A stretch of 64,000 bases of DNA from Fimbriimonadaceae bacterium (GTDB lineage: Bacteria > Armatimonadota > Fimbriimonadia > Fimbriimonadales > Fimbriimonadaceae), in contig JALHNM010000001.1 in the NCBI GenBank assembly GCA_022843485.1, positions 496,001 to 560,000 of the forward strand. The letters are read 5' to 3'. The translations under genes were made by a program, and so were the position numbers. Below are positions 1 through 64,000 of the stretch, piece after piece (position 1 is the first letter of the stretch; each line of letters starts with the position of its first letter). A model generated the notes under the pieces. That model was not told the origin of the DNA. It saw only the letters and a program-made list of their open reading frames with translations, and searched no databases.

Positions 1-729
1 CCGCTCGCGATCGACGAACGGGAACGATTTCGTGAGGCGGACGGCCTGGAGGTAGGCGTCGAGCTCGTCGTCGAAGAGGAGGTCGGTGTAGGCGGGGCCT
101 TCGCTGTCGCCCTGGCCGGGTTTGTCCACCCGGACGATCGCGTAGCCGGCCCTCGAGAGCGGCCCGAGGATCGTTCCGTAGGGGATCGCCTCGAACTCGG
201 CGTCGGTCGAGTAGGCCCCGATCCCACCGATGACGAAGACGGTCGGGAAGGGGCCCGCACCTTTGGGATGGGTCGCGATGACCCGGATGCGCTTGCCCTT
301 GCTGACGACCTGGTCGTAGACGACCTCGAAAGTGCCGTCGCCCTTCTGGCGGGGGCGCTCGGCGAGGGGGGCCGTCAGCGTGATGCGCTGACCGTTCCGC
401 ACGACCTCGGCGGTCACGGTCGACCCGCTCTTGAGGGTGCGGACGAGGCCCTGCACGGAGCCGGGGCCGGCGAGGGCGGTGCCGTTGAGGCTGAGGAGGG
501 CGTCGTTCGGGGCCAGCCCGAGGGCCGCGGCGGTGAGGCCGGGCACGACGGCGACGATCCGGAGGCCCTGGTCGGTGCCGGCGGCCTTGGCCTCGTCGGC
601 GGTCAAGGGGGCAAGTTGGGCCCCGAGGGCGCCCTTGCGTGGGAGCGGCTCACCCCGCTCGAATTGGGCAAGGGCGACGAGGGGGGTTAGCAGGACGAAG
701 AAGGCCCAGGCGGCTTTCACGCCCGGCAT
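1..729 (-). CDS. Exported PDZ-domain alpha/beta hydrolase, 3' end cut by window edge
   Basis: Only the first 243 residues are present; the frame runs open through base 1. Residues 1-21 form a Sec signal peptide ending in ALA. Residues about 30-125 look like a PDZ domain, including VVPGLTAAALGLAPNDALLSLNG, read here as two parts (VVPGLTAAALGL and APNDALLSLNG). From about residue 135 an alpha/beta hydrolase fold begins, with VFVIGGIG as the oxyanion-loop strand and YAIVRVDKPGQGDSEG as the next strand and turn. The nucleophile elbow would lie beyond the window. The protein is probably a periplasmic or surface esterase/peptidase-like enzyme; its substrate is unknown. Confidence 0.75.
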   Translation of the reverse strand, partial: MPGVKAAWAFFVLLTPLVALAQFERGEPLPRKGALGAQLAPLTADEAKAAGTDQGLRIVAVVPGLTAAALGLAPNDALLSLNGTALAGPGSVQGLVRTLKSGSTVTAEVVRNGQRITLTAPLAERPRQKGDGTFEVVYDQVVSKGKRIRVIATHPKGAGPFPTVFVIGGIGAYSTDAEFEAIPYGTILGPLSRAGYAIVRVDKPGQGDSEGPAYTDLLFDDELDAYLQAVRLTKSFPFVDRER

Positions 730-763
730 TACTCGCCTGCCGGCCGGGAGAGTTCCGGCAGAC

Positions 764-2047
764 CTAGCCGCGGACTATGACGTCCAGCCCCGTGTAGCGC
801 TTCAGGGGTTCGGGGAGGACGATGTCGCCCGTGTCGCTGAGGCGGTAGGTCTCGATGAGCGCGGCGTAGAGCCGGGGCACGGCGAGGCCGGACCCGTTCA
901 GGATGTGGACGAACGCGGGCTTCTCCCCCGGCCCCCGGCGGAACCGGACGTTCGCGCGGCGGGATTGGTAGGCCTCGAAGTTCGTGCAGCTCGAGACCTC
1001 GAGCCAGGTCCCGGTGCCGGGCGACCAGACCTCGATGTCGTAGGTCTTGCATCCCTTTTCGCCCATGTCGCCGGTGCAAAGCTCGATGACCCGGTAGTGG
1101 AGCCCGAGCCCTTGAAGGACGGCCTCCGCGTCCTCGGTCAGGCTCTCGAGTTCGTCGTAGCTCGTCTCGGGGAGGACAAACTTCACGAGCTCGACCTTTT
1201 CGAACTGGTGGGTGCGGAGGATGCCCCGGGTCTCGCGCCCGGCGGCCCCTGCCTCGCGCCGGAAGCAGGGGGTGAAGGCGGCGTACTTGATGGGCAGGTC
1301 CGTCCCTTCCAGGATCTCGTCTCGCAGAAGGTTCGTGACCGGCACTTCGGCGGTCGGGATCATCCAGAGGTCGTCGCCTTCGGCCTTGTAGAGGTCCTCA
1401 GCGAACTTGGGCAAGTTCCCCGTCCCGACCAGCGAGTCGCTGAGCACGAGCGCGGGGGGGTAGACCTCTTCGTAGCCGTTCTCCTCGGTCTGGAGGTCCA
1501 GCATGTACTGGATGAGGGCACGGTGGAGCCGGGCGCCGACGCCGGTATAGACGGCGAACCCGCTGCCGCTCACCTTGGTGGCCCGGTCGAAGTCGATGAG
1601 CCGGTGTTCGGCTGCGATCTCCCAGTGGGGCTTCGGCGGCTCGGCGAACGTCGGGAGGTCGCCCCAGGTGCGAAGGACGACGTTCTGCTCCGGGCCCTCG
1701 CCGTCCGGGACCGACTCGTGGGGGAGGTTTGGGAACTTGAGCTCGATCGCGTGCAGCTCGGCCTCCAACTCGCGCTCGCGGGGCTCGAGCTCTTGGGTGC
1801 GCCGCTTGAGCTCCCCGGTGCGGGCTTTGGCCTCCTCGGCCTCTTGGGCCTTGCCTTGGCCCATGAGCTGGCCGATCGTCTTGCTGACCCGATTGCTCTC
1901 TGCGTACGCGTCGTCGAGTTCGTGCTTGACGGCGCGCCACTCGGCGTCGACCCTGAGGAACTCGTCGACGGGCGCCTGGACGCCTTTGCGAGCCGCCCCG
2001 GCACGGACGGCCTCCGGGTTCTGACGGACGAAATGGCGGTCGAGCAT
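764..2047 (-). CDS. serS: Serine--tRNA ligase
   Basis: This class II synthetase charges tRNA-Ser (and tRNA-Sec, relevant because selD lies in the same window) in the cytoplasm. It has 427 residues, the usual length. The N-terminal MLDRHFVRQNPEAVR is followed by the long charged coiled-coil arm that grips the tRNA long arm (residues about 25-105). Motif 2 is seen as FRREAGAAGRETRGILR and motif 3 as NGSGLAVPRLYAALIE. An in-frame extension upstream exists, but the ATG at 2047 gives the standard N-terminus. A TANNNT box sits 8 bases before it with no Shine-Dalgarno. Confidence 0.97.
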   Translation of the reverse strand: MLDRHFVRQNPEAVRAGAARKGVQAPVDEFLRVDAEWRAVKHELDDAYAESNRVSKTIGQLMGQGKAQEAEEAKARTGELKRRTQELEPRERELEAELHAIELKFPNLPHESVPDGEGPEQNVVLRTWGDLPTFAEPPKPHWEIAAEHRLIDFDRATKVSGSGFAVYTGVGARLHRALIQYMLDLQTEENGYEEVYPPALVLSDSLVGTGNLPKFAEDLYKAEGDDLWMIPTAEVPVTNLLRDEILEGTDLPIKYAAFTPCFRREAGAAGRETRGILRTHQFEKVELVKFVLPETSYDELESLTEDAEAVLQGLGLHYRVIELCTGDMGEKGCKTYDIEVWSPGTGTWLEVSSCTNFEAYQSRRANVRFRRGPGEKPAFVHILNGSGLAVPRLYAALIETYRLSDTGDIVLPEPLKRYTGLDVIVRG

Positions 2048-2055
2048 TGGGCAGG

Positions 2056-2061
2056 ACTGTA
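2056..2061 (-). promoter_or_regulatory. -10 box of probable leaderless serS promoter
   Basis: On the minus strand TACAGT ends 8 bases before the serS ATG, leaving no room for a ribosome binding site. It belongs to a set of similar sites in this window. Confidence 0.5.
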
Positions 2062-2186
2062 CCCAGGGGTCAGGGTTCGGGCCTGGGAGCGGACAGGCGG
2101 ATCGGCGTCGGGGGCCATCGGGCGGATTGCTCAGTTTCGAGCAAGATGCGGGCCAGGCGCGAACGTCTCGCACGCCAAAACCCGTC

Positions 2187-2192
2187 TATAAT
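2187..2192 (+). promoter_or_regulatory. Candidate -10 element upstream of the choice-of-anchor-B gene
   Basis: A perfect TATAAT lies 46 bases before the ATG at 2239. No good TTGACA is seen 17 bases upstream, so the call rests on the -10 alone. Confidence 0.45.
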
Positions 2193-2238
2193 CAGCGTTG
2201 CCCATCTCTTAGGTGCGCGACCCATCAGAGAGTGCCCC

Positions 2239-3831
2239 ATGAACCTGCCCTTGAGACCCCTCCTTGCCCTTAGTCTCTTCGCCTCGCTCGCCTCGCTGGC
2301 GACCGCCCAGACCTTCCCGTCGGACAAGGTCCGCCTCATCCGCCAGTTCACCCTGTCGCAGCTCGGGGCCGGGAGCGGGAACACCTGCTGGGGCTATGTG
2401 AGCCCGTCGGGCCGGGAGTACATCCTGATGGGCCTCGACAACAAGACCACGATCGTCGAAGTGACAGACAACGAGAACCCGCGGATCGTGACGAGCGTGG
2501 CCCACTCCACGGGGGGCATCTGGTCGGACATCAAGACGTACCGCAACGCCATGTACGTGAGCACCGAGAACTCGGCGAGCGGGATCCAGGTCATCGACCT
2601 CGGCAACATCGACAACGGGGTGGCGACCCTCGTCCGCACGATCCCGAGCCCGGGCCGCAACCACACGATCCACGTGGACGAAGTGAGCGGGTTCCTCTAC
2701 ACCTGTGGGTCGCGGGACGGGACGGGGACGACGACGGTGTTCAGCCTCACGAACCCGCTTAACCCGGTGCGCGTCGGTGCGAACTCTCTGACCAACGTCT
2801 ACCAGCACGAGACCCAGGTGCACACCTACACGAGCGGTCCTTACGCCGGTCGGCAGATCTTCTTCGGGGGCGGCGAGGGCCGGGGCCTCGAGATCTGGGA
2901 CGTCACGAACAAGAACGCTCCGGTCCTCATCCGCCGGGTCGCCTACCAGTTCGTCGGCTATTGCCACCAGGGGTGGTTGAGCGCGGACAAGCGCTACTTC
3001 TACGTGAACGACGAGTTCGACGAGTTCGAGAACAACCTGACGTCGCGAACCCTCGTGTTCGACGTGAGCGTGCTCGAGACGGCCGACCTGGTGTCGACTT
3101 ACACAACGGGGCGTCGGTCGGTGGACCACAACCTCTACCTCAAGAACGACTTCGTCTTCAAGTCGAACTACTCGAGCGGGCTCTGGATCTACGACGCCAA
3201 CGACAACCCGCTCCAGCCGCGGTACTGCGGGTTCTTCGACACCTTCCCGGCGGACGACCGGGTCGATTTCGTCGGAGCCTGGGGCAACTACCCGTTCCTT
3301 CCGAGCGGCGTCGTCGCGATCAGTGACATCAACCGCGGGCTCTTCATCGTCGATGTGAGCGACGCGACCCGAGTGGTGGCCCAGACGAACGCCTTCCGCG
3401 CCTTCCGCGGGCAGGTCGTCGGCGGTGACCTTGCCTCGCTGCGGACGGTCGACCAGAACTTCCTTACCCTCAGCAAGGGCATCGTCGTCAACAACCAGGA
3501 GGCCCCGATCCAGCTCGAGTTCGAGACCACTGCGCGCTGGCAGGACGTGAGCCGACTGGGCGTGCGGCTGCGCAACGGGGTCAACTCGACGGGTCTCCAG
3601 CAGCGGCTCGAGGTGTTCGATTGGGTGGCCAACGCCTGGGTCGAGGTTCAGCGCGTCGCCGCTCCGACCGCCGACACCAGCTTCACCGTGAACCTCACGA
3701 ACCCGGACCGGTTCATCCAGGCCGGCACCCGCCGCGTCCTCGCCCGGCTCGCCGTCCAGGCCGTCGCCCCGGTCTCGCAGGCCGATTGGCGGCTGCGCGT
3801 CGACCTTGCCGAGTTCACCGCGAACCCGTAA
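2239..3831 (+). CDS. Exported choice-of-anchor-B family beta-propeller protein
   Basis: The protein has 530 residues. Residues 1-23 are a signal peptide (hydrophobic LLALSLFASLASLATAQ). The body resembles the choice-of-anchor B family: LVIVD-like repeats such as GIQVIDLGNIDN, GLEIWDVTN, GLWIYDAND and GLFIVDVSD, and the family-typical HTIHVDEVSGFLYTCGS and HQGWLSADKRYFYVNDE. This predicts a surface propeller of unknown ligand. The last ~140 residues (about 389-530) are not propeller. They match the C-terminus of the unrelated protein at 50171-51301 and probably form an attachment or sorting domain. The ATG at 2239 is chosen because the signal peptide starts there. Confidence 0.85.
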   Translation: MNLPLRPLLALSLFASLASLATAQTFPSDKVRLIRQFTLSQLGAGSGNTCWGYVSPSGREYILMGLDNKTTIVEVTDNENPRIVTSVAHSTGGIWSDIKTYRNAMYVSTENSASGIQVIDLGNIDNGVATLVRTIPSPGRNHTIHVDEVSGFLYTCGSRDGTGTTTVFSLTNPLNPVRVGANSLTNVYQHETQVHTYTSGPYAGRQIFFGGGEGRGLEIWDVTNKNAPVLIRRVAYQFVGYCHQGWLSADKRYFYVNDEFDEFENNLTSRTLVFDVSVLETADLVSTYTTGRRSVDHNLYLKNDFVFKSNYSSGLWIYDANDNPLQPRYCGFFDTFPADDRVDFVGAWGNYPFLPSGVVAISDINRGLFIVDVSDATRVVAQTNAFRAFRGQVVGGDLASLRTVDQNFLTLSKGIVVNNQEAPIQLEFETTARWQDVSRLGVRLRNGVNSTGLQQRLEVFDWVANAWVEVQRVAAPTADTSFTVNLTNPDRFIQAGTRRVLARLAVQAVAPVSQADWRLRVDLAEFTANP

Positions 3832-3844
3832 TCCGAACGACCGA

Positions 3845-3869
3845 GGGCCTGGGGGCAACCCCCAGGCCC
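3845..3869 (+). terminator. Strong hairpin after the choice-of-anchor-B gene
   Basis: GGGCCTGGGGG, loop CAA, CCCCCAGGCCC: an 11-bp perfect stem 13 bases after the stop codon. There is no T-run. The hairpin ends only six bases before the xerC/D start codon. Confidence 0.6.
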
Positions 3870-3875
3870 CTTCTC

Positions 3876-4751
3876 ATGGCCCTCGACCGCCACATCCAAG
3901 CCTTTCTCGACCACCTCGCCTCGACTCGCTCTCCGCACACGGTCCGCGCGTACGGGGCCGACCTCGCTCAGCTGAGCGCCTCGCTCGAGGGCCGGTTCGA
4001 CCTCACCCCGGAGACCCTCGCCCGGTTTCTGCGCCGCTATTCCGCGACCCCCGCCACGCGGGCACGGAAGCGGGCCACCTTGAGGAGCTTCGTGCGCTAC
4101 CTCCAGGCCGTCGGGGCCCTCGAGAGCGACCCGACCGAGCCCCTGGAGGCCCCGATCCGCCGCCGGGCCCTGCCGAAGGCCCTTAACCAACACCAGGCCG
4201 CCGAGCTGCTCGACCAAGCCCCCGTGGGACGGACGCCCCTCCGCGACCAGGCTCTCCTGGAACTCGGTTACGCGGCCGGTCTGCGGGCGGCGGAGATCGT
4301 GGGCGTCGACCTCTCGGACCTCGACCTTTGCGAGGGCGCGGTCCAGGTGCGGGGCAAGGGGAACAAGGAGCGGGTCTGCCTCTTCGGAGACTCGGCCCGG
4401 CGAGCGGTCGAAGCCTATCTCGCCGAGGAGCGCACTCCGCCGAGCAAGGGCGACCCACTCTTCACGAACGGCAAAGGCGGGCGGCTCAGCACGCGCACCG
4501 TCCAGAACGTCGTCAAGCGATGGGCCCTGAGTGCGGGGCTGGCGCCGGACGTCTCGCCCCACACTCTGCGCCACAGCTTCGCGACCCACCTACTCGACGG
4601 CGGGGCCGACCTCAAGACCGTGCAGCAGCTGCTCGGCCATGAGAGCCTGGCCACGACGCAGGTCTACACCTATGTGAGCATCGAGCGGCTGCGCGAGGCC
4701 GTGGGCCGGGCACACCCTAAGTCCCACCCGAAGGCCAAGCCCGGGCCCTAG
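3876..4751 (+). CDS. Tyrosine recombinase XerC/XerD
   Basis: This 291-residue cytoplasmic site-specific recombinase is of the type that resolves chromosome dimers at dif. The N-terminal SAM-like core-binding domain spans residues 1-90 and the catalytic domain about 100-280. All catalytic residues are visible: R137 (AAGLRAAEIV), K161 (RGKGNKER), H229 and R232 (PHTLRHSFATHL), H255 (QLLGHESLATTQ) and Y264 (VYTYVS). The length and lack of extra domains fit a housekeeping Xer rather than a phage integrase, and no mobile genes are nearby. No ribosome binding site is seen before ATG 3876. The stop codon overlaps the next gene's stop by three bases (CTAG). Confidence 0.9.
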   Translation: MALDRHIQAFLDHLASTRSPHTVRAYGADLAQLSASLEGRFDLTPETLARFLRRYSATPATRARKRATLRSFVRYLQAVGALESDPTEPLEAPIRRRALPKALNQHQAAELLDQAPVGRTPLRDQALLELGYAAGLRAAEIVGVDLSDLDLCEGAVQVRGKGNKERVCLFGDSARRAVEAYLAEERTPPSKGDPLFTNGKGGRLSTRTVQNVVKRWALSAGLAPDVSPHTLRHSFATHLLDGGADLKTVQQLLGHESLATTQVYTYVSIERLREAVGRAHPKSHPKAKPGP

Positions 4752-5113
4752 ACCCAGGTCGTGGCCCGGCGGAACAGCTTGTATGTCAGGGGGCGCCGCA
4801 GGTGGGCGAAGACGAACCCTGGCCAGCCGACCATGAAGTCGAGTTCGTAGTCGTCCGGCTGGGCGATCAGGACGAGTGGGACGGCGGCGGCCTTCTCGTG
4901 CCCCATCTTGGCCTCGGCGAACCGCTCGTAGCCGGCGACCTTGTGGGGTAGCTCGAGCGTGGCGAGGATGTCGAGGAACAGCAGGTCGGCGCCCTGGCAC
5001 TCGTCCAGGGCCTGGCGCCAGTCCTGTTGGACGACCAGTTCGTCCTCCGGCTGGAATGCCCCCTTGGTCGCCTCGACGACCGCTTTGTCCTTCGTCACCA
5101 GCACGAACTTCAT
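4748..5113 (-). CDS. Small receiver-like (response-regulator fold) protein
   Basis: This is a 121-residue cytoplasmic protein. The pattern MKFVLVTKD, helix, ADLLFLDI, VPLVLIAQPDD and FAHLRRPLTYKLF has the strand/helix order of a CheY-like receiver. LFLDI holds a possible phospho-acceptor Asp and the RRP near the end takes the place of the conserved Lys-Pro. The acidic pair after strand 1 is replaced by TK, so ordinary phosphorylation is doubtful. It is divergent from the ECF sigma gene and may share its control region. Function is unknown; an atypical receiver is the best description. Confidence 0.55.
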   Translation of the reverse strand: MKFVLVTKDKAVVEATKGAFQPEDELVVQQDWRQALDECQGADLLFLDILATLELPHKVAGYERFAEAKMGHEKAAAVPLVLIAQPDDYELDFMVGWPGFVFAHLRRPLTYKLFRRATTWV

Positions 5114-5210
5114 CGTGGCGAGAAGGATAGACGGTTGGCATAGGGAGAATGCAACCGCAGGTCCACCGGCACGCCGGGCTGACATTATTCCCGCAATCCG
5201 TCCCCCTGAC

Positions 5211-5239
5211 TTGACAAGCGCATCAGGCCGAAGTAATAT
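5211..5239 (+). promoter_or_regulatory. Consensus-like sigma-70 promoter of the ECF sigma gene
   Basis: TTGACA (5211-5216), 17-base spacer, TAATAT (5234-5239). An overlapping TATAAC lies at 5237-5242. The start codon follows at 5263 with GAGGAC as a ribosome binding site. It is the best -35/-10 pair in the window. Confidence 0.75.
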
Positions 5240-5262
5240 AACAGGCAGGACAGAGGACGACG

Positions 5263-5856
5263 ATGTCGAACACCACACACGATCCGCACTTAGGGTCCCG
5301 CAGCGGCGACCCGCTCGACTTCGAGCGGATGCGGCGGGACACCGAGCGAAGGGCCTACTCGATGGCCCTCCAGCTCACCCGGAACCCGGTGGACGCCGAA
5401 GACCTCGTCCAGGACACGTACGTCAAGGCGTGGCGGGGGTTCGACTCGTACCTCCCCGGGCGGCCGTTCCTCAACTGGCTCCTACGCATCATGCAGCGGG
5501 CCTACCTCGACTCCCGTCGCCGGGATAACCCGATCCGCCGGGCCGACTCGCTGAACGCGATGGTGAGCCCGAACGACGGCGAGGTCCACGAGATCCCGAT
5601 CGCCGACGAGGCTCGGAACGCTGAGGAGACCATGCTCCTCGAGGAATTCTCGGCCGAGTTGCGCAAGGCCCTGACCGAGCTCCCCGAGGTCTACCGCACG
5701 GCGATCGTGCTCTGCGATCTCGAGGGCCTGAGCTACCAAGAGATCGCCGAGCGCCAGGGCACCACGATCGGGACCGTCCGGAGCCGCATCCACCGCGGCC
5801 GTAAGATTTTGCGCGAGATCGTCCAGCAACGAGGGATCACGTTCCCCGTGCGGTAA
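5263..5856 (+). CDS. ECF-type RNA polymerase sigma factor (sigma-70 family)
   Basis: This 197-residue sigma factor has region 2 at about residues 20-90 (SMALQLTRNPVDAEDLVQDT, then YVKAWRGFDSY and FLNWLLRIMQRAYLD) and region 4 at about 130-190 (LPEVYRTAIVLCDLEGLSYQ, then EIAERQGTTIGTVRSRIHRG). It has no region 1 or 3, as in ECF factors, and would direct RNA polymerase to a specific regulon. No anti-sigma gene with a zinc-binding motif follows; a terminator does. The divergent receiver-like protein at 4748-5113 is therefore the only local candidate for a regulatory partner, by inference. Confidence 0.93.
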   Translation: MSNTTHDPHLGSRSGDPLDFERMRRDTERRAYSMALQLTRNPVDAEDLVQDTYVKAWRGFDSYLPGRPFLNWLLRIMQRAYLDSRRRDNPIRRADSLNAMVSPNDGEVHEIPIADEARNAEETMLLEEFSAELRKALTELPEVYRTAIVLCDLEGLSYQEIAERQGTTIGTVRSRIHRGRKILREIVQQRGITFPVR

Positions 5857-5881
5857 AGAACACCCCACAGCAAGACCCCTA

Positions 5882-5916
5882 GGCTGCCGCTCGGTCCTCT
5901 CCCGGCAGCCCTTTTT
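5882..5916 (+). terminator. Rho-independent terminator after the ECF sigma gene
   Basis: GGCTGCCG (5882-5889) pairs with CGGCAGCC (5903-5910) and is followed by CTTTTT. It lies between two convergent genes. Confidence 0.85.
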
Positions 5917-5925
5917 GTGCCCCGG

Positions 5926-6258
5926 CTACCCGGGCGGCCAGCCCAGTTGCCGGCCTCCGAGAAGGTGAGCGTGGAGGTGGTCGACGGTCTGCCCGGCGTC
6001 TGGCCCTTGGTTGAACACCAGTCGGTAGCCGCCCGTGAGTCCGAGTCGCTCGGCGATCGTCTTGGCCGCGTTCAGGATATGGCGGTGGTCACCGTCGTCT
6101 GGAAGGTCGGCCAGGCCCGGGATCTCAGTTCGGGGAACGATGAGGACGTGGACGGGGGCCTTCGGGTCGATGTCTCTGAACGCCACGACGTGCTCGTCCT
6201 CGTAGACGATCTCGGCTGGGATCTCACGCTGGATGATCTTGGTGAAGAGCGTGGGCAC
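5926..6258 (-). CDS. HIT-family (HinT-like) nucleotide phosphoramidase
   Basis: This 110-residue protein of the histidine triad family hydrolyses nucleoside phosphoramidates or related AMP conjugates in the cytoplasm. The N-terminus TLFTKIIQREIPAEIVYEDE and the active-site HLHAHLLGGRQLGWPPG (H-x-H-x-H) are diagnostic. The start is GTG at 6258, which gives the standard family N-terminus; the longer upstream frame is repeat DNA. CACACT lies 6 bases before the GTG, close to the leaderless pattern seen elsewhere. Confidence 0.93.
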   Translation of the reverse strand: MPTLFTKIIQREIPAEIVYEDEHVVAFRDIDPKAPVHVLIVPRTEIPGLADLPDDGDHRHILNAAKTIAERLGLTGGYRLVFNQGPDAGQTVDHLHAHLLGGRQLGWPPG

Positions 6259-6443
6259 AGCCTGAGTGTGGCACCTGCCCCTCCCGGAGCGCGGGCTTTC
6301 CAGCCCGCACCCCGGTCCGCGGGCTTTCAGCCCGCACGCTGGTCTCTCCGCCTTAACCTCCGAGAGTGATGTCCCATGCCGATCAGGCGCAGGATCGTGG
6401 GGACGCCGGGCGCCACCCCTGGGGCGGGACGCCCCAGGGACCA

Positions 6444-6472
6444 CGCCCGGGACGGACGTGCCACGGGCCAGG
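6444..6472. repeat. 29-base direct repeat, copy 1
   Basis: Begins CGCCCGGGACGG and ends ACGGGCCAGG. It is identical to the copy at 6511-6539, 67 bases downstream. Confidence 0.8.
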
Positions 6473-6510
6473 CCGGGCCGCGGGGTAGAGGCGAGCTGCG
6501 CTGGGGGCCG

Positions 6511-6539
6511 CGCCCGGGACGGACGTGCCACGGGCCAGG
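6511..6539. repeat. 29-base direct repeat, copy 2
   Basis: Identical to 6444-6472. The flanking hairpins and the presence of only two copies argue for a palindromic dispersed element rather than a CRISPR. Confidence 0.8.
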
Positions 6540-6607
6540 GCCTGGTCGTGGGTCAGGGCGAGCTGCCCTGGGGACCAGGGGCGGGCCGCCCCTGCCACGA
6601 CTGGGGC

Positions 6608-7930
6608 TCACCTGGCCGTGGACAGGTGGAGTTGGGTGCTGGGCGGGGTCAGGACGGGCTCGCCGAAGAGCACCCCGTCCTTCTCCTCGTCTAGCCGCAC
6701 CCACTGGAACGTCCGCGCCATCGAACGGGGCCCGGCGAAGCGGACGGTGAGGTAGTTATCGGTTAGGCCTTCGAGGAGCCCGTCGGCGCCGACCTTGGTC
6801 TCGACGAGCACCCGCAACGTGCGGCCGAGGAACCGGCGCGCGTGCTGGCGGCCGGTCTCGGCCGAGACGGCGGCGAGCGTCCGGGCCCGATCCTGCTTCT
6901 CGCCAGGCGGGACCGGGTCGCCCCACTGGTCGGCGGGCGTCCCCCAGCGCGGGCTGAACCGGAAGACGTGGGCCTTCAGGAACTTCGCCTCCCAGCAGAC
7001 GTGGACGCTCGACTCGAACCGTTCGGCCGTCTCCGTCGGGAACCCGACCATCACGTCGGTCGTGAGGGAGAGGTCGGGCACGTCGCGGGTGAGCCGGGTG
7101 CACAGGGCCAGGTACTGGGCCTGGTCGTACCGGCGGTTCATGTCCGCGAGCACGCCCGAATCCCCGCTTTGCAAGGGGACGTGGAAGTGCGGCGCCAGGC
7201 GGCCGTCCGCGGCCATCGCCGCCAAGCGGTCAGTGACCTGGTGCATCTCGATGCTGCTTACCCGGATCCGAGGCACGCCGGACTCGGCGGCCAGCGTTTC
7301 GACGAGCGTCTCGAAGTCGGGCCCTTCGCTGCCGGTGGCGGGGCCGTACGCGCCGATCAGCACCCCGGTAAGGACGATCTCCCGGTAGCCGAGCGCCGCG
7401 AACGCCTGGGCCTCCGCGAGCACCTCGCGCCAGGGTCGGCTGCGCAGGCCCGGCCGGGTGAAGGGGATCGAGCAGTAGCTGCAGAGCACGTCGCAGCCGT
7501 CCTGGACCTTGAGGGTGGCTCGGGTCCGGCCTCGGGCCGAGCGGTCCGGCACCGGGGCGGGCTCGGCGGCGGCGGCATCCGCGAGCCCCGGGAAGGCCTG
7601 GCGGACGGACGCGAGCGTCTCGAGCTTGTCCGGGTTGGGGACGAGCAGGTCGGCGCCGTCGAACGCCTCGCCCCTGTTGAGGGCGGTCTGGGTCGCACAG
7701 CCGGTGACGACGACCTTGCCCTGGGGGTTGGCCCGGGTCGCCCGGCGAACGGTGTAGCGGCTCTTGGCCTCGGCCTGGCTGGTCACGCTGCAGGTGTTGA
7801 CGACGTAAAGGTCCGCCTCCGCGTCGAAAGGCACGACCGCGAACCCGGCGTTCTCGAAGCTCTCGAGGATGCGCTGGGTCTCGTACTGGTTGACCTTGCA
7901 GCCGAGGGTCGTGAAGGCGGCGCGGACCAC
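6608..7930 (-). CDS. mtaB: MtaB-type tRNA methylthiotransferase (ms2t6A37)
   Basis: This radical-SAM methylthiotransferase has 440 residues. The N-terminal UPF0004 domain has its three cluster cysteines C11 (LGCKVNQYET), C47 (NTCSVTSQAE) and C78 (VTGCATQ). The radical-SAM triad C146/C150/C153 is in GCDVLCSYCSIPFTRPGLRS, and a TRAM-like tail follows. The LGCKVNQYET and GCDVLCSYCSIPF signatures favour MtaB, which modifies t6A at position 37, over MiaB or RimO. The start is GTG at 7930, because a TACAAT box sits 6 bases upstream and the protein begins as the family does. Confidence 0.92.
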   Translation of the reverse strand: MVRAAFTTLGCKVNQYETQRILESFENAGFAVVPFDAEADLYVVNTCSVTSQAEAKSRYTVRRATRANPQGKVVVTGCATQTALNRGEAFDGADLLVPNPDKLETLASVRQAFPGLADAAAAEPAPVPDRSARGRTRATLKVQDGCDVLCSYCSIPFTRPGLRSRPWREVLAEAQAFAALGYREIVLTGVLIGAYGPATGSEGPDFETLVETLAAESGVPRIRVSSIEMHQVTDRLAAMAADGRLAPHFHVPLQSGDSGVLADMNRRYDQAQYLALCTRLTRDVPDLSLTTDVMVGFPTETAERFESSVHVCWEAKFLKAHVFRFSPRWGTPADQWGDPVPPGEKQDRARTLAAVSAETGRQHARRFLGRTLRVLVETKVGADGLLEGLTDNYLTVRFAGPRSMARTFQWVRLDEEKDGVLFGEPVLTPPSTQLHLSTAR

Positions 7931-7936
7931 GCCTGC

Positions 7937-7942
7937 ATTGTA
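7937..7942 (-). promoter_or_regulatory. -10 box of probable leaderless mtaB promoter
   Basis: TACAAT on the minus strand, six bases before the GTG start, with no Shine-Dalgarno. Confidence 0.5.
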
Positions 7943-7964
7943 CGGCTTCCCGCGACCCGCTCCG

Positions 7965-8582
7965 CTAGGGGCTCGTAGGGAGGCCGAACACGCGTGCGGC
8001 CACCTCGACTTGGCCCCGGAAGAACCGGTCGGGATCGTTGGGCTCGAGCTCGGCGAGGGCGGCCCGGACCGCCGCAGGCTGGTGGCGGGACAGCGCGGCG
8101 AACGCCTGGGAGAGCGTCGCCTCCCCGGTCTCTCCCGCCTCCCCTGCCAACCGGGCGGCCTCGTCGAAGTCCGAGGCGGCACCGTCCCAATCTTCGGCGC
8201 TCATCCGCAAGGCCCCCCGGAGCCAGTGTGCCCGGGCGAGGGCGATCGGCGGCTTTTGGAGCTCCGCGGCGAGGGCCAAGTTCAGTTCGGCGGCCAGGAG
8301 CCCGATGCGCTCATCGGCCGGGCTCGGGTGGATGCCCGGCTCGTCCCAGCCCCGCCAGGAGTTCGCGGCCAGGTTGTACGCCACCGCCTTCGCGGCCGAA
8401 CGCACCTCGGCGTCGCCCGAAAGCCCGAGTCCAAGGGTCGCGCAACCGACGGCGATGGAGCCGGTCAGGTCCTTCTCTTCGCGGTAGAGCGTGCCCATGA
8501 GCTCCGCCCCCGCTTTGACCTGCTGAAGCAGGCCCTGGGCCTCGAGCGCTCGGCCGAACCGCACGAACACAGCACTGCCCAC
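7965..8582 (-). CDS. Helical-repeat protein of unknown function
   Basis: This 205-residue soluble protein is rich in Ala, Leu and Glu and has the amphipathic helix rhythm of TPR-like repeats, for example ALARAHWLRGALRMSAEDWD followed by GAASDFDEAARLAGEAGETG. It has no signal peptide or membrane segment. The GTG at 8582 is chosen because TAGGGT lies 7 bases upstream and because a longer frame would overlap the divergent lpxK start. I do not recognise a named family. It may be a scaffold or helper protein. Confidence 0.6.
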   Translation of the reverse strand: MGSAVFVRFGRALEAQGLLQQVKAGAELMGTLYREEKDLTGSIAVGCATLGLGLSGDAEVRSAAKAVAYNLAANSWRGWDEPGIHPSPADERIGLLAAELNLALAAELQKPPIALARAHWLRGALRMSAEDWDGAASDFDEAARLAGEAGETGEATLSQAFAALSRHQPAAVRAALAELEPNDPDRFFRGQVEVAARVFGLPTSP

Positions 8583-8589
8583 GGCGGGA

Positions 8590-8595
8590 ACCCTA
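8590..8595 (-). promoter_or_regulatory. -10 box of probable leaderless promoter (helical-repeat gene)
   Basis: TAGGGT on the minus strand, seven bases before GTG 8582. It is back-to-back with the lpxK -10 at 8618. Confidence 0.4.
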
Positions 8596-8617
8596 CCCCG
8601 GTCGGCGCGCGGCGGGC

Positions 8618-8623
8618 TAGGAT
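8618..8623 (+). promoter_or_regulatory. -10 box of probable leaderless LPS-operon promoter
   Basis: TAGGAT, eight bases before the lpxK GTG at 8632. It would drive the lpxK to hldE operon. Confidence 0.45.
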
Positions 8624-8631
8624 AGCGGGGC

Positions 8632-9609
8632 GTGCGCATCGACATGGAGCAAGCCTGGGGCCCGGCCAGCCCCCTCCCGTGGCTGCTGTCCCCCTTGGCG
8701 GGGCTCTACGGGTTGGGGTGGTGGGCGTACCAAGGGGTCTACGCCGCTGGCCTCAAGCGGGCGGCCGAACCGCACCGGCCGGTGGTCGTCGTGGGCAACC
8801 TCCTCGTAGGGGGAGCGGGTAAGACGCCGACCACGCTCCACGTCGCGGAGGTCGTGGGGCGGCTCGGTCGGGGCGTGGTCATCGGGATGAGCGGGTACGG
8901 CTCGCCCCGGTCGCGGTCGGCCAGCTTGGCCCCCGACGGGCCGCTCGATCCCCGCGAGTGGGGTGACGAGCCTGCGATGGTTCGGTGGCTGGCCCCCCAG
9001 TGGCCCCTTATCGTGGGTCGAAACCGGGTGGAGGCGGCCCGGATCGCGCACGGTCTCGAAGGGGCGCCCGTGCTCGTGATGGACGACGGGTACCAGCACC
9101 TCCGGCTCAAGACGCACGTCCGAATCCTCCTCGACGTGGTCGGGGGCAACCGGTTCTGCCTGCCTGCCGGGCCCTATCGTGAACCCCGGGGCACGGGGCT
9201 CCGTCGGGCGAGCCTCGTCCTCCCGAGCGAGGGCTTCCAGCTCTTCCGCGAGCCCCTGCGGTGGCTCGGCCCCGACGGTCGGGATCTGGCCCCCCCGCCG
9301 CCCGAGGTTCAGGTGCTCTGCGCCCTCGCCCGCCCCCACCGCCTGGTCCACAGCCTCGAGGCGAGCGGCCACAAGGTCGTCGCCGGCCGCTTGCTCCCCG
9401 ACCACGACCCGCTTGCGGCTGGTAACCTTTTCTCGGGCCTCGACCCTGCGGGCCCATTGGTCGTGACAGCTAAGGACTGGGTGAAGCTCCGGGATCGGAC
9501 GGACGTCGGGAGATGGGACGTGCGTATCGTCGATTATCGCGCGGTGGTCGAGCCGGGCCCGGCGTTCGAAGCGTGGATGAGGCGCGCGTTGGACGATGTC
9601 GACCCGTAA
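8632..9609 (+). CDS. lpxK: Tetraacyldisaccharide 4'-kinase LpxK
   Basis: This inner-membrane kinase phosphorylates the disaccharide-1-phosphate to make lipid IVA. It has 325 residues with an N-terminal membrane-proximal helix (LPWLLSPLAGLYGLGWWAYQ). The P-loop is VGNLLVGGAGKTPTTLHV (GGAGKT at 60-65) and the family motif DDGYQHLRLK is at 151-160. The start is GTG 8632; an ATG at 8644 is possible but lies far from the -10. It is the first gene of an LPS operon, and its 3' end overlaps the acyltransferase start by 14 bases. Confidence 0.95.
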   Translation: MRIDMEQAWGPASPLPWLLSPLAGLYGLGWWAYQGVYAAGLKRAAEPHRPVVVVGNLLVGGAGKTPTTLHVAEVVGRLGRGVVIGMSGYGSPRSRSASLAPDGPLDPREWGDEPAMVRWLAPQWPLIVGRNRVEAARIAHGLEGAPVLVMDDGYQHLRLKTHVRILLDVVGGNRFCLPAGPYREPRGTGLRRASLVLPSEGFQLFREPLRWLGPDGRDLAPPPPEVQVLCALARPHRLVHSLEASGHKVVAGRLLPDHDPLAAGNLFSGLDPAGPLVVTAKDWVKLRDRTDVGRWDVRIVDYRAVVEPGPAFEAWMRRALDDVDP

Positions 9610-10489
9610 GCGTCTGATCGCCGCCGCCTCGGTGTTCGGGGTGCAGAACCTCCAACGCTGGCTCTCGTCCAAGTCGCCGGACGAGGTCGAGGCGGCCGGG
9701 GCCCGATTCGGGCGGCTGCTCTACCGGGTCGGACGGAAGCGTCGGGATGTGGCCTTGCGCAACCTGGCCCTCGCGCTGCCCGAGCGCGGTCCCGTCGAGC
9801 ACGAGCGGATCGCCAGGGCGTGCTTCGAACACTTCGGTCTCGTCTCCGCCGACTTCCTCGCGAGCGCGCGACTCGAGGCCCAGGAGGTCTTGAGTTCGAT
9901 CCAGGTCGAGGGGGCTCACCACGTCCATGAGGCGATGGCCGCCGGGCGTGGGGCCTTGATCGTGACCGGGCACTTTGGGAACTGGGAGCGGGCCGCGAAG
10001 TACGTCTCCTTCTCGGGTTACCCCATCAACATGGTCATCCGGGACGCGAACCAGGAGGGGGTGAACCGGCTCGTGAACCAGTTGCGCGAGCACTCGGGGG
10101 CCAAGGTCATCCCCCGGGGTAACGCCGCGCGGCCGATCCTCGAGAGGCTCCGGAAGAACGAGACCGTCGCGATCCTGGTCGATCAGAACGCGGAGGACGC
10201 CTTCCTGCCGTTCTTCGGGCACCTAGCGGGGACCAACCTCGGCGCGGGGGTCCTGCACGAGCGCACCGGCTCGCCGGTCCTCCCCTGCTACTGCGTGCGG
10301 GTCGGGCCCCAGCGCTATCGAGTCTTCATCGACGACCCGATCGTGCCGGACCCGGGCTACCCGGTGAAGGGCGAGGGGACGCTCAGGGCCGTCAACCGGT
10401 TCCTTGAGAAGGCGATCCGGGAGTACCCGGAGCAGTGGCTCTGGTTCCACGACCGCTGGCGGAACGCCCGCGAGGCGGGGCTCCTGTGA
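9596..10489 (+). CDS. Lipid A biosynthesis late acyltransferase (LpxL/HtrB-like)
   Basis: This 297-residue membrane-associated acyltransferase adds secondary acyl chains to lipid A. The catalytic H-x4-E is in GHFGNWERAAKY (H126, E131). VDQNAEDAFLPFFG and GTNLGAGVLHERTGSPVLPC match the conserved core of the family. The order lpxK then lpxL fits consecutive steps of lipid A maturation. The stop TGA overlaps the next gene's GTG start. Which acyl position it serves cannot be told from sequence. Confidence 0.9.
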   Translation: MSTRKRLIAAASVFGVQNLQRWLSSKSPDEVEAAGARFGRLLYRVGRKRRDVALRNLALALPERGPVEHERIARACFEHFGLVSADFLASARLEAQEVLSSIQVEGAHHVHEAMAAGRGALIVTGHFGNWERAAKYVSFSGYPINMVIRDANQEGVNRLVNQLREHSGAKVIPRGNAARPILERLRKNETVAILVDQNAEDAFLPFFGHLAGTNLGAGVLHERTGSPVLPCYCVRVGPQRYRVFIDDPIVPDPGYPVKGEGTLRAVNRFLEKAIREYPEQWLWFHDRWRNAREAGLL

Positions 10490-11439
10490 GGCTGCTCGTC
10501 GTCCGGTTCTCGGCGATCGGGGACTGCGTCATGACCGCCTGGGCTGTGACGGCTCTTCGCCGGGCGCAGCCGGACGCTCGGATCGTCTGGGCCGTCCAGT
10601 CCCGTAGCCGGCCCGTCATCGATACCGAACGACTCGTCGATCGAGCCCACGTGTTCGAGAGGGAACGCTGGAAGTCCACCAAATGGTCAGCACAGGTGTG
10701 GAAGGAGATGATCCTTGCGTACACGGGGCTGCGGGGGGAGCGCTTCGACCATGGGTTCGACTTCCAGGGTCACTCGAAGACGGCGATGTGCTTGGCGCTT
10801 GCTGGGTGCCAGGTTCGCCACGCCGCCGTTGCGACGGACGGGTTGGCTCGCAGGCTCACCCGGCCTATGTTCGACCATCCGGTTGGCCACGATGTCGAAC
10901 GGGCGTTCGCCCTCGTCGCCTCCGTTGTCCCGTGTACGCTGCCGGAACGCCCCGAGATGCCGAGCGTGGACGAGGCGGCAAGAAGGTTTCAGGCGGAGTT
11001 CGGCGGCTCGTTGGTCTCGATCCAGACCGGGGCCGGAGAGCCCGAGAAGCGGTACCCGCAGGAGCGCTGGGAGGAGGTCGCCCGGTCGCTAGCCGGACAA
11101 GGCTACCGGGTGGTGGCGCTAGGCGGTCCGGGGGATCCTCGGCTTGCCGCCCCGGCGGTCGTCGATCTCGTCGGGAAGACCGACTTGCGGGGGGCGATGG
11201 CGGTCGTCGCCGCGAGCCGGTTGCACCTAGCGGCTGACACCGGGACCGGGCACATCGCCGCCGCCCTCGGTGTCCCGGTCGTCAGCGTCTTCGGCAAGAA
11301 CGCACCGGAGCGCTACCGTCCCTACTCACCCCTCGCCCGGGTGCTCTGGCGGGATCGGGATCCGGCGGCTGTGCGGTCGGACGAGGTCGTATCGGCGTCG
11401 CTCGAGCTTCTGAAGGAGGCCCGTGCGCTTCCTCATTAG
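10486..11439 (+). CDS. GT9 heptosyltransferase, first of two
   Basis: This 317-residue GT-B enzyme is of the ADP-heptose:LPS heptosyltransferase family. The N-terminal RLLVVRFSAIGDCVMTAWAV and GFDFQGHSKTAMCLAL mark the acceptor domain. The C-terminal SLVSIQTGAGEPEKRYPQER and HLAADTGTGHIAAALGVPVV mark the nucleotide-sugar site. The start is GTG 10486, overlapping the upstream TGA. With the neighbouring GT9 and the heptose adenylyltransferase it should add inner-core heptose to lipid A on the cytoplasmic face. Confidence 0.88.
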   Translation: MRLLVVRFSAIGDCVMTAWAVTALRRAQPDARIVWAVQSRSRPVIDTERLVDRAHVFERERWKSTKWSAQVWKEMILAYTGLRGERFDHGFDFQGHSKTAMCLALAGCQVRHAAVATDGLARRLTRPMFDHPVGHDVERAFALVASVVPCTLPERPEMPSVDEAARRFQAEFGGSLVSIQTGAGEPEKRYPQERWEEVARSLAGQGYRVVALGGPGDPRLAAPAVVDLVGKTDLRGAMAVVAASRLHLAADTGTGHIAAALGVPVVSVFGKNAPERYRPYSPLARVLWRDRDPAAVRSDEVVSASLELLKEARALPH

Positions 11440-12364
11440 TCGCCTCTCGGCCCTGGGCGACGTCGTCTGCTCGCTCCCGGCGGCGGCGGCGCTCAAGGCC
11501 GGGCATCCCGGCTGCGAAGTCGTCTGGGTATGCGACCGCCGGTTCGCCGCGATCCCCCGACTGTGCTCGGCGGTCGACCGGGTCGTCGTCGGCCCGTTGC
11601 GGTGGGCCAAGCCGGGGGAGATCGCCCAGGAGCTGGGGCGGTTCGACGCGGCTCTCGACCTCCAGGGCCTCCTGAAGTCCGCAGTCGTCGTCGGACTGAG
11701 CCAAGCCCGAGCCAAGCTCGCCTACCATTGGCAACGGGAGGGCTCCCGCCTCTTCGCTGCACCGGTCCAACCGGACCCCACGTCCAACCATGTGGTCGAT
11801 CAATATGTCGATGTGGCTCGCGCCGCCGGGGGCGTCATGGATCGGGCCGACTTCGCCCTCCGGCCCGACGAGGAGTCGCTCGCGTCGGTCGAGGACACGC
11901 TTCGAACCGAGGGCCACGACGGTCGCCCGCTCGTGGTCCTCAACGCCGGTGCTGGCTGGGCAACGAAGCGGTGGCCCCCGAGGGCCTTCGCCGAGTTGGC
12001 TCGCCGGGTTACAGAAGCAGGGTGGGCGGTCGCCTTCATGGGGGGGCCAGGGGATCGTGAGACGTTCGCCGAGGTTCAGGCCCACAACCCCGGCCAGGTG
12101 CTCGACCTCGTCGGCCGCACCTCGATCCCTGAGCTCGTCGCCTTGCTCTCGTTGGCCCAGGTCCACGTCGCGGGCGACACCGGCAGTGCCCATATCGCGG
12201 CTGCCCTCGGCCGTCCATGCGTCGGCCTCTACACCCTCACCCGGCCTGAACGGTCCTGCCCCTATGGTCAGTTCGACCGCTGCCTAACAGGCCCTCCGGA
12301 CTCGATCCCCGTCGAGGCGGTGTTCGGCAAAGTCGAAGAGGCGCTGAAAGAGGCCGGAACATGA
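11423..12364 (+). CDS. GT9 heptosyltransferase, second of two
   Basis: This 313-residue paralogue of the preceding gene has RFLISRLSALGDVVCSLPAA at the N-terminus, LDLQGLLKSAVVVGLS in the middle, VVLNAGAGWATKRWPPRAFA, and HVAGDTGSAHIAAALGRPCV with the conserved D of family 9. The GTG start at 11423 lies inside the previous gene and is served by GAAGGAGG ending four bases upstream. Two adjacent GT9 enzymes suggest successive HepI- and HepII-like transfers. Exact acceptors are inferred. Confidence 0.88.
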   Translation: MRFLISRLSALGDVVCSLPAAAALKAGHPGCEVVWVCDRRFAAIPRLCSAVDRVVVGPLRWAKPGEIAQELGRFDAALDLQGLLKSAVVVGLSQARAKLAYHWQREGSRLFAAPVQPDPTSNHVVDQYVDVARAAGGVMDRADFALRPDEESLASVEDTLRTEGHDGRPLVVLNAGAGWATKRWPPRAFAELARRVTEAGWAVAFMGGPGDRETFAEVQAHNPGQVLDLVGRTSIPELVALLSLAQVHVAGDTGSAHIAAALGRPCVGLYTLTRPERSCPYGQFDRCLTGPPDSIPVEAVFGKVEEALKEAGT

Positions 12365-12828
12365 GCCTCACCTCGCTCGCCGACCTGCTCGAGTGGCGCC
12401 AGGGCCGCCGGGTCGCGTTCACAAACGGGGTGTTCGACGTTCTCCACGCCGGCCACGTCACCTACCTTGCCCAAGCCCGTTCGTTCGGCGACGTCCTCGT
12501 CGTGGGCCTCAACACCGATGAGAGCGTCCGCCGTCTAGGCAAGGCCCCTAACCGTCCGGTGAACACCCTTGACGATCGGGCCACCGTCTTGGCGGCGCTC
12601 CGAGTCGTCGACCGGGTCGTCGCCTTCGACGAGGACACCCCTGAGCGGCTCATCGAAGCCCTTCGCCCGGAGGTGCACGTCAAGGGTGGCGACTACACCG
12701 AGGCCGACCTTCCGGAGGCACGGATCGTCCGGGCCTACGGGGGTGACGTCCGCATCGTGCCGCTGCTCGAGGGCCGCTCAACCACGGCGATCCTCGGCCG
12801 CCTCGCCGCTAGCCCCCCTGAGGGCTGA
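12361..12828 (+). CDS. D-glycero-beta-D-manno-heptose 1-phosphate adenylyltransferase
   Basis: This 155-residue cytidylyltransferase-fold enzyme is equivalent to the C-terminal domain of HldE. It makes ADP-heptose, the donor for the two upstream GT9 enzymes. Signature: AFTNGVFDVLHAGHVTYLAQ, followed by VGLNTDESVRRLGK, RATVLAALRVVD and the late EGRSTTAIL. The kinase half of HldE is absent here and must be encoded elsewhere. ATG 12361 overlaps the upstream TGA (ATGA). The last 20 bases overlap the convergent gene. Confidence 0.93.
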   Translation: MSLTSLADLLEWRQGRRVAFTNGVFDVLHAGHVTYLAQARSFGDVLVVGLNTDESVRRLGKAPNRPVNTLDDRATVLAALRVVDRVVAFDEDTPERLIEALRPEVHVKGGDYTEADLPEARIVRAYGGDVRIVPLLEGRSTTAILGRLAASPPEG

Positions 12829-14338
12829 ACGACGGGCGGGAGAAGTCACCGTCGAGTGACAATGGCTTCGGAGGTGCTCCGTCGAGCGTTCCGACGGCCA
12901 GGGCCCGTCGCCCGTCCGGGGCGCGCAGCGTGAAGACGAGCCGCTGGCTGTCGGGGCTCCAAGAAGGGTCCCCCACGCCGCCGCCCGTGACCTGGCGCAC
13001 GCCCTCTCGCGAATCGGGGGCGATCGGGAAGACGATCAGCCCGGTCGACTCGAACACCCCTTCCCGCGTCACGGTCCCGATCACCACCGCGAGGCGCGCC
13101 CCGTCCGGCGAGACCGTCGGTTGGGCGAACCCGAACTCGCGATCGGGGTGGGTGAATTGCGGCTTGGCGTCTGGGCGCAGTGGCCCGAGGAAGAACCCAC
13201 GGTTCCGAGCGTGGGCGATGATGAAGGGCTGCTGACCGGGCGGGATGAGGAAGACCCCGCTCGAGACCGGTGGGGTCGGCACTCCGTCTTTGAGGAACTC
13301 GGCGGGGACGTCGGCCGGGTCGAGGAACTGGTACCCGAGGAGCGACACCGCGACAAGCCCGTTTGGCCCGACGTCGAACTCCACCTTGCCCCCCGCCATG
13401 AGGGGCCGGGGTCGGCCTTGGTTCACCTTTTGGTTAAGCGGGTTGACGACGAAGACCTCGCCTTCCTCACGTCGCATCACGGCGTAGATCAGGTCGTGGG
13501 ACGGCGCCCACCGGGCCACGACGAACGTCTCCCCAATCTGGCGATAGAGCGCGTCCATCTGCCCGACGGCGCCCCCGGAGTCCTCGCCCTGCACCACCGT
13601 TCGTCCAACGGCTGGCGGCAGCACCTGGCGGAAGCTCGCGTCCCGTTGGTCGTACTCGTAGACCAAGCCGCCCATTGTGACAAGCGCGGTCGGGCCGTTC
13701 TCGCCCTCCCTCGCGTTGCGGTAGTTGAGCGAGGCCTTCCCCCGCGAGTCGCCGCTCCTGCGCCCCACGGAGCCGTCGCCCGGGTCCCACCGGAACACGT
13801 CGTACGCCGTTCCGTCCCGGTTGCTCAGTACGAGCACCCGGTTGCCATCGGGCCTCCAGACGGCCTCCCGGTCGTCGTGGGCCCCCTTGCCGTCGGTCGG
13901 TTCCACGATCGTGCCGTCAGGCTTCACGGCCACGACCTTGCCGCCGTTCGGCGCCGAGCGTATCGCGGCGACCCACCCCTGCGTATCGACCTTTGACTCC
14001 CCGCCCGGATCCTTGAGCGCCTCTTGGAACCATTGGAACCCGAAGATCAGGGCGGCGATGCCGATCAGGCCCCCCGCCAGACGCAGGCCAAGCGCCCGGT
14101 GCGTGAGCGGCTCCTTTCCGGTGGCGACCGGCGTGGGGATCTCCGTCGTCGCCGGCTTGGCGTTGCGCAGGCAGACCTCCAGAGCCTCGTCCAGCTCCTT
14201 CCGCTTCTGCGGGTACGTCACGTCCGAGGTGCGGGTGTCCTCGAGTTCAAAGAGCAGCGACCGGTAAGCCCGGCGCACGGCCCGTTCCGTCGCCCCCTCG
14301 CCCAGACCGAGCCGCGCGAACGCTTGCTTCTTGTCCAT
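12809..14338 (-). CDS. Membrane-anchored beta-propeller protein with degenerate J-like N-terminus
   Basis: The protein has 509 residues. Residues 1-60 read like a J domain (AFARLGLGEGATERAVRRAY, later ELDEALEVCL), but the HPD tripeptide expected between the helices is missing. One transmembrane helix follows near residue 90 (LAGGLIGIAALIFGFQWF). The remaining ~400 residues form TolB/WD40-like blades (FAQPTVSPDGARLAVVIG, DPSWSPDSQRLVFTLRAPDG). The architecture suggests a cytoplasmic J-like head and an extracytoplasmic propeller. Function is unknown. TATAGT lies 11 bases before the ATG. Confidence 0.7.
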   Translation of the reverse strand: MDKKQAFARLGLGEGATERAVRRAYRSLLFELEDTRTSDVTYPQKRKELDEALEVCLRNAKPATTEIPTPVATGKEPLTHRALGLRLAGGLIGIAALIFGFQWFQEALKDPGGESKVDTQGWVAAIRSAPNGGKVVAVKPDGTIVEPTDGKGAHDDREAVWRPDGNRVLVLSNRDGTAYDVFRWDPGDGSVGRRSGDSRGKASLNYRNAREGENGPTALVTMGGLVYEYDQRDASFRQVLPPAVGRTVVQGEDSGGAVGQMDALYRQIGETFVVARWAPSHDLIYAVMRREEGEVFVVNPLNQKVNQGRPRPLMAGGKVEFDVGPNGLVAVSLLGYQFLDPADVPAEFLKDGVPTPPVSSGVFLIPPGQQPFIIAHARNRGFFLGPLRPDAKPQFTHPDREFGFAQPTVSPDGARLAVVIGTVTREGVFESTGLIVFPIAPDSREGVRQVTGGGVGDPSWSPDSQRLVFTLRAPDGRRALAVGTLDGAPPKPLSLDGDFSRPSFSPQGG

Positions 14339-14350
14339 CCTGGAACCTAA

Positions 14351-15268
14351 CTATACGACCAAACGGTCGCCGACCGAGATCCGTGCCCCGTTCGCGAACG
14401 CCGGGCCTGACATTTTTCGCTTGCCGGTCGGCTGGACCTCGAGCAAGTTGATCGACCCCTCGGCGAACCCGACGACCAGCTCGTGCTTGACGTAGGCGAC
14501 GACGCCGAGCCCTGGGCTCACACCGGGCATGAGCCGCGCCCGGGTCACGCGGAGGGTGCCCTTGGTCGTCTCGGCGAACGCCCCTGGGTTCGGGGTGAAC
14601 GCACGGAACCGGTTGTAGGCCTCCTCGGCCTTCATGGTCGGGTGGAGTCGCGCCTCGTCCTTCTTGACCTTCGGCGCGTGGGTGGCAAGCTCGGGGTCTT
14701 GCGGGGTCCTCGGGGTGTCCCCGGCGGAGATCAACGGGAGCCAGCCCTGGGCGAGCCTGGCAGCGATCTCGGCCAGCCGGGCCGTGAGGTCTCCGGCCGT
14801 GTCGTCTGGGCTGATCGAGACGAGCTCGGTCGCGATCACGTCGCCGGTGTCCATCCCCTCGTCCATCTGCATCAGACTGACGCCGGTGAAGGTGTCCCCG
14901 GCCTGGATCGACCGCTGAATCGGGGCCGCTCCCCGGTATCGGGGAAGGATCGACCCGTGGAGGTTGACGCTCCCTCGTTTCGCCGCTTCGAGCAGCGCCT
15001 TCGGGAGGATCTGCCCGTAGGCCGCCACCAAGTTGACGTCCGCCTCCAGGGCCCGGATCTCGTCGATGAACTCGGGGGCGCGACACCGTTCGGGCGTCGC
15101 GACGGGCAGACCCAGCCGGAGGGCTGCCTCCTTCACCGGCGAAGGTCGGAGCGAGAGCCCCCGCCCCGTGGGGCGGTCGGGTTGGGAGACGACGAGCACG
15201 ACGTCCGAGGCTACTGCCTCGAGCGCAGGGACCGCGAACTCCGCCGTCCCAAAGTAAACGACTCGCAT
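14351..15268 (-). CDS. fmt: Methionyl-tRNA formyltransferase
   Basis: This 305-residue enzyme formylates initiator Met-tRNA using 10-formyl-THF. N-terminal MRVVYFGTAEFAVPALEAVA, the catalytic VNLHGSILPRYRGAAPIQRS (Asn, His) and GDTFTGVSLMQMDEGMDTGD with the catalytic Asp are all present, with a C-terminal OB-like tRNA-binding domain. It directly follows def with a one-base overlap, the common bacterial def-fmt arrangement. Confidence 0.97.
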   Translation of the reverse strand: MRVVYFGTAEFAVPALEAVASDVVLVVSQPDRPTGRGLSLRPSPVKEAALRLGLPVATPERCRAPEFIDEIRALEADVNLVAAYGQILPKALLEAAKRGSVNLHGSILPRYRGAAPIQRSIQAGDTFTGVSLMQMDEGMDTGDVIATELVSISPDDTAGDLTARLAEIAARLAQGWLPLISAGDTPRTPQDPELATHAPKVKKDEARLHPTMKAEEAYNRFRAFTPNPGAFAETTKGTLRVTRARLMPGVSPGLGVVAYVKHELVVGFAEGSINLLEVQPTGKRKMSGPAFANGARISVGDRLVV

Positions 15269-15795
15269 CAGTCCTCGTCCTCCGCGTAGGGGTCGAACCA
15301 GTGGAGCGTCGCCACATCGACCTTGTCGATAAAGAGCACGCCGTCGAGGTGGTCGATCTCGTGCTGGACGACCCGTGCCGCCATGCCCTCGAGTTCGTAG
15401 AGCGTCTCCCGGCCTCGCTTGTCCAATGCCTTCACCTCGATCGACTCGAACCGCTCGACGTCCCCGTAGAGTCCTGGAATGCTCAGGCAGCCCTCCTCGC
15501 CCACCACCGATCCCTCGGCCGACACGATCTCCGGGTTGATCATCACGATCGGCCTGCCCTCCGGCGCGACGACGACGAGGCGCTCCAGCACTCCGACCTG
15601 GGGTGCGGCGAGTCCGACCCCACGGGCCCGGCGCATGACTCGCTGCATGTTCTCTGCCAGGGCGAGGTGGGACTTGCCGATCCGCTCGATCGGCGCCGCC
15701 TTTTGACGCAAGACCTCAGCCGGGATCTTGACCACCGGGTGCTCGTCGTCGAAGACGTACAGGTGCTTGAACTCATCGGGGACGACGATCGTCAT
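15268..15795 (-). CDS. def: Peptide deformylase
   Basis: This 175-residue metallo-hydrolase removes the formyl group from nascent proteins. All three motifs are present: GVGLAAPQ (59-66), EGCLS with ligand C103, and QHEIDH with ligands H145 and H149 and catalytic E146. It is the first gene of def-fmt. A TATAAT box lies 12 bases before the ATG, giving a leader of only a few bases. Confidence 0.97.
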   Translation of the reverse strand: MTIVVPDEFKHLYVFDDEHPVVKIPAEVLRQKAAPIERIGKSHLALAENMQRVMRRARGVGLAAPQVGVLERLVVVAPEGRPIVMINPEIVSAEGSVVGEEGCLSIPGLYGDVERFESIEVKALDKRGRETLYELEGMAARVVQHEIDHLDGVLFIDKVDVATLHWFDPYAEDED

Positions 15796-15829
15796 ACCGC
15801 GCGGCCCATTATATCGAATAGATTGACGG

Positions 15830-16648
15830 TCACGGCGGGGCGGGCCGGAACACGGCGGCCCGAGGCTGGCCGCTCAAGTCCGGCCGCACCTCGTCCACGG
15901 CCCACTGTTGAGCCCCAAAGGTAGCGAGGACCTGGTCCACCATCCCGTCCCCGACTTCCACGATCAGGCGACCCCACGGCATCAGGACCGCCGCTGCCGT
16001 CTGCGCGAGCCGTTCGTAGACTTCCATGCCCGTCGGCCCGGAGTAGAGGGCGAGACCCGGTTCGTGGCCAGCGACCTCGGGCGCAAGGGGCGTGCCCTCG
16101 GCAATGTACGGGGGGTTCGAGACGATGACCCCGAACCGCTGGTCCGCGAACGCTTCGGTGAGGTCGGACCGCCGGAAGAACACGACGGCGGCGTGCCGCC
16201 TTGCGTTCTCTCTGGCCACCCGAAGCGCACCGGCCGAGACGTCGCACCCGGCGACGAACCAGTTCGGCCGCTCGAGCTTTATCGTCACCGCGAGGCACCC
16301 CGACCCCGTCCCGACGTCGAGCACCCGGGCCCCCAAACCGTCCAGCGCCGCCTCGACCAGGGTCTCGGTCTCCTGCCGAGGGATGAGGACGTCTGGCGTG
16401 ACCCGGAACGTGCGGCCGTAGAACTCCCGTTCTCCAACGATGTAGGCGAGGGGCTCCCGGCTCTCCCGCCGGGCGAGCAAGCCCTCCAGGCCTTCGGGGA
16501 CCGGGCTCTCGGGATGGGCCAGGACCCAACTCCGTTCCTGTCCAAGGGCGTGGGCCGCCAAGACCTGGGCCTCAAGCCGTCCCTCGTCGATACCGGCCGC
16601 GGCCAGTCGCGCCTCGGCAGCCCGGAGCCACTCCCCCAGGGTCGTCAT
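15830..16648 (-). CDS. prmC: Release factor glutamine methyltransferase PrmC
   Basis: This 272-residue SAM-dependent methyltransferase modifies the GGQ glutamine of RF1 and RF2. It has an N-terminal helical bundle (1-75), then REFYGRTFRVTPDVLIPRQE, the SAM loop DVGTGSG (111-117) and the catalytic NPPY (178-181). ATG 16648 overlaps the stop of the upstream epimerase gene by four bases. A longer in-frame extension lies inside that gene and is not used. Confidence 0.95.
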   Translation of the reverse strand: MTTLGEWLRAAEARLAAAGIDEGRLEAQVLAAHALGQERSWVLAHPESPVPEGLEGLLARRESREPLAYIVGEREFYGRTFRVTPDVLIPRQETETLVEAALDGLGARVLDVGTGSGCLAVTIKLERPNWFVAGCDVSAGALRVARENARRHAAVVFFRRSDLTEAFADQRFGVIVSNPPYIAEGTPLAPEVAGHEPGLALYSGPTGMEVYERLAQTAAAVLMPWGRLIVEVGDGMVDQVLATFGAQQWAVDEVRPDLSGQPRAAVFRPAPP

Positions 16649-17685
16649 GGCCCCGCGATGAGCCGGGCCCCGTGGCCGGGGACCTCGCGCGGGGTCACGA
16701 CCCCGTCGCGCCAATCGACCCCATCGGCCGGGTCCGGCGCAAGGTTCAGGTGCGAGTCCAGGTCGATCTGGTCGAACAGGGCGCCGATCGAGGCCCCCGC
16801 CGCGATCGCGACCGACGACTCGCCCATACAGCCGATCATCGTCGAGAGGCCATGGGCCCGGGCCGTGGCCACGAGACGGATCGCCTCCGTCAGCCCCCCG
16901 GTCTTCATGAGCTTCACGTTCACCCCGTCGCACCGGCTGGCGAGGGCGGGGACGTCCCGGCTCGTGCGGCAAGACTCGTCGAGGAAGATCGGGAGCGGTC
17001 GCCCCTCGAAGACTTCCGGAAGGGCCCCCTCCTCGCCCCGGGCCAGGGGTTGCTCGACGGTCTCGCACCCCCTTTCTGCCAGCCAGCTCAGCATGACCCG
17101 GGCCGTCGAAGGGCTCCAGCCCCCGTTGGCGTCCACCCGGATCCCGACCCCCGGGCCCGCCGCCGTCCGGGCCGCTTCGAAGCTCTCACGGTCGTGCTCC
17201 GGGCCCTCGGGCGACCCGAGCTTGACCTTGAGCGCCTTCGCGCCCCCTCGGGCGAGGATCTCCGGCACCCGTTCTCGAACGACTTCGACTGGGTTGATGC
17301 CGATCGTGACGCTCGTAGGCACCGTCGGGGGCCTCAGTCCGAACACTCGGAAGAGCGGAAGGCCGGCCCGCTTCCCTAGCAGATCCCAGAGCGCGATCTC
17401 TAGGGCGGCCGTGACGGACGGGTCGATGCCCGACTCCGCGAGGACCGTCGCCACCCGCTGAGGGCCCTGGGCCAGGAGCTCGGGGGTCGCGATCTCCCGT
17501 AGCCGCTCGACGTCCGCCGCGAGGAGGACATCGTCCGTCCCCACGCCGGGGGCCCCTTCGCCGACCCCTTCGAACTCGCCGTCGCTCACGGTGACGAAGA
17601 GGTTGTCCGAGCCGGTCGAGATGCCTCGGGCGATCCGCAGGGGGTAGCGCTTCGTCAGCCGGATCCAGTCGAATCGAACGTCCAT
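16645..17685 (-). CDS. Enolase-superfamily dipeptide (L-Ala-D/L-Glu-type) epimerase
   Basis: The protein has 346 residues with a mandelate racemase/muconate lactonising fold. It shows the KxK base motif in GAKALKVKLG, the metal ligands in IRVDANGGW, CETVEQPLA and FLDESCRTS, the second catalytic lysine in GVNVKLMKTGGL, and the late DQIDLDSHLNL. The pattern matches dipeptide epimerases used in cell-wall peptide recycling; other substrates of this superfamily cannot be excluded. ATG 17685 is chosen. A TTG three codons upstream has a nearby GGAAGAGG and is the alternative. Confidence 0.83.
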   Translation of the reverse strand: MDVRFDWIRLTKRYPLRIARGISTGSDNLFVTVSDGEFEGVGEGAPGVGTDDVLLAADVERLREIATPELLAQGPQRVATVLAESGIDPSVTAALEIALWDLLGKRAGLPLFRVFGLRPPTVPTSVTIGINPVEVVRERVPEILARGGAKALKVKLGSPEGPEHDRESFEAARTAAGPGVGIRVDANGGWSPSTARVMLSWLAERGCETVEQPLARGEEGALPEVFEGRPLPIFLDESCRTSRDVPALASRCDGVNVKLMKTGGLTEAIRLVATARAHGLSTMIGCMGESSVAIAAGASIGALFDQIDLDSHLNLAPDPADGVDWRDGVVTPREVPGHGARLIAGP

Positions 17686-17819
17686 CCCACCCAACGTACC
17701 TCTTCCTGGCTACCCTGGCGCACTTACCAGGTTCTCGCGGCCCGTCCTCCACCCTCAAGCCTGCCGCCCCGACAATCTCCCCAGGCCCCCAGTGAAGGCG
17801 CGGGCCGAGAGGACGACCG

Positions 17820-19796
17820 ATGAGACTCCCTGCCCTGACCCTCCTGTTGGCTTCGCTGGTGTCGGCGGCGGTCGCCCAGCGCCCGCTGCCGAGCTCGATC
17901 GAGTTCGCCGGGTGGGCCGATCGGCATGTGGCCCAGATCGTCGAGTCCGTCGATCAGCCCCGGAGGACGCTCTACTACGTCGACGCTCGGTTCGGTCGCG
18001 ACACGAACGACGGGCTCCACCCCCGCCGGGCCTGGAAGACTTTGGCCCAGGTGCGCTCCGCCCTCGGGAGCAGGGTCGATGACGTTGAAGTCTCGTTCCG
18101 CCGGGGCCAGACGTTCCGCGACCCGCTCGGCCTGAGCACGGTCGGCGTCGCGACCAAGGCGACCTTCTCGGCCTACGGCAACGGCCCGCGACCCCACATC
18201 ACGACCAGCACCCAAGTCGAGGCCCGGCTCACGACCCGCGGCGGCCGGATGTGGCAACGCACATGGACGGAGTTCGTGCCCCAGGTCGTCTCCGAGGCGG
18301 GAGACCTCGCCAACCCCTACCGCCGGGTGACCTCGCTCGTCGCGTGCCAGACGGTGGAGGGCTCCTGGTTCCACGGGGCCGGTGTGCTCTACGTCAATGT
18401 CCGGCGCGCTTGGAACGGCCGGACCAGGACGCGGCTGTTCTTCGAGGTCTTCCCGAAGTCGAACGTGTCCGGGTTCGAGTTCCTCCCTGGCTCCAGCGAG
18501 GTCCTCGTCGAAGGTCTGAGCGTGTCCGGTTACGGCGCCGACCTCGACTTCGCTTGGGACAAGTACGCCGTCAAGGGCAACCTCACCGGCCCGAACGCTC
18601 TCGTCGTCCGCGACTGCGTGCTCGCCTACAACGGTAAGCACAACGCCGGCAACACGAGCCCTTCGACCGGCGGTGTGATCGTCGTCGTCGATTCATGGAT
18701 GGGCTGGGTGACGGGTCGGGACACGCCGTTCGTCCACTACGCCGGGCAAGGCGGCAACGAGGGCTATAGCGTCCGCAACCGGTTCATGGGCGGCCAGCTG
18801 CCGGACCCGACGGGCGGCGATGCGGCCGGCTTCGGGCTCGGGCGGGTCAACGCGACCTATGCCCATGCCAACACGGGCAAGATCGGCTTCCACCTGGTGA
18901 AGGACTGCGTCGCCCTTCCCCACCTGTTCCAGGTCAACGACTTCGGCGGGGCGGGCGACGCGAACGACTTCGCCGCCGACCTCAGCCTCTGCAACAACGT
19001 CCTCTACGGCAACCGCTACCTGGCTCACGAGCCGACCGCCGCCGAGGTCCAGTCTGTGACGTTGCCCGCGATGTTCGGCCAGCAGCCCGCGGCCATCCTC
19101 CAAGGGGACTCGACCCCAGGGCGGCTCACCGCGTTTTTCGCGAACAACGTCTGGCAGGTCCGCCCGCTGTGGTTCCGGAACGTCCGGGGGTTCGGGCGCG
19201 GGCTGATCGACCGCATCCAGGGGCTCCATGTGAACAGCGTGTTCGAGGTGGACCTGACGTTCGCCAAGGTCGGGGCTCCGGCCGGGGTCGATATCGGGCT
19301 CGTCCCCTACGGCGAGAGCCTCCCCGCCCGCTTCCAGAACTGCCACATCTACGTCTCCGACCCGGGTCCGTTCAACTTCGGGCTCGTCGCCCAGCTTTTA
19401 CAGGACCGGTCGCTCGGGCGCGAGACGCCGGACCGGTTCCGGATGTACGACTCGATTGTCACCGCCGACTCGGAGTCCGGGGCGCGCCTCTATCTGGCGG
19501 CTGGGAACAACCGGCTCGCTGACGGCACCCTCGCCAGTCCCTCCCGGATCGCGAACCTGATCCACAACCTCCCGGGCTCCTCGCCCGCAGGGCCCCCGAG
19601 CGATTGGATCGGCACTGGTTTCGTCGCCGGGCGCATCCTGGAGCAGCCGTGGACCGCCCAGCGCCGACCCCGGCTGGGCGAACTTGACGTCGAGACCACG
19701 TCCCTCCCTGGAGGCGCACGGCTGGAGTACGACTTTTCGAACATGCCCCGCCGGGTCGGTACGTCCGCGGCCGGACCCTTCGAGGCGCTCGACTAG
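17820..19796 (+). CDS. Exported right-handed beta-helix protein
   Basis: The protein has 658 residues with a signal peptide at 1-19 (LTLLLASLVSAAVAQ). It contains YYVDARFGRDTNDGLHPRRA followed by WKTLAQV. This DGLSPxxAWKT-like motif is typical of parallel beta-helix carbohydrate-active proteins such as polysaccharide lyase-like families. Asn/Gly-rich rungs follow, for example VLVEGLSVSGYGAD and LVVRDCVLAYNGKHN. It probably acts on or binds extracellular polysaccharide; catalytic residues are not identified. GAGAGGACGACCG precedes the ATG. The stop overlaps the convergent GH2 gene's stop by three bases. Confidence 0.75.
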   Translation: MRLPALTLLLASLVSAAVAQRPLPSSIEFAGWADRHVAQIVESVDQPRRTLYYVDARFGRDTNDGLHPRRAWKTLAQVRSALGSRVDDVEVSFRRGQTFRDPLGLSTVGVATKATFSAYGNGPRPHITTSTQVEARLTTRGGRMWQRTWTEFVPQVVSEAGDLANPYRRVTSLVACQTVEGSWFHGAGVLYVNVRRAWNGRTRTRLFFEVFPKSNVSGFEFLPGSSEVLVEGLSVSGYGADLDFAWDKYAVKGNLTGPNALVVRDCVLAYNGKHNAGNTSPSTGGVIVVVDSWMGWVTGRDTPFVHYAGQGGNEGYSVRNRFMGGQLPDPTGGDAAGFGLGRVNATYAHANTGKIGFHLVKDCVALPHLFQVNDFGGAGDANDFAADLSLCNNVLYGNRYLAHEPTAAEVQSVTLPAMFGQQPAAILQGDSTPGRLTAFFANNVWQVRPLWFRNVRGFGRGLIDRIQGLHVNSVFEVDLTFAKVGAPAGVDIGLVPYGESLPARFQNCHIYVSDPGPFNFGLVAQLLQDRSLGRETPDRFRMYDSIVTADSESGARLYLAAGNNRLADGTLASPSRIANLIHNLPGSSPAGPPSDWIGTGFVAGRILEQPWTAQRRPRLGELDVETTSLPGGARLEYDFSNMPRRVGTSAAGPFEALD

Positions 19797-22003
19797 CCTC
19801 GCCTCGCCTCCGCGAGCCGGATGAGCTCGGCGAGAAGGACGGCCCCCGCCGGGTTTTCATTGACCCCATTCGGTTGGTCGCCAAGGCCCCCGTCGGGTCG
19901 TAGGGTCGTGCGCACGTGTCCGTCCGGCGTGACCGTGAGGTAAGCCGACTCAGCGAACGTGCGGGTGTCCAGGCGGCCGAGCACCACCCGTGCCTCGGGT
20001 CGTGACTCCGCGAGCCAGCAGTCCGGCGATACCGACCGGAGCCGCTCCCAGGCCCCCCACTGGCCCCGCCACCGAGGGTCGGCGAAGGTCTGGACGCACT
20101 CGCGCCAGAACGGACCCGGCTCCGTGCACTCCCGGTCGAGCAGGACCACCGTGGCGTGACCCCACGCTCGCGCCTCCTCGACCCAGGAGTCTTCCACCGT
20201 CGCGACCACGTTGGGGCCCCCCGGCAGCACGATGCCGCCGAGCCGACCGAGCGGGTCGTTCAGCGACCATCCCCGGAACGCCGTCCAGTCCGGCCGCTCG
20301 AACGCCCACACCCGCCACGCTGAGACGACGCCCCCGACCTCGACCCAAAGCGCGTGTCGCCCCGGGGCCAGGTCGAGGGTCAAATCGAGTGCCTCGCCAC
20401 ACCCGGGGCCTTGATCGACCCATCCGTCCCCCTCCGCTGGTGAGGGCCCGCGCAACCACCACCGCAGCCGCCCGCTCAGACCGGTCTCGGTGGCCAAGGC
20501 GACCCGGAACCGCCCGGGCCCGACGAAGTGGCATTGCGGGTCCCGCCAACCCGGGCGGTTCCCCCCGCGAACCCATGGCGGCCGGCGTTCCCGGATCAAG
20601 GCGAGCACGTCCGGCCCGTTCCAGGCCCTGGTGCCCCGGGGGTGGTAGACGAGCCCGCCGTCATCGTCGAGCACGCCGCTCGTGGAGATCGGCGTGTCCC
20701 GAAGTCCGGTCAGCACATACCCGGCGAGGCTCGGGAGCGTCCGGAACAGGCCGGTCACCTCGCGCCGGACGTACCGACCCTTGCGCAGCGAGTCGCGACG
20801 CAGGGCCCTCGCCCCGTCCTCCGCCCTGACCTTCGCCAGCCTGCTCGTGGTCACGATCCGAGGCAGGTCGTACTGCCAACGGACGCCCCGGTCGTTGAGG
20901 GCCGGGTCGGGCGAGGCCCAATCCGGTCGCTCGCGGTCCCAACCCGCCACCACCCGGAGGGCGTCGTAGTCGTCGGTCTCGCCGAGCAACGTCGGCCGCG
21001 GCGTTCGCGGCCCGGGCTGGAGCGATTCGAGCACGCCCCGGAACCAGGGAAGGTCGCAGTACGGGTGGTAGTCCTCGAACGTGCCGTACTCCCGCGGGTC
21101 CCCGCCGTACATCTCCGCCCCGCCCGAGTCGTCCCGGACCAGCGGGCAGCCGGTCAAGTCCCTCACCAACTCGACCAGCCGGGCCCGGAAGTCGTGCGGG
21201 ACGGCCCCTCCAAGTTCGCACCCACAGGTCCACGCCACGATCCGATCGTGATGGCGGTACTGCCGCACGATCCGCTCGCACTCCGCCAACGCCCGCTCCC
21301 GGACGGCAGGGTCGTCGATGGGGGCCCAAAGCGGGAGTTCGACCCATGCCCACAGGCCCTCTTCTTCGAGCGCCCGGAAGGCCCGGTGCGGGGGGAGCCA
21401 GAGGCAGTACTTCACGAGGTTGAAGCCGAGGGACCGTACAGCCCGGGCCTCCTGGCGCAGGGTCTCGAGAGACGGGTTCGGGTGTGGGAGATCTGGGTAC
21501 CACCCCCAGCTCAGGATCCCGCGCATCGTCCAGGGGGCCCCGTCGAGGGTGAGCCGGTCACCGTCGACCCCGATCCGGGGGGTCGCCGGTCCGCTGTCGA
21601 GGGTGGGGTCTACCGGGCTGTGGACGACCTCGACCTCGCGGAAGATCCCTCCGAAGGTTTGCCACACGTACGGGAGGAACCCGCTCAGCACCGACTTCAC
21701 GGGATAGGTAGGGCCGCCGTTCTTGGTGACCTCGACCCGGACGTCCACCTCGCCTCGCGGCAAGCGGACCGCCCAGGCGTCCCAGATCCCCTCATGGGTC
21801 GCGGCCAAGGCTCCGTCAAGCCAGACCCGCGCCGCATAGCTCACCCCGTGGAAGAGGAGCCAGGCGTCGTCGCGCTCGGTCTTGAGGGAGGTCCGGTAGA
21901 CGGCCGGACCCTCCCATCGGACGTCGACCTCGCGGCCCCAGGAGTGGGGCACGTCACACGGCGAGGGCCCGAAGCCAGTGTCGACCGTCCACGCCAGCTT
22001 CAC
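19793..22003 (-). CDS. Glycoside hydrolase family 2-like protein
   Basis: The protein has 736 residues. The N-terminal sugar-binding-like domain (residues 15-130) carries VPHSWGREVDVRWEGPAVYR. A TIM barrel follows, starting MRGILSWGWYPDLPHPN and NLVKYCLWLPPHRAFRALEE. The acid/base position reads WTCGCELGG (E263), where the usual Asn before Glu is Cys. The nucleophile candidate is E342 in LLGETDD. No signal peptide is present. It may be a beta-glycosidase, but the altered acid/base motif makes the activity uncertain. Its start overlaps the SpoIIM gene's stop by four bases. Confidence 0.72.
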   Translation of the reverse strand: MKLAWTVDTGFGPSPCDVPHSWGREVDVRWEGPAVYRTSLKTERDDAWLLFHGVSYAARVWLDGALAATHEGIWDAWAVRLPRGEVDVRVEVTKNGGPTYPVKSVLSGFLPYVWQTFGGIFREVEVVHSPVDPTLDSGPATPRIGVDGDRLTLDGAPWTMRGILSWGWYPDLPHPNPSLETLRQEARAVRSLGFNLVKYCLWLPPHRAFRALEEEGLWAWVELPLWAPIDDPAVRERALAECERIVRQYRHHDRIVAWTCGCELGGAVPHDFRARLVELVRDLTGCPLVRDDSGGAEMYGGDPREYGTFEDYHPYCDLPWFRGVLESLQPGPRTPRPTLLGETDDYDALRVVAGWDRERPDWASPDPALNDRGVRWQYDLPRIVTTSRLAKVRAEDGARALRRDSLRKGRYVRREVTGLFRTLPSLAGYVLTGLRDTPISTSGVLDDDGGLVYHPRGTRAWNGPDVLALIRERRPPWVRGGNRPGWRDPQCHFVGPGRFRVALATETGLSGRLRWWLRGPSPAEGDGWVDQGPGCGEALDLTLDLAPGRHALWVEVGGVVSAWRVWAFERPDWTAFRGWSLNDPLGRLGGIVLPGGPNVVATVEDSWVEEARAWGHATVVLLDRECTEPGPFWRECVQTFADPRWRGQWGAWERLRSVSPDCWLAESRPEARVVLGRLDTRTFAESAYLTVTPDGHVRTTLRPDGGLGDQPNGVNENPAGAVLLAELIRLAEARRG

Positions 22004-22977
22004 CCCGCCCCCGGCGCCTCGCTCCGCTTGGCGTACCCGCTAAAGTAGACCCACCAGGCGAGAAGGGCGAAGACCGCGAACACGGCCTTGACCGGCTGCG
22101 GAACGGCCGGGTTGAAGCTGAAGAACCCCTCGATCGGCGCGGCGATGATGATCATGACGAGCCCGACCATGAGGAGGACGAAGGCGTCCTTGCCCGCCAG
22201 CCGGATCGCCTCGGAGCGGGTTCTCCGTCCAGGGCAGAGCATCGCCCGACCGAGGGCGAACCCGCCCGCCCCGGCGATGAAGAACCCCCAGATCTCACTC
22301 ACACCATGGGGTGCGACCGAGGTCAGGAGGAACCCCAACAGCCCGACCGAGGCCATGTCGGCCGAGAGAGCCCCGAAAATGGAGCCGTTGACCCAGCTGA
22401 TGTAGGCCGTGCCGAGCCCGAAAGTCGCAAGCGAGGCCGCGTTCATCAGAACGCCCACCCGGGGGTTGTTGCTCGCGTAGAAGGCGGTCATCGCGACGGA
22501 CTCACCCCCCTCCCGAGCCTCGAACTCGCCCTCCTTCCAGTGATCGAAGAGCGCCTCCATCCCGCTCGGCACGAAGAACTCCCGGTAGTCCGGGGCCTGG
22601 CTCACCATCGCGAACGAGAAGGCCGCCGACCCGAAGAACAGGGCCGCGCAGAGCCAGACCGCCCAGGCGTACTGCCGCACTGCCCTCGCCCCGAGCGCAA
22701 GACCCTCGGAGACGATCTGCGTCACTCCTTTCCGCGGGTTCTGGTAGAGCTGCCCGTAGGCACGGGCGACGAGGGCGTTCAGGTAGTCGACGACGTCGGC
22801 GTTAGAGGTCTGGGCCACCATCGTCGAGAGGTCCCCCGACGCCTGACGGTAGAGCCGGACGAACTCCGTGAGCTCGTCCCCGCTGAGTCGGCCCCAGCCG
22901 GACTCACTGAGCTCGGTGAGCTCCTTGAGCCGGCGCCAACCCTCGGCCCGCTTCGCCAGGATCGCTGCCTCGTCCAT
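22000..22977 (-). CDS. SpoIIM/DUF95-family integral membrane protein
   Basis: This 325-residue protein has a soluble helical N-terminus (1-105) followed by six or so transmembrane helices, including AVWLCAALFFGSAAFSFAMV, LMNAASLATFGLGTAYISW, LGFLLTSVAPHGVSEIWGFF and FVLLMVGLVMIIIAAPIEGF. APHGVSEI and AAPIEGF are hallmarks of the stage II sporulation protein M family, which is widespread in non-sporulating bacteria. There is no sign of sporulation here, so the name does not imply that role. It is cotranscribed with the GH2-like gene. Confidence 0.85.
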   Translation of the reverse strand: MDEAAILAKRAEGWRRLKELTELSESGWGRLSGDELTEFVRLYRQASGDLSTMVAQTSNADVVDYLNALVARAYGQLYQNPRKGVTQIVSEGLALGARAVRQYAWAVWLCAALFFGSAAFSFAMVSQAPDYREFFVPSGMEALFDHWKEGEFEAREGGESVAMTAFYASNNPRVGVLMNAASLATFGLGTAYISWVNGSIFGALSADMASVGLLGFLLTSVAPHGVSEIWGFFIAGAGGFALGRAMLCPGRRTRSEAIRLAGKDAFVLLMVGLVMIIIAAPIEGFFSFNPAVPQPVKAVFAVFALLAWWVYFSGYAKRSEAPGAG

Positions 22978-23058
22978 GGAACATCGCCCATTTTCCCACG
23001 TCCAAGCGAGGAGAGCGTCCTGTAACGGTCAGAGAACTCGGGGCGTATCGAAGAGTTA

Positions 23059-23072
23059 GGCACGGTTCTTGC
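23059..23072 (+). promoter_or_regulatory. Candidate sigma-54 (-24/-12) promoter
   Basis: GGCACGGTTCTTGC has GG and GC separated by exactly ten bases, and matches GGCAC-N5-TTGC. It lies 48 bases before the start codon of the group-2 sigma factor. Confidence 0.35.
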
Positions 23073-23119
23073 GCCGGTGAGGGGGGGCTCAGAGTAGCCC
23101 GCCCAGAGCAGGGTTCAGA

Positions 23120-23989
23120 ATGGCTTTGGTATCTCGCGGATCGCACGACAACGAAGAGGCCGTTCCCAGTTATCTGGGGAGGCTGACCCAGTCACCCTTA
23201 CTCAATGCCGTCGAGGAGGTCAGGCTGACCCGCGCGGCCCAGTCCGGGTGCCGCCAGAGCCGGGCCCGGCTGATCGAGTCGAATATGCGGCTCGTCATCA
23301 ACATCGCCAAGGGCTATCACAGCAAGACCGTCCCCCTCGAGGATTTGATCCAGGAGGGGGCCATTGGACTCATGCACGCCGTCGAACGGTTCGACCCTGA
23401 TAAAGGTTTTAGGTTTTCCACATACGCCACGCACTGGGTGCGCCAGGCGATCGGGCGGGCTATCGACAGCAAGGCCAAGGCGATCCGGCTCCCCGCCCAC
23501 GTGTCCCAGACCCTCCGCCGCGTTGAGCGTCGGCGGCATGAGCTCGCCCAGGAGACCGGGTCGGAGCCGACATGGGAGCAACTCGCGGCGGAGATGGGGC
23601 TCGACCCGCTGCGCCTCCGTGCCCTCGTCCAGTCGTCGCAGGACATGCTGAGCCTCGACATGCGGATCGGTGACCACGACAGCATGACCCTCGGCAGCCT
23701 GATCAGCGACGATCGGGCCGTCGACCCGGCCGAGTCCGCCCTTAACGCAGAAGTCTTCGCACAACTCGAAGAGGCGCTCGAGGAGCTCTCGGAGCGCGAG
23801 CGTCGAGTGATGGACTATCGGCTCCGGGCGAACGAGAAGGACGTCGTCAAGGGGCGCGAGGAGCTAAGCGCGGAGCTCAACATCAGCCGCGAGCGCATCC
23901 GCCAGATCGAGATCCAGGCCATCAAGAAGCTCCGCCGCCTCGCCCAGAAGCTCCGAACGCCGGACACCCTCACGCCCGAGACCCCATAA
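23120..23989 (+). CDS. RpoD-like (group 2) RNA polymerase sigma factor
   Basis: This 289-residue sigma-70 factor lacks region 1.1 and the large non-conserved insert. It shows region 1.2 (YLGRLTQSPLLNAVEEVRL), region 2 (LIESNMRLVINIAKGYHSKT, then FRFSTYATHWVRQAIGRAI), region 3 (IRLPAHVSQTLRR) and region 4 (ELSERERRVMDYRLRANEKD, then NISRERIRQIEIQAIKKLRR). The short length points to an alternative, non-essential sigma factor. A possible sigma-54 promoter precedes it. DedA follows after 11 bases. Confidence 0.9.
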   Translation: MALVSRGSHDNEEAVPSYLGRLTQSPLLNAVEEVRLTRAAQSGCRQSRARLIESNMRLVINIAKGYHSKTVPLEDLIQEGAIGLMHAVERFDPDKGFRFSTYATHWVRQAIGRAIDSKAKAIRLPAHVSQTLRRVERRRHELAQETGSEPTWEQLAAEMGLDPLRLRALVQSSQDMLSLDMRIGDHDSMTLGSLISDDRAVDPAESALNAEVFAQLEEALEELSERERRVMDYRLRANEKDVVKGREELSAELNISRERIRQIEIQAIKKLRRLAQKLRTPDTLTPETP

Positions 23990-24000
23990 TCCGGGGAGGC

Positions 24001-24681
24001 ATGCCGCCCTCCCTGCTGGAGACCCTCCTCCACCTCGATAAACACCTCGGGGCCGTCATCGCCCAATACCAGGGCTGGACGTACGGGATCCTGTTCTTGC
24101 TCGTGTTCTGCGAGACCGGGCTCGTGGTCATGCCGTTCCTTCCCGGCGACACCCTCCTCCTCGCCGCGGGCCTCTTCGCCAGTCCCCAGATGGGCCAGTT
24201 GGATCTGACCACGGTGTTGGCCCTCCTGATCTTCGCATCGATCCTCGGCGACAACACGAACTTCTGGATCGGGCGCTTGGTGGGGCGGCGGCTGTACCGC
24301 AACCCGAGTTCAAAGGTCTTCCGGCGCGAGCACCTCGAGAAGGCGAGGGGCTTTTACGAGCGCCACGGTCCGAAGGCAGTGATGCTCGGCAAGTTCGTCG
24401 CCATCGCGAGGACGGTCGTGCCGTTCGTGGCCGGGATGGACGCGATGGAGTACCGGCGGTTCTTGTTCTGGAGCGTCGGGAGCGCGGTCACCTGGGTCGC
24501 AGGCTGCACTCTGGCCGGCTACTTCCTCGGCCAGATCCCGGTCGTCCGCGACCACTTCGACCTCCTCATCGTCGCCGTCCTGGGGCTCGGTGGCCTTGTG
24601 ATCGTGAGGGAGGTGATCGTCTCGGGGCGGCGGAGTGGGCAGGAGTCGGCGAGGCCGCCCGGGCAGGACGGGATACAATGA
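24001..24681 (+). CDS. DedA-family membrane protein
   Basis: This 226-residue inner-membrane protein belongs to the DedA/VTT family, members of which are implicated in lipid (undecaprenyl phosphate or phospholipid) translocation. The hallmark ETGLVVMPFLPGDTLLLAAG and the re-entrant, Arg-containing GKFVAIARTVVPFVAGMDAM are present. GGGGAGG precedes the ATG, a clear Shine-Dalgarno. The position before fabZ and lpxA fits an envelope-lipid role. Confidence 0.9.
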   Translation: MPPSLLETLLHLDKHLGAVIAQYQGWTYGILFLLVFCETGLVVMPFLPGDTLLLAAGLFASPQMGQLDLTTVLALLIFASILGDNTNFWIGRLVGRRLYRNPSSKVFRREHLEKARGFYERHGPKAVMLGKFVAIARTVVPFVAGMDAMEYRRFLFWSVGSAVTWVAGCTLAGYFLGQIPVVRDHFDLLIVAVLGLGGLVIVREVIVSGRRSGQESARPPGQDGIQ

Positions 24682-24710
24682 CCCCCACTCCCACTTTGGG
24701 GCGCGCACAC

Positions 24711-25139
24711 ATGGACGTCCGCAGCATCATGGAGGTGCTCCCGCACCGCTACCCCATGCTCCTCGTCGATCGTATCCTCGACGTCGAGCCGGGCGTGCGG
24801 TGCCGGGGCCTCAAGAACGTCACGATCAACGAGCCGTTCTTCCAAGGCCACTACCCCGGCATGCCGATCATGCCCGGCGTACTGATCCTCGAGTCGATGG
24901 CCCAGGCCGGGGCGGTCATCCTCCTCACGGACCCGAAGTACCGGGGCATGGTCCCGGTCATCGGCGCGATCGACGACGTGAAGTTTAGGCGCCAGGTCGT
25001 GCCGGGCGACACGCTGATCTCCGAGGTCGAGCTGCTTTGGCTCAAGAGCGGGGTCGGTCGCATCCGGGCCGAAGCCACGGTCGAGGGCGAACTGGCCGCC
25101 AAGATGGAGATGACCTTCAAGTTGGTGCCCGGGGCCTAG
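24711..25139 (+). CDS. fabZ: 3-hydroxyacyl-ACP dehydratase FabZ
   Basis: This 142-residue hot-dog-fold enzyme dehydrates 3-hydroxyacyl-ACP and competes with LpxA for the same substrate. It has DVRSIMEVLPHRYPMLLVDR at the N-terminus, catalytic His in FFQGHYPGMPIMPG (H47) and catalytic Glu in LILESMAQAG (E61). ATG 24711 gives the usual family start. An in-frame ATG at 24678 overlaps the dedA stop and would add 11 residues. TACAAT at 24674-24679 could be an internal promoter that allows only the 24711 start. Confidence 0.95.
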   Translation: MDVRSIMEVLPHRYPMLLVDRILDVEPGVRCRGLKNVTINEPFFQGHYPGMPIMPGVLILESMAQAGAVILLTDPKYRGMVPVIGAIDDVKFRRQVVPGDTLISEVELLWLKSGVGRIRAEATVEGELAAKMEMTFKLVPGA

Positions 25140-25141
25140 CC

Positions 25142-25975
25142 GTGGTCACCGTCCACCCCACGTCCGTCGTCGACCCCCGGGCCGAACTCGCGCCCGGCGT
25201 CGTCGTCGGCCCCTACTGCTTCGTCGAAGGTGGGGTCGTGATCGGGTCGGACACCCGGCTGGAGTCGCACGTCACCGTTCGCAACAACACGACCATCGGC
25301 GAACGGAACGTCTTCGCCCAGGGGGCGGTGATCGGCGGTGACCCCCAGGATCGGAAGTGGCAGGGCGAGCCCACCTACCTCCGGATCGGCCACGACAACG
25401 TCGTTCGCGAGTATGTGACGATCCACCGGGCGACCGGCGAGGGCAACGCCACGGTGGTCGGGAACCGGAACTACCTCATGTCCTTCGTGCACCTCGGGCA
25501 CAACGTGACGGTCATGGACGACGTGACGATGGCGAACTCCGTCGGCGTGAGCGGCCACGTCACCGTCGAGGAGCTCGTGACGATCGGCGGGATGACGGGT
25601 GTCCACCAGTTCGTTCGCATCGGGCGGGTCGCGATGGTCGGGGGGATGTCCCGGGTCGTACGCGATGTGCCGCCCTACATGCTGGTCGAGGGGCTCGAGC
25701 AGACCGTCCACGACATCAACGCGGTGGGTCTGCGGCGACTAGGGGTGACCCAGGAGTCGCGCCTTGCCCTCCACAAAGCGTGCAAGCTCATCTTCAAGTC
25801 GCAGCTCGGGCTGACCCATGCCCTTGAGATCGTCCAGAGAGAAGTGAAGCAGACGTACGAGGTCGAGTACCTGCTGTGGTTCCTCGAGCGGCTGTTCCGG
25901 GGCAAGAACGGGCGCGGGGATCAGAACACCGAGCCCCACCCGCCCGCCCCCCTCCCAGCGGTCTCACCTCTCTAG
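25142..25975 (+). CDS. lpxA: Acyl-ACP--UDP-GlcNAc O-acyltransferase LpxA
   Basis: This 277-residue enzyme catalyses the first step of lipid A synthesis. It has a left-handed beta-helix built of hexapeptide repeats from HPTSVVDPRAELAPGVVVGP onward. The catalytic His is H120 in SFVHLGHNV. IGGMTGVHQFVRIGRVAMVG closes the helix, and the helical C-terminus includes LRRLGVTQESRLALHKACKL. GTG 25142 starts two bases after the fabZ stop. The fabZ-lpxA order is conserved in many diderms. Confidence 0.94.
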   Translation: MVTVHPTSVVDPRAELAPGVVVGPYCFVEGGVVIGSDTRLESHVTVRNNTTIGERNVFAQGAVIGGDPQDRKWQGEPTYLRIGHDNVVREYVTIHRATGEGNATVVGNRNYLMSFVHLGHNVTVMDDVTMANSVGVSGHVTVEELVTIGGMTGVHQFVRIGRVAMVGGMSRVVRDVPPYMLVEGLEQTVHDINAVGLRRLGVTQESRLALHKACKLIFKSQLGLTHALEIVQREVKQTYEVEYLLWFLERLFRGKNGRGDQNTEPHPPAPLPAVSPL

Positions 25976-25996
25976 CCGCCCGCCTGTGCCCGAAGA

Positions 25997-26965
25997 TCAG
26001 GCCAGAGCGCCAGTCTGCGGGGAGGCCACGTTCTCGTAGGCGGCCAGCGCCACCTCGCTCGCGCGGAGGCCGTCTTCGGCAGTCACCAGGGGTGGGCGTC
26101 CCTGCTCGAGGCTGTCGAGGAACTCTCTCACCATCAATTGATCGAGGTCGCTGCCTGTGCCAACCCGTCTCAGGGTGTCGGTCGTGAGGCCGAGGCCCTG
26201 GTCGAAGAGGTCGGCCTCGATCAGGCCCTTCTCGCCGACCACCTTGAGCGTGACGTCCCCCCAGGTGCGGTAGGTCTGGGGGCGGCTCCAGCTCGAGTCG
26301 ATCGTGGCGAACACGCCGCTAGGGTAGCCGAGCGTCACGTGGGCCGTGTCCTCCCATGCCTGGCCGTACACGTTGGACCCGGTCTGGGCCGCCACGCGGT
26401 GGGGCGCCTCTCCGAGCAAGCGCCAGAGGAGGTCGGCGACATGGACGACGTGGTCGATCATCGCCCCGCCCCCGGAAAGCTCCGGCTGGACGAACCAGCC
26501 GAACGGACAGCGCCCCCGGTTCGTGGCGTTCACGGCGAGCACCCGCCCGATCGCCCCCGACGCCACCGTCTCACGCAGCCGGAGGAAGGCCGGCGAGAAC
26601 GGGCACGGGAAAGCGGTCATGAACGCCACGCCCGTCTCGTCGAGCACGGCCCTCACCTTCGCCGCGTGCTCTCGGCTGGCGACGACCGGCTTTTCGCACA
26701 AGATCGCGAGGCCAGATCGGGCGGCGGCCTCGATGTGGTCGGCGTGGCGCAGGTTCTCGCTCGCGATGGCGACGGCGTCGCACTCCGCAAGGAAGGCGCC
26801 TAGGTCGGTGAAGACGCGCCCACCGAAGCGCTCCGCGATCGCCCCGGCCCTTCCGTCGTCCTCGTCCCAGACCCCGACGAACTCGGCCTGGTGCGACTCG
26901 CTCAGGCACCGGGCGTACCCGGTGGCGTGGACGTGGGCGGCGCTCAGAAGGCCGACTCGGAGCAT
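25997..26965 (-). CDS. Gfo/Idh/MocA-family NAD(P)-dependent oxidoreductase
   Basis: The protein has 322 residues. The N-terminal Rossmann fold begins MLRVGLLSAAHVHATGYARC, where the usual GxGxxG is degenerate (GLLSAAH). AILCEKPVVASREHA carries the conserved EKP. GGGAMIDHVVHVADLLWRLL is the substrate-domain D-x3-H motif. It probably oxidises a sugar or inositol derivative; the substrate is not predictable. TAAACT lies six bases before the ATG with no Shine-Dalgarno. Confidence 0.87.
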   Translation of the reverse strand: MLRVGLLSAAHVHATGYARCLSESHQAEFVGVWDEDDGRAGAIAERFGGRVFTDLGAFLAECDAVAIASENLRHADHIEAAARSGLAILCEKPVVASREHAAKVRAVLDETGVAFMTAFPCPFSPAFLRLRETVASGAIGRVLAVNATNRGRCPFGWFVQPELSGGGAMIDHVVHVADLLWRLLGEAPHRVAAQTGSNVYGQAWEDTAHVTLGYPSGVFATIDSSWSRPQTYRTWGDVTLKVVGEKGLIEADLFDQGLGLTTDTLRRVGTGSDLDQLMVREFLDSLEQGRPPLVTAEDGLRASEVALAAYENVASPQTGALA

Positions 26966-26971
26966 GTCCGG

Positions 26972-26977
26972 AGTTTA
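26972..26977 (-). promoter_or_regulatory. -10 box of probable leaderless oxidoreductase promoter
   Basis: TAAACT on the minus strand, six bases before the ATG at 26965. Confidence 0.5.
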
Positions 26978-26989
26978 GCCGAAGGCCCC

Positions 26990-27017
26990 GGTGCCCAGAG
27001 CCGCGACCCCGGGCACC
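26990..27017 (-). terminator. Hairpin downstream of gdhA
   Basis: GGTGCCC (26990-26996) pairs with GGGCACC (27011-27017). An outer AAGGCC/GGCCTT pair reaches the gdhA stop. There is no T-run, so this is a weak call. Confidence 0.4.
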
Positions 27018-27027
27018 CTAGCTGGCC

Positions 27028-28278
27028 TTACGGGAAGATGCCGCGGACCGTGGTCGCGTGGGCGACGCGGTCTACGGCGATGATCATCGCCGCCGTACGC
27101 ATGTCCGTCTTGTGCTTCTTCATGGTCGAGTAGACCGCCTCGAACGCCCCGGCCATGATGCGCTCGAGCCGCTTGTTGACCTCGGTCTCCTCCCAGAAGT
27201 AGTTCTGGAGGTCCTGGACCCACTCGAAGTAGCTGGTCACGACCCCGCCCGCGTTCGCAAGGATGTCCGGCACGACCATGATGCCTTTGTCGCTCAGGAT
27301 CTGGTCGGCGTCAGGAGTGGTCGGCCCGTTCGCCCCCTCGACGACGAGCTTCGTCTGGATCCGCGCCGCGTTCTCGCCGGTGATCTGGCCCTGGATCGCG
27401 TTGGGCATGAGGATGTCGCACGGGAGTTCGAGGAGCTCGGAGTTGGAGATCGGGTCGCAGTCCTTGTAGTTCCGGATCCCGCCCTCGACCCCGCTGTAGC
27501 GCTCGTAGAGTTCCCGGATCGGCAGGCCGCCCTTGTTGTAGATCCCGCCCGTCGCGTCACTGACGGCGATGACCTTCGCGCCCGCCTCTTCGGCGAGCTC
27601 CGCGGCGACCGACCCGACGTTCCCGAACCCTTGGACGACGATCTCGCAGCTGGAGAAGTCCATCCCCAGCACCTTACAGGCCTCGTTCGCGCAGACGACG
27701 ACGCCCCGACCGGTGGCCTCGATGCGCCCCTCGGAGCCGCCCAGTTCGATCGGCTTGCCGGTCACGACGCCGGGGACCGTGTAGCCCGCCTGCATCGAGA
27801 GGGTGTCCATGATCCACGCCATGACCTGCTGGTTGGTCCCGATGTCGGGCGCGGGGATGTCGCTCCGCTCGCCGACCACGATGTTGATCTCGGAGATGAA
27901 CCGGCGCGTGAGTTTCTCGAGTTCCCGTTTGCTGAGCGACTTCGTGTTGACCTTGACGCCGCCCTTCGCCCCGCCGTAGGGGATGTTGACGACGGCGCAC
28001 TTCCAGGTCATCCACATGGCGAGCGCGGTGGCCTCGTCCAGATCGACGTCCGGGTGGTAGCGAAGGCCACCCTTCGTGGGCCCGCGGCTCGTGTTGTGTT
28101 GGACCCGGTAGCCCTGGTAGCACTCGACCGTCCCGTTGTCCATGACGACGGGGAAATTGACGACCACCTGGCGCTTCGGCTGGGCGAGGACGGCGTGAAG
28201 GCCAGGGTCGAGGTCGAGGTGCTTCGCCGCCATCGCCAGTTGGCTGCGGGCCATTTCGAGAACGTTCACTTCACTCAT
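27028..28278 (-). CDS. gdhA: Glutamate dehydrogenase (Glu/Leu/Phe/Val dehydrogenase family)
   Basis: This 416-residue enzyme performs reversible oxidative deamination of glutamate to 2-oxoglutarate. TSRGPTKGGLRYHPDVD and PYGGAKGGVKVN (catalytic lysine) form the substrate site, and QGFGNVGSVAAELAEEAGAK is the dinucleotide-binding motif. NAIQGQITGENA and ANGPTTPDADQILSDKGI are typical of the hexameric GluDH branch. It follows mreD by nine bases, so it may be cotranscribed with the cell-shape genes, an unusual partner. Confidence 0.95.
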   Translation of the reverse strand: MSEVNVLEMARSQLAMAAKHLDLDPGLHAVLAQPKRQVVVNFPVVMDNGTVECYQGYRVQHNTSRGPTKGGLRYHPDVDLDEATALAMWMTWKCAVVNIPYGGAKGGVKVNTKSLSKRELEKLTRRFISEINIVVGERSDIPAPDIGTNQQVMAWIMDTLSMQAGYTVPGVVTGKPIELGGSEGRIEATGRGVVVCANEACKVLGMDFSSCEIVVQGFGNVGSVAAELAEEAGAKVIAVSDATGGIYNKGGLPIRELYERYSGVEGGIRNYKDCDPISNSELLELPCDILMPNAIQGQITGENAARIQTKLVVEGANGPTTPDADQILSDKGIMVVPDILANAGGVVTSYFEWVQDLQNYFWEETEVNKRLERIMAGAFEAVYSTMKKHKTDMRTAAMIIAVDRVAHATTVRGIFP

Positions 28279-28287
28279 GGTCGGTCC

Positions 28288-28770
28288 CTATCCGGCATCC
28301 GCTTCCAAGGCACGCCGGAGGAGAAACCCCAGGACCACCGCGAGCACGCCGTTGTAGATCGCTGTCCCGATTGTAGCCCCGAGGGCCCGGCCCAAGTCGG
28401 TCGGTGGGGCGAGTAGGAGCATGCCGCCCTGGGCCAGCAAGGTCCCGACCAGGGCCAAGAGCCCAGCCGAACCGGGGGTCACCGCGAACCCGAGTAGTGG
28501 GGCCCACGCGACGAGGAACGCCACCCCCGCCCGGGTGAGGGCAAGGGCTGTGAGGTCCGCCCCCGCCGACGCCCCTTCGACCACGCCCGCCAGCGCCCCG
28601 AACAGCGCGGCCCCTCCCGGACGGAGCCCGAGTGCGGCGATCACGACGACGAGTAGCACCGGCCCGGGGACCTGTCCCAGCAGACCCCACCGCATGAGCA
28701 CTGACTGCTGGACGGCCGCCGCCACGAGGAGGGCCGCGAGCGCCCCGACGACCCACGCGAACCTCCTCAC
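28288..28770 (-). CDS. mreD: Rod shape-determining protein MreD
   Basis: This 160-residue inner-membrane protein has about five transmembrane helices (VVGALAALLVAAAVQQSVLM, PVLLVVVIAALGLRPG, LLALVGTLLAQGGMLLLA). Size, topology and position right after mreC identify it. It links MreBC to peptidoglycan elongation. The GTG start at 28770 has TAGAAT seven bases upstream, within the mreC-mreD gap. This suggests an extra leaderless promoter inside the operon. Confidence 0.85.
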   Translation of the reverse strand: MRRFAWVVGALAALLVAAAVQQSVLMRWGLLGQVPGPVLLVVVIAALGLRPGGAALFGALAGVVEGASAGADLTALALTRAGVAFLVAWAPLLGFAVTPGSAGLLALVGTLLAQGGMLLLAPPTDLGRALGATIGTAIYNGVLAVVLGFLLRRALEADAG

Positions 28771-28777
28771 GTCCGGG

Positions 28778-28783
28778 ATTCTA
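28778..28783 (-). promoter_or_regulatory. -10 box of probable leaderless mreD promoter
   Basis: TAGAAT on the minus strand, seven bases before the mreD GTG. It sits in the 15-base gap after mreC. Confidence 0.45.
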
Positions 28784-28785
28784 GC

Positions 28786-29598
28786 CTAGCGGAGGATCCA
28801 AACCTGCGAGGCGTCGCCGATCCGCGCGTGAGGCAGCACGAAGACCCGCCGGACGCCGTAGCTGCGGTCCTGGACGACCTCGACGACGGTCCCCACCGGG
28901 ATCCCGCGCGGGATCGCGTCCGAGTAGCCAGACGTCTCGACGGTGTCGCCCGGACGCACGGGGCCCGTATCGACCACGTCCATCACCAGCCGACCCAGAC
29001 TGTGGCCCTTGAGTAGCCCAGGCACGCTGACCTGTCCCGTGGTCAGGCCCCCGAACGTAAGGGCCGGCGAGTTCACGAGCAACGCTTGGCACCGATCGTC
29101 TCCCACGGTCTGCACGACGCCGACCAGGCCCTCTGCCGTCACGACTGGCATGCCCGGCTCGACCCGCTGCCCGCGTCCGGCGAGCAGCGTCACCCGGTTC
29201 TGGTACGGGAAGTAGCCGACCACCCGCGCGGCGACGCGGCTGCGCCCGAAGTCAGGGGTGCCGAGGAGGCGGCGAGCCTCGCCGAGGTCGCGCTCCAACC
29301 CCCGAACCCTTTCGGCGTAGAGAGACCACGAGGCCTCGAGGGCCCGAAGTCGAGCGAGCTCCCGGGCCGTCACCGGGCCGTCCCCGACGCCTACCACAAG
29401 GGCCCCGACGACGCGGGCGGCGTTGTCGATCGCCGCCGTCACAGGGCTGACCGTCGCCTGCACGGCCCCGGTCAGGGGGTCAAGCCGCCCCGCGCCCCGG
29501 GACACGTTCTGCCACTGGCCGAGGGCGACGCCCGCGACGACGGCGAGGAGGAACAGGCCCCAATCGGCCTGGCGGTTTCGTGACTCTAGCTGCGCGAC
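28786..29598 (-). CDS. mreC: Cell shape-determining protein MreC (start codon unresolved)
   Basis: This periplasmic scaffold of the elongasome has about 260-270 residues. A short cytoplasmic part (RNRQADWG) precedes a transmembrane helix ([15 protein letters not shown]). A coiled coil ([20 protein letters not shown]) and the two-barrel domain ([34 protein letters not shown]) follow. No ATG, GTG or TTG occurs in frame between a TTG at 29676, deep inside mreB, and a GTG at 29505 beyond the membrane helix. Base 29598 only marks where the conserved part begins. A CTG at 29556 is one candidate. Confidence 0.85.
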
Positions 29599-30653
29599 GC
29601 CTTCTCCAACATCCGGCGGATCGCCGGTTCTTCCCGAAGCGCTTCGAGCATACGCCCCGTGCCGATCGCGACGCAACTCAGCGGGTCGGGGGCGATGTGG
29701 ACGGGCATGCCCGTCTCCCGGTTCAGGAGCTGGTCCAGGCCACGGATCAAGGCACCGCCCCCGGCGAGGACGATCCCGTTGTTCATGCAGTCGGCGGCGA
29801 GTTCGGGCGGGGTCGCCTCGAGGGTCAACTTGACCGCTTCGACGATGGCGTGCACCGGCTCTTCGATGGCGAGCCGGACCTCCTCGCTCGAGATCACCGC
29901 GCTCCGGGGGAGGCCGGTGATGAGGTCCCGTCCCTTGACGGTCATCGTCAGGTCCTCCGGCAGCGGGAATGCGCAGCCGATTTCGATCTTGGCCTGCTCG
30001 GCCGTCCGGTCGCCGATGAACAGGTTGTGGGCTCGGCGGACATAGGAGGCGATCGCCTCGTCGATCTCGTCGCCCGCGATCCGGATCGACCGCGAATGGA
30101 CGATCCCCGCGAGCGAGATGACGGCCACTTCGGTCGTTCCGCCCCCGATGTCGACGATCATCGACCCGATCGGCTCGACGATCGGCAGCCCGGCCCCGAT
30201 CGCCGCCGCCATCGGCTCTTCGATGACGTACGCCTTCTGGGCCCCCGCCGTCCGGCACGCCTCCAGGACCGCGTCGCGCTCGACTTCGGTCACACCGCTC
30301 GGGATGCCGACGACCACGGTCTGGTAGAAGGTCAATCCCGACCGGGCGCGCTTGATGAACTTCTCGAGCATCACCCGGGTCATCTCATAGTCGGCGATGA
30401 CCCCGTCGCGGAGCGGGCGCGTGGCGACGATGTTCGCTGGGGTCCGCCCCAGCATCCTGCGTGCCTCCTCTCCGACCTCGAGGACCTCGCCCGTGTCCTT
30501 GTTCACGGCCACGACGCTGGGCTCGCGGATGAGGATGCCCCGCCCGGCGACGTGGACCAGCGTGTTCGCTGTCCCGAGGTCGATCCCGACGTCGCTCGTG
30601 AACCTCTTCCTGAGGGAACCCCAGAACCCGTTGGCGTGCCCGTTTTGACTCAT
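29586..30653 (-). CDS. mreB: Rod shape-determining protein MreB
   Basis: This 355-residue bacterial actin forms membrane-bound filaments that guide lateral cell-wall synthesis. The phosphate-1 loop [55 protein letters not shown], phosphate-2 [16 protein letters not shown] and the adenosine motif [15 protein letters not shown] are present. It is the first of mreB-mreC-mreD. It implies a rod-shaped or elongating cell. Confidence 0.97.
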
Positions 30654-30748
30654 CCTATGCTGTGGGGCCGCCGGTGGAGAGGGCGGACGAACCCCCTATG
30701 ATAACACCTTCGGGCAGTTTCACTGAAGGACGGCCCCTTGTGAACGCC

Positions 30749-30782
30749 AAAAAGCCCCGGACGGCGTTAGCCTGTCCGGGGC
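30749..30782 (-). terminator. Rho-independent terminator of the small Gly-rich membrane protein gene
   Basis: GCCCCGGAC (30754-30762) pairs with GTCCGGGGC (30774-30782). On the minus strand the stem is followed by TTTTT (30753 to 30749). Confidence 0.85.
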
Positions 30783-30807
30783 GAGCTGGTTCGGGTCTGA
30801 CTCGGTC

Positions 30808-31086
30808 TCAGCCGGCCAAGGTACCGCGCTTGCCGGCCGCCCCGGCACCAGAGCCGGGACCACCCATCCGCGAGCCGCCGCCGCCGCCCTGGCCACCCTG
30901 GGCCCCGGGGAGCGCGTTGCCGAAGGTGATGCTGGCTTCCTCCGCCTTCGGTTCACCGAGCGGGACGGGGGTCGGGTCGGCAGGGCGCTGCGGCTCGCGC
31001 TGGCCGAAGAAGAAGAAGCCGCAGAAGACGCCGATGGCGACGACTCCGGCAACGATGGACACGATCAGGTCGTTCTGGTTCTTCAC
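30808..31086 (-). CDS. Small single-pass membrane protein with Gly-rich tail
   Basis: This 92-residue protein has one N-terminal transmembrane helix (LIVSIVAGVVAIGVFCGFFF), a Pro-rich linker and a Gly/Ala-rich low-complexity C-terminus (GAQGGQGGGGGSRMGGPGSG). It starts with GTG at 31086, preceded by GGAGAG. A strong terminator follows. No family is recognised. It is real because of coding composition, a ribosome binding site and its own terminator. Confidence 0.6.
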   Translation of the reverse strand: MKNQNDLIVSIVAGVVAIGVFCGFFFFGQREPQRPADPTPVPLGEPKAEEASITFGNALPGAQGGQGGGGGSRMGGPGSGAGAAGKRGTLAG

Positions 31087-31141
31087 GGTAGAGGCTCTCC
31101 AGTCTGTTCGACGTATTCTATCATCGGCACGTTACCTTTTG

Positions 31142-32680
31142 CTAGTGACGGAAGTGCCTGACTCCTGAGAAGACCATCGCGATGCCGAGTTCGTTCGCCC
31201 GAGCGACGACTTCGCCGTCCTTTTTGCTCCCGCCAGGTTGGACGATCGCCGCGATCCCGGCTGCCGCCGCCGTCTCGACGCTGTCTGGGAACGGGAAAAA
31301 TGCGTCGCTCGCAAGGGCCGCCCCCTGGGTCCCTTGGCCCGCTTGCTCGAGGGCGAGCCTGACGGACTGCACCCGGTTCATTTGGCCCGCGCCCACCCCG
31401 AGGAGCCGGTCGGGGGTCGCCACGACGATCGCGTTCGACTTCACGTGGGCCACCACGGCCCAGGCCCACCGCAGGGCCCGCTCCTGGTCGGGGGTCGGGG
31501 CCCGTTCGGTCACGACCTGCCAGTCGACCCTGGGATCCTCGTCGCTCTCCTGGGCCAGGTAGCCGCCCCGGATCTCGCGGAGCGTCATCGTCGGGGTGGC
31601 CGGGCTCAATCGGCACTCCAGGAGCCGCACGTCCTGGCCCCAGCCGCTGCGTTCGCGGAAGACCTCGACCGCCTCGTCCGAGAACCCCGTCCCGACGACG
31701 ACCTCCAAGAAGTTGCCCTTCTCCGCCATCGTCTCGGCTGTGGCCCGGTCGATGGGTCCGGCGAAGGCGGCGATCCCCCCGAACGCCGACACTGGGTCGC
31801 TGGATCGTGCGGCACGGTAGCTGTCACCCATCGTCGCCCCGAGCGCCGCGCCGCAGGGGTTCCCGTGCTTCACGACCACGCATGAGCCGGCCGGCAGGTC
31901 GGAGACCAACTCCCAAGCGGCGTTCGCGTCGAGGTAGTTGTTGTAGCTGAGGGCCTTCCCCCAGAGCTGCTTGGCAAGGGCGAGCCCGTCGACGGCAAGG
32001 GGGTCACGGTAGAGCGCGGCGGCCTGGTGGGGGTTCTCGCCGTAGCGCAGGAGCGCCGCCCTTCGCAGCCCGAGCGTCATCGTCTCCGGCGTTTCGAAGG
32101 CCCCGGCCCGCTCGCCGAGGTACCTCGCGACCAACGAGTCGTAGTAGGCGGTGTGCCGGAAGGCCTTCGCCGCGAGTTCGAGCCGGAGCCCGTCCCCGAC
32201 CTGACCGCCGCCTTCTAGCGCCGCGAGGACCCGAACGTAATCGGCCGGGTCGACGACGACCGCCACGTTCGCGTGGTTCTTGGCCGACGCCCGCACCATG
32301 GCTGGGCCGCCGATGTCGATCGACTCGACCGCGTCCTCGAACTCGTGCGGTTGGGTCACGGTCGCTTCGAAGGCGTACAGGTTCACTGCCACAACCTGGA
32401 ACGGGGCGATCCCAAGCGCCTCGAGCTGTTGCCGGTGGTCTTCTCGGCGCAGGTCGGCCAGGAGCCCCCCGTGCACCGCCGGGTGTAGGGTCTTCACCCG
32501 CCCGTCGAGGGCCTCTGGGAACCCGGTGACATCGCTCACGTCCGTGACGGCCAACCCGGCTTCGCGGAGCGCCCTGGCCGTCCCCCCTGTGCTCACTAAC
32601 TCGAACCCGCGCGCCACCAAGCCTTGGGCGAACTCAACCAGGCCGGTCTTGTCCGTGACCGAGAGCAGCGCCCTCCTCAC
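31142..32680 (-). CDS. purH: Bifunctional AICAR transformylase/IMP cyclohydrolase
   Basis: This 512-residue enzyme performs the last two steps of IMP synthesis. The N-terminal MGS-like cyclohydrolase domain (1-200) shows ALLSVTDKTGLVEFAQGLVA, STGGTARALREAGL and VKTLHPAVHGGLLA. The transformylase domain shows LRYGENPHQAAALYRD, CVVVKHGNPCGAALG, SDPVSAFGGIAAF and HVKSNAIVVA. The C-terminal ASDAFFPFPDSVETAAAAGI and QPGGSKKDGEVV are intact. GTG 32680 overlaps the upstream gene's stop (GTGA). Confidence 0.97.
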   Translation of the reverse strand: MRRALLSVTDKTGLVEFAQGLVARGFELVSTGGTARALREAGLAVTDVSDVTGFPEALDGRVKTLHPAVHGGLLADLRREDHRQQLEALGIAPFQVVAVNLYAFEATVTQPHEFEDAVESIDIGGPAMVRASAKNHANVAVVVDPADYVRVLAALEGGGQVGDGLRLELAAKAFRHTAYYDSLVARYLGERAGAFETPETMTLGLRRAALLRYGENPHQAAALYRDPLAVDGLALAKQLWGKALSYNNYLDANAAWELVSDLPAGSCVVVKHGNPCGAALGATMGDSYRAARSSDPVSAFGGIAAFAGPIDRATAETMAEKGNFLEVVVGTGFSDEAVEVFRERSGWGQDVRLLECRLSPATPTMTLREIRGGYLAQESDEDPRVDWQVVTERAPTPDQERALRWAWAVVAHVKSNAIVVATPDRLLGVGAGQMNRVQSVRLALEQAGQGTQGAALASDAFFPFPDSVETAAAAGIAAIVQPGGSKKDGEVVARANELGIAMVFSGVRHFRH

Positions 32681-34269
32681 GGTCCCTGTGATCCTCCCGT
32701 GGTCTCCCCGGCGGGTGGGGTCGGCGGCTCGGCGGGCTGGACCTTGACGGTGACGGCCTCAGAGGCCACCGCGACGTTGTCCCGGTCGTACGCCACGAGC
32801 TTGAATTGGGTGCTCTCCGTGATCGAGAGCGCCCGGGCCCCGGCGGCCTCCTCGAGGGTCGTCGTCGATCCAGCGAAGACCAGTTCGATCCGCAGCGCGT
32901 CGACGACGGCCCACTCGACGAGCACCTCGCCGCCGCCAGTCGGGAGCTCTTTGGGCGAGACCGTGAACTTGGCGATCCGCGCCTCGCTCACCCGCTGCAC
33001 GTTGAGGGTCACCTGTTGCTCGACCGACCGGCCCTGGTCGTTGAAGGCCTTGAGCGTGAACGTCAGCCGCCCCGCCTCGTCCGCTGTGAGGCGGATCGAG
33101 TCCTCGCGGACGTCGAGCTCCTTCTGCATCGGCAGGAGAAGCGCCCGCACGACGGAGTCGTTGAACTTGTACCGGAGGAGGAACGCCTGGCCCAGCTTCA
33201 GGCTCCGGGACTCGGCCTCGAACTGGAGGATCCTCGGCTCGGGCGAGACGGGGGCCTCCTCGACGACGATCCGCGTCGTGTCGTCCCGGGTGGACATGTT
33301 GCCGCTCCGAGCCTGGATCTCGACCGTGTACTCTCCCGGCTCGGTGAGCTTGAAGCTCATGGCGTGCCGCTCGGGCAGCCTGTCCTGGCGGACGGCCTCG
33401 ACGATTCCCCCCGGGCCCGTCTTGTAGACCCGCAGGGAGACCGCCCGGGCATGATCCGCTACCCACTGCAAGGTCACGTCCTGCCCGGCCACGACCCGCC
33501 CTGGGGACGCGACGACGCTACTGATCACCGGGGAGCGGGGCCAGGCGAGCAGCCAGGCCAGCGCGAGCCCGAGCACGGTGAGGACGAGCAGGAAGGAGGC
33601 GGGCGAGGCGAGGGCCTTCTGCTCGATCTGACCGGACGCGCCCGACGCTACGGCCGGGTTCAAGGTGCTCCGCGCCGTCACCGAGAAGTTCGTCAGCCGT
33701 GAGTTGGCCAACAACGAGCTCTTGGTGGCGACCGTCGTGAGCGAGACCTCCCGCGTCTGCCCTGGGGCCAGCGTCACCTGATCCGCGTCGAACTCGAACG
33801 CGAACAGCCCCTCAGGGTCCGTCGCGAACATCTGGACGGTCTGTTCGCCGTTCCCCTGGTTCATGACCGAGACTTGGAACGAGGCCTCCTTGGCGAACGG
33901 CGACACCGTGCCCCGTCGCGGCTGGATCTCCAGGCTCATGTTGACGTAGGGCTTGACTTCCAGCATCCCCTGAGCCGTCTTCGTCTCCCCCGTCTCGAGC
34001 GATCGGACCTTGACGACGAACGGGTAGGTGCCCGCCAGGCTCTCGCTCTCCCGCGGTGGCTTGATGAAGAGGCGCTCGGTGTGGATTTCGCGGGCCTCCA
34101 GCGAGAAGCTCGGCACGGGTACCGCCGTCCAGGACGGGTCAAGGCCCTCGACTTCGATCTCGTACTGGTCGCGGGCGTCGGTCCGGTTCGCCACTTCGAA
34201 TGCGACCGGGGTCGTCGCGCCGGGTTCGACTTGGGCGAGGTCGTCCGCCAGCAGGACGGCGAAGCTCAT
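32677..34269 (-). CDS. Membrane protein with Ig-like/NEW3-like domains, purH neighbour
   Basis: The protein has 530 residues. The N-terminal ~200 residues form two beta-sandwich repeats typical of secreted carbohydrate or adhesion modules (PGATTPVAFEVANRTDARDQ; VSVMNQGNGEQTVQMFATDP). A transmembrane helix follows near residue 220 (FLLVLTVLGLALAWLLAWP). Three further Ig-like domains follow (TLQWVADHARAVSLRVYKTG; LRYKFNDSVVRALL; VEWAVVDALRIELVFAG). No signal peptide is obvious. Its function, and why it precedes purH with a four-base overlap, are unknown. Confidence 0.65.
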   Translation of the reverse strand: MSFAVLLADDLAQVEPGATTPVAFEVANRTDARDQYEIEVEGLDPSWTAVPVPSFSLEAREIHTERLFIKPPRESESLAGTYPFVVKVRSLETGETKTAQGMLEVKPYVNMSLEIQPRRGTVSPFAKEASFQVSVMNQGNGEQTVQMFATDPEGLFAFEFDADQVTLAPGQTREVSLTTVATKSSLLANSRLTNFSVTARSTLNPAVASGASGQIEQKALASPASFLLVLTVLGLALAWLLAWPRSPVISSVVASPGRVVAGQDVTLQWVADHARAVSLRVYKTGPGGIVEAVRQDRLPERHAMSFKLTEPGEYTVEIQARSGNMSTRDDTTRIVVEEAPVSPEPRILQFEAESRSLKLGQAFLLRYKFNDSVVRALLLPMQKELDVREDSIRLTADEAGRLTFTLKAFNDQGRSVEQQVTLNVQRVSEARIAKFTVSPKELPTGGGEVLVEWAVVDALRIELVFAGSTTTLEEAAGARALSITESTQFKLVAYDRDNVAVASEAVTVKVQPAEPPTPPAGETTGGSQGP

Positions 34270-34277
34270 CGGTGCCG

Positions 34278-34283
34278 ATTGTA
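34278..34283 (-). promoter_or_regulatory. -10 box of probable leaderless promoter for the Ig-like gene and purH
   Basis: TACAAT on the minus strand, eight bases before the ATG at 34269. Confidence 0.5.
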
Positions 34284-34311
34284 GCAGAGAGGCCCGTAAG
34301 GCCACGGGGCG

Positions 34312-34317
34312 TAGAAT
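34312..34317 (+). promoter_or_regulatory. -10 box of probable leaderless ceramidase-like gene promoter
   Basis: TAGAAT, six bases before GTG 34324. It is divergent from the -10 at 34278. Confidence 0.5.
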
Positions 34318-34323
34318 CGGACG

Positions 34324-35550
34324 GTGACCGTCGCACTCGCCCTCCTCGGCCTTGGGCCCGCCCTGATCGTCCGGGCGTCGGTCCAGGACGTGACCCCGCC
34401 CGAGCCCCTCCCGCTCGGCGGCTACACCGAGCGCCAACGCGCCCCCTTCGAGCCTGGAGGGGAACGCCTCTACGCGCGGACGATCGTGCTCGAGCAGGGT
34501 TCGGTGAGGGTCGCCCTCGTCTCGTTCGAGGCGCTCACGATCCCCGAAAGCCTGCGAGACGCGGTCCGGGCCCGGCTGCCGAAGGACGTGGGCCTCTTCC
34601 TTGCCGCCACCCACACGCACTGCGCCCCGGACAGCCAGATGCTGAACAGCAGGATGACCTTCTCGATCCCTGGGATCGCGACGTACGACCGGAGGTGGGC
34701 GGCCTGGTACGCCGAACGGATCGCGGACGGGGTGCTCCGGGCGTTGCGGGCCGAGGGCCACCCGGTCGAGTCGCTGCGAGTGCGCAGGGGGGCGCTGGCG
34801 ATGAACAGGGGCCGCCGCGAGGGCGCCCAGCCCGACCCCATCGCCACCGAGGTCAGCCTCGGGCCCGTCCGGATCGTCCACTACGCCGCCCACCCGACCC
34901 TCCTCGGCCAGGACGTCCATACGCTCAATGGGGACTGGCCCGGGGATATCGCGAAGCGACTGGGGGCGAGCGTCCTCGTCGGTCCCATCGGGGACGTGTC
35001 GCCTGTTCCGCCGAGTCCGGACGGGGGTGTGGAAAACCCACGGCTGTATGGGGAAATGTTCTCTCAAAGCCTCCTAAAGCACCGCGCCCGACCGGTCGCC
35101 CCCGGCACGCTCCGCTGGCACGAGGAGCCGATCCGCCTCGACTCCCCTCGGCCACACCCCGAGTTCGCCGTGTCGAACGGAATCCCGGAGACCTTAGCTC
35201 AATCCCTCGTCGATAGATTCGCCCCTAAGCAGGCGACACTCTCTCTGCTGGCGGTGGGGTCGGTGCTCTTCGTCGGGGTCCCGGGCGAACCTACGGCCCA
35301 ACTGGGCCGTACTCTGCAATGGCAGGCCCGGGAGCGAGGTTTTCCACAGGCCCTTGTCGTTTCGATCACAAACGGCTGGCTGGGTTATGTGCTGACGGCC
35401 CCCGATTACGGACGGGGCGGCTACGAGGCACGCCTTGCGTTCCATGGCCCAGGGACGGCCGCGAGGCTCGAGGAGGCCCTTGTCCGTGGGCTCAAACGGC
35501 TCGATCAGCCGGGTCGGGTCGCCCGGTCGTGGTTGGGCCACAGCCGGTAG
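34324..35550 (+). CDS. Neutral/alkaline ceramidase-like protein
   Basis: This 408-residue protein has a hydrophobic N-terminal segment (VALALLGLGPALIVRASVQD) that may act as an export signal. The domain resembles neutral ceramidases: LPLGGYTERQ, GGERLYARTIVLEQGSVRVA, FLAATHTHCAPDSQ (Zn-binding His region), IVHYAAHPTLLGQDVHTLNG and DWPGDI. True ceramidases are larger and the substrate may be another amide or ester. The last 46 bases overlap the convergent M48 gene. Confidence 0.75.
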   Translation: MTVALALLGLGPALIVRASVQDVTPPEPLPLGGYTERQRAPFEPGGERLYARTIVLEQGSVRVALVSFEALTIPESLRDAVRARLPKDVGLFLAATHTHCAPDSQMLNSRMTFSIPGIATYDRRWAAWYAERIADGVLRALRAEGHPVESLRVRRGALAMNRGRREGAQPDPIATEVSLGPVRIVHYAAHPTLLGQDVHTLNGDWPGDIAKRLGASVLVGPIGDVSPVPPSPDGGVENPRLYGEMFSQSLLKHRARPVAPGTLRWHEEPIRLDSPRPHPEFAVSNGIPETLAQSLVDRFAPKQATLSLLAVGSVLFVGVPGEPTAQLGRTLQWQARERGFPQALVVSITNGWLGYVLTAPDYGRGGYEARLAFHGPGTAARLEEALVRGLKRLDQPGRVARSWLGHSR

Positions 35551-36713
35551 TTCAGGTCGAACACGAGCTTCTTCACCGTGTTCAGCGCCTGCGCGGCCTC
35601 CTCTCTGTATCGCTCCCCGTCGTCGGCGGCGGCCTCGAAGAGCAGGGCGTTCCGACCGATGAGCCGCGTCCCGTCGATGAGGTCGACCTCGAACAGGGCG
35701 GGCACCGCGTCGAAGAAGGCGTCGAGCTGTTCGGCGGCGAGGTCGGCCCGGGTGAGGGCGTCCGACCCGCCGAACGAGAAGACCTTGGTCGCCCCGAAGA
35801 GGAGGTCGACCCGCCCGTCCTCGCCGGGCCGGACGTCCGACCGTAAGGACGTGGTGACCCGACTCCGCCGAACCTCGACGTTGTACTCACGGAGTCGAGC
35901 CTGGAGGGCCCGGGCCCGGTCCGCGCTCGGCGGGTGGGTTTGGTAGATGCCCCAATCGAGCACGGGCTTGCCCCGGTCCCGGAAGGCGAGGCGCTCCATG
36001 AACGTCAGCATCCCGACCGGGTCATAGCGGCTGGCAAGAAGGAACTGGAGCCCGCCATAGTCGGCCGACTCCTCGGCCCGGAGGCTCCACCCGCTCGCCA
36101 CCGCCTGGTTCGCCAGGCCCACCCCTTGGCTGAGACCGACGGCGGCCTCGCTGCGGGAGAAGATCGCGGCCAGCACGAGTGGCAGGCTGAGCAGGTCGAA
36201 CTTGGACTGTTCCCGGATCATCTTGGGCACATGCCGGAACGCGGCGTGCGCGATCTCGTGGGCGATGACCCCGGCCAGTTCGTCGTCGGTCTGGGCGAAC
36301 TCGATTAGCCCCTCGTAGATGTAGATGAACCCCCCGGGCAGGCTGAAGGCGTTGACGTCCTCGCCCTGGATGACGTGGAACTCGTAGGGGTAGCGGCGCA
36401 GCTTCGGGTCGCCCCAGGTCACGCGGACGACGGTGCGGTTCGCGATCTCGGCGATCTCGCGCCCGATCCTTTGGACCCGGTCGGTGTGGGCCGGGTTCAC
36501 GCTGAACTTGGACTCCTTGGCGACTTCCGCCGCCGCCTCGCGCCCGATCTTGAGGTCCGACTCGACCTCGGGGTCGGCAGTGTCTTGCCAGGCCTCGCGG
36601 ACGATGGAGGCCAGGGCCGGCTCCAACCCCCGGCCCTCGTGGACGCCACAACCCGCACCGCACACATGGGGCGCAGGGCTCGCGAACAGCAGGACGCAGG
36701 CAAGGAGGGTCAC
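35505..36713 (-). CDS. M48-family zinc metalloprotease
   Basis: The protein has 402 residues starting at GTG 36713 with a hydrophobic export signal (LLACVLLFASPAPHVCGAGC). The peptidase domain shows AFSLPGGFIYIYEGLIEFAQ, the zinc motif AHEIAHAAFRH (H152-E-x-x-H156), the third-ligand region LRAEESADYG, and THPPSADRARALQARL. It resembles BepA/LoiP-type envelope-quality-control proteases, without TPR repeats. It is the last gene of the dehydrogenase-dehydrogenase-cupin operon. Confidence 0.88.
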   Translation of the reverse strand: MTLLACVLLFASPAPHVCGAGCGVHEGRGLEPALASIVREAWQDTADPEVESDLKIGREAAAEVAKESKFSVNPAHTDRVQRIGREIAEIANRTVVRVTWGDPKLRRYPYEFHVIQGEDVNAFSLPGGFIYIYEGLIEFAQTDDELAGVIAHEIAHAAFRHVPKMIREQSKFDLLSLPLVLAAIFSRSEAAVGLSQGVGLANQAVASGWSLRAEESADYGGLQFLLASRYDPVGMLTFMERLAFRDRGKPVLDWGIYQTHPPSADRARALQARLREYNVEVRRSRVTTSLRSDVRPGEDGRVDLLFGATKVFSFGGSDALTRADLAAEQLDAFFDAVPALFEVDLIDGTRLIGRNALLFEAAADDGERYREEAAQALNTVKKLVFDLNYRLWPNHDRATRPG

Positions 36714-36717
36714 GGTG

Positions 36718-37119
36718 CTATCTTGACGCTTCGGACCTCGTCTCCGATACGAGCGGCTCCGGGCGGTCCCGCTCGCGGTCGACCACGCAGAGGATGCCGA
36801 ACGGATCGGGTCCCTCGTTCGAGAACTGGTGCGGGGTCGAACTGGCGACCTCGACCACGTCCCCGGGCCCGACCTCGTGGGTCTCCTCGCCGAGTAGGAC
36901 CCGTCCCTGTCCACGAAGAACGATCACGCAGTGCTCGTGTACGTGCCGCTCGAAACTCGTGTAGCCGCCGGGCGCGACCTCGAAGTAGCGCACCTGGAAC
37001 TGCGACTGCTCGGAGTCGAACAGAACTCGGCGGGACACCTCCATCCACGTGCCCGGCTCGTTCTTGTAGGTCTCCACAGGCACCCCGGCCCAGCCGTCCG
37101 GGCTCGCGCGGCGGATCAC
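36718..37119 (-). CDS. Cupin-domain protein
   Basis: This 133-residue single-domain cupin has motif 1 as SFERHVHEHCVIVLRGQGRV (metal-ligand His) and motif 2 as GPGDVVEVASSTPHQFSN. The GTG start at 37119 overlaps the upstream dehydrogenase stop (GTGA), and M48 begins five bases after its own stop. Position beside two sugar-alcohol dehydrogenase-like enzymes suggests a sugar isomerase or ligand sensor. No specific substrate can be named. Confidence 0.8.
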   Translation of the reverse strand: MIRRASPDGWAGVPVETYKNEPGTWMEVSRRVLFDSEQSQFQVRYFEVAPGGYTSFERHVHEHCVIVLRGQGRVLLGEETHEVGPGDVVEVASSTPHQFSNEGPDPFGILCVVDRERDRPEPLVSETRSEASR

Positions 37120-38084
37120 GGGAACGTCACCATCGCCTTCAGGATACGCCCCTCGCGCATGTCCTCGTACGCCCGGGGCAGTTCGTCGAGGGAGAGGAAG
37201 TGGCTCACGACCTGTTCGGCCCGCACTCGCCCGGCCCGCAGCCACCCGAGGGCCTCCCGTGTGTCGTCGGGCCCGCAGGAGTAGGCGTTCACGAGCTTGA
37301 GGTCCCGAAAGTAGATCTCATGGAGGGGGAGCGGCGTGTCAGGCCCGGGCGGCATCGGCGCGAAAAGGACGACGGTCGCGTCGGGCGCGGCGAGGTCGAG
37401 CCCGGCCCGAAGCGCCGCCTCCGTCCCGGGGCAGACGACGACCACGTCCGCCCAACGCGGGTCTGCCTCGGCGGGGTCGCGGGCGTCGAGGCCGAGCGCG
37501 CGGGCCCACTCGACTCGCCTGGGGTTGAGGTCGAACCCGACCGAGCCCGGGACGAGAAGCATGTGCACCAGCCCCATCACGCCGAGCCCGACGACCGCGA
37601 CCCGATCCCCCCGGCCTTCGACCCATCCCGAGCGCCGCAGCGACTTGGCGACGCAGGCCACGGGCTCGACGAGGGCAGCGTCGATTGCCCGCATCCCGTC
37701 CGTGGACCAGGTGTCCCCCAAGTTCAGGGCGGGGACGCCGAACGCCTCCGCCATGCCGCCAGGCAAGAGCTTCGTGGCCCTCCACGTCGCGCAGTGGACG
37801 AACGCCCCTCTCGTACAGGCCCGGCACGAGCCGCAGGGGGCGTGGTGGTGGGGGAACACGAGCGAGCCGACCGGGAAGCGGGCGTCCTCACTCTCGGCGA
37901 CCCGCCCGGCGACCTCGTGGCCGAGCACGTGCGGGACTTTGCGGTCCATGTACCAGGCCATCAGCTCGCCGGAACAGAGCCCGCAGGCCTCCGTTTCGAC
38001 CAGGAGCCCGCCTGGCGGGCAGGTCGGCCTCGGTTCATCGACGACTTCGACCCGGCCTTCCCCTGCGTACCGGGCGAGCCTCAT
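37116..38084 (-). CDS. Zinc-dependent medium-chain dehydrogenase, second of tandem pair
   Basis: The protein has 322 residues. The catalytic zinc region is TEACGLCSGELMAWYMDRKV and VLGHEVAGRVAE, and the structural zinc cysteines are in CGSCRACTRGAFVHC. The Rossmann motif VAVVGLGVMGLVHML and FDLNPRRVEWARALGLD follow. Likely oxidises a polyol or sugar with NAD. ATG 38084 overlaps the stop of its upstream paralogue by four bases. Confidence 0.85.
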   Translation of the reverse strand: MRLARYAGEGRVEVVDEPRPTCPPGGLLVETEACGLCSGELMAWYMDRKVPHVLGHEVAGRVAESEDARFPVGSLVFPHHHAPCGSCRACTRGAFVHCATWRATKLLPGGMAEAFGVPALNLGDTWSTDGMRAIDAALVEPVACVAKSLRRSGWVEGRGDRVAVVGLGVMGLVHMLLVPGSVGFDLNPRRVEWARALGLDARDPAEADPRWADVVVVCPGTEAALRAGLDLAAPDATVVLFAPMPPGPDTPLPLHEIYFRDLKLVNAYSCGPDDTREALGWLRAGRVRAEQVVSHFLSLDELPRAYEDMREGRILKAMVTFP

Positions 38085-39067
38085 GGACGGAACACGTACT
38101 TGACGCCGCGGCCCGCCTCGAGGTCGGCGAAGACGGCGGCGGCCTCGTCCAAGCTCCGCTCCCCGCTGAGCAGAGCGCCGAGGTCGAAGCTCGGGTCGAG
38201 CAGCCAGGTCCGCGCCCTTCGCACCGCGTGCGTCCCGAAGTGGAACGGGCTCGTGACGTCGATCTGGTCGTAGTGCAGGCGCTTGGTGTCGAACGAGGCG
38301 GAGGTGCCGGTCGGGCAACCGCCGAAGAGCACGAGCCGCCCGCCACGGCGGGCGAAGTCGAGCGAGCGCTCCCAGACCTCGACCTTGCCTGTACACTCGA
38401 TCACTGTGTCGTAGACCCCGGCGAGTTCGGCGAGCGGCACGGCCCGGGCTCCGAAGTCAGCGCCGATCGCCAGCCGCTCGGCGTTCCGCCCAGCTAGGGT
38501 CACGTTCGCAAAGCCCAGGTGCCGCAGCACCGCCACGAACATGAGACCGACCGCGCCCGGGCCGATGACCAGGACGTCGTCCTCGGGGTCGAGCCTCGCC
38601 GACTCCACCCCGTGGGCCACGCACGCGAGCGGTTCGAGGAGGGAGGCCCTCTCGAACGGCAGCCAGTCTGGTTTGCGGAACACGTTGACGCGGGCGATGC
38701 GGGCGGGGATGAGGAGGTACTCGGCGTAGCTCCCGAGCACCTTCGTCGACATCACGGTCTCGCAGAGGTTCTCCTGCCCGCGCCGGCAGTGTCGGCACTC
38801 GAAGCACGGGGCGGAGTGGACCCCCATCACCGCGTCGCCGACTTCGAACGGTGCCCCCTCGCCGATGGCTTCGACGACCCCACTGTACTCGTGCCCGAAG
38901 AGGCCGGGCATCGGGATCTGGGGGTGGCCACGTAGGTACGCCTTGAGGTCGGTCCCGCACGTCGTCGCGGCTTCGACTCGGAGGAGCACCTCACCTGGTC
39001 CGGGATCCGGGACGGCGACCTGGTTGACCGAGACGCAACCGGGCTCGTTGAGCACGAGGGCCCTCAT
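38081..39067 (-). CDS. Zinc-dependent medium-chain dehydrogenase, first of tandem pair
   Basis: This 328-residue protein is similar to sorbitol/threonine dehydrogenases: EAATTCGTDLKAYLRGHPQI, LFGHEYSGVVEAIGEG, structural zinc CFECRHCRRGQENLC, and nucleotide motif VLVIGPGAVGLMFVAVL. It heads a four-gene operon with a second dehydrogenase, a cupin and an M48 protease. The ATG at 39067 is chosen; a GTG three codons earlier is possible. The pair may act in succession on one sugar pathway, by inference. Confidence 0.86.
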   Translation of the reverse strand: MRALVLNEPGCVSVNQVAVPDPGPGEVLLRVEAATTCGTDLKAYLRGHPQIPMPGLFGHEYSGVVEAIGEGAPFEVGDAVMGVHSAPCFECRHCRRGQENLCETVMSTKVLGSYAEYLLIPARIARVNVFRKPDWLPFERASLLEPLACVAHGVESARLDPEDDVLVIGPGAVGLMFVAVLRHLGFANVTLAGRNAERLAIGADFGARAVPLAELAGVYDTVIECTGKVEVWERSLDFARRGGRLVLFGGCPTGTSASFDTKRLHYDQIDVTSPFHFGTHAVRRARTWLLDPSFDLGALLSGERSLDEAAAVFADLEAGRGVKYVFRP

Positions 39068-39160
39068 CGTGTCCACTTTGACTGTCGTACTGACCAAGCG
39101 ATCCTCATCGGGCGGCGACTGGTAGACTCGCCGGACTCGGACACCGAGGCCCTCCCCCGA

Positions 39161-39604
39161 ATGCCCACCGTCGAAACTACCACATGGATCGATGCGCCCT
39201 TGGATCGTGTCTACGCGATCGCTAAGGACAACGACTCGTTCCCAGAGTACATGAAGGACCTCCAGTCGCTGACCATCGTCGAGCGCGACGGAGCCCGGGT
39301 CGTGAGCGATTGGGTCGGCGTCGTCACCGCGTTCGGGGTCAAGGTCCGGTGGCGCCAGGAGGACGTGTGGGACGACGAGGCCCGGACGTGCCGGTTCCGC
39401 CAGCTTCAAGGCGACTACGACGCCATGAGCGGGGAGTGGCGGTTCCGAGAGGAAGCGGGGGGCACTCGCTTCGAGTCGACCCTCGACTACACCTATACCG
39501 TGCCAGGACTCGGCCCCTTGGTTGGCAAGGTCCTGCACGGCCTGGTGACCAAGAACCTCGAGGCGACCCTCGAGGCCATCAAGACACGAGCCGAGGGGCG
39601 GTAG
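39161..39604 (+). CDS. SRPBCC/START-like (polyketide cyclase family) protein
   Basis: This 147-residue helix-grip fold protein has VETTTWIDAPLDRVYAIAKD, DSFPEYMKDLQSLTIVERDG, then strands VRWRQEDVWDDEARTCRFRQ and FESTLDYTYTVPGLGPLVGK. Such proteins bind hydrophobic ligands; some resemble aromatase/cyclase or CoQ-binding Coq10. No signal peptide. TAGACT at 39122-39127 is a possible -10. Divergent from the dehydrogenase operon. Confidence 0.8.
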   Translation: MPTVETTTWIDAPLDRVYAIAKDNDSFPEYMKDLQSLTIVERDGARVVSDWVGVVTAFGVKVRWRQEDVWDDEARTCRFRQLQGDYDAMSGEWRFREEAGGTRFESTLDYTYTVPGLGPLVGKVLHGLVTKNLEATLEAIKTRAEGR

Positions 39605-39619
39605 AGGGCTGCGAAACGG

Positions 39620-39651
39620 CGAGGGGCCGGGAGATGCCCCCCGGCCCCTCG
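39620..39651. terminator. Bidirectional hairpin between convergent genes
   Basis: CGAGGGGCCGGG (39620-39631) pairs perfectly with CCCGGCCCCTCG (39640-39651). There is no T-run on either side. Confidence 0.55.
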
Positions 39652-39673
39652 CATCGTCTCTGTCGGTCGGGCC

Positions 39674-40045
39674 TTAGCGGCCCGTCGTGGCCCCGGCAGC
39701 GGCGCCGGCGGCCTCACCGGCCTTGGTAGCGCCCTCCTTTACCGCGTCACCCGCGGCCTCACCGGCCTTCTGTGCGCCCTCCTGGACGGCGGTGCCAGCG
39801 GCCTCGCCCGCTTTCATGGCGCCCTCCTTCACGGCTTCGCCGGCGGCCCCGACGGCCTCGCCGGTCTTGGCGGCGCCTTCCTTCATGGCGTCGCCGGCCT
39901 CGCCTGCGGCCTCGCCGGCCTTGTCCATGCTGGTCTTGGCGGCGTCACCCGCGGGGGTCGTGCCCTCGGTCTCGGTCGGCGTGCAACCGACGACGAACAG
40001 GCCAAGGACGACGCCCAGGCCCATGATGCTAAGGATCTTCTTCAT
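39674..40045 (-). CDS. Repetitive LEA/apolipoprotein-like lipoprotein
   Basis: This 123-residue protein has a lipoprotein signal ending in the lipobox VVGC (Cys 21). The mature part is almost entirely tandem repeats: two 18-residue units (GEAAGEAGDAMKEGAAKT, GEAVGAAGEAVKEGAMKA), two of 15 (GEAAGTAVQEGAQKA, GEAAGDAVKEGATKA) and a partial unit. Alternating Lys/Glu and Ala/Gly suggest an amphipathic helix, as in LEA or apolipoprotein-like proteins. A TATAAT lies about 50 bases upstream. Possibly an envelope tether or stress protein; unproven. Confidence 0.7.
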   Translation of the reverse strand: MKKILSIMGLGVVLGLFVVGCTPTETEGTTPAGDAAKTSMDKAGEAAGEAGDAMKEGAAKTGEAVGAAGEAVKEGAMKAGEAAGTAVQEGAQKAGEAAGDAVKEGATKAGEAAGAAAGATTGR

Positions 40046-40145
40046 GTGTGTTCCACCACTGAACCCCCCGCGTCATTGCGGGGAGGCTCAGGGATTATAA
40101 CGCCGCGGATGCTCCGGACGATCCGGGTCCTGGCGGAGGAAGGGT

Positions 40146-40619
40146 TCACTTGAGGGGCGCGACGGCGTCCAGGCCTTCGACCACGATGTCCGAGACCCTC
40201 CACTTCGGGGCGGGCACGACGATCCAGCGGGTGCCCATCTCACGGGTGAAGGTGATCCTCACCCGGTCGAGGCGTTGCTCCCCTTGGAACGGCCCGAGCT
40301 GCATCGAGACCGTGACCGGCGACACGATGGCTGCCTTGTCGCCTTCGATCCGCGGCTTCGGGTCGAGCACCTGGACGTCCGGCTTGCTGTTCCGAATGAA
40401 CTGGGCGATCTCCGAGCGGTCGCCGACCGGGGCGTCGTTGTAGGTGAGAGACCGACTGAGGTACTCGAGGACGCCCCCCGGCTTGCCCTCCCGGCTCGCC
40501 TGGATCGATTGCTGCAGAGCCTCCTGGATGAGTTGCTCGTCCGTGGGGCCGGTAAGGGCCAAGGTCGCGAAGAGACCGAGGACGGCGACGACGATCAGAC
40601 CAAGTCCGACTTTCTTCAT
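40146..40619 (-). CDS. Exported or membrane-anchored protein of unknown function
   Basis: This 157-residue protein has an N-terminal hydrophobic segment (VGLGLIVVAVLGLFATLALT) that is a signal anchor or signal peptide. An NTF2/DUF4440-like alpha+beta body follows, with DEQLIQEALQQSIQASREGK, then WRVSDIVVEGLDAV at the end. ATG 40619 is chosen because further upstream the frame runs into the tRNA-Pro gene. It may be read through from the tRNA transcript. Confidence 0.6.
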   Translation of the reverse strand: MKKVGLGLIVVAVLGLFATLALTGPTDEQLIQEALQQSIQASREGKPGGVLEYLSRSLTYNDAPVGDRSEIAQFIRNSKPDVQVLDPKPRIEGDKAAIVSPVTVSMQLGPFQGEQRLDRVRITFTREMGTRWIVVPAPKWRVSDIVVEGLDAVAPLK

Positions 40620-40689
40620 CTCGTCTTGATCGACGGGCGGGACGCCCAGACCGTTCGGCGGCCACGCAAGGCCGGACTGAAGGGGAGGA

Positions 40690-40766
40690 TGGTCGGGATG
40701 AGAGGATTCGAACCTCCGACCTCTGCGTCCCGAACGCAGCGCTCTACCAAGCTGAGCCACATCCCG
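40690..40766 (-). tRNA. tRNA-Pro (anticodon CGG)
   Basis: Full cloverleaf on the minus strand: acceptor CGGGATG/CATCCCG, anticodon stem CTGCG/CGCAG with loop TTCGGGA (anticodon CGG), T-loop TTCGAAT, discriminator A and encoded CCA (40692-40690). TACACT on the minus strand at 40779-40784 is a possible -10. Confidence 0.96.
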
Positions 40767-41039
40767 ATGCGGAGAGCGAGTGTACCACCCATCATCGGCC
40801 ACAGAAAGGCCCGGGTTCAGGGGCTGGGGCTTCGCCGGGACCTCTGGGGTCGGCCCTCCCTGCTCGGGTGGAGACCCCTGAGGCTGGGCCTGCCGTTGCC
40901 CGACAATTCCCCTAGAAAACCGTCGCAGCGACGACGACGGACACTTGCCAAAGGCAAGACGCAAGCGAGATAGGGTTATCAGGGCGAGCTCCCGCGAAGG
41001 GCCGCCCTCTTTTTTCGCCCGGCGGCATACTGGGGCCTC
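40767..41039. other. Non-coding gap with long-range complementary segments
   Basis: Between tRNA-Pro and the MFS gene. 40808-40823 is largely complementary to 40875-40890 (GGCCC with GGGCC, TCAGGGG with CCCCTGA). A small hairpin CTTGCC-AAA-GGCAAG lies at 40944-40958. CATACT, eight bases before the MFS ATG, may be its -10. No coding frame is convincing. Confidence 0.4.
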
Positions 41040-42239
41040 ATGCGCCGGCCACAGCCTGTGACGGCGGTCTTCCTGACTGTCCTCTTCGACATCCTCTCGT
41101 TCGGCCTCGTCATCCCCGACGTCCAGCTCCGGGCCGAGAAGCTGGGGGCGAGCGGAGCGATGGTCGGGCTCGTCATCGCGGCCTATTCGATCGCCCAGTT
41201 CCTCTGCGCCCCGTACTTAGGCCGGCTGAGCGACCGGGTGGGTCGGCGCAAGGTCCTGCTTGTGACCTCCGCCTTCGCCGTCCTCGCCGCTCTGGCCTAT
41301 GGGTTCTCCTCGAACCTCGCGGTGATGGTGGGGTCCCGTCTCCTGCTCGGCATCGCCGGGGCGAACCTCGGCGTCGCCTACGCCTACATGGCCGACGTGA
41401 GCGCCCCCGAGAACCGGGCGGCGGCGATGGGCAAGCTCGGCATGGCCTTCGGTCTCGGGTTCATGCTCGGTCCGCCGACCGGGGCGTGGCTCGTCCTGGT
41501 CGGGGGTGGCGAGCCCCTGCTCCTGGGTCTGGGCTCGGCCGGGTTCGCGCTCGTCAACCTGGTGTTCGTCTGGCTGTTCCTTCCCGACACGCCCGTGCGT
41601 GAGCCGAGCCGGTCGGCGGGGGTCCTCGGCGAGCTCCGCCGGGTCGGGCAGGCTCTTCGCACCCCCGGGCTCGGGCTGCTCCTCACGATGTTCTTCGTGG
41701 CGAACTTTGCCTTCTCAAACTTGGAGAGCACGTTCTTCCTGCTCGGCAAGGACGTCTACCGGATCGACCAACTCCAGACCTCGTTCGTCCTCGTCTACGT
41801 CGGTCTCGTGGCGGCGGTCTTCCAAGGGGCCGTGATCCCGCGATTGGTGGCGCGGTTCGGCGAGGTTCGGCTGCTCAAGGTGGCCTACGTCGTCCAGGCC
41901 CCGGCCCTGGCGCTCGTCCCGTTCACTCCTCCCTGGCTCCCGCTCCTGGCGGGCGCCCTGGTTCTCGGAGTGGGGAACGGGATGGCGCAGCCGAGCCTTT
42001 CGAGCCTCTTGAGCCGGGTGGCGCCGGTCGCGCTCGTCGGGGGCGTGTTCGGCGTCCAGCAGGCGCTGGGGGCGATCGCCCGCATCGTGGGCCCAGTGCT
42101 CGGGAACTGGCTCTACGAGGCCGGGCCATGGGTTCCGTATGCGCTCGCGGCGCTGCTCATGGTCGTCCCGCTGACCCTCGCGCAGCGGTTGCGTGAGCCG
42201 CCTGAAACCGCGCCGGAGGGCGCCCCTGGGCCACGGTAA
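41040..42239 (+). CDS. MFS transporter, TetA-like drug:H+ antiporter family
   Basis: This 399-residue inner-membrane protein has twelve predicted helices. Motif A between helices 2 and 3 reads GRLSDRVGRRKVLL and motif C-like GLGFMLGPPTGAWLV lies in helix 5. Close to the DHA1/TetA group by the N-terminal FDILSFGLVIPDVQLRAEKL. Likely exports a small hydrophobic compound; drug resistance cannot be inferred. A short membrane protein follows after 26 bases. Confidence 0.88.
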   Translation: MRRPQPVTAVFLTVLFDILSFGLVIPDVQLRAEKLGASGAMVGLVIAAYSIAQFLCAPYLGRLSDRVGRRKVLLVTSAFAVLAALAYGFSSNLAVMVGSRLLLGIAGANLGVAYAYMADVSAPENRAAAMGKLGMAFGLGFMLGPPTGAWLVLVGGGEPLLLGLGSAGFALVNLVFVWLFLPDTPVREPSRSAGVLGELRRVGQALRTPGLGLLLTMFFVANFAFSNLESTFFLLGKDVYRIDQLQTSFVLVYVGLVAAVFQGAVIPRLVARFGEVRLLKVAYVVQAPALALVPFTPPWLPLLAGALVLGVGNGMAQPSLSSLLSRVAPVALVGGVFGVQQALGAIARIVGPVLGNWLYEAGPWVPYALAALLMVVPLTLAQRLREPPETAPEGAPGPR

Positions 42240-42265
42240 GATTGGGGTCGTGAGCGGGGCTACCC

Positions 42266-42583
42266 ATGGCCGGTGAACGGCGGGACGTCTGGGGCTCGCT
42301 CTTCGGGATCCTCGTGTTCCTCGGTGGGGTCGGGCTCATCGGGTTCACGTTCACGCTCGCGCTCGAGCTGTTCCGTACGCCGCCCGAGATCGCGCTCGGT
42401 CTCAAGCCGGGCGAGCCGCTGGACTTGAACGGGGCGGTGACCGCACTCGGCCGCGTCCTCGTGCAGACGGTCATGATCGTGGTGATGGCCCTTATCGGGG
42501 CTATGGTCGCGAGTCGCGGCATCAAGATGTACGCTTCCGGCCGCCCCGTCCCCTCGCCCGCGCCGCCGAAGGACGCCGGGTAG
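42266..42583 (+). CDS. Small membrane protein with two transmembrane helices
   Basis: This 105-residue protein has helices LFGILVFLGGVGLIGFTFTL and VLVQTVMIVVMALIGAMVAS and a short Pro-rich tail. No family is recognised. It is probably cotranscribed with the MFS gene and may be an accessory subunit or an independent envelope protein. Confidence 0.6.
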   Translation: MAGERRDVWGSLFGILVFLGGVGLIGFTFTLALELFRTPPEIALGLKPGEPLDLNGAVTALGRVLVQTVMIVVMALIGAMVASRGIKMYASGRPVPSPAPPKDAG

Positions 42584-42590
42584 GGCCGCC

Positions 42591-43466
42591 TTAGGCGAAC
42601 AAGAGGCACCGCGCGGACACGGCGAGCTTTTCGAGCGGGGACGTCCGGGCGCGGCGGACGAAGACGTCGTACCCGCTTGCTTCGATCCGGTCCAGGATGC
42701 GCGAGTAGAGGATCCGGGCCGTCTTGACCGCGGGCCGCATCCGGGCGGGCAAGACCGCGATGCCGGGGTCGCTCGCGGCGTAGAGCGCCCTCGTCCGGGC
42801 GATCTCGAACCGCATGAGTTCCTCGAACGGCGGGGTCACGCGACCAGTGCGCAGGTCTCCTTCCGTCACGCCGAACCGGTCTAAGTCCTCGAGCGGTAGG
42901 TAGACCCGGCCCCTCCGAAGGTCCTCGCCGACGTCCCGCATGAAGTTGGTCATTTGCATCGCCTCGCCGAGGGCCGTGGCTTGCAGCCGGACGGCGGGGG
43001 TCTCCGGCGCCCCCGTCACACGGCACATCATTAGACCGACGGCCACGGCCGAGCCCCGCATATAGCCTTCGAGGTCGGCGTAGGTGGGGTATCGGTCCAC
43101 CGTCACGTCCGCCGCCATCGCGTCGAGGAAGCAGTGCGGCTCCTCGAGCGGGATGGCCGTGGCCCGGAGCACGTCCCCGAACGCGCGCATGACCGGGTGT
43201 TCGACCCGCTCGCCTCTGGCCGACCGGTCGAGCTGGGACCGGAAGTCGTCGATCAACCCGAGCCGCTCCGCTGGGCTGAGCTCCCCGGGGTTGTCGACCC
43301 ATTCGTCCGGCACGCGCACGAACCCGTACACGGCGTCGACCTGTCTCCGGACCGTCTCGGGGAACCGGCGGCTGGCCCAGTAGTAGGTGGTTCCGTACTG
43401 CCGGTGAAGCCTCCGGCACACGTCGAAGTCGGTCTGGGTCGCGGTTTGGGTCACGCCAACGGACAT
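42591..43466 (-). CDS. Phytoene/squalene synthase family protein
   Basis: This 291-residue head-to-head prenyl synthase joins two prenyl diphosphates. TTYYWASRRFPETVRRQVDA and VYGFVRVPDEWVDNPG hold the first acidic site (a DxxxD-like motif, here DEWVD). MQMTNFMRDVGEDLRRGRVY with LPLEDLDRFGV holds the second. This pattern is more phytoene synthase-like than squalene synthase-like. No desaturase or cyclase gene is nearby. ATG 43466 overlaps the stop of the upstream acyltransferase (TAATG). Confidence 0.88.
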   Translation of the reverse strand: MSVGVTQTATQTDFDVCRRLHRQYGTTYYWASRRFPETVRRQVDAVYGFVRVPDEWVDNPGELSPAERLGLIDDFRSQLDRSARGERVEHPVMRAFGDVLRATAIPLEEPHCFLDAMAADVTVDRYPTYADLEGYMRGSAVAVGLMMCRVTGAPETPAVRLQATALGEAMQMTNFMRDVGEDLRRGRVYLPLEDLDRFGVTEGDLRTGRVTPPFEELMRFEIARTRALYAASDPGIAVLPARMRPAVKTARILYSRILDRIEASGYDVFVRRARTSPLEKLAVSARCLLFA

Positions 43467-44233
43467 TACGAGCCATCCCCCGGCGGTTGTTGCCGCCCCG
43501 ACCGAAAACGGCTGCCCCCGGGGGCCCGGCGGACGTCCCATCGCTCGTTGACGTCGGGCGTCCCTGGAGCGAGGACATCCCATGGACCGTCGAGTCCGGC
43601 CCGCGTCGCCTCGAGCAGGCGGGCCACCTCGTCCCGAGCTCTCCCGCACGAGTCCGGCCCACTGGGCAGGGGCTCGCCGAGGGCGAGGAACGCCTCGGGA
43701 CGTTCGTGAAGGGACATGTCGTAGTGGATGGCGACCGGCACGACCCGGCAGCCGGGGACCTTCGATGCGACGAGCTCGAGGGCCCGGCCGAAGGGCAGCA
43801 CGTCCGGGGGCCGGTGGAGCACGGCTTCGGCGAACAAGACCAACGACCGTCCCTCCGAGCGCATCCGCCGGATGGTCATGCGCACCGTCCGTGCCCGGGC
43901 GGCGGGGTCGCCGGGCGGGTAGGGCATGCCCCCGACCTTCTCGAAGAGCGGGAAGGCCCCGAACTCCTCGATCCAATCGAGGCTCGGAACGCCGAGCGCG
44001 GTGACGAGGTGGAACATCAGGTAGCCGTCGTGCCAGCCGTGGTGGTTCGCGGCGAAGACGAACGGCCCCTCGCCGAGCGGCCCCGGCCGTCTCCAGTAGA
44101 CGTTGCGGAACCGTGCGCGGACCGTCCGCCGGATCATCGCCCCGACGGCCCGTCCCAGGAGCCCGTCCTCTTGCCGCACTGGCGGAGGGTACCGCCCGAG
44201 CCGGTAGACCCAGAGACGGGGCGGGTGTGCCAT
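43466..44233 (-). CDS. PlsC-like 1-acyl-glycerol-3-phosphate acyltransferase family protein
   Basis: The protein has 255 residues. The acyltransferase motif NHHGWHDGYLMF (H-x4-D) and SLVLFAEAVLHRPPDVLPFG (motif III) are clear; VPVAIHYDMSLHERPEAFLA follows. It is translationally coupled to the phytoene synthase gene, so it may acylate a carotenoid glycoside or a membrane lipid. ATG 44233 lies three bases from the divergent priA start. A shorter start at Met 33 (about 44137) is possible. Confidence 0.78.
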   Translation of the reverse strand: MAHPPRLWVYRLGRYPPPVRQEDGLLGRAVGAMIRRTVRARFRNVYWRRPGPLGEGPFVFAANHHGWHDGYLMFHLVTALGVPSLDWIEEFGAFPLFEKVGGMPYPPGDPAARARTVRMTIRRMRSEGRSLVLFAEAVLHRPPDVLPFGRALELVASKVPGCRVVPVAIHYDMSLHERPEAFLALGEPLPSGPDSCGRARDEVARLLEATRAGLDGPWDVLAPGTPDVNERWDVRRAPGGSRFRSGRQQPPGDGS

Positions 44234-44236
44234 CCT

Positions 44237-46651
44237 GTGCCCATCGCACCCCTCCTCGTCGCCGAAGTCGGCCTCGACGCGCGGACGGCGGGCGCCCAGG
44301 CGGTCTACACCTACCTCGCGAGCCCGGACGTCAGCGTCGGCGAGGCGCGCCTGGTGCCCCTCGGGCCCCGGCGGGTGCTGGGCTATGTGCTCGCCCTTCG
44401 GGAGGTCGATGCGGCCGCGCTCGGCTTCCCGGTCGAGCAGCTCAAGGCCCTCGGGCCTCGAGTCGAGGGGCTCGGTTTGCCCGAGCCCACCCTCGCCCTC
44501 ATCCACGAGGTGGCCCGCCAGACGCTGTCGCCGGTCTCGCTCGCGCTCGGTCTCGCTGCGCCGCCCGGGACGCGGGACCGGCTCGTCACCACCTGGGAAC
44601 CGACCGGCGCCGAGCCCGGCGAGACGCCGCTGACCACGGCCCAAGCCGAGGCCTTGCGGGTCCTGACCGAGGTCGGCTGCCTCCAGGACACGAAGGCCAA
44701 GCCGATCCCCCAAGGCTCGCGGAGCGCCCTGCGCGCACTGGAGCGCCGGGGGCTGGCCCGCCGGGGCGTGCGGCTCGCGCCAAGGACGGAGCGGCAGCGG
44801 CTCTCCGGCCTTCTCCGGCTCACCGCTGACACCGCCAAGGTCGAGGCCTTCCTGCGCGGGCCCGGGAAGCGCAAGCCGGCTCAGGCCGTGACGCTCATGC
44901 GGCTCCAGGGCTCGGAGTCGGCCGCCTTCAGCGTCGAAGAGGTCCGGGCGCTCGGGGGCGTCACGGACCAGATCGTCCAGGCGCTGGTCGCGGCCGGGTT
45001 GCTCGAGACGGTCGAGGCCGCCGCGGCCCCGGTTCGCGCGACCCATACGCCGAACCCCCACCAACGGGCCGCGATCGAGGCGATCGTCGAGGCCGTTCAG
45101 GCCCGGCGGGCGGAGCGCTTCCTGCTCTTCGGCGTCACGGGGTCGGGCAAGACCGAGGTCTACCTCCGGGCGGCGGCCGAGGCGCTCAAGGCGGGGCGCC
45201 AGGTCCTGTACCTCGTGCCCGAGATCGCCCTCACCGCCCAAGTCGTGGCCCAGCTTCGGGAGCGGTTCGGCGGTCGCGTCGCGGTGGTCCACTCGAACAT
45301 GTCCCCGGGCGAGCGGCTCGAGAGCTGGACGAGGGTCCGGCGGGGGGAGACCCCGGTCGTTCTCGGGGCACGTTCCGCGCTCTTCGCTCCCTTCACGGAC
45401 TTGGGGCTGATCGTGCTGGACGAGGAGCACGAGGGGAGCTACAAGCAAGACGCCGCCCCTCGCTACCACGCCAAGCGGCTCGCCGCGTTCCTCGCCGGCC
45501 AGTTCTCGTGCCCGCTCGTCCTGGGTTCGGCGACCCCAAGCGTGGAGTCCTTCCACGACGCCGAGGCGGGTCGCGTTCGGCTCCTGAGACTCCCAGAACG
45601 TGCCGCCAGCGCCCGGCTTCCGGGGGTCGAGGTCGTCGATCTGACTGAGCTCTACCGGACGTTCAAACCCTCGATCCTCTCCCCACGGCTCTCGGACCTT
45701 CTCGGCGAGACCCTCGGCCGGGGGGAGCAGGCGATCCTCTTTCTCAACCGCCGGGCCTACTCCCCGTTCCTCGTGTGCCGGGACTGCGGGCACCGGTTCC
45801 TCTGCCACCAATGCGCCGTGGCGCTGGCCTACCACCGGAAGGAGAACCGGCTGCGCTGCCACCACTGCGGCGAGCAGCACCCGGTGCCTGACGTGTGCCC
45901 CCAGTGCGAGGGGACCCGGGTCGCTCCGTTCGGGGTCGGCGCGGAGAAGGTCGAGGAGGCGGTCGGGCTCGCCTTCCCGAGTGCCCGGGTCGCCCGGCTC
46001 GACCGGGACGTCGCCCGTCGGGTCGGGGCGCTCGAGGAGACCCTGACCGCCTTTCGATCCGGGGCGCTCGACGTCCTCGTCGGCACCCAGATGGTCGCGA
46101 AGGGGCTCGACTTCCCGAACGTGACCTTGGTCGGGGTCATCGCCGCGGACGTCTCGCTCAACGTCCCTGACTTCCGGGCGTCTGAGCGGACGTTCCAGCT
46201 GCTGTCCCAGGTGGCGGGTCGGGCCGGGCGGGGGCGGGCGCCGGGGACGGTCGTCGTCCAAACCCTGAACCCGACCCACACCGCCGTCCTCAGCGCCCAG
46301 CGGCACGACTTCGAAGGGTTCTATCAGGAGGTCATGGCGGAGCGGGAGGAGGCGGGCTACCCCCCTTGCCGGCGTCTGGTGAACGTCCTCTTCACAGGCG
46401 AGGACAGGGCGGGGGTGTTCGGCCTGTCGGCCGTCGCGGCGCAGCGGTTGCGGCTTGGGCTCGACGGCGGGGCCGAGGTGCTCGGACCCGCCGACTGCCC
46501 GGTCGAGCGTGTCCAGAACCTCTGGCGCCGGCACGTCCTGGTGAAGCTGCCTCCCGACGGCGACCCCGGGCCGATCCAGTCGATCCTCGAGTCGGTCGAG
46601 ACCGGCAAGGCCCGGATCGTCGTGGACGTCGACCCGGGCTCGCTGATGTGA
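44237..46651 (+). CDS. priA: Primosomal replication restart helicase PriA
   Basis: The protein has 804 residues. It has an N-terminal DNA-binding (3'-BD) domain, then Walker A in LLFGVTGSGKTEVYLRAAAE at about residue 300, DEEH in LIVLDEEHEGSYKQDAAPRY, zinc cysteine pairs in CRDCGHRFLCHQCAVALAYH and RCHHCGEQHPVPDVCPQCEG, and late motifs VGTQMVAKGLDFPNVTLVGV and SQVAGRAGRG. It reloads the replisome at stalled forks. GTG 44237 is chosen because the start must follow the divergent acyltransferase. Confidence 0.96.
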   Translation: MPIAPLLVAEVGLDARTAGAQAVYTYLASPDVSVGEARLVPLGPRRVLGYVLALREVDAAALGFPVEQLKALGPRVEGLGLPEPTLALIHEVARQTLSPVSLALGLAAPPGTRDRLVTTWEPTGAEPGETPLTTAQAEALRVLTEVGCLQDTKAKPIPQGSRSALRALERRGLARRGVRLAPRTERQRLSGLLRLTADTAKVEAFLRGPGKRKPAQAVTLMRLQGSESAAFSVEEVRALGGVTDQIVQALVAAGLLETVEAAAAPVRATHTPNPHQRAAIEAIVEAVQARRAERFLLFGVTGSGKTEVYLRAAAEALKAGRQVLYLVPEIALTAQVVAQLRERFGGRVAVVHSNMSPGERLESWTRVRRGETPVVLGARSALFAPFTDLGLIVLDEEHEGSYKQDAAPRYHAKRLAAFLAGQFSCPLVLGSATPSVESFHDAEAGRVRLLRLPERAASARLPGVEVVDLTELYRTFKPSILSPRLSDLLGETLGRGEQAILFLNRRAYSPFLVCRDCGHRFLCHQCAVALAYHRKENRLRCHHCGEQHPVPDVCPQCEGTRVAPFGVGAEKVEEAVGLAFPSARVARLDRDVARRVGALEETLTAFRSGALDVLVGTQMVAKGLDFPNVTLVGVIAADVSLNVPDFRASERTFQLLSQVAGRAGRGRAPGTVVVQTLNPTHTAVLSAQRHDFEGFYQEVMAEREEAGYPPCRRLVNVLFTGEDRAGVFGLSAVAAQRLRLGLDGGAEVLGPADCPVERVQNLWRRHVLVKLPPDGDPGPIQSILESVETGKARIVVDVDPGSLM

Positions 46652-46657
46652 GGTCCC

Positions 46658-47344
46658 CTACACCCCGTTCGGGGTGGACTTCTCGAACGCGCACCCGGAG
46701 GTCATCGCGTCCGGCGCCATCGCGACGTCCAACTTGGCCGGGGGCTGCCCGGTCTCGTCGGCGAGGGCCTGGTTCAGCTCCTTGAGCATGGTCTTCGAGT
46801 AGCCGGGCCACTGGCGGACGATCTGCCCGCCCTTCGCCACGAGCGTCACGTAGACCGAGCGCTTGGCGTCGTAGTCCGCGAACACCCTCTGGTCGCCGGC
46901 CAACGCCATCGCGTAGGGCACCTTGAAGTTCTCCTGGTAGAGCGTGGCGACGCGGAGGTCCGAGTCGATGACACCAAGGAACGTCGCCCGACCCGTGAAG
47001 GCCTGCGCCAGACCGTTGAAGAACGGTTGCGACTCCATGCTGCACGGGCACCCGTCCTTGGTGAAGACGATCGCGACGGGGCCGTTCTTCGCGAGCGTAG
47101 CGAGCGTTTGGGTTCCGCCCCGGGTGTCCCCCAGGGCAAAGGCCGGGGCCGGGCGGCCACCGAGCGCCTTGGACCTCTCCCACATCGGGTCTGAGACCGG
47201 GTGCTTGGGCTCCTTACTGAGGTCGGTCGCGTTCGAGCGGACGGCCGTGACCGGGGAGGCGGTCATGGCCAGGATGGCGAGCCAGCCCGCGGTCGCGAGG
47301 GCGGCGCACAAGACGGTAAGTCCGATGAGCGAAGGCCGCGTCAT
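46658..47344 (-). CDS. Membrane-anchored thioredoxin-fold (AhpC/TSA-like) protein
   Basis: The protein has 228 residues. One N-terminal membrane helix (IGLTVLCAALATAGWLAILA) is followed by an extracytoplasmic redoxin domain with PAPAFALGDTRGGTQTLATL and IVFTKDGCPCSMESQPFFNG. The active-site region has C-x-C rather than the usual C-x-x-C. Oxidoreductase or peroxide-reducing activity is likely but unproven. It is convergent with priA, with a six-base gap. Confidence 0.75.
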   Translation of the reverse strand: MTRPSLIGLTVLCAALATAGWLAILAMTASPVTAVRSNATDLSKEPKHPVSDPMWERSKALGGRPAPAFALGDTRGGTQTLATLAKNGPVAIVFTKDGCPCSMESQPFFNGLAQAFTGRATFLGVIDSDLRVATLYQENFKVPYAMALAGDQRVFADYDAKRSVYVTLVAKGGQIVRQWPGYSKTMLKELNQALADETGQPPAKLDVAMAPDAMTSGCAFEKSTPNGV

Positions 47345-47417
47345 ACAGTCACGAGTGTGGGTCCTGGGCCCGGCGGTGGGTAGGGCGGTCTGGGACGTCG
47401 CGCCCGTTACACCGCCG

Positions 47418-47423
47418 TAGAAT
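47418..47423 (+). promoter_or_regulatory. -10 box of probable leaderless cinA promoter
   Basis: TAGAAT, five bases before GTG 47429; the shortest spacing of the set. Confidence 0.4.
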
Positions 47424-47428
47424 GGGGC

Positions 47429-48667
47429 GTGCGTGCCGAAGTCGTGAGCGTAGGGACGGAGTTGCTCCTCGGGCAGATCGTGGACACGAACGCGGCCGAG
47501 CTCGGTCGGGTGTTCGCCGAGTGCGGGGTCGTCCACACCCACCGGCAGACGGTCGGCGACAACCTCGAGCGTCTCACCGAGGCGCTACACTTGGCGTTGT
47601 CGCGGTCGGACGTGGTCGTGACGATCGGCGGGCTCGGGCCGACCGAGGACGACCTCACCCGGGACGGGATCGCGGCCGCGCTCGGGTCGCCGCTCGTCCA
47701 CGACCCGGAACTCGAGCGAACGGTCCGCGAGGTCTTCGCCCGCCGACGGCTCCCTTGGGTCGAGTCCCAGCTTCGCCAGGCGCAGCGCCCCGAGTGCGCC
47801 CGGCCCCTGCCGAACCCGAACGGGACCGCCCCTGGCTTCATCGCCGAGAAGGACGGGAAGGCGGTCGTGGCCCTGCCGGGGCCGCGGGGCGAGTTCGTCC
47901 CGATGCTGGAGGGGCCTGTCCGCGAGTTCCTAGCCCGGCTGGGGGGCGGCCGGACGCTCCGCTCGCGGCTCCTCCGCATCGCGGGGATGGGCGAGTCGGT
48001 GGTCGAGCACCGTCTGGGCGAACTCATGCACGGGAGCGACCCCACCGTCGCCCCGTACGCAAAGCCGGGCGAAGTCCACCTTCGGGTCTCGACGATGGCC
48101 GGCTCAGAGGCCGAGGCCGAGGCACGGCTGGCACCGCTCGTGGCCGAGATCCGGGACCGGCTCGGGGATGTGGTTTACGGCGAGGGGGACGAGACCTTGG
48201 AGAGCGTGGTCCTCGGGTTGCTGCAGCGGTCCGGTGCGACCTTGGGCCTGGCTGAAAGCTGCACCGGCGGCGGGCTCGGGGCCAGGGTCACGAACGTCCC
48301 AGGGTCGTCGCGCGCCTTCGTCGGGGGGTTCGTGACGTACTCGAACGAGGCCAAGGTCAGGCACCTGGGCGTGCGAGAGGAGACCCTGGCGGCCCACGGG
48401 GCTGTCTCGGCGGAGACCGCCGCCGAGATGGCGCTGGGTGCCCGCGAGCGGCTCGGGGCGACGTGGGCGGTGAGCGTCACTGGGGTCGCGGGGCCGGACG
48501 GCGGCACGGAGGCCAAACCGGTCGGGCTTGTCTACATCGGAATCGCGGGCCCGGGAGGCGTCGAGACCCACCGCCATCTTTTCCCCGGAACCCGCGAGAC
48601 CGTCCGGCTGCGGAGCGCCCAGATGGCCCTCGTCGAGCTTCGCTCGGCTCTGATCGCCCGGGTATGA
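47429..48667 (+). CDS. cinA: CinA-family competence/damage protein with NMN deamidase domain
   Basis: The protein has 412 residues. The N-terminal MoCF-like domain (1-170) shows VSVGTELLLGQIVDTNAAEL and VVTIGGLGPTEDDLTRDGIA. The C-terminal PncC domain (about 255-410) shows LGLAESCTGGGLGARVTNVP, FVGGFVTYSNEAKVRHLGV and SVTGVAGPDGGTEAKPVGLV. CinA-type enzymes salvage NMN/ADP-ribose in pyridine nucleotide recycling. Its stop overlaps the photolyase gene start (ATGA). Confidence 0.94.
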   Translation: MRAEVVSVGTELLLGQIVDTNAAELGRVFAECGVVHTHRQTVGDNLERLTEALHLALSRSDVVVTIGGLGPTEDDLTRDGIAAALGSPLVHDPELERTVREVFARRRLPWVESQLRQAQRPECARPLPNPNGTAPGFIAEKDGKAVVALPGPRGEFVPMLEGPVREFLARLGGGRTLRSRLLRIAGMGESVVEHRLGELMHGSDPTVAPYAKPGEVHLRVSTMAGSEAEAEARLAPLVAEIRDRLGDVVYGEGDETLESVVLGLLQRSGATLGLAESCTGGGLGARVTNVPGSSRAFVGGFVTYSNEAKVRHLGVREETLAAHGAVSAETAAEMALGARERLGATWAVSVTGVAGPDGGTEAKPVGLVYIGIAGPGGVETHRHLFPGTRETVRLRSAQMALVELRSALIARV

Positions 48668-50181
48668 CGCCGATCGCCGTCGTCCTCGGGGATCAACTCT
48701 TCGAGGGCCTCCCTGGTCTGCCTCCGGGTGCGCTCGTGTTCATGCGCGAGGACTGGGGGCTGTGCACCCGAACCCGTCACCACAAGCAGAAGGTCGTCCT
48801 GTTCCTAAGCGCCATGCGGCACTTCGCCGAGGCCCTTCGGGCGGCCGGGCGGGAGGTCGTGTACCAGCCGCTCGACTCGCGAGGCGGCTATGGCGAGGCG
48901 GTCGAGGCGGTGTGGCGAGCGAGAGGGCGACCGCCGCTCGTGGGCTATCGCCCTGCCGACCGGTTCTTCCTCGACGAGATGGGGGCCTTGCCGGTGGCCC
49001 TCGTCGAGTCGCCCGGCTTCCTCACCAGCGACGACGTTTGGGCCGAGTTCCGCCGCCGAAGCGCACGGGGGACGATGGGTGACTTCTACACCCTCCAGCG
49101 TCGGGCGCTCGGATTGTTGATCGAGGGGGGCGGCCCCGTGGGCGGATCTTGGAGCTTCGACGCCGAGAACCGTAAGCCGATGCCGAAGGGTCTTGCCCCG
49201 CCGCCCGTGCCCTGGGTCGAGCCCGACGCGACGACGCTCGAAGTTGTCGAACTCGTGGAGCGGCTGTTCCCCGACCACCCGGGGGATGCCCGGGCGTTTC
49301 GCTGGCCGGTGACTCGTAAGGACGCGCTTGGCTGGCTCGATCACTTCACATTGACTCGCCTTGCCGACTTCGGGCCGTACGAGGATGCCCTCTCGCGCCG
49401 AGAGGCCACGCTGTGGCACAGCCTCCTTTCCCCGCTCTTGAACTGTGGCCTCCTGACCCCGGGGGAGTGCGTATCGGCTGCGATCCGGGCGTACGAGGGC
49501 GGTCTTGCCCCGTTGAACTCGACGGAGGGGTTCGTGCGGCAGATCGTGGGCTGGCGCGAGTTCGTGAAGCGCATTGCGGACGAGGGCTCCGCCGCCCTCC
49601 GCGACCGGAACGCCCGATTCTCCCGCGTGCCGTTCCGCCCGGGAGACGCGCCAGAGGAACGAAACTTCATGGGGCACACACGTCGTCTCGGCCCGGCCTG
49701 GTGGGACGGAACGACCGGATTGCCTCCGTTCGACGAGGTGGTCTCCCGCCTTCACCGCGTCGGCTGGTGCCACCACATCGAGCGCCTCATGGTGGCGGGC
49801 TCGCTCATGGTCATGTGCGAGGTCCATCCGCAGGAGGCGTACCGGTGGTTCATGGAGCTCTTCGTCGACTCGGCGGACTGGGTGATGGGCCCGAACGTCT
49901 TCGGGATGAGCCAGTTCTCGGACGGAGGTTCGTTCGCGACGAAGCCGTACGTGAGCGGTTCGGCGTACGTGCTCAAGATGAGCGACTACCCGCGCGGGCC
50001 GTGGTGCGACGTGTGGGACGGGCTCTACTGGCGGTTCGTCGATCGCAACCGCGAGTGGCTCGGGTCGAACCCGCGGACGTCGCAGGCGGTGCGGGCGTTC
50101 GGGCGGTTGGAGCCCGTCCGCCGCGACCGGGTGCTGGCCGCGGCGGAGGGGTTCGTCGGTCGGGTGACGCTTACGGGGTGA
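48664..50181 (+). CDS. FeS-BCP/PhrB-type photolyase-cryptochrome family protein lacking cluster cysteines
   Basis: This 505-residue protein of the deoxyribodipyrimidine photolyase-related group has IAVVLGDQLFEG at the N-terminus, then MREDWGLCTRTRHHKQKVVL, and the FAD domain with TEGFVRQIVGWREFVKRI, GWCHHIERLMVAGSL and MGPNVFGMSQFSDGG. Where family members carry a C-x2-C and a later Cys for a [4Fe-4S] cluster, this protein reads KMSDYPRGPWCDVWDGLYWR. The ligands appear to be absent. It is expected to repair UV lesions (6-4 type) or act as a blue-light sensor. Confidence 0.88.
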   Translation: MTPIAVVLGDQLFEGLPGLPPGALVFMREDWGLCTRTRHHKQKVVLFLSAMRHFAEALRAAGREVVYQPLDSRGGYGEAVEAVWRARGRPPLVGYRPADRFFLDEMGALPVALVESPGFLTSDDVWAEFRRRSARGTMGDFYTLQRRALGLLIEGGGPVGGSWSFDAENRKPMPKGLAPPPVPWVEPDATTLEVVELVERLFPDHPGDARAFRWPVTRKDALGWLDHFTLTRLADFGPYEDALSRREATLWHSLLSPLLNCGLLTPGECVSAAIRAYEGGLAPLNSTEGFVRQIVGWREFVKRIADEGSAALRDRNARFSRVPFRPGDAPEERNFMGHTRRLGPAWWDGTTGLPPFDEVVSRLHRVGWCHHIERLMVAGSLMVMCEVHPQEAYRWFMELFVDSADWVMGPNVFGMSQFSDGGSFATKPYVSGSAYVLKMSDYPRGPWCDVWDGLYWRFVDRNREWLGSNPRTSQAVRAFGRLEPVRRDRVLAAAEGFVGRVTLTG

Positions 50182-51301
50182 CGACCCAGCGGAACTGGTC
50201 GACCTCGTTGCACCAGGCAGGGCTGGCGGCGGGGCCGGTCTGGCGCACGCGGTAGCGGCCGGTGACCGTGAGGTCGCCCGGGTTCACGTAGCGCGAGACG
50301 CTTCCGGTGGCCGAGAGCTTGCGGGTGGCGAAGGTCGTGTTCGTCGAATCGGTCCGGACGTCGGTGGTCGAGAACGTGTTCGTCGACCAGTCGAACAGGT
50401 CGAGGGTCTGGCTGAAGAGACCATTGACCGTCATCCGGCTCGTGACGAGCAGGTCGAGGAACTCGACGTCGGTGCTGGCGGCGGTCCCGCTGACCTCGAC
50501 GGTGATCGGGGCCACCGCCTGGTTCGGGACGATGAACCGGCAGACGCGCAGGCTGTTCCCGTCGATGGCGGCGAGGCTCGAGACGTCGCCCGCGTCCAGC
50601 CGGCCGAGGCGGACGGCGAGGCGGCTCGGGGCGATCGAGCGCTCAGGGATCTGGAGCGTCTGCTGGATGTTCGTCACGTCGACCGAGACACGGCTGACCG
50701 TGAAGACCGGCGAGACGATCCACCCCGAGACGTTGCCCGGGCGGACGATGATCGAGTTGGTCGAGCCGGTGCCGAGCTGGTCGCCCTGCACGTCGCAGAT
50801 CGCGTTGAGGATCGGGTTGAGCGCCGGGGCGGTGACGGTGTTGCTGAACACGGTGTCGACGTTCGTCAAGACCCGGACGTTGCGGAGCGTGAGGTCGTAG
50901 TCGACGCCTTCGATGGTTCCGGTGAGCCGGTACGGGCCGGGGAGGACCGCGTCGGTCACGTGCTTCGTACCTTCGCCGCCGGTCGCCGAACCGACGAGCG
51001 TGATCGTCTCCGGCGGGAAGAGGATGTTGAGGTCGCTCAGCTTCAGCTGGAAGTTGAGCGAGCCGCGAGTCTTGTTGACGGCGAGCTCATCGGCCCCACC
51101 GGTCGTGTCGATGACCTGGGTGCCGAGAATGAACGCGTCGATCTCGATCTTGATGTTCGAGTCGGTCTTGCCGTAGCGGGCGGCGTTGTCGCCGAAAGTG
51201 AACGAGAACCGCTCAGCGCCGCGGAAGCGCTCGAGAGGCTGGCCGGCGAGGGCCATGCCCGCCACGCTGGCGAGCAAGAGGGTGACGAGAGTCTTCTTCA
51301 T
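50171..51301 (-). CDS. Exported protein with conserved C-terminal domain
   Basis: This 376-residue protein has a signal peptide at 1-19 (TLVTLLLASVAGMALA). The central beta-rich part (20-230) has no recognised family. Residues about 230-376 align with the last 142 residues of the choice-of-anchor-B protein: GDVSSLAAIDGNSLRV, APITVEV, SQTLDLFDW, RYVNPGD and EVDQFRWVVTP, with the same order and spacing. AAGGAGACCAGG is a clear ribosome binding site. TATCAT on the minus strand near 51370 is a possible -10. The stop region overlaps the photolyase 3' end by 11 bases. Confidence 0.75.
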   Translation of the reverse strand: MKKTLVTLLLASVAGMALAGQPLERFRGAERFSFTFGDNAARYGKTDSNIKIEIDAFILGTQVIDTTGGADELAVNKTRGSLNFQLKLSDLNILFPPETITLVGSATGGEGTKHVTDAVLPGPYRLTGTIEGVDYDLTLRNVRVLTNVDTVFSNTVTAPALNPILNAICDVQGDQLGTGSTNSIIVRPGNVSGWIVSPVFTVSRVSVDVTNIQQTLQIPERSIAPSRLAVRLGRLDAGDVSSLAAIDGNSLRVCRFIVPNQAVAPITVEVSGTAASTDVEFLDLLVTSRMTVNGLFSQTLDLFDWSTNTFSTTDVRTDSTNTTFATRKLSATGSVSRYVNPGDLTVTGRYRVRQTGPAASPAWCNEVDQFRWVVTP

Positions 51302-51455
51302 CCTGGTCTCCTTGAGGAACTGGCGACCCAACGGTCGTCCGAACGATTCTGGCGGAGGAATGTTAACACGATGATAACGCCTGTGTCTCCGGTCGCCCCT
51401 GCCCGGCGGGGGCACCGGGAACGGATCGGGTAGATTCGCAGGGTCAGCGCGGACC

Positions 51456-52328
51456 ATGCCGGACCCGATCCTCGCCTACCGCTCCCTCTTCGTCTCCGAC
51501 GTCCACCTGGGCTCGGCCGGGTGTATGGTCGAAGAGTTCCAGGCCTTCCTGAACTCGGTCGAGTGCGAGTACCTGTACCTGGTCGGGGACGTGGTCGACC
51601 TCTGGGTCACGATGAAGGCTGGGAAGTGGCGCCAGGAGCACACGAACGCCGTCAGGTCGATCCTGAGTAAGTCCCAGGAGGGCACGTTGGTCTTTTTCAC
51701 CCCGGGGAACCACGACGCGTTCCTGCGCAGGCTCAACGGCTCCGAGTTCGGAAACATCCGGGTGGCCCACTCGTTCGTCCACACGACCGTGGACGGGAAG
51801 CGGCTGATGGTCGTCCACGGGGACCTCTTCGACAAGTCCGTCCGGTTCGTGCCGCTCGCCTGGTTGGCCGCGTGGTTCTACGAGGGGCTCACCGTGCTCA
51901 ACGGGCTTTGGAACGCGCGTCGCAAGGAGGCGGGCCAGGAGCAGACCGACTTCAGCTCCTCGGCCAAGCGGCGCCTCAAAAAGTACGTGAGCCGCAAGAG
52001 CGACTACGAGGGCGTCCTCCTGAGTCAGGCGTTGGACGGGGGGCTTGACGGCGTCGTCTGCGGCCACATCCACCGCCCCGCCATCACGCTCGACGAGGAC
52101 GGCGGGCTCTACGTCAACACGGGGGACTGGGTCGAGCACGGGACTGCCGTGGTCGAGCACTTCGACGGACGGCTCGAACTCCTCCTCTGGAAGGACCTCA
52201 AGAACCAGATAGGCGACCCTGACCCCGAGATCGAACCGCGGCCGCCGAGCAAGCGCCGTCGCCTCTTCCGCGCCCGCCGGGGCGGACTCTTCGGATGCGT
52301 TCCACGACCTACGAAGCGCTCGGCGTAA
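51456..52328 (+). CDS. LpxH-like metallophosphoesterase (UDP-2,3-diacylglucosamine hydrolase type)
   Basis: The protein has 290 residues. It has the full calcineurin-like set: SLFVSDVHLGSAG, YLVGDVVDLW, FFTPGNHDAFL, VVHGDLFDK and VVCGHIHRPA, ending YVNTGDWVEH. This order is that of LpxH/LpxH2, which cleave UDP-2,3-diacylglucosamine to lipid X, filling the step between LpxA and LpxK in this window. A basic C-terminal tail (KRRRLFRARRGG) may aid membrane association. Confidence 0.85.
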   Translation: MPDPILAYRSLFVSDVHLGSAGCMVEEFQAFLNSVECEYLYLVGDVVDLWVTMKAGKWRQEHTNAVRSILSKSQEGTLVFFTPGNHDAFLRRLNGSEFGNIRVAHSFVHTTVDGKRLMVVHGDLFDKSVRFVPLAWLAAWFYEGLTVLNGLWNARRKEAGQEQTDFSSSAKRRLKKYVSRKSDYEGVLLSQALDGGLDGVVCGHIHRPAITLDEDGGLYVNTGDWVEHGTAVVEHFDGRLELLLWKDLKNQIGDPDPEIEPRPPSKRRRLFRARRGGLFGCVPRPTKRSA

Positions 52329-53077
52329 GGCGGATCTACCGCGTGATCGCGGGGATCGTCGGCGAGGAGCTCCTGCCCCCCGTCGGCACCCCCCTTGAGG
52401 GGGTCAGCCGCTCCCAGCTCGAGGAGCGCCGCACCGCCACCCGCTACTTCGAGAACGCGAACTACGCCCGGGCGGCCTGCTACATCCCGCACATGGCGAG
52501 CTTCATCGCCCACGCCCACGTCACCGGCGCGGCCTACACCTCAGGGCTGCTCATCCTCCACGGGCTCGTGTCCATGCTCGAGCGGTACAAGAGGCAGCTC
52601 ATCGACGCCCATCTGGCCGAGGCACCGGAGTCCGTCCCGACCCCGCACGTCGGCGACGAGCCCGACGCGCACCACTCCGGGCTGGCCGACCTCTGGTACC
52701 GACCGAAGCGGTTCGAGACCGAGCGGTTCTACCGGCTCATCGGGATGGAGGCTTTTCGCGCGTTCGTAGGGTGGGTCATGCGCACGCTCACCTATGGGTT
52801 CTCAGGCAAACGGGTCGTCACGATGCCCGTACCCACCCGGGCCCAGGCCGTCGAGTTCGAGCGCGAGACTCGGCTGTCGGAGGGGGTCCACCTCGTGGGG
52901 GTAGCGCTGACCCTGCCGACCGTCGTCTTCGCTTGGCAGCAGCCTTGGATCGCGGTATCGATATGGGCGACGGTAGTCCTGTTCGGCGAGATCGGCCTCA
53001 CTGTGCTCCAGCGCTTCCACCGGGCCCGGCTCTGGCCGGTCGTGTCGCGGGTCCTCGCCCGGAAGGCGAAGACGTGA
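52295..53077 (+). CDS. Membrane protein with two tandem CrtO-like domains
   Basis: The protein has 260 residues. The C-terminal half (about 145-255) resembles the glycosyl-diaponeurosporenoate acyltransferase CrtO family: RFYRLIGMEAFRAFV, ERETRLSEGVHLVGVALTLP and LTVLQRFHRARLWPV. The N-terminal half repeats the same plan: LGVRRIYRVIAGIVG, LEERRTATRYFENANYARAA and LVSMLERYKRQL. Start lies inside the lpxH-like gene and the stop overlaps the GT28 start (GTGA). The three genes probably build one glycolipid. The CrtO assignment is from memory of the family and is tentative. Confidence 0.6.
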   Translation: MRSTTYEALGVRRIYRVIAGIVGEELLPPVGTPLEGVSRSQLEERRTATRYFENANYARAACYIPHMASFIAHAHVTGAAYTSGLLILHGLVSMLERYKRQLIDAHLAEAPESVPTPHVGDEPDAHHSGLADLWYRPKRFETERFYRLIGMEAFRAFVGWVMRTLTYGFSGKRVVTMPVPTRAQAVEFERETRLSEGVHLVGVALTLPTVVFAWQQPWIAVSIWATVVLFGEIGLTVLQRFHRARLWPVVSRVLARKAKT

Positions 53078-54204
53078 GGACCCTGTTGCTCTCGGCTTCG
53101 ACGGGCAACGGCCACATGAGCGCGGCGTTCGCGGTGGAGCGGGAGCTGCTCGCGATGGGCCACGAGGCGCGGACCGTCGACGTGCTCGACTACACCGCCC
53201 CTGGGTTCCGTCGCTGGTACCGCGGTGGCTACGAGACGCTCGTGCGTCGCATGCCTGCCGTTTGGGGTCTGCTCTACCGCGCTTCCGACCGCCCTAGGTT
53301 CGCGTACCGGTTCCAGACCGGCCTCGACCTCCGCTTCGTCGAGAAGGTGCGGGCGGTGGTCGCGGCCGAACGGCCGGACTGGGTCGTGTGTACCCACTCG
53401 CTCCCCCAGCCCTCGCTCGAGCGGTGGCGGTCAGAGGTCGGCTACCGGGTCGGGGTGGTCGTGACGGACCTCTACCCCCAGCTCATGTGGCTACGTGGTG
53501 CCCCTGACCGGTACTTCGTGCCGGTCGAGTGGACTCGGGACAAGCTCCTGGCCCGCAACCCGGCCCTGGGCGACAAGGTCGAGGTCACGGGGATGCCGAT
53601 CGATGCCCGGTTCGGCGATCGGCCCGAGCGGGGGGAAGCGAAACGCGCCCTCGGGCTCGACCCGTCGCGGCCGGTCGTGTTGCTCACGGTCGGGGGGATC
53701 GGGGGCGGGCCGATGGCCACCGCTGTCCACGCGGTGGCGTCGGTCGGTCGCGGGGCCCAGGCGGTGGCCGTCTGCGGCCGCAACGAGGCGGCCCGTCTCG
53801 CCGTCCAACGCGCGGTGCAGTCCCGGCCCGGATTCCTCGTTCGCGGCCACGTGCCGATCGACGAGATGATCGGCCTCGTCCATGCCGCCGACGTGATGGT
53901 GGCCAAGCCGGGCGGGCTCACCACGTTCGAGGCGCTAGCGGCCGGGGTGCCGTTCCTGGTCTACCGACCGTTCCTCATCCCCGGCCAGGAGGAAGGCAAC
54001 GGCGACTTCCTCCAGGAGAAGGGCGTCGGGGAGTGGGTGGAGGGCCCCGCCGACCTCGCCCGACGGCTGGCCGCGCTCCTCGACGACCCCGACCGGCTCG
54101 CGGCGATGGGGTCGGCCGCCCTGACCTACGCGAGGCCCGACGCGGCCCGGCAGATCGCGGAGTCCCTCGCGCGACTGAGCGGCCCCGCCGTCGTGCGGGG
54201 CTAG
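53074..54204 (+). CDS. GT28 (MGDG synthase/UgtP-like) glycosyltransferase
   Basis: This 376-residue GT-B enzyme has the N-terminal MGDG-synthase domain (TLLLSASTGNGHMSAAFAVE, VCTHSLPQPSLERWR, VVVTDLYPQLMW) that binds diacylglycerol-type acceptors. The GT28 C-terminal domain (VVLLTVGGIGGGPMATAVHA, VAKPGGLTTFEALAAGVPFL) binds the UDP-sugar. MurG is less likely because the motifs follow the UgtP/MGDG pattern. GTG 53074 overlaps the upstream TGA. Confidence 0.85.
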   Translation: MRTLLLSASTGNGHMSAAFAVERELLAMGHEARTVDVLDYTAPGFRRWYRGGYETLVRRMPAVWGLLYRASDRPRFAYRFQTGLDLRFVEKVRAVVAAERPDWVVCTHSLPQPSLERWRSEVGYRVGVVVTDLYPQLMWLRGAPDRYFVPVEWTRDKLLARNPALGDKVEVTGMPIDARFGDRPERGEAKRALGLDPSRPVVLLTVGGIGGGPMATAVHAVASVGRGAQAVAVCGRNEAARLAVQRAVQSRPGFLVRGHVPIDEMIGLVHAADVMVAKPGGLTTFEALAAGVPFLVYRPFLIPGQEEGNGDFLQEKGVGEWVEGPADLARRLAALLDDPDRLAAMGSAALTYARPDAARQIAESLARLSGPAVVRG

Positions 54205-54229
54205 CGGACCCCGGGCTTGCCCGGCCTGC

Positions 54230-54235
54230 TATGCT
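54230..54235 (+). promoter_or_regulatory. -10 box of probable leaderless selD promoter
   Basis: TATGCT, seven bases before the selD ATG at 54243. It supports that start over the in-frame ATG at 54231, which lies within the box. Confidence 0.5.
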
Positions 54236-54242
54236 GGGCTCG

Positions 54243-55286
54243 ATGCGCCTGACGCACCTTGTGGCCTGCGCCGGTTGAGCGAGCAAGCTGGGTCCGACCC
54301 AGTTGGCCGAGGTCCTCGGCCGTTTGCCGCGATCCGCGAACCCGAGCCTGCTCGTCGGTTTCGAAACGTCCGACGACGCGGGGGTCTTTCTGTTGCCTTC
54401 CGGAGCCCACCCCCCGGGATCTGAGGCGGAAGTTGAAGGGGGAGACTCCGGGCGGCGACTCGCTCTCGTCCAGACGATGGACTTCTTCACCCCGATCGTC
54501 GACGACCCTTACGCCTACGGTCAGATCGCGGCGGCCAACGCGCTGAGCGACGTCTACGCGATGGGCGGGACTCCGCTCACGGTGATGAATATCGCCTGCT
54601 TCGACCCGACGGCGGCCCCGGCCGAGGTCTGGGCGGGGGTGCTACACGGGATGCACGACAAGACGGTCGAGGCGGGGGCGGTCGTCGTCGGCGGCCACAC
54701 CGTCGACGACCCGATGCCCAAGTTCGGGATGAGCGTCACCGGGCTGATCGACCCGGCCCGGGTGCTTTCGAACGACCATGCCCTCCCCGGCGACGACCTT
54801 TGGCTGAGCAAGCCGCTTGGGACCGGGGTGCTGACCACCGCCGCAAAGTTCGACAAGGCCAGCCCCGAGGAGCTCGACGAGGGCGTGAGGGTGATGGCGA
54901 CGCTGAACGCGGCGGCGGCCGAGGCTGCGCTCGCCAGCGGGGCCCGCTGCGCGACCGACGTGACGGGCTTCGGCCTTCTCGGCCACCTCTGGAACGTGGC
55001 CCGGGCCAGTGGGGTCGGGATCGAAATCGACACCGCCTCGCTCCCGGTGCTCCCCGGCGTCGAACGGATGATCGGCGAGGGCTGTACGACCGGCGGGGCC
55101 ACGCGGAACCTCGACTCGCTTGGCTCGGCGGTGTCGTTCGATCCGGAGGTGCCGGGCTGGCTAAGGGCCCTCGTGGTCGATCCCCAGACCAGCGGCGGCC
55201 TCGCCGTGTTCTCGCGTGCCCCGGTCGCCGGGAGCGTACGCATCGGCCGGGCCTTCGGGGGCCCACCACGGCTTGTCGTCCGGTGA
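54243..55286 (+). CDS. selD: Selenide, water dikinase, itself a selenoprotein (UGA at codon 12)
   Basis: This 347-residue enzyme makes selenophosphate, the donor for selenocysteine synthesis. Reading from ATG 54243 gives MRLTHLVACAG, then TGA (54276-54278), then ASKLGPTQLAEVLG. The UGA falls on the catalytic Cys/Sec, followed by the conserved Lys of the CAGUxxK motif. Downstream motifs are typical: LVQTMDFFTPIVDDPYAYGQ, IAAANALSDVYAMGGTPLT, VVVGGHTVDDPMPKFG, TDVTGFGLLGHLWNVARAS. Without recoding, only a truncated protein lacking the active site would be called. The organism must also carry selA/selB and tRNA-Sec elsewhere. Confidence 0.93.
54279..54307 (+). promoter_or_regulatory. Candidate bacterial SECIS element in selD
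   Basis: Directly after the UGA, GCAAGCTGGGT (54283-54293) pairs with ACCCAGTTGGC (54297-54307) with one mismatch. The tip lies 16-18 bases from the UGA, the distance expected for a bSECIS. A second hairpin, GGCCGAG/CTCGGCC, follows at 54305-54321. Confidence 0.6.
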
Positions 55287-55320
55287 AGCGAGCTGGTCGT
55301 CCATGGCGTAGGTAAGGAAA

Positions 55321-57372
55321 GTGATCGCAGCCCCTCTCATTTTCCTCCTGAGCCCGGTTCTGACAGTCGAACGCCCGGCTGTGGCCCTGCCGGTCTTGCT
55401 GAAGGAGATCGGCCCGACGCTTGGCGTCGAACTCAAGTCCGACCCTTCGCTGAGCGAAAAGCGGGTCGTGGTCCGGTTCAAAGACGCCCCTCGGGAGCGG
55501 GTCATGGCGGCCCTCGAGTCCGCCTTCGAGGCCAGTTGGGTCGAGGATCGCGGGGCGTTTCTGCTACGGCCACTGCCCGACGCGGCGCAGGCTCGACTTG
55601 AGGTGCGGAAGCGTCAGATCGCGAGCGCAGTCAAAGAGACTTTGGAGGCACCGGGCCCACTGAACGAATGGGGGCCCGCCGACGCAGACGCGGTTGCGCG
55701 GGAGCAACTCGACTGGCAGGAACGCCTCCGCGAATCCAGGGACTATCAGGGATATCAGGAGTCAGGTCGTCGAACCGCCGAGGGACGGCTCTTCCGCCGC
55801 GTGCTCGCGATCCTTCCCGTCGATGTCGTCTCTCGCGTGGCGACCGGGCAACGTGCCGTTTTCGTGGCCAACCCGAATCGCATCCAGCACGCGCTGCCGT
55901 CGGGCTTCGCCGCGGCGGCCCGAGCGTACGTGAACGAGGCGAAGCTCCAGCGGGCGGCGCTCGCCCGGACGGGTGCGCCCGAGTACGAGGGCCTGCCCGA
56001 ACCAGTGTTCACAGAGGCGCGCTCCCTCATCGTGGTCTCGAACACGTCCGGCTATCTCACGATCCGAGTCTCTATCGGTGGCCGAGGGGGTTCGCGCTCC
56101 CCGGAGGTGACCGAGTCGCTGCAAGTCGGCCCGCGGTGGACGCCCGAACCCCCTAAAGGCGCCCCTGAACCTCCCGGCGAGCTGGTCCCCGGCGCAGAGG
56201 CGGACCTCTTCGTCAGGTTGGTCAAGGCTCGGTTCCCAGGGAACGCCGGGACTCCGCTCGTGCTGTCCGAGGAGGACAGGAAACGGGGGACGGAGCTGTT
56301 CTCGGACCTCGTGGCGAACGAACCTTTGGCCTGGGCTGTCTCCGACACCCTGATCCAGTCGGCGAGGTCTCTCGGACGCGAACTCGTCGCGGTCGTCCCC
56401 GACGGGGCGACCTTCGCCGTGTACTCGTCAGCTTTGGCGGATAAGGCCACCCTCAGAGACGGTCTTTCGTCGCTCACGCGCGTCGTCGGCATGCCGGACG
56501 AGTCCGTCGAGGGGCTATGGGTCTTCCGAGGGCAGCCCGAGATCGCTGGGTTCGACTTCACCTTGTCCCGCCGCGCCGTCAGTCGTTACGTGGCGCTCGC
56601 GAGCAAGGGCGGTGCCACGCTCGAGGCCGAGGCCGAACTCGCTCTCGGATCCGCGAGGCCCGGGGACTACGCGATCGACCGGGCGTTCGCCTCGCTCGCG
56701 CTTGCCGCCTCCCCGAACGTGCCCAGCATGGACGGTTCCGAGTGGCGGGCCCTGCGTATCTTTGGGCTGCTTGCCCCAAACCAGCGCCACTTGGTTGCCG
56801 GAGATGGCCTTAGGCTCACGTTCGGCCAGTGCCCGGCCTCCATCCGGGCGGAATTGACGGCGATGGTCTTCCAGGCCGAAGCCACCTTCACGGCCCAACC
56901 GATAGGGGACGGTGGGGAATACAGCGGCTCAGCCGGCGATGGAGGCGAGACCGAGCCGACGACCCTCTTCCCAAACGCCCTGCCCGCGGACGCCCAACTC
57001 TTGGTCACGCTTACGTCGAAGCCTAGCCTGTTCGTCCGGAGGATCCACCCGGGCGGGTACTCCATGATCGATGCGACCCGGGCCGACCAGGAGGGCTCCA
57101 TGATCGCCTGGCGCGAGGCCGACCCAGGGGGCTGGGAGTTCCAGAGCAGCTACGCGACGAGTACCCTGGTAAGACTGTCCGTCGCCTTCACCGTTCGACC
57201 GGGGATGGTCCTTAACGCGCGCTTCACGCTGCCCCCGCAGATCCCAACCGATGGGTTCGTACCGCTCGACAAGCTTCCCGACGAGATCCGCTCCGAGATC
57301 GATAAGGCCGCCGCGGAAACTCGGAAGCACACCCAGCGAATGCCGAACGAGCGTCCGAGGTCCAAGCCCTGA
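55321..57372 (+). CDS. Long exported protein of unknown function with STN-like N-terminus
   Basis: This 683-residue protein has a signal peptide in residues 1-16 (IAAPLIFLLSPVLT). Residues about 22-85 have the alternating pattern of a secretin/TonB short N-terminal domain (ALPVLLKEIGPTLGVELKSD; RVMAALESAFEASWVED). The rest is beta-rich with no recognised family. Starts with GTG 55321 after AAGGAAA. Probably a periplasmic or outer-membrane-associated protein. Confidence 0.6.
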   Translation: MIAAPLIFLLSPVLTVERPAVALPVLLKEIGPTLGVELKSDPSLSEKRVVVRFKDAPRERVMAALESAFEASWVEDRGAFLLRPLPDAAQARLEVRKRQIASAVKETLEAPGPLNEWGPADADAVAREQLDWQERLRESRDYQGYQESGRRTAEGRLFRRVLAILPVDVVSRVATGQRAVFVANPNRIQHALPSGFAAAARAYVNEAKLQRAALARTGAPEYEGLPEPVFTEARSLIVVSNTSGYLTIRVSIGGRGGSRSPEVTESLQVGPRWTPEPPKGAPEPPGELVPGAEADLFVRLVKARFPGNAGTPLVLSEEDRKRGTELFSDLVANEPLAWAVSDTLIQSARSLGRELVAVVPDGATFAVYSSALADKATLRDGLSSLTRVVGMPDESVEGLWVFRGQPEIAGFDFTLSRRAVSRYVALASKGGATLEAEAELALGSARPGDYAIDRAFASLALAASPNVPSMDGSEWRALRIFGLLAPNQRHLVAGDGLRLTFGQCPASIRAELTAMVFQAEATFTAQPIGDGGEYSGSAGDGGETEPTTLFPNALPADAQLLVTLTSKPSLFVRRIHPGGYSMIDATRADQEGSMIAWREADPGGWEFQSSYATSTLVRLSVAFTVRPGMVLNARFTLPPQIPTDGFVPLDKLPDEIRSEIDKAAAETRKHTQRMPNERPRSKP

Positions 57373-57408
57373 GGGCCCGGGTCTGCTAGACTCCGGGGCG
57401 ACCGGCGC

Positions 57409-57484
57409 GCCCTCGTAGCTCAGTGGATAGAGCGCCTCCGTCCTAAGGAGGGCGTCGGGGGTTCGATTCCCTCCGAGGGCGCCA
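57409..57484 (+). tRNA. tRNA-Arg (anticodon CCT)
   Basis: Acceptor GCCCTCG/CGAGGGC, D-arm GCTCAGTGGATAGAGC, anticodon stem CCTCC/GGAGG with loop GTCCTAA (anticodon CCT), T-loop TTCGATT, discriminator G and encoded CCA. Confidence 0.96.
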
Positions 57485-57544
57485 TACGCCTCCGGGCGCG
57501 TGCTCGGACCCATGGCCCGGGACTAAGAGGCCCTCGGGGCTGCC

Positions 57545-57562
57545 CTTAAACTCCCCTTAATG
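57545..57562 (+). promoter_or_regulatory. Candidate Pho-box-like direct repeat
   Basis: CTTAAAC-TCCC-CTTAATG: two seven-base half-sites spaced by four bases (11-base period), the geometry of PhoB-type boxes. It lies 73 bases before a PstS-like gene. Confidence 0.4.
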
Positions 57563-57634
57563 TTGCTGGCCTAAGCTCTGTCGTCGGGTTTGGACCTAGT
57601 CCAGGCCCATGCCTCCAATGACCCGGAGACCAGC

Positions 57635-59170
57635 ATGAAACGAACTACGCTCGCCCTCGCGTTCGCGCTCGCTTGCGCCCCGATGATCGCCTCCGCCCAG
57701 AACCGCGTCGTCTTCGCCGGCGTCGGCTCCTCGGCCATGTTCAACGTCTTCAAGACGGCGGCCCTGAACGTCGCCAACCCGGCCGTCCCGGGCAACAACC
57801 GCTACGAGAGCGACCCGGCCCTCGGCCAGGGCGGTGCGACCGTGAACGGCTCCCGCCGCGACTCGGGCCCGCTTTGGGTCGTCTGGGACGACGGCGCCGC
57901 GGGCAACCGCCGCATCTGGCTCTACCTCTCGACCGACTCGACCATCGGCGTCCGCGCGTTCTTCAACCGGAACACGCTCGAGCTCCCGAACCCGATCACC
58001 CCGCCGCGCTCGGGCAACGTCGCCATGCCGGCCGACGTCGTCGCCACGATCAACGGGTTCCAGTTCAACGCCGGAATGACGGACATCACGCCGGAGGACG
58101 CCAAGCTCGCGACCCTCCGCCTGTTCCGCCTGGGTTACAGCGAGACGAACCCGATCCGAGGCTTCCGCAACGCCGCCGGTCAGTTCTCGAACTCGACCCC
58201 GATCGACTTCACGCTCAATGCTCGCTCGTACCAGGTCAACCCGGTCGGCGCCAGCCCGATCGTCGTCTTCGTGAACAAGACGGACACGAGCAACGGCGGC
58301 CTCGGTTCGACCGAAGCCAACAACATCAACCGCTACGTCCTCGCCGGGTTCTACTCGGGCGCCTTCACCCGCACCCGCGACATCATCCCCGCCCCGGGCC
58401 TCCCGGACAAGGCGGTCGTGACGATGGCCCGCGAAGGTCTCAGCGGCACGTACGTGACGTTCGAGGAGTGCATCCCGCGCTCGCTCGGCGTCCCGGTCAG
58501 CCAGGAGACGGGCGTCGCCTCGACGGGCGCCGGTGAGAACCCGCTCAACGAGACAGTCCCGGCCTACGACTCGAACAACCCGACCCAGCCGCTCACCCGC
58601 GGCGGCCGGATCCGCGTCACGGGCACCTCGGGCATGTCGTTCAACTCGAACCGCACGCCGAACGCCCTCGCCTACAACTTCTGGAGCTTCGGCAACTTCT
58701 CGACGAGCAACGCCGGGAACACGAAGTACCTGACCGTCGACGGCGTCGACCCGATCCGCGACACCTACACCGACGGCACCTACCCGACCGTCCCGGCCGA
58801 GGTCACGTTCCGCAGCGTGCGCAACGGCTCCTACGCGATCTGGGCCCTGCTCCGCGCCGTCACTGAGCCGAACCCGAGCCAGGACCTCGTCGACACGCTG
58901 AACGCCGCTGCCCTCGCCGACACCGGCGGTAACTTCGTCGCCCGCGGCGACCTCCAGGTCTTCCGCTCGCACCGCGCCACGGAGGGCGGGACGTTCGTGC
59001 CGCGCAACGGCAACGTCGCCCCGGGCACCGAGCGCGGCGCCGACGCCGGCGGTGCGGTCTTCACCGTCAACGCCGACCTCGACTACTTCGCCGACACGGG
59101 CATGGAGCTCGTCAACCTCCGCCTCGGCGGCGGCCAGAGCCCGGTTCGCCCGCTCAACGCCGGCAACTGA
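57635..59170 (+). CDS. Exported PstS-like (phosphate-binding fold) protein
   Basis: The protein has 511 residues with a signal peptide at 1-21 (TLALAFALACAPMIASAQ). The body resembles type-2 periplasmic binding proteins of the PstS group: VVFAGVGSSAMFNVFKTAAL, NAGMTDITPEDAK, SPIVVFVNKTDTSNGGLG, INRYVLAGFYSGAFTRTRDI and VTMAREGLSGTYVTFEECI. No pstCAB follows, so it may bind phosphate at the surface rather than feed a transporter. A possible Pho box precedes it. ATG 57635 starts the signal peptide. Confidence 0.7.
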   Translation: MKRTTLALAFALACAPMIASAQNRVVFAGVGSSAMFNVFKTAALNVANPAVPGNNRYESDPALGQGGATVNGSRRDSGPLWVVWDDGAAGNRRIWLYLSTDSTIGVRAFFNRNTLELPNPITPPRSGNVAMPADVVATINGFQFNAGMTDITPEDAKLATLRLFRLGYSETNPIRGFRNAAGQFSNSTPIDFTLNARSYQVNPVGASPIVVFVNKTDTSNGGLGSTEANNINRYVLAGFYSGAFTRTRDIIPAPGLPDKAVVTMAREGLSGTYVTFEECIPRSLGVPVSQETGVASTGAGENPLNETVPAYDSNNPTQPLTRGGRIRVTGTSGMSFNSNRTPNALAYNFWSFGNFSTSNAGNTKYLTVDGVDPIRDTYTDGTYPTVPAEVTFRSVRNGSYAIWALLRAVTEPNPSQDLVDTLNAAALADTGGNFVARGDLQVFRSHRATEGGTFVPRNGNVAPGTERGADAGGAVFTVNADLDYFADTGMELVNLRLGGGQSPVRPLNAGN

Positions 59171-59189
59171 CCTTCACACGACCCCTCGA

Positions 59190-59214
59190 GCCCGGCCGGG
59201 AATCCCGGCCGGGC
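59190..59214 (+). terminator. Hairpin after the PstS-like gene
   Basis: GCCCGGCCGGG, loop AAT, CCCGGCCGGGC: an 11-bp stem just before the pseudopilin gene. No T-run. Confidence 0.6.
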
Positions 59215-59234
59215 CGAACGTTTCCTGAGTGACC

Positions 59235-60110
59235 ATGGCTACGATCCTCTCCCCGAAACCGGCTCGTCGGAGCGCCTTCACGCTCATCGAGCTCCTCGTC
59301 GTCATCGCGATCATCGCGATCCTAGCCGCCATCCTGTTCCCGGTCTTCGCCCAAGCTAAAGAGTCCGCCAAGCGAACCCAGAACACGAACAACGTCAAGC
59401 AGCTTGGGATCGCTGTCCAGACCTATATGAACGACTTCGACGGGAACATGCCGCTCGGTGGCATCACCGCTCGCATGGTCGATCCGAGCGTCGGGGCCAG
59501 TAGCTGGCAGGCCGCCATCTTCTCTTACGTCAAGAGCCAAGAGATCTACAAGAACCCGAACGACTCGCGGAACCAGAAGACCCCGACCCAGTACAGCGCC
59601 TGCACCCAGGCCCTCTCGCGCGGCGTCACCACGTTCACGGCGTCGAGCTACCTCACGAACTTCCGTATCTCGAACGCCACCAACTTCAACGGCGTGTGGG
59701 GCCGAGCGTCTGTCTCGGAGAGCTCGGTCACGAACCCGAGCAGCTTCATCTTCCTCATGCACGGCCAGCGCCCGCCCTTCCAGCCGACCGATGCCCGCCG
59801 GTACGCCTCGAACCCGGTCGGTCCGGACGGACTGTCGTGCACGCTCTGGCACGGCGACTACACCCAAGAGGCCGCCGGGAGCGCCAAGCAGATCTTCAAC
59901 CCGGGCCGATATGCCGGGATCGAAGTGCCGCAGCACAAGAACGGGGTCGCCTTCGGCTACCTCGACACGAGCGTCCGGTTCATCACCGTCGGCAACGACC
60001 TCCGCACGGCCGACCGGTCCCTCGAAGGGCGGCTGCCGTGGTGCCTGCACGGGGAACCGAACGCCGAGGACCCGAGCTGCACGACCAAGTGGGGTCCGGG
60101 CCAGCCGTGA
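59235..60110 (+). CDS. Type II secretion/pilin-like pseudopilin (prepilin N-terminal cleavage motif)
   Basis: This 291-residue protein has the prepilin motif with cleavage before Phe in [20 protein letters not shown], then [20 protein letters not shown], typical of the G-type pseudopilins abundant in Planctomycetes, Armatimonadota and relatives. The C-terminal region ends with [20 protein letters not shown], the H-x-G-based closing strand of this family. ATG 59235 is chosen; a GTG two codons upstream is possible. The stop overlaps the next gene's GTG. Confidence 0.88.
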
Positions 60111-61039
60111 CCCGAAGGGCTTGGGGGCGGACCGGGCTGGCCTGGGGGCTCGCGCTCTCCGTCTACGCGGCCGCCCCAGCCCAGATCACGACCAAAGGCG
60201 TCGCCGAAGACCTCAGCGGGATCCAGCGCAAGACCAAGTTCGCGCTGGGCGAGCCCGAACTGCTCGACCGCAAGGTGACGGCCACGTTCGTCCGAGAGCA
60301 GTGGGCCCTGACATGGAGGCCGCTCGACCGGGTGGTCTTCTACGTCGTCAAGCCGGTCGGCAAGACCCGCCCGCGAGTCTGCCTCTACATCTACACCTTC
60401 CCGCAAGGCCTGGACCGGTGGCGCAACGACGAGTTCTGCGCCCGGGTCGTGGGGCAAGGGGTGGCCGCGGTCGGCATGGAGTCCGCCCTCACCGGCGAGC
60501 GGTACCGGTTCCGGCCGATGAAGGAGTACTTCATCAGTGAACTGGCAGAGGCCCTGGCCAAGTCCACCCACGACGTCTCGTACCTGATCGACCACCTCGC
60601 CACCCGGAAGGACCTCGACGCCTCGAAAGTCGGGGTCTTCGGGACAGGGTCTGGAGGCACCATTGGGCTGCTTGCTGCTGCGGCAGATCCCCGGGTTCGG
60701 GCCGTCGATGCCATTAATCCCTGGGGGGCTTGGCCGGAGTGGGTCAAGGACACCACGACCTTCCCCGATTCAGAGCGGGCCGCCTACCGCAAGAGGGCCT
60801 ACCTCGACCGGGCGGCCGCGTTCGACCCGGTGCGCTGGCTCCCCCGGCTCAAGGGCCGGGCTGTCCGCATGCAGTTCGTCAAGAACGACCTCTCCGTCCC
60901 CCCGGCCGCCCGGGCCCGGCTCGTCAAGGCCGCCCCCGCCGGGTCAGTCGTCGAGGAGTACTCGGACAACCTCCACCACTACCAAGCGGTGAGCGGGGGC
61001 CGGATGTTCGAATGGATGGCCGAGCGCCTGGGCCGGTGA
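60107..61039 (+). CDS. Exported alpha/beta hydrolase-like protein
   Basis: The protein has 310 residues with an N-terminal export signal ([17 protein letters not shown]). The hydrolase core has [20 protein letters not shown], the nucleophile elbow [20 protein letters not shown] with Ser in a T-G-S-G-G elbow, [17 protein letters not shown], and NLHHYQ supplying a possible His. It starts at GTG 60107, coupled to the pseudopilin stop. Esterase activity is likely, substrate unknown. Confidence 0.7.
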
Positions 61040-61060
61040 CGGCCGGCCCAGGACGCGAGC

Positions 61061-61624
61061 CTAACCTGGAAACCCAGTCGCCGCGACCATGGCGATCCAC
61101 GCGATCGTCGCGATGATGCTGATCGAAACGAGGATGACGTTCACGACCAGTGCGGCTTGGGCCCCTGAGTTGCCCTTCTTCTTGGCTTGAACCGCGAAGT
61201 AGATCCCGACGAAGGTCAGGGCCACGCAGCAGAAGAACCCGACGACCCCGAAGATCCAGGCCTTGGTCAAGTCCGCGCTCCCGTCGTCGTAGTTGGCGGT
61301 CTGCCGGGGGTAGTTCGAGCCTGAAGGGCTAGGAGGGTTCTGGTACGGGTTGGACACAGGGCCGTAAGGGTTCGACGGCGTCTCTTGGTAGGGGTTCGCC
61401 GCGACCGGGGTCTCGTACGGGCTGGACGGCGCCGCGGGCTGCGCCGGGGCGGGGGACGTGAAGATGAGCCCGGGCACGGAGGCTGCCGATAACCGGGCGC
61501 CCGTCGCGGCGTCCTCGAGTTCGGTGGTCTCCTGGAGCCGCCCTTCCGCCGCCCATTGAGTCAGTGTGTCGACATCGGCAGGGCCGAACCGTTGGCCGTC
61601 GGGCCAGACCACGTAGTACTTCAT
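61061..61624 (-). CDS. GYF-like (DUF4339) domain membrane protein
   Basis: The protein has 187 residues. The N-terminus MKYYVVWPDGQRFGPADVDT fits the GYF_2/DUF4339 domain (residues 1-50). An Asn-Pro-Tyr-rich linker follows (PYETPVAANPYQETPSNPYG). Two C-terminal transmembrane helices (WIFGVVGFFCCVALTFVGIY; LVVNVILVSISIIATIAWIA) resemble DUF4190. Such proteins are common in planctomycete-like genomes; role unknown. TAGGAT lies 14 bases before the ATG. Confidence 0.75.
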   Translation of the reverse strand: MKYYVVWPDGQRFGPADVDTLTQWAAEGRLQETTELEDAATGARLSAASVPGLIFTSPAPAQPAAPSSPYETPVAANPYQETPSNPYGPVSNPYQNPPSPSGSNYPRQTANYDDGSADLTKAWIFGVVGFFCCVALTFVGIYFAVQAKKKGNSGAQAALVVNVILVSISIIATIAWIAMVAATGFPG

Positions 61625-61726
61625 AGGTCTTCGGCGAAATCCTACCTTCCGAGCCCGGGCCGCCCGCTCGGGCGTCTCTAGGGACGGGGAGTAACGACCG
61701 ACGTTAGCATCGAGCCCCAAGACACC

Positions 61727-62503
61727 ATGAGCGCCCCCCAGTTCAACCCCAGCTCCGAAATCCGTCGTCGTCCAGGGACGGTCGGTCTCATCGTGGCCCT
61801 CTTGGCCTCGTTCGTACTCGGGTGGCTGCCGGGGGTGGGGGCACAAACCTTCCAGGCCACCGCCTTCACCGGCGACCTCGGACGGGCGTGGACAGTGCTG
61901 ACCTACCCCCTGGCCTCTCCCGGCGACGGTGGGGCCTTGTTCTTCGTCCTCTTGCTCGCGCTCTGGCTGTGGTTCGTAGCGGGGTCGGTCGAGGACGAGG
62001 ATGGGACGAAGGGCCTGCTTCTGTTCTTCGGGGCGTTCACGGTCCTCGGGGCCCTGTTCGTCTGGGTGGGCGTGCTTTTGACCTCGAGCCCGGTGCTGCT
62101 GGCTGGGCCGTCGATCCCAGTCGCGGCCCTCACGGTCCTCTGGGCGACCCGCCGCCCGGACGCGCCGGTGATGCTGATGGGGGTGTTCCCCCTGGCGGCC
62201 CGGTGGGTCGCCGTGATCGCGGTCGCGATGTTGGTCTTCGGGCTAGGCACGGGGAACCCGTTGATCGGGGTGCTCGCGGGCCTGACCTGCGGCGTGGCGT
62301 GGTGGGCGGCGAGGCAGCGGCTTTCGTTCCGGCGGTCGGTCGTCGTGCCTGGGGGCGGGCGGGGTCCGGGCTCGAAATCGAGGGAAGAGTTCGACTCCTA
62401 TATGAACAGGGTGAAGGAGCGGGAACGGGAGCGGGAGGAGCGCGAGAGGCTCCGGCGGCTCTTCGAAGGGAGCCTGAAGGACGAGGACCCGCCTCGAGAC
62501 TGA
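61727..62503 (+). CDS. Rhomboid-like membrane protein, probably inactive
   Basis: This 258-residue protein has about six transmembrane helices and a charged cytoplasmic tail with a coiled coil (KEREREREERERLRRLFEG). RAWTVLTYPLASPGDGGALF and LLALWLWFVAGSVEDEDGTK follow the rhomboid pattern. AGPSIPVAALTVLWA keeps a serine where rhomboids have GxSG, but the following Gly is Ile. No His is found in the last core helix (LIGVLAGLTCGVAWW). A rhomboid pseudoprotease is the best reading; confidence is moderate. Confidence 0.55.
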   Translation: MSAPQFNPSSEIRRRPGTVGLIVALLASFVLGWLPGVGAQTFQATAFTGDLGRAWTVLTYPLASPGDGGALFFVLLLALWLWFVAGSVEDEDGTKGLLLFFGAFTVLGALFVWVGVLLTSSPVLLAGPSIPVAALTVLWATRRPDAPVMLMGVFPLAARWVAVIAVAMLVFGLGTGNPLIGVLAGLTCGVAWWAARQRLSFRRSVVVPGGGRGPGSKSREEFDSYMNRVKEREREREERERLRRLFEGSLKDEDPPRD

Positions 62504-62693
62504 GCCTGGGCTAGGCCCTCCTAGACTCGTCGCTAGAGAGAGTCTTGTGAAACGCCAGGCAATTCTGCGTGTTTTGGCCCAGACCCCTTCCAATCGGCAC
62601 GCTAGACGTGTATCATCGTCAGTGCTAGGAGAGCGATCACCCGGCCGACAAGGACGGGGCGCCTTCTTCGAGCATGCAGAGGACTTAAGCACA

Positions 62694-63395
62694 ATGAACA
62701 TCCGAACCCTGCTTTCGCTTTCGATCGCTGCCGTCGCCGTCGGCGCCAGCGCCAACATGGACCAGATCTCGAACACGGGCGGCCTCTTCGGCACCCCGGG
62801 CTTCGGCGTCTTCCAGGTCTTCGGCGACTTCGCTGACTTCAGCGGCACCGTCGTCGACGACTTCAACTCGGCCGGCGTCGTCACCGACGTCGCCGCTGCG
62901 TTCGAGCTCAGCGACCCGTCGATCTTCAGCACGCTTGGCAACCGCGTCCGCGGCTGGCAGGTCAGCTTCTGGAGCACCTCGGGTGCCGCTGGCGGCTCGG
63001 GCAACGGCCTGAACGGTGGCACGGTCGCCCAGGCCCTCGTGACCTCGGGCATCAGCTACAGCACGATCCTCTCGGGCACGCAGTTCCGCGTCGACATCAC
63101 GGGTCTCAGCCTCAACACGGGCGCCGGCCTCCGCTGGATCGGCATGGCCCCGGTGATGGACTTCACCGGCAACGGTCAGGCCTTCATCCTCAGCAACGCC
63201 ACCCCGGCCAACCGCGGCGGCGGTGCTGCTAACAACAGCGTCGGCGTCAACCCCGGCGGCGGCTTCGGCCTCGGCAACATCATCCCGGTCAACACCGACG
63301 CCGCCTACGCGGTCAAGTCGGTTCCGGAGCCGGCCACCATGCTCGCCCTCGGCGCCGGCCTCGCCGCCGTCGCTGCTCGCCGCCGCCGCAAGTAA
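62694..63395 (+). CDS. PEP-CTERM sorting-domain exported protein
   Basis: This 233-residue protein has a signal peptide at 1-20 (LLSLSIAAVAVGASA). A Gly/Asn/Ser-rich extracellular body follows. The C-terminal SVPEPATMLALGAGLAAVAA followed by RRRRK is a textbook PEP-CTERM (PEP motif, hydrophobic helix, basic cluster). This implies exosortase processing and surface or EPS association. AGAGGA lies 10 bases before the ATG. TATCAT at 62611-62616 is a possible -10. A strong terminator follows. Confidence 0.9.
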   Translation: MNIRTLLSLSIAAVAVGASANMDQISNTGGLFGTPGFGVFQVFGDFADFSGTVVDDFNSAGVVTDVAAAFELSDPSIFSTLGNRVRGWQVSFWSTSGAAGGSGNGLNGGTVAQALVTSGISYSTILSGTQFRVDITGLSLNTGAGLRWIGMAPVMDFTGNGQAFILSNATPANRGGGAANNSVGVNPGGGFGLGNIIPVNTDAAYAVKSVPEPATMLALGAGLAAVAARRRRK

Positions 63396-63414
63396 GCGGA
63401 GCGCGACATAGACC

Positions 63415-63428
63415 GGGGCTTCGGCCCC
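63415..63428 (+). terminator. GGGGC-TTCG-GCCCC hairpin after the PEP-CTERM gene
   Basis: Five-base-pair stem with a stable TTCG tetraloop, 19 bases after the stop. It may strengthen the terminator at 63434. Confidence 0.45.
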
Positions 63429-63433
63429 AAGGA

Positions 63434-63467
63434 CGCCCTGAGCTTCGGCTCGGGGCGTTTCTCTTTG
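63434..63467 (+). terminator. Rho-independent terminator of the PEP-CTERM gene
   Basis: CGCCCTGAGC, TTCG, GCTCGGGGCG (one G-T pair), then TTTCTCTTTG. Confidence 0.85.
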
Positions 63468-63844
63468 TTGGCATCCCCCCCCCTAGCTCGATCATGGGGC
63501 AGGGCTCCTGTTTGCCTGGCCAAGAGCGTGCAGTTTGGTCCGTCTCACGAAAAGGTCTTGCCGACCGGACCGGCGGAGTCTCGCTTCGCAGAGTCGTGGC
63601 GACTCTGGCTGTGTCGGGCCGCTCGACCCGCGCCTCAGCACCTGTGGCACCTTGGGTCGGGAGGCCAGAGGTTCAGCCCGTTACCCGGGTTCTCCTTATC
63701 GTCCCCAACCTCACTACCTTCACCGCCAGAGTCTCGGCCCGAGGCAGGTCGTTCGATTAGATCGACCGATCGACCCAGAGCTCCCTCAGCGTCGAGGGGG
63801 TCTCTCGGCGGCCCTCGGGAACTGGCCCCGGACGACCGATGGTC
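63468..63844. other. Intergenic stretch before ssrA with no recognisable gene
   Basis: No frame has convincing coding character or a known family. It contains one perfect hairpin (AGAGTCG, TGG, CGACTCT at 63590-63606). I see no SRP, RNase P or 6S signature. Confidence 0.4.
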
Positions 63845-63850
63845 TATACT
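63845..63850 (+). promoter_or_regulatory. -10 element of ssrA
   Basis: TATACT, ten bases before the inferred tmRNA 5' end at 63861. A -35 is not clear. Confidence 0.6.
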
Positions 63851-63860
63851 AGCGAAGCCT

Positions 63861-64000
63861 GGGGGCGAAAGGGTTCGACAGGGTCGGATCGAGCCTGGGA
63901 TGCGAGTCGAGGAGCCGTTGGCCTCGTAAAAAGCGGCAAAAAAGTAACTGCGAACGACAACTTCGCTTACGCTGCCTAATTAGGTAGCGCGTCCGCCGGA
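63861..64000 (+). ncRNA. ssrA: tmRNA, 3' part cut by window edge
   Basis: The 5' end GGGGGCGAAAGGGTTCGACA is the tRNA-like acceptor and D-arm region of ssrA. The tag frame starts at GCG 63950 after GTAACT and reads Ala-Asn-Asp-Asn-Phe-Ala-Tyr-Ala-Ala, then TAA (63977-63979), which matches the AND...AA form of known tags. The molecule rescues stalled ribosomes with SmpB. The later pseudoknots and 3' acceptor arm lie outside the window. Confidence 0.93.

Follow-up and report, generated by a model that had tools for sequence, protein, structure and literature searches.

Organization of the locus

The DNA analysed here is a stretch of 64,000 nucleotides (the window) from a Fimbriimonadaceae genome of 2.96 Mb in 20 contigs. 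ORF calls in the window outlined a cassette of three genes on one strand, in which each gene starts before the preceding one ends, with overlaps of 34 bases between the phosphatase and membrane-protein genes and of 4 bases (GTGA) between the membrane-protein and transferase genes. These coordinates confirm the end-to-start overlap of phosphatase, membrane protein and glycosyltransferase genes reported in a preliminary description of this DNA, and the three reading frames are real and translationally coupled. The features of the cassette, with the evidence for each, are as follows:

51456-52328, plus strand: PlcP-type metallophosphoesterase (predicted phospholipase C), 290 aa; PF00149, identities and tree
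52295-53077, plus strand: tandem CrtO-family membrane protein, 260 aa; PF18927, hhalign comparison of the halves and AlphaFold2
52295-52693, plus strand: diverged N-terminal CrtO-like half; invariant Asn56 opposite the invariant His199 of the C-half
52694-53074, plus strand: C-terminal CrtO half; invariant Glu141, Glu196, His199, Arg240, Arg243 and Arg245
53074-54204, plus strand: MGDG-synthase/UgtP-type (GT28) glycosyltransferase, 376 aa, GTG start; PF06925 and PDB matches

Directly 3' of the cassette lies selD (54243-55286, plus strand), encoding selenophosphate synthetase (TIGR00476, 341 bits). An in-frame TGA at 54276-54278 occupies codon 12 of this gene, at the expected Cys/Sec active-site residue, and selD probably encodes a selenocysteine-containing SelD. 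A deoxyribodipyrimidine photolyase-related protein (PF04244, 181 bits; FAD_binding_7) is encoded at 48664-50181, also on the plus strand.

The cassette phosphatase is of the PlcP type

The product of the first gene matches the Metallophos domain (PF00149) with 40.8 bits. It had been described as LpxH-like, but its scores against the LpxH equivalog TIGR01854 (45.5 bits, cut-off 190.35) and against PRK05340 (54.7 bits, cut-off 134) fall far short of the LpxH cut-offs. As controls on the same two profiles, Escherichia coli LpxH obtained 388.9 and 364.3 bits, and a Sinorhizobium meliloti protein 38.9 and 38.1 bits. The best matches in a search of a plasmid collection were PlcP-type proteins, among them the S. 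meliloti protein (38.6% identity, E 1e-49), while an Aeromonas LpxH was returned with an E value of 2e-8. Alignment identity was 37.0% with the S. meliloti protein and 22.1% with E. coli LpxH, and reached 42.0 (Thiodictyon), 40.1, 40.6 and 36.1% with four other PlcP-type plasmid proteins. The gene for the S. meliloti relative adjoins those for a LuxR-type regulator and an AHL synthase, a neighbourhood that fits the sinI/sinR-SMc00171 region and hence plcP (SMc00171).

Residues D15, H17, D45, N85, H121, H204 and H206, presumably the metal ligands of a calcineurin-type site, are invariant in 25 aligned proteins, but they are also present in LpxH and therefore do not discriminate between the two families. 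The window protein carries a GNHD motif, as opposed to GNRD in LpxH. In a tree of 63 rows, covering about a third of the genome-contig loci together with selected ones, the two LpxH sequences were placed on a separate branch (100/100) from the 61 PlcP-type rows. The 28 Armatimonadota rows in this tree grouped with a support of 65/100, lending weak support to a single origin of the phosphatases in this phylum. By identity, profile score and tree, the cassette phosphatase belongs with the PlcP-type phospholipase C homologues. Public records name relatives of this type 'UDP-2,3-diacylglucosamine diphosphatase', an annotation error that the present assignment would correct. Two relatives encode a second, weaker PlcP paralogue (G004:C16:3738-4481, E 2.0e-64; G033:C1:16336-17079, E 1.7e-64).

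PlcP is the phospholipase C of Sinorhizobium that takes part in lipid remodelling during phosphate starvation. PMC4796936 and PMC8528852 describe it as supplying diacylglycerol from which lipids free of phosphorus are built, with its gene often joined to a glycosyltransferase gene. With a phosphatase of this type, the general notion of a glycolipid cassette would become one of a phospholipid-to-glycolipid remodelling pathway.

Lipid A biosynthesis offers a different context, in which the phosphatase would be the missing LpxH and the cassette would modify lipid A precursors. The genome does encode LpxC, LpxB and LpxK, with the cassette phosphatase as its only match to TIGR01854, and LpxI is present in 0 of 61 related genomes. 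Among relatives, LpxC was detected in 98 of 101 genomes, LpxB in 56 of 61 and LpxK in 59 of 61, and the search of these 61 genomes for LpxI, or for LpxH above its cut-off, returned none. However, the TIGR01854 matches, present in 14 of the 61, all correspond to cassette proteins and none attains the cut-off, while LpxC is encoded in 46 of the 47 genomes without a match. The presence of LpxC in cassette-free genomes implies that these make lipid A with an unrecognised hydrolase and can do so without the cassette. This distribution led us to reject a lipid A role, as did the identities, profile scores and tree, all of which set the phosphatase nearer PlcP than LpxH; we regard such a role as improbable. 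A genuine lipid A locus lies elsewhere in the window, where lpxK (8632-9609, plus strand) overlaps a lipid A acyltransferase gene (9596-10489, plus strand; PF03279).

The glycosyltransferase resembles diacylglycerol glycosyltransferases

The third protein scored 64.5 bits against MGDG_synth (PF06925; gathering score 25), in agreement with its initial designation as a GT28/MGDG-type glycosyltransferase, here of the MGDG/UgtP type. Its nearest solved structures are diacylglycerol glycosyltransferases, with PDB matches to a processive diacylglycerol beta-glucosyltransferase (E 3.5e-27) and to chloroplast MGD1 (E 7.3e-22). The homology runs end to end for MGD1 and over two thirds for the bacterial enzyme, and the sugar-nucleotide motifs GxGH and GQExxN align with both. 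Against the diglucosyl diacylglycerol synthase equivalog the transferase obtained 138.8 bits, a profile score that assigns it to the same superfamily but lies below the equivalog cut-off of 500.

The membrane protein is a tandem CrtO duplication

The 260-residue protein encoded by the second gene matches CrtO (PF18927) with 63.9 bits, above the Pfam gathering score of 27.3, and the same profile was matched by 24 of 24 aligned homologues at E<=0.1. The preliminary description had proposed that this protein consists of two similar halves, each resembling CrtO. Self-alignment of the halves from the single sequence was not significant, with 282 of 2000 shuffles performing as well; being too weak to prove a duplication, it was replaced by a comparison of family profiles. 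Using hhalign, the N-half and C-half profiles built from 24 homologues gave a collinear alignment of 107 columns, with a probability of 97.3 and an E value of 1.8e-11; it scored 68.5, against 16.4 for the best of 200 column-shuffles and 18.6 for a reversed profile. It is hence the profile comparison, and not the single-sequence self-alignment, that bears out the two similar halves and identifies the membrane protein as a true tandem duplication.

The resemblance to CrtO stood for the C-half, which on its own scored 54.6 bits in the window protein and matched in 24 of 24 homologues, but was not significant for the window N-half, which remained below the cut-off (13.6 bits, E 0.084) and yielded no match to CrtO when cut slightly differently. 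Among the homologous N-halves, 8 of 24 matched CrtO at E<=1 (best 3.6e-7), and in divergent members the beginning of the N-half, for example RRFEKSGRFYERLGIR in L009, still resembles that of the C-half. The tandem architecture is present in the 24 aligned members. The single-domain form was seen once, in a comparator from Monoglobus (Bacillota; 182 aa, 95 bits), which was the one weak match in plasmid searches for further CrtO proteins. At one locus (L133, genome G226) the tandem gene is broken across three frames, probably as a result of frameshift errors.

In the alignment of 24 homologues, the C-half presents eight invariant residues (Glu141, Gly150, Phe188, Glu196, His199, Arg240, Arg243 and Arg245) and the N-half only Gly10 and Asn56, with mean column identities of 42% and 30%, respectively. 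In an ungapped pairwise alignment of the halves Asn56 falls opposite His199, and the N-half is devoid of the Glu-x-x-His of the CrtO family. The Monoglobus protein keeps both E-x2-H and QRYNRPR (QRYxRxR), and these motifs, common to the C-half and to this single-domain CrtO, point to the C-half as probably the active one.

Structure prediction of the 260-residue protein with AlphaFold2 (mean pLDDT 91.4, pTM 0.85) likewise yielded a helical model with two similar halves, in which helices 11-22, 39-72 and 76-107 match helices 151-167, 182-214 and 219-259. Foldseek returned no match for this model at E<=0.001, the best VIA-align match (Z 8.0, 72 residues) did not exceed what is common for helical bundles, and a PDB profile search with the CrtO protein produced chance-level matches to ribosomal proteins only. 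Without a significant PDB match the fold does not confirm the active site, and the predicted fold says nothing about function.

The CrtO family name also invites a reading in which the cassette serves to modify pigments, the tandem protein adding an acyl group to a carotenoid glycoside as happens in staphyloxanthin; a phytoene/squalene synthase is indeed encoded in the window (42594-43430, minus strand). Across 61 genomes, however, SQS_PSY occurs in 9 of 14 genomes with CrtO and in 21 of 47 others (Fisher p 0.24, ignoring relatedness), and the five CrtO genomes with no SQS_PSY match include four that are 97-99% complete and one at 92%. Furthermore, pigment synthesis would leave PlcP without a function, and the transferase encoded alongside is one of the diacylglycerol type. 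Given that CrtO is not associated with SQS_PSY, a carotenoid role was rejected, and we deem it even less probable than one in lipid A synthesis. The synthase gene adjoins one encoding a PlsC-type acyltransferase (43466-44209, minus strand).

The three genes are inherited together

A single-protein search detected the tandem CrtO in 27 of 101 relatives. At 21 of the 27 corresponding loci (L002-L028) all three genes lie together; four of the others are truncated at a contig boundary (L023, L025, L026 and L028), and in two PlcP is not adjacent (L022 and L024). Profile searches of the 101 genomes identified CrtO in 27, PlcP in 26 and the glycosyltransferase in 29, the last comprising 26 within the family and three weaker matches outside it, in genomes with no CrtO or PlcP match. 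The only genome with one of PlcP and CrtO but not the other is G058, where the CrtO gene runs off the contig end; in G027 and G046 PlcP is present, although on another contig. For the co-occurrence of CrtO and PlcP over 101 genomes, a Fisher test that ignores relatedness gave p 2.9e-23. In these 101 relatives the three genes are therefore present together or not at all, and the triplet is conserved, which the preliminary description had named as a check.

Across the phylum, PF18927 was found in 38 of 251 genomes. We retrieved 29 further loci, which partly repeat earlier genomes and leave out eight genomes with a match as well as G284, with an open frame of 203 residues. All three genes are present at 25 of them, and CrtO and the glycosyltransferase only at four (L143, L149, L151 and L152). 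These loci extend the triplet to f12 and f28, two other family groups within the phylum. A broader set of 86 loci (L038-L123) comprised 80 PlcP loci on genome contigs and six from plasmid records, one of these an LpxH control. An Agt-like ORF was present at 51 of these loci (one being the query's own), a GT28-type transferase at five and a tandem CrtO at three, all of them family members. Three non-Armatimonad loci, two from Phycisphaerales and one from Noviherbaspirillum, combine plcP with a GT28 transferase without CrtO.

The upstream region

Promoter and terminator scans at the cassette found nothing. On inspection by eye, -10-like hexamers (gggTAGATTc or cGTACAATa) recur before plcP in L002, L004-L008, L013, L015, L016 and others, which suggests that the operon may have its own promoter. 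The E. coli-type Pho box pattern, which may not be that of this phylum, had no occurrence in the window, and no Pho-box-like site was conserved across 34 upstream stretches, although the box of the phylum may differ. About 90 bases 5' of plcP lies a near-palindrome, TTAACACGATGATAAC (51362-51378), present in one of the 34 upstream stretches; at one mismatch, its pattern is expected 0.04 times in the window. A TTAAC-type repeat, sought upstream of plcP as a Pho box, is confined to one of 34 distinct upstream stretches, that of the genome carrying the window.

A proposed lipid-remodelling pathway

The three-gene pathway is real, conserved and coherent, with one new component. We propose that the operon is the form which the PlcP-glycosyltransferase system of lipid remodelling takes in Armatimonadota, with a CrtO-acylated product, and assign this reading a probability of roughly 60%. 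Judging from homology, the PlcP-type enzyme would cleave a membrane phospholipid into diacylglycerol and a phosphorylated head group, and the MGDG/UgtP-type transferase would then glycosylate the diacylglycerol with at least one hexose drawn from a UDP-sugar. In the last and least certain step, the membrane-embedded tandem CrtO could acylate the sugar or otherwise finish the glycolipid, giving a phosphorus-free acyl-glycosyl-diacylglycerol. The N-half may serve in this protein as a permanently attached partner with no catalytic function, as though the two subunits of an ancestral CrtO dimer had become fused.

We infer the acylated glycosyl lipid from the name of the CrtO family. In the staphyloxanthin precursor, the glucose C-6'' is the position at which CrtO acts (PMC5587911). 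An acyltransferase role is ascribed to the tandem protein because Staphylococcus CrtO has that role, and acyl transfer would thereby be carried over by analogy from the staphyloxanthin precursor to a diacylglycerol glycoside. The fuller proposal is more tentative, and we give it somewhat less than even odds: in Armatimonadota, a phosphorus-free acyl-glycosyl-diacylglycerol with three chains would take the place of phospholipids and would be produced jointly by PlcP, the GT28 transferase and CrtO in the form of a fused pseudo-dimer.

Alternatively, PlcP and the transferase might make a plain glycosyl-diacylglycerol, with the tandem CrtO acting not as an acyltransferase but as a scaffold, or as a partner presenting the substrate, that keeps both enzymes at the membrane. 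PlcP-glycosyltransferase pairs function elsewhere without CrtO, as reported in PMC8528852, and loci with such pairs but no CrtO were also identified here (L062, L069 and L094). The loss of Glu-x-x-His from half of the tandem protein and its strict co-inheritance with PlcP and the transferase would also fit a scaffold. However, the C-half keeps the motifs that it shares with a single-domain CrtO, which argues for retained catalysis, and we consider a pure scaffold unlikely, if less so than the lipid A reading.

Were the acylated-glycolipid pathway correct, lipid remodelling that spares phosphate would reach a phylum for which we found no report, and the CrtO family would gain a role outside carotenoids and a new substrate class. 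The pathway would then stand as a new branch of lipid remodelling in bacteria. As an all-or-none triplet of three small genes, the cassette also makes its lipid product directly testable.

Comparison with known systems

Searches of one literature collection found no report combining plcP with Armatimonad-, in line with the earlier view that such a glycolipid had not been described for this group; they found no paper naming PF18927 either, and nothing on the cassette in the literature on CrtO, Fimbriimonadia lipids or Fimbriimonas lipids. LpxH shares with the cassette phosphatase the metallophosphoesterase family and the metal-binding residues. UgtP/YpfP and plant MGD1 are homologous to the cassette transferase and, to our knowledge, are not joined with PlcP or CrtO. 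The staphyloxanthin operon crtOPQMN likewise encodes a CrtO-family protein together with a glycosyltransferase; its CrtO is single-domain and its transferase unrelated to that of the cassette. In contrast to the cassette, this operon acts on a carotenoid acid substrate and includes no phospholipase.

The PlcP-Agt lipid renovation system of Sinorhizobium, Pseudomonas aeruginosa (PA3219/PA3218), Phaeobacter and SAR11 likewise joins a PlcP-family gene to a diacylglycerol glycosyltransferase gene. The cassette differs from it in four respects: its transferase is not Agt but of the GT28 MGDG/UgtP type, the two genes flank one for a tandem CrtO that is inherited with them, no Pho box was found, and it belongs to a different phylum. 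The pairing of PlcP with a glycosyltransferase is thus already known in Proteobacteria, whereas the CrtO member and the use of the system by Armatimonadota appear to be new.
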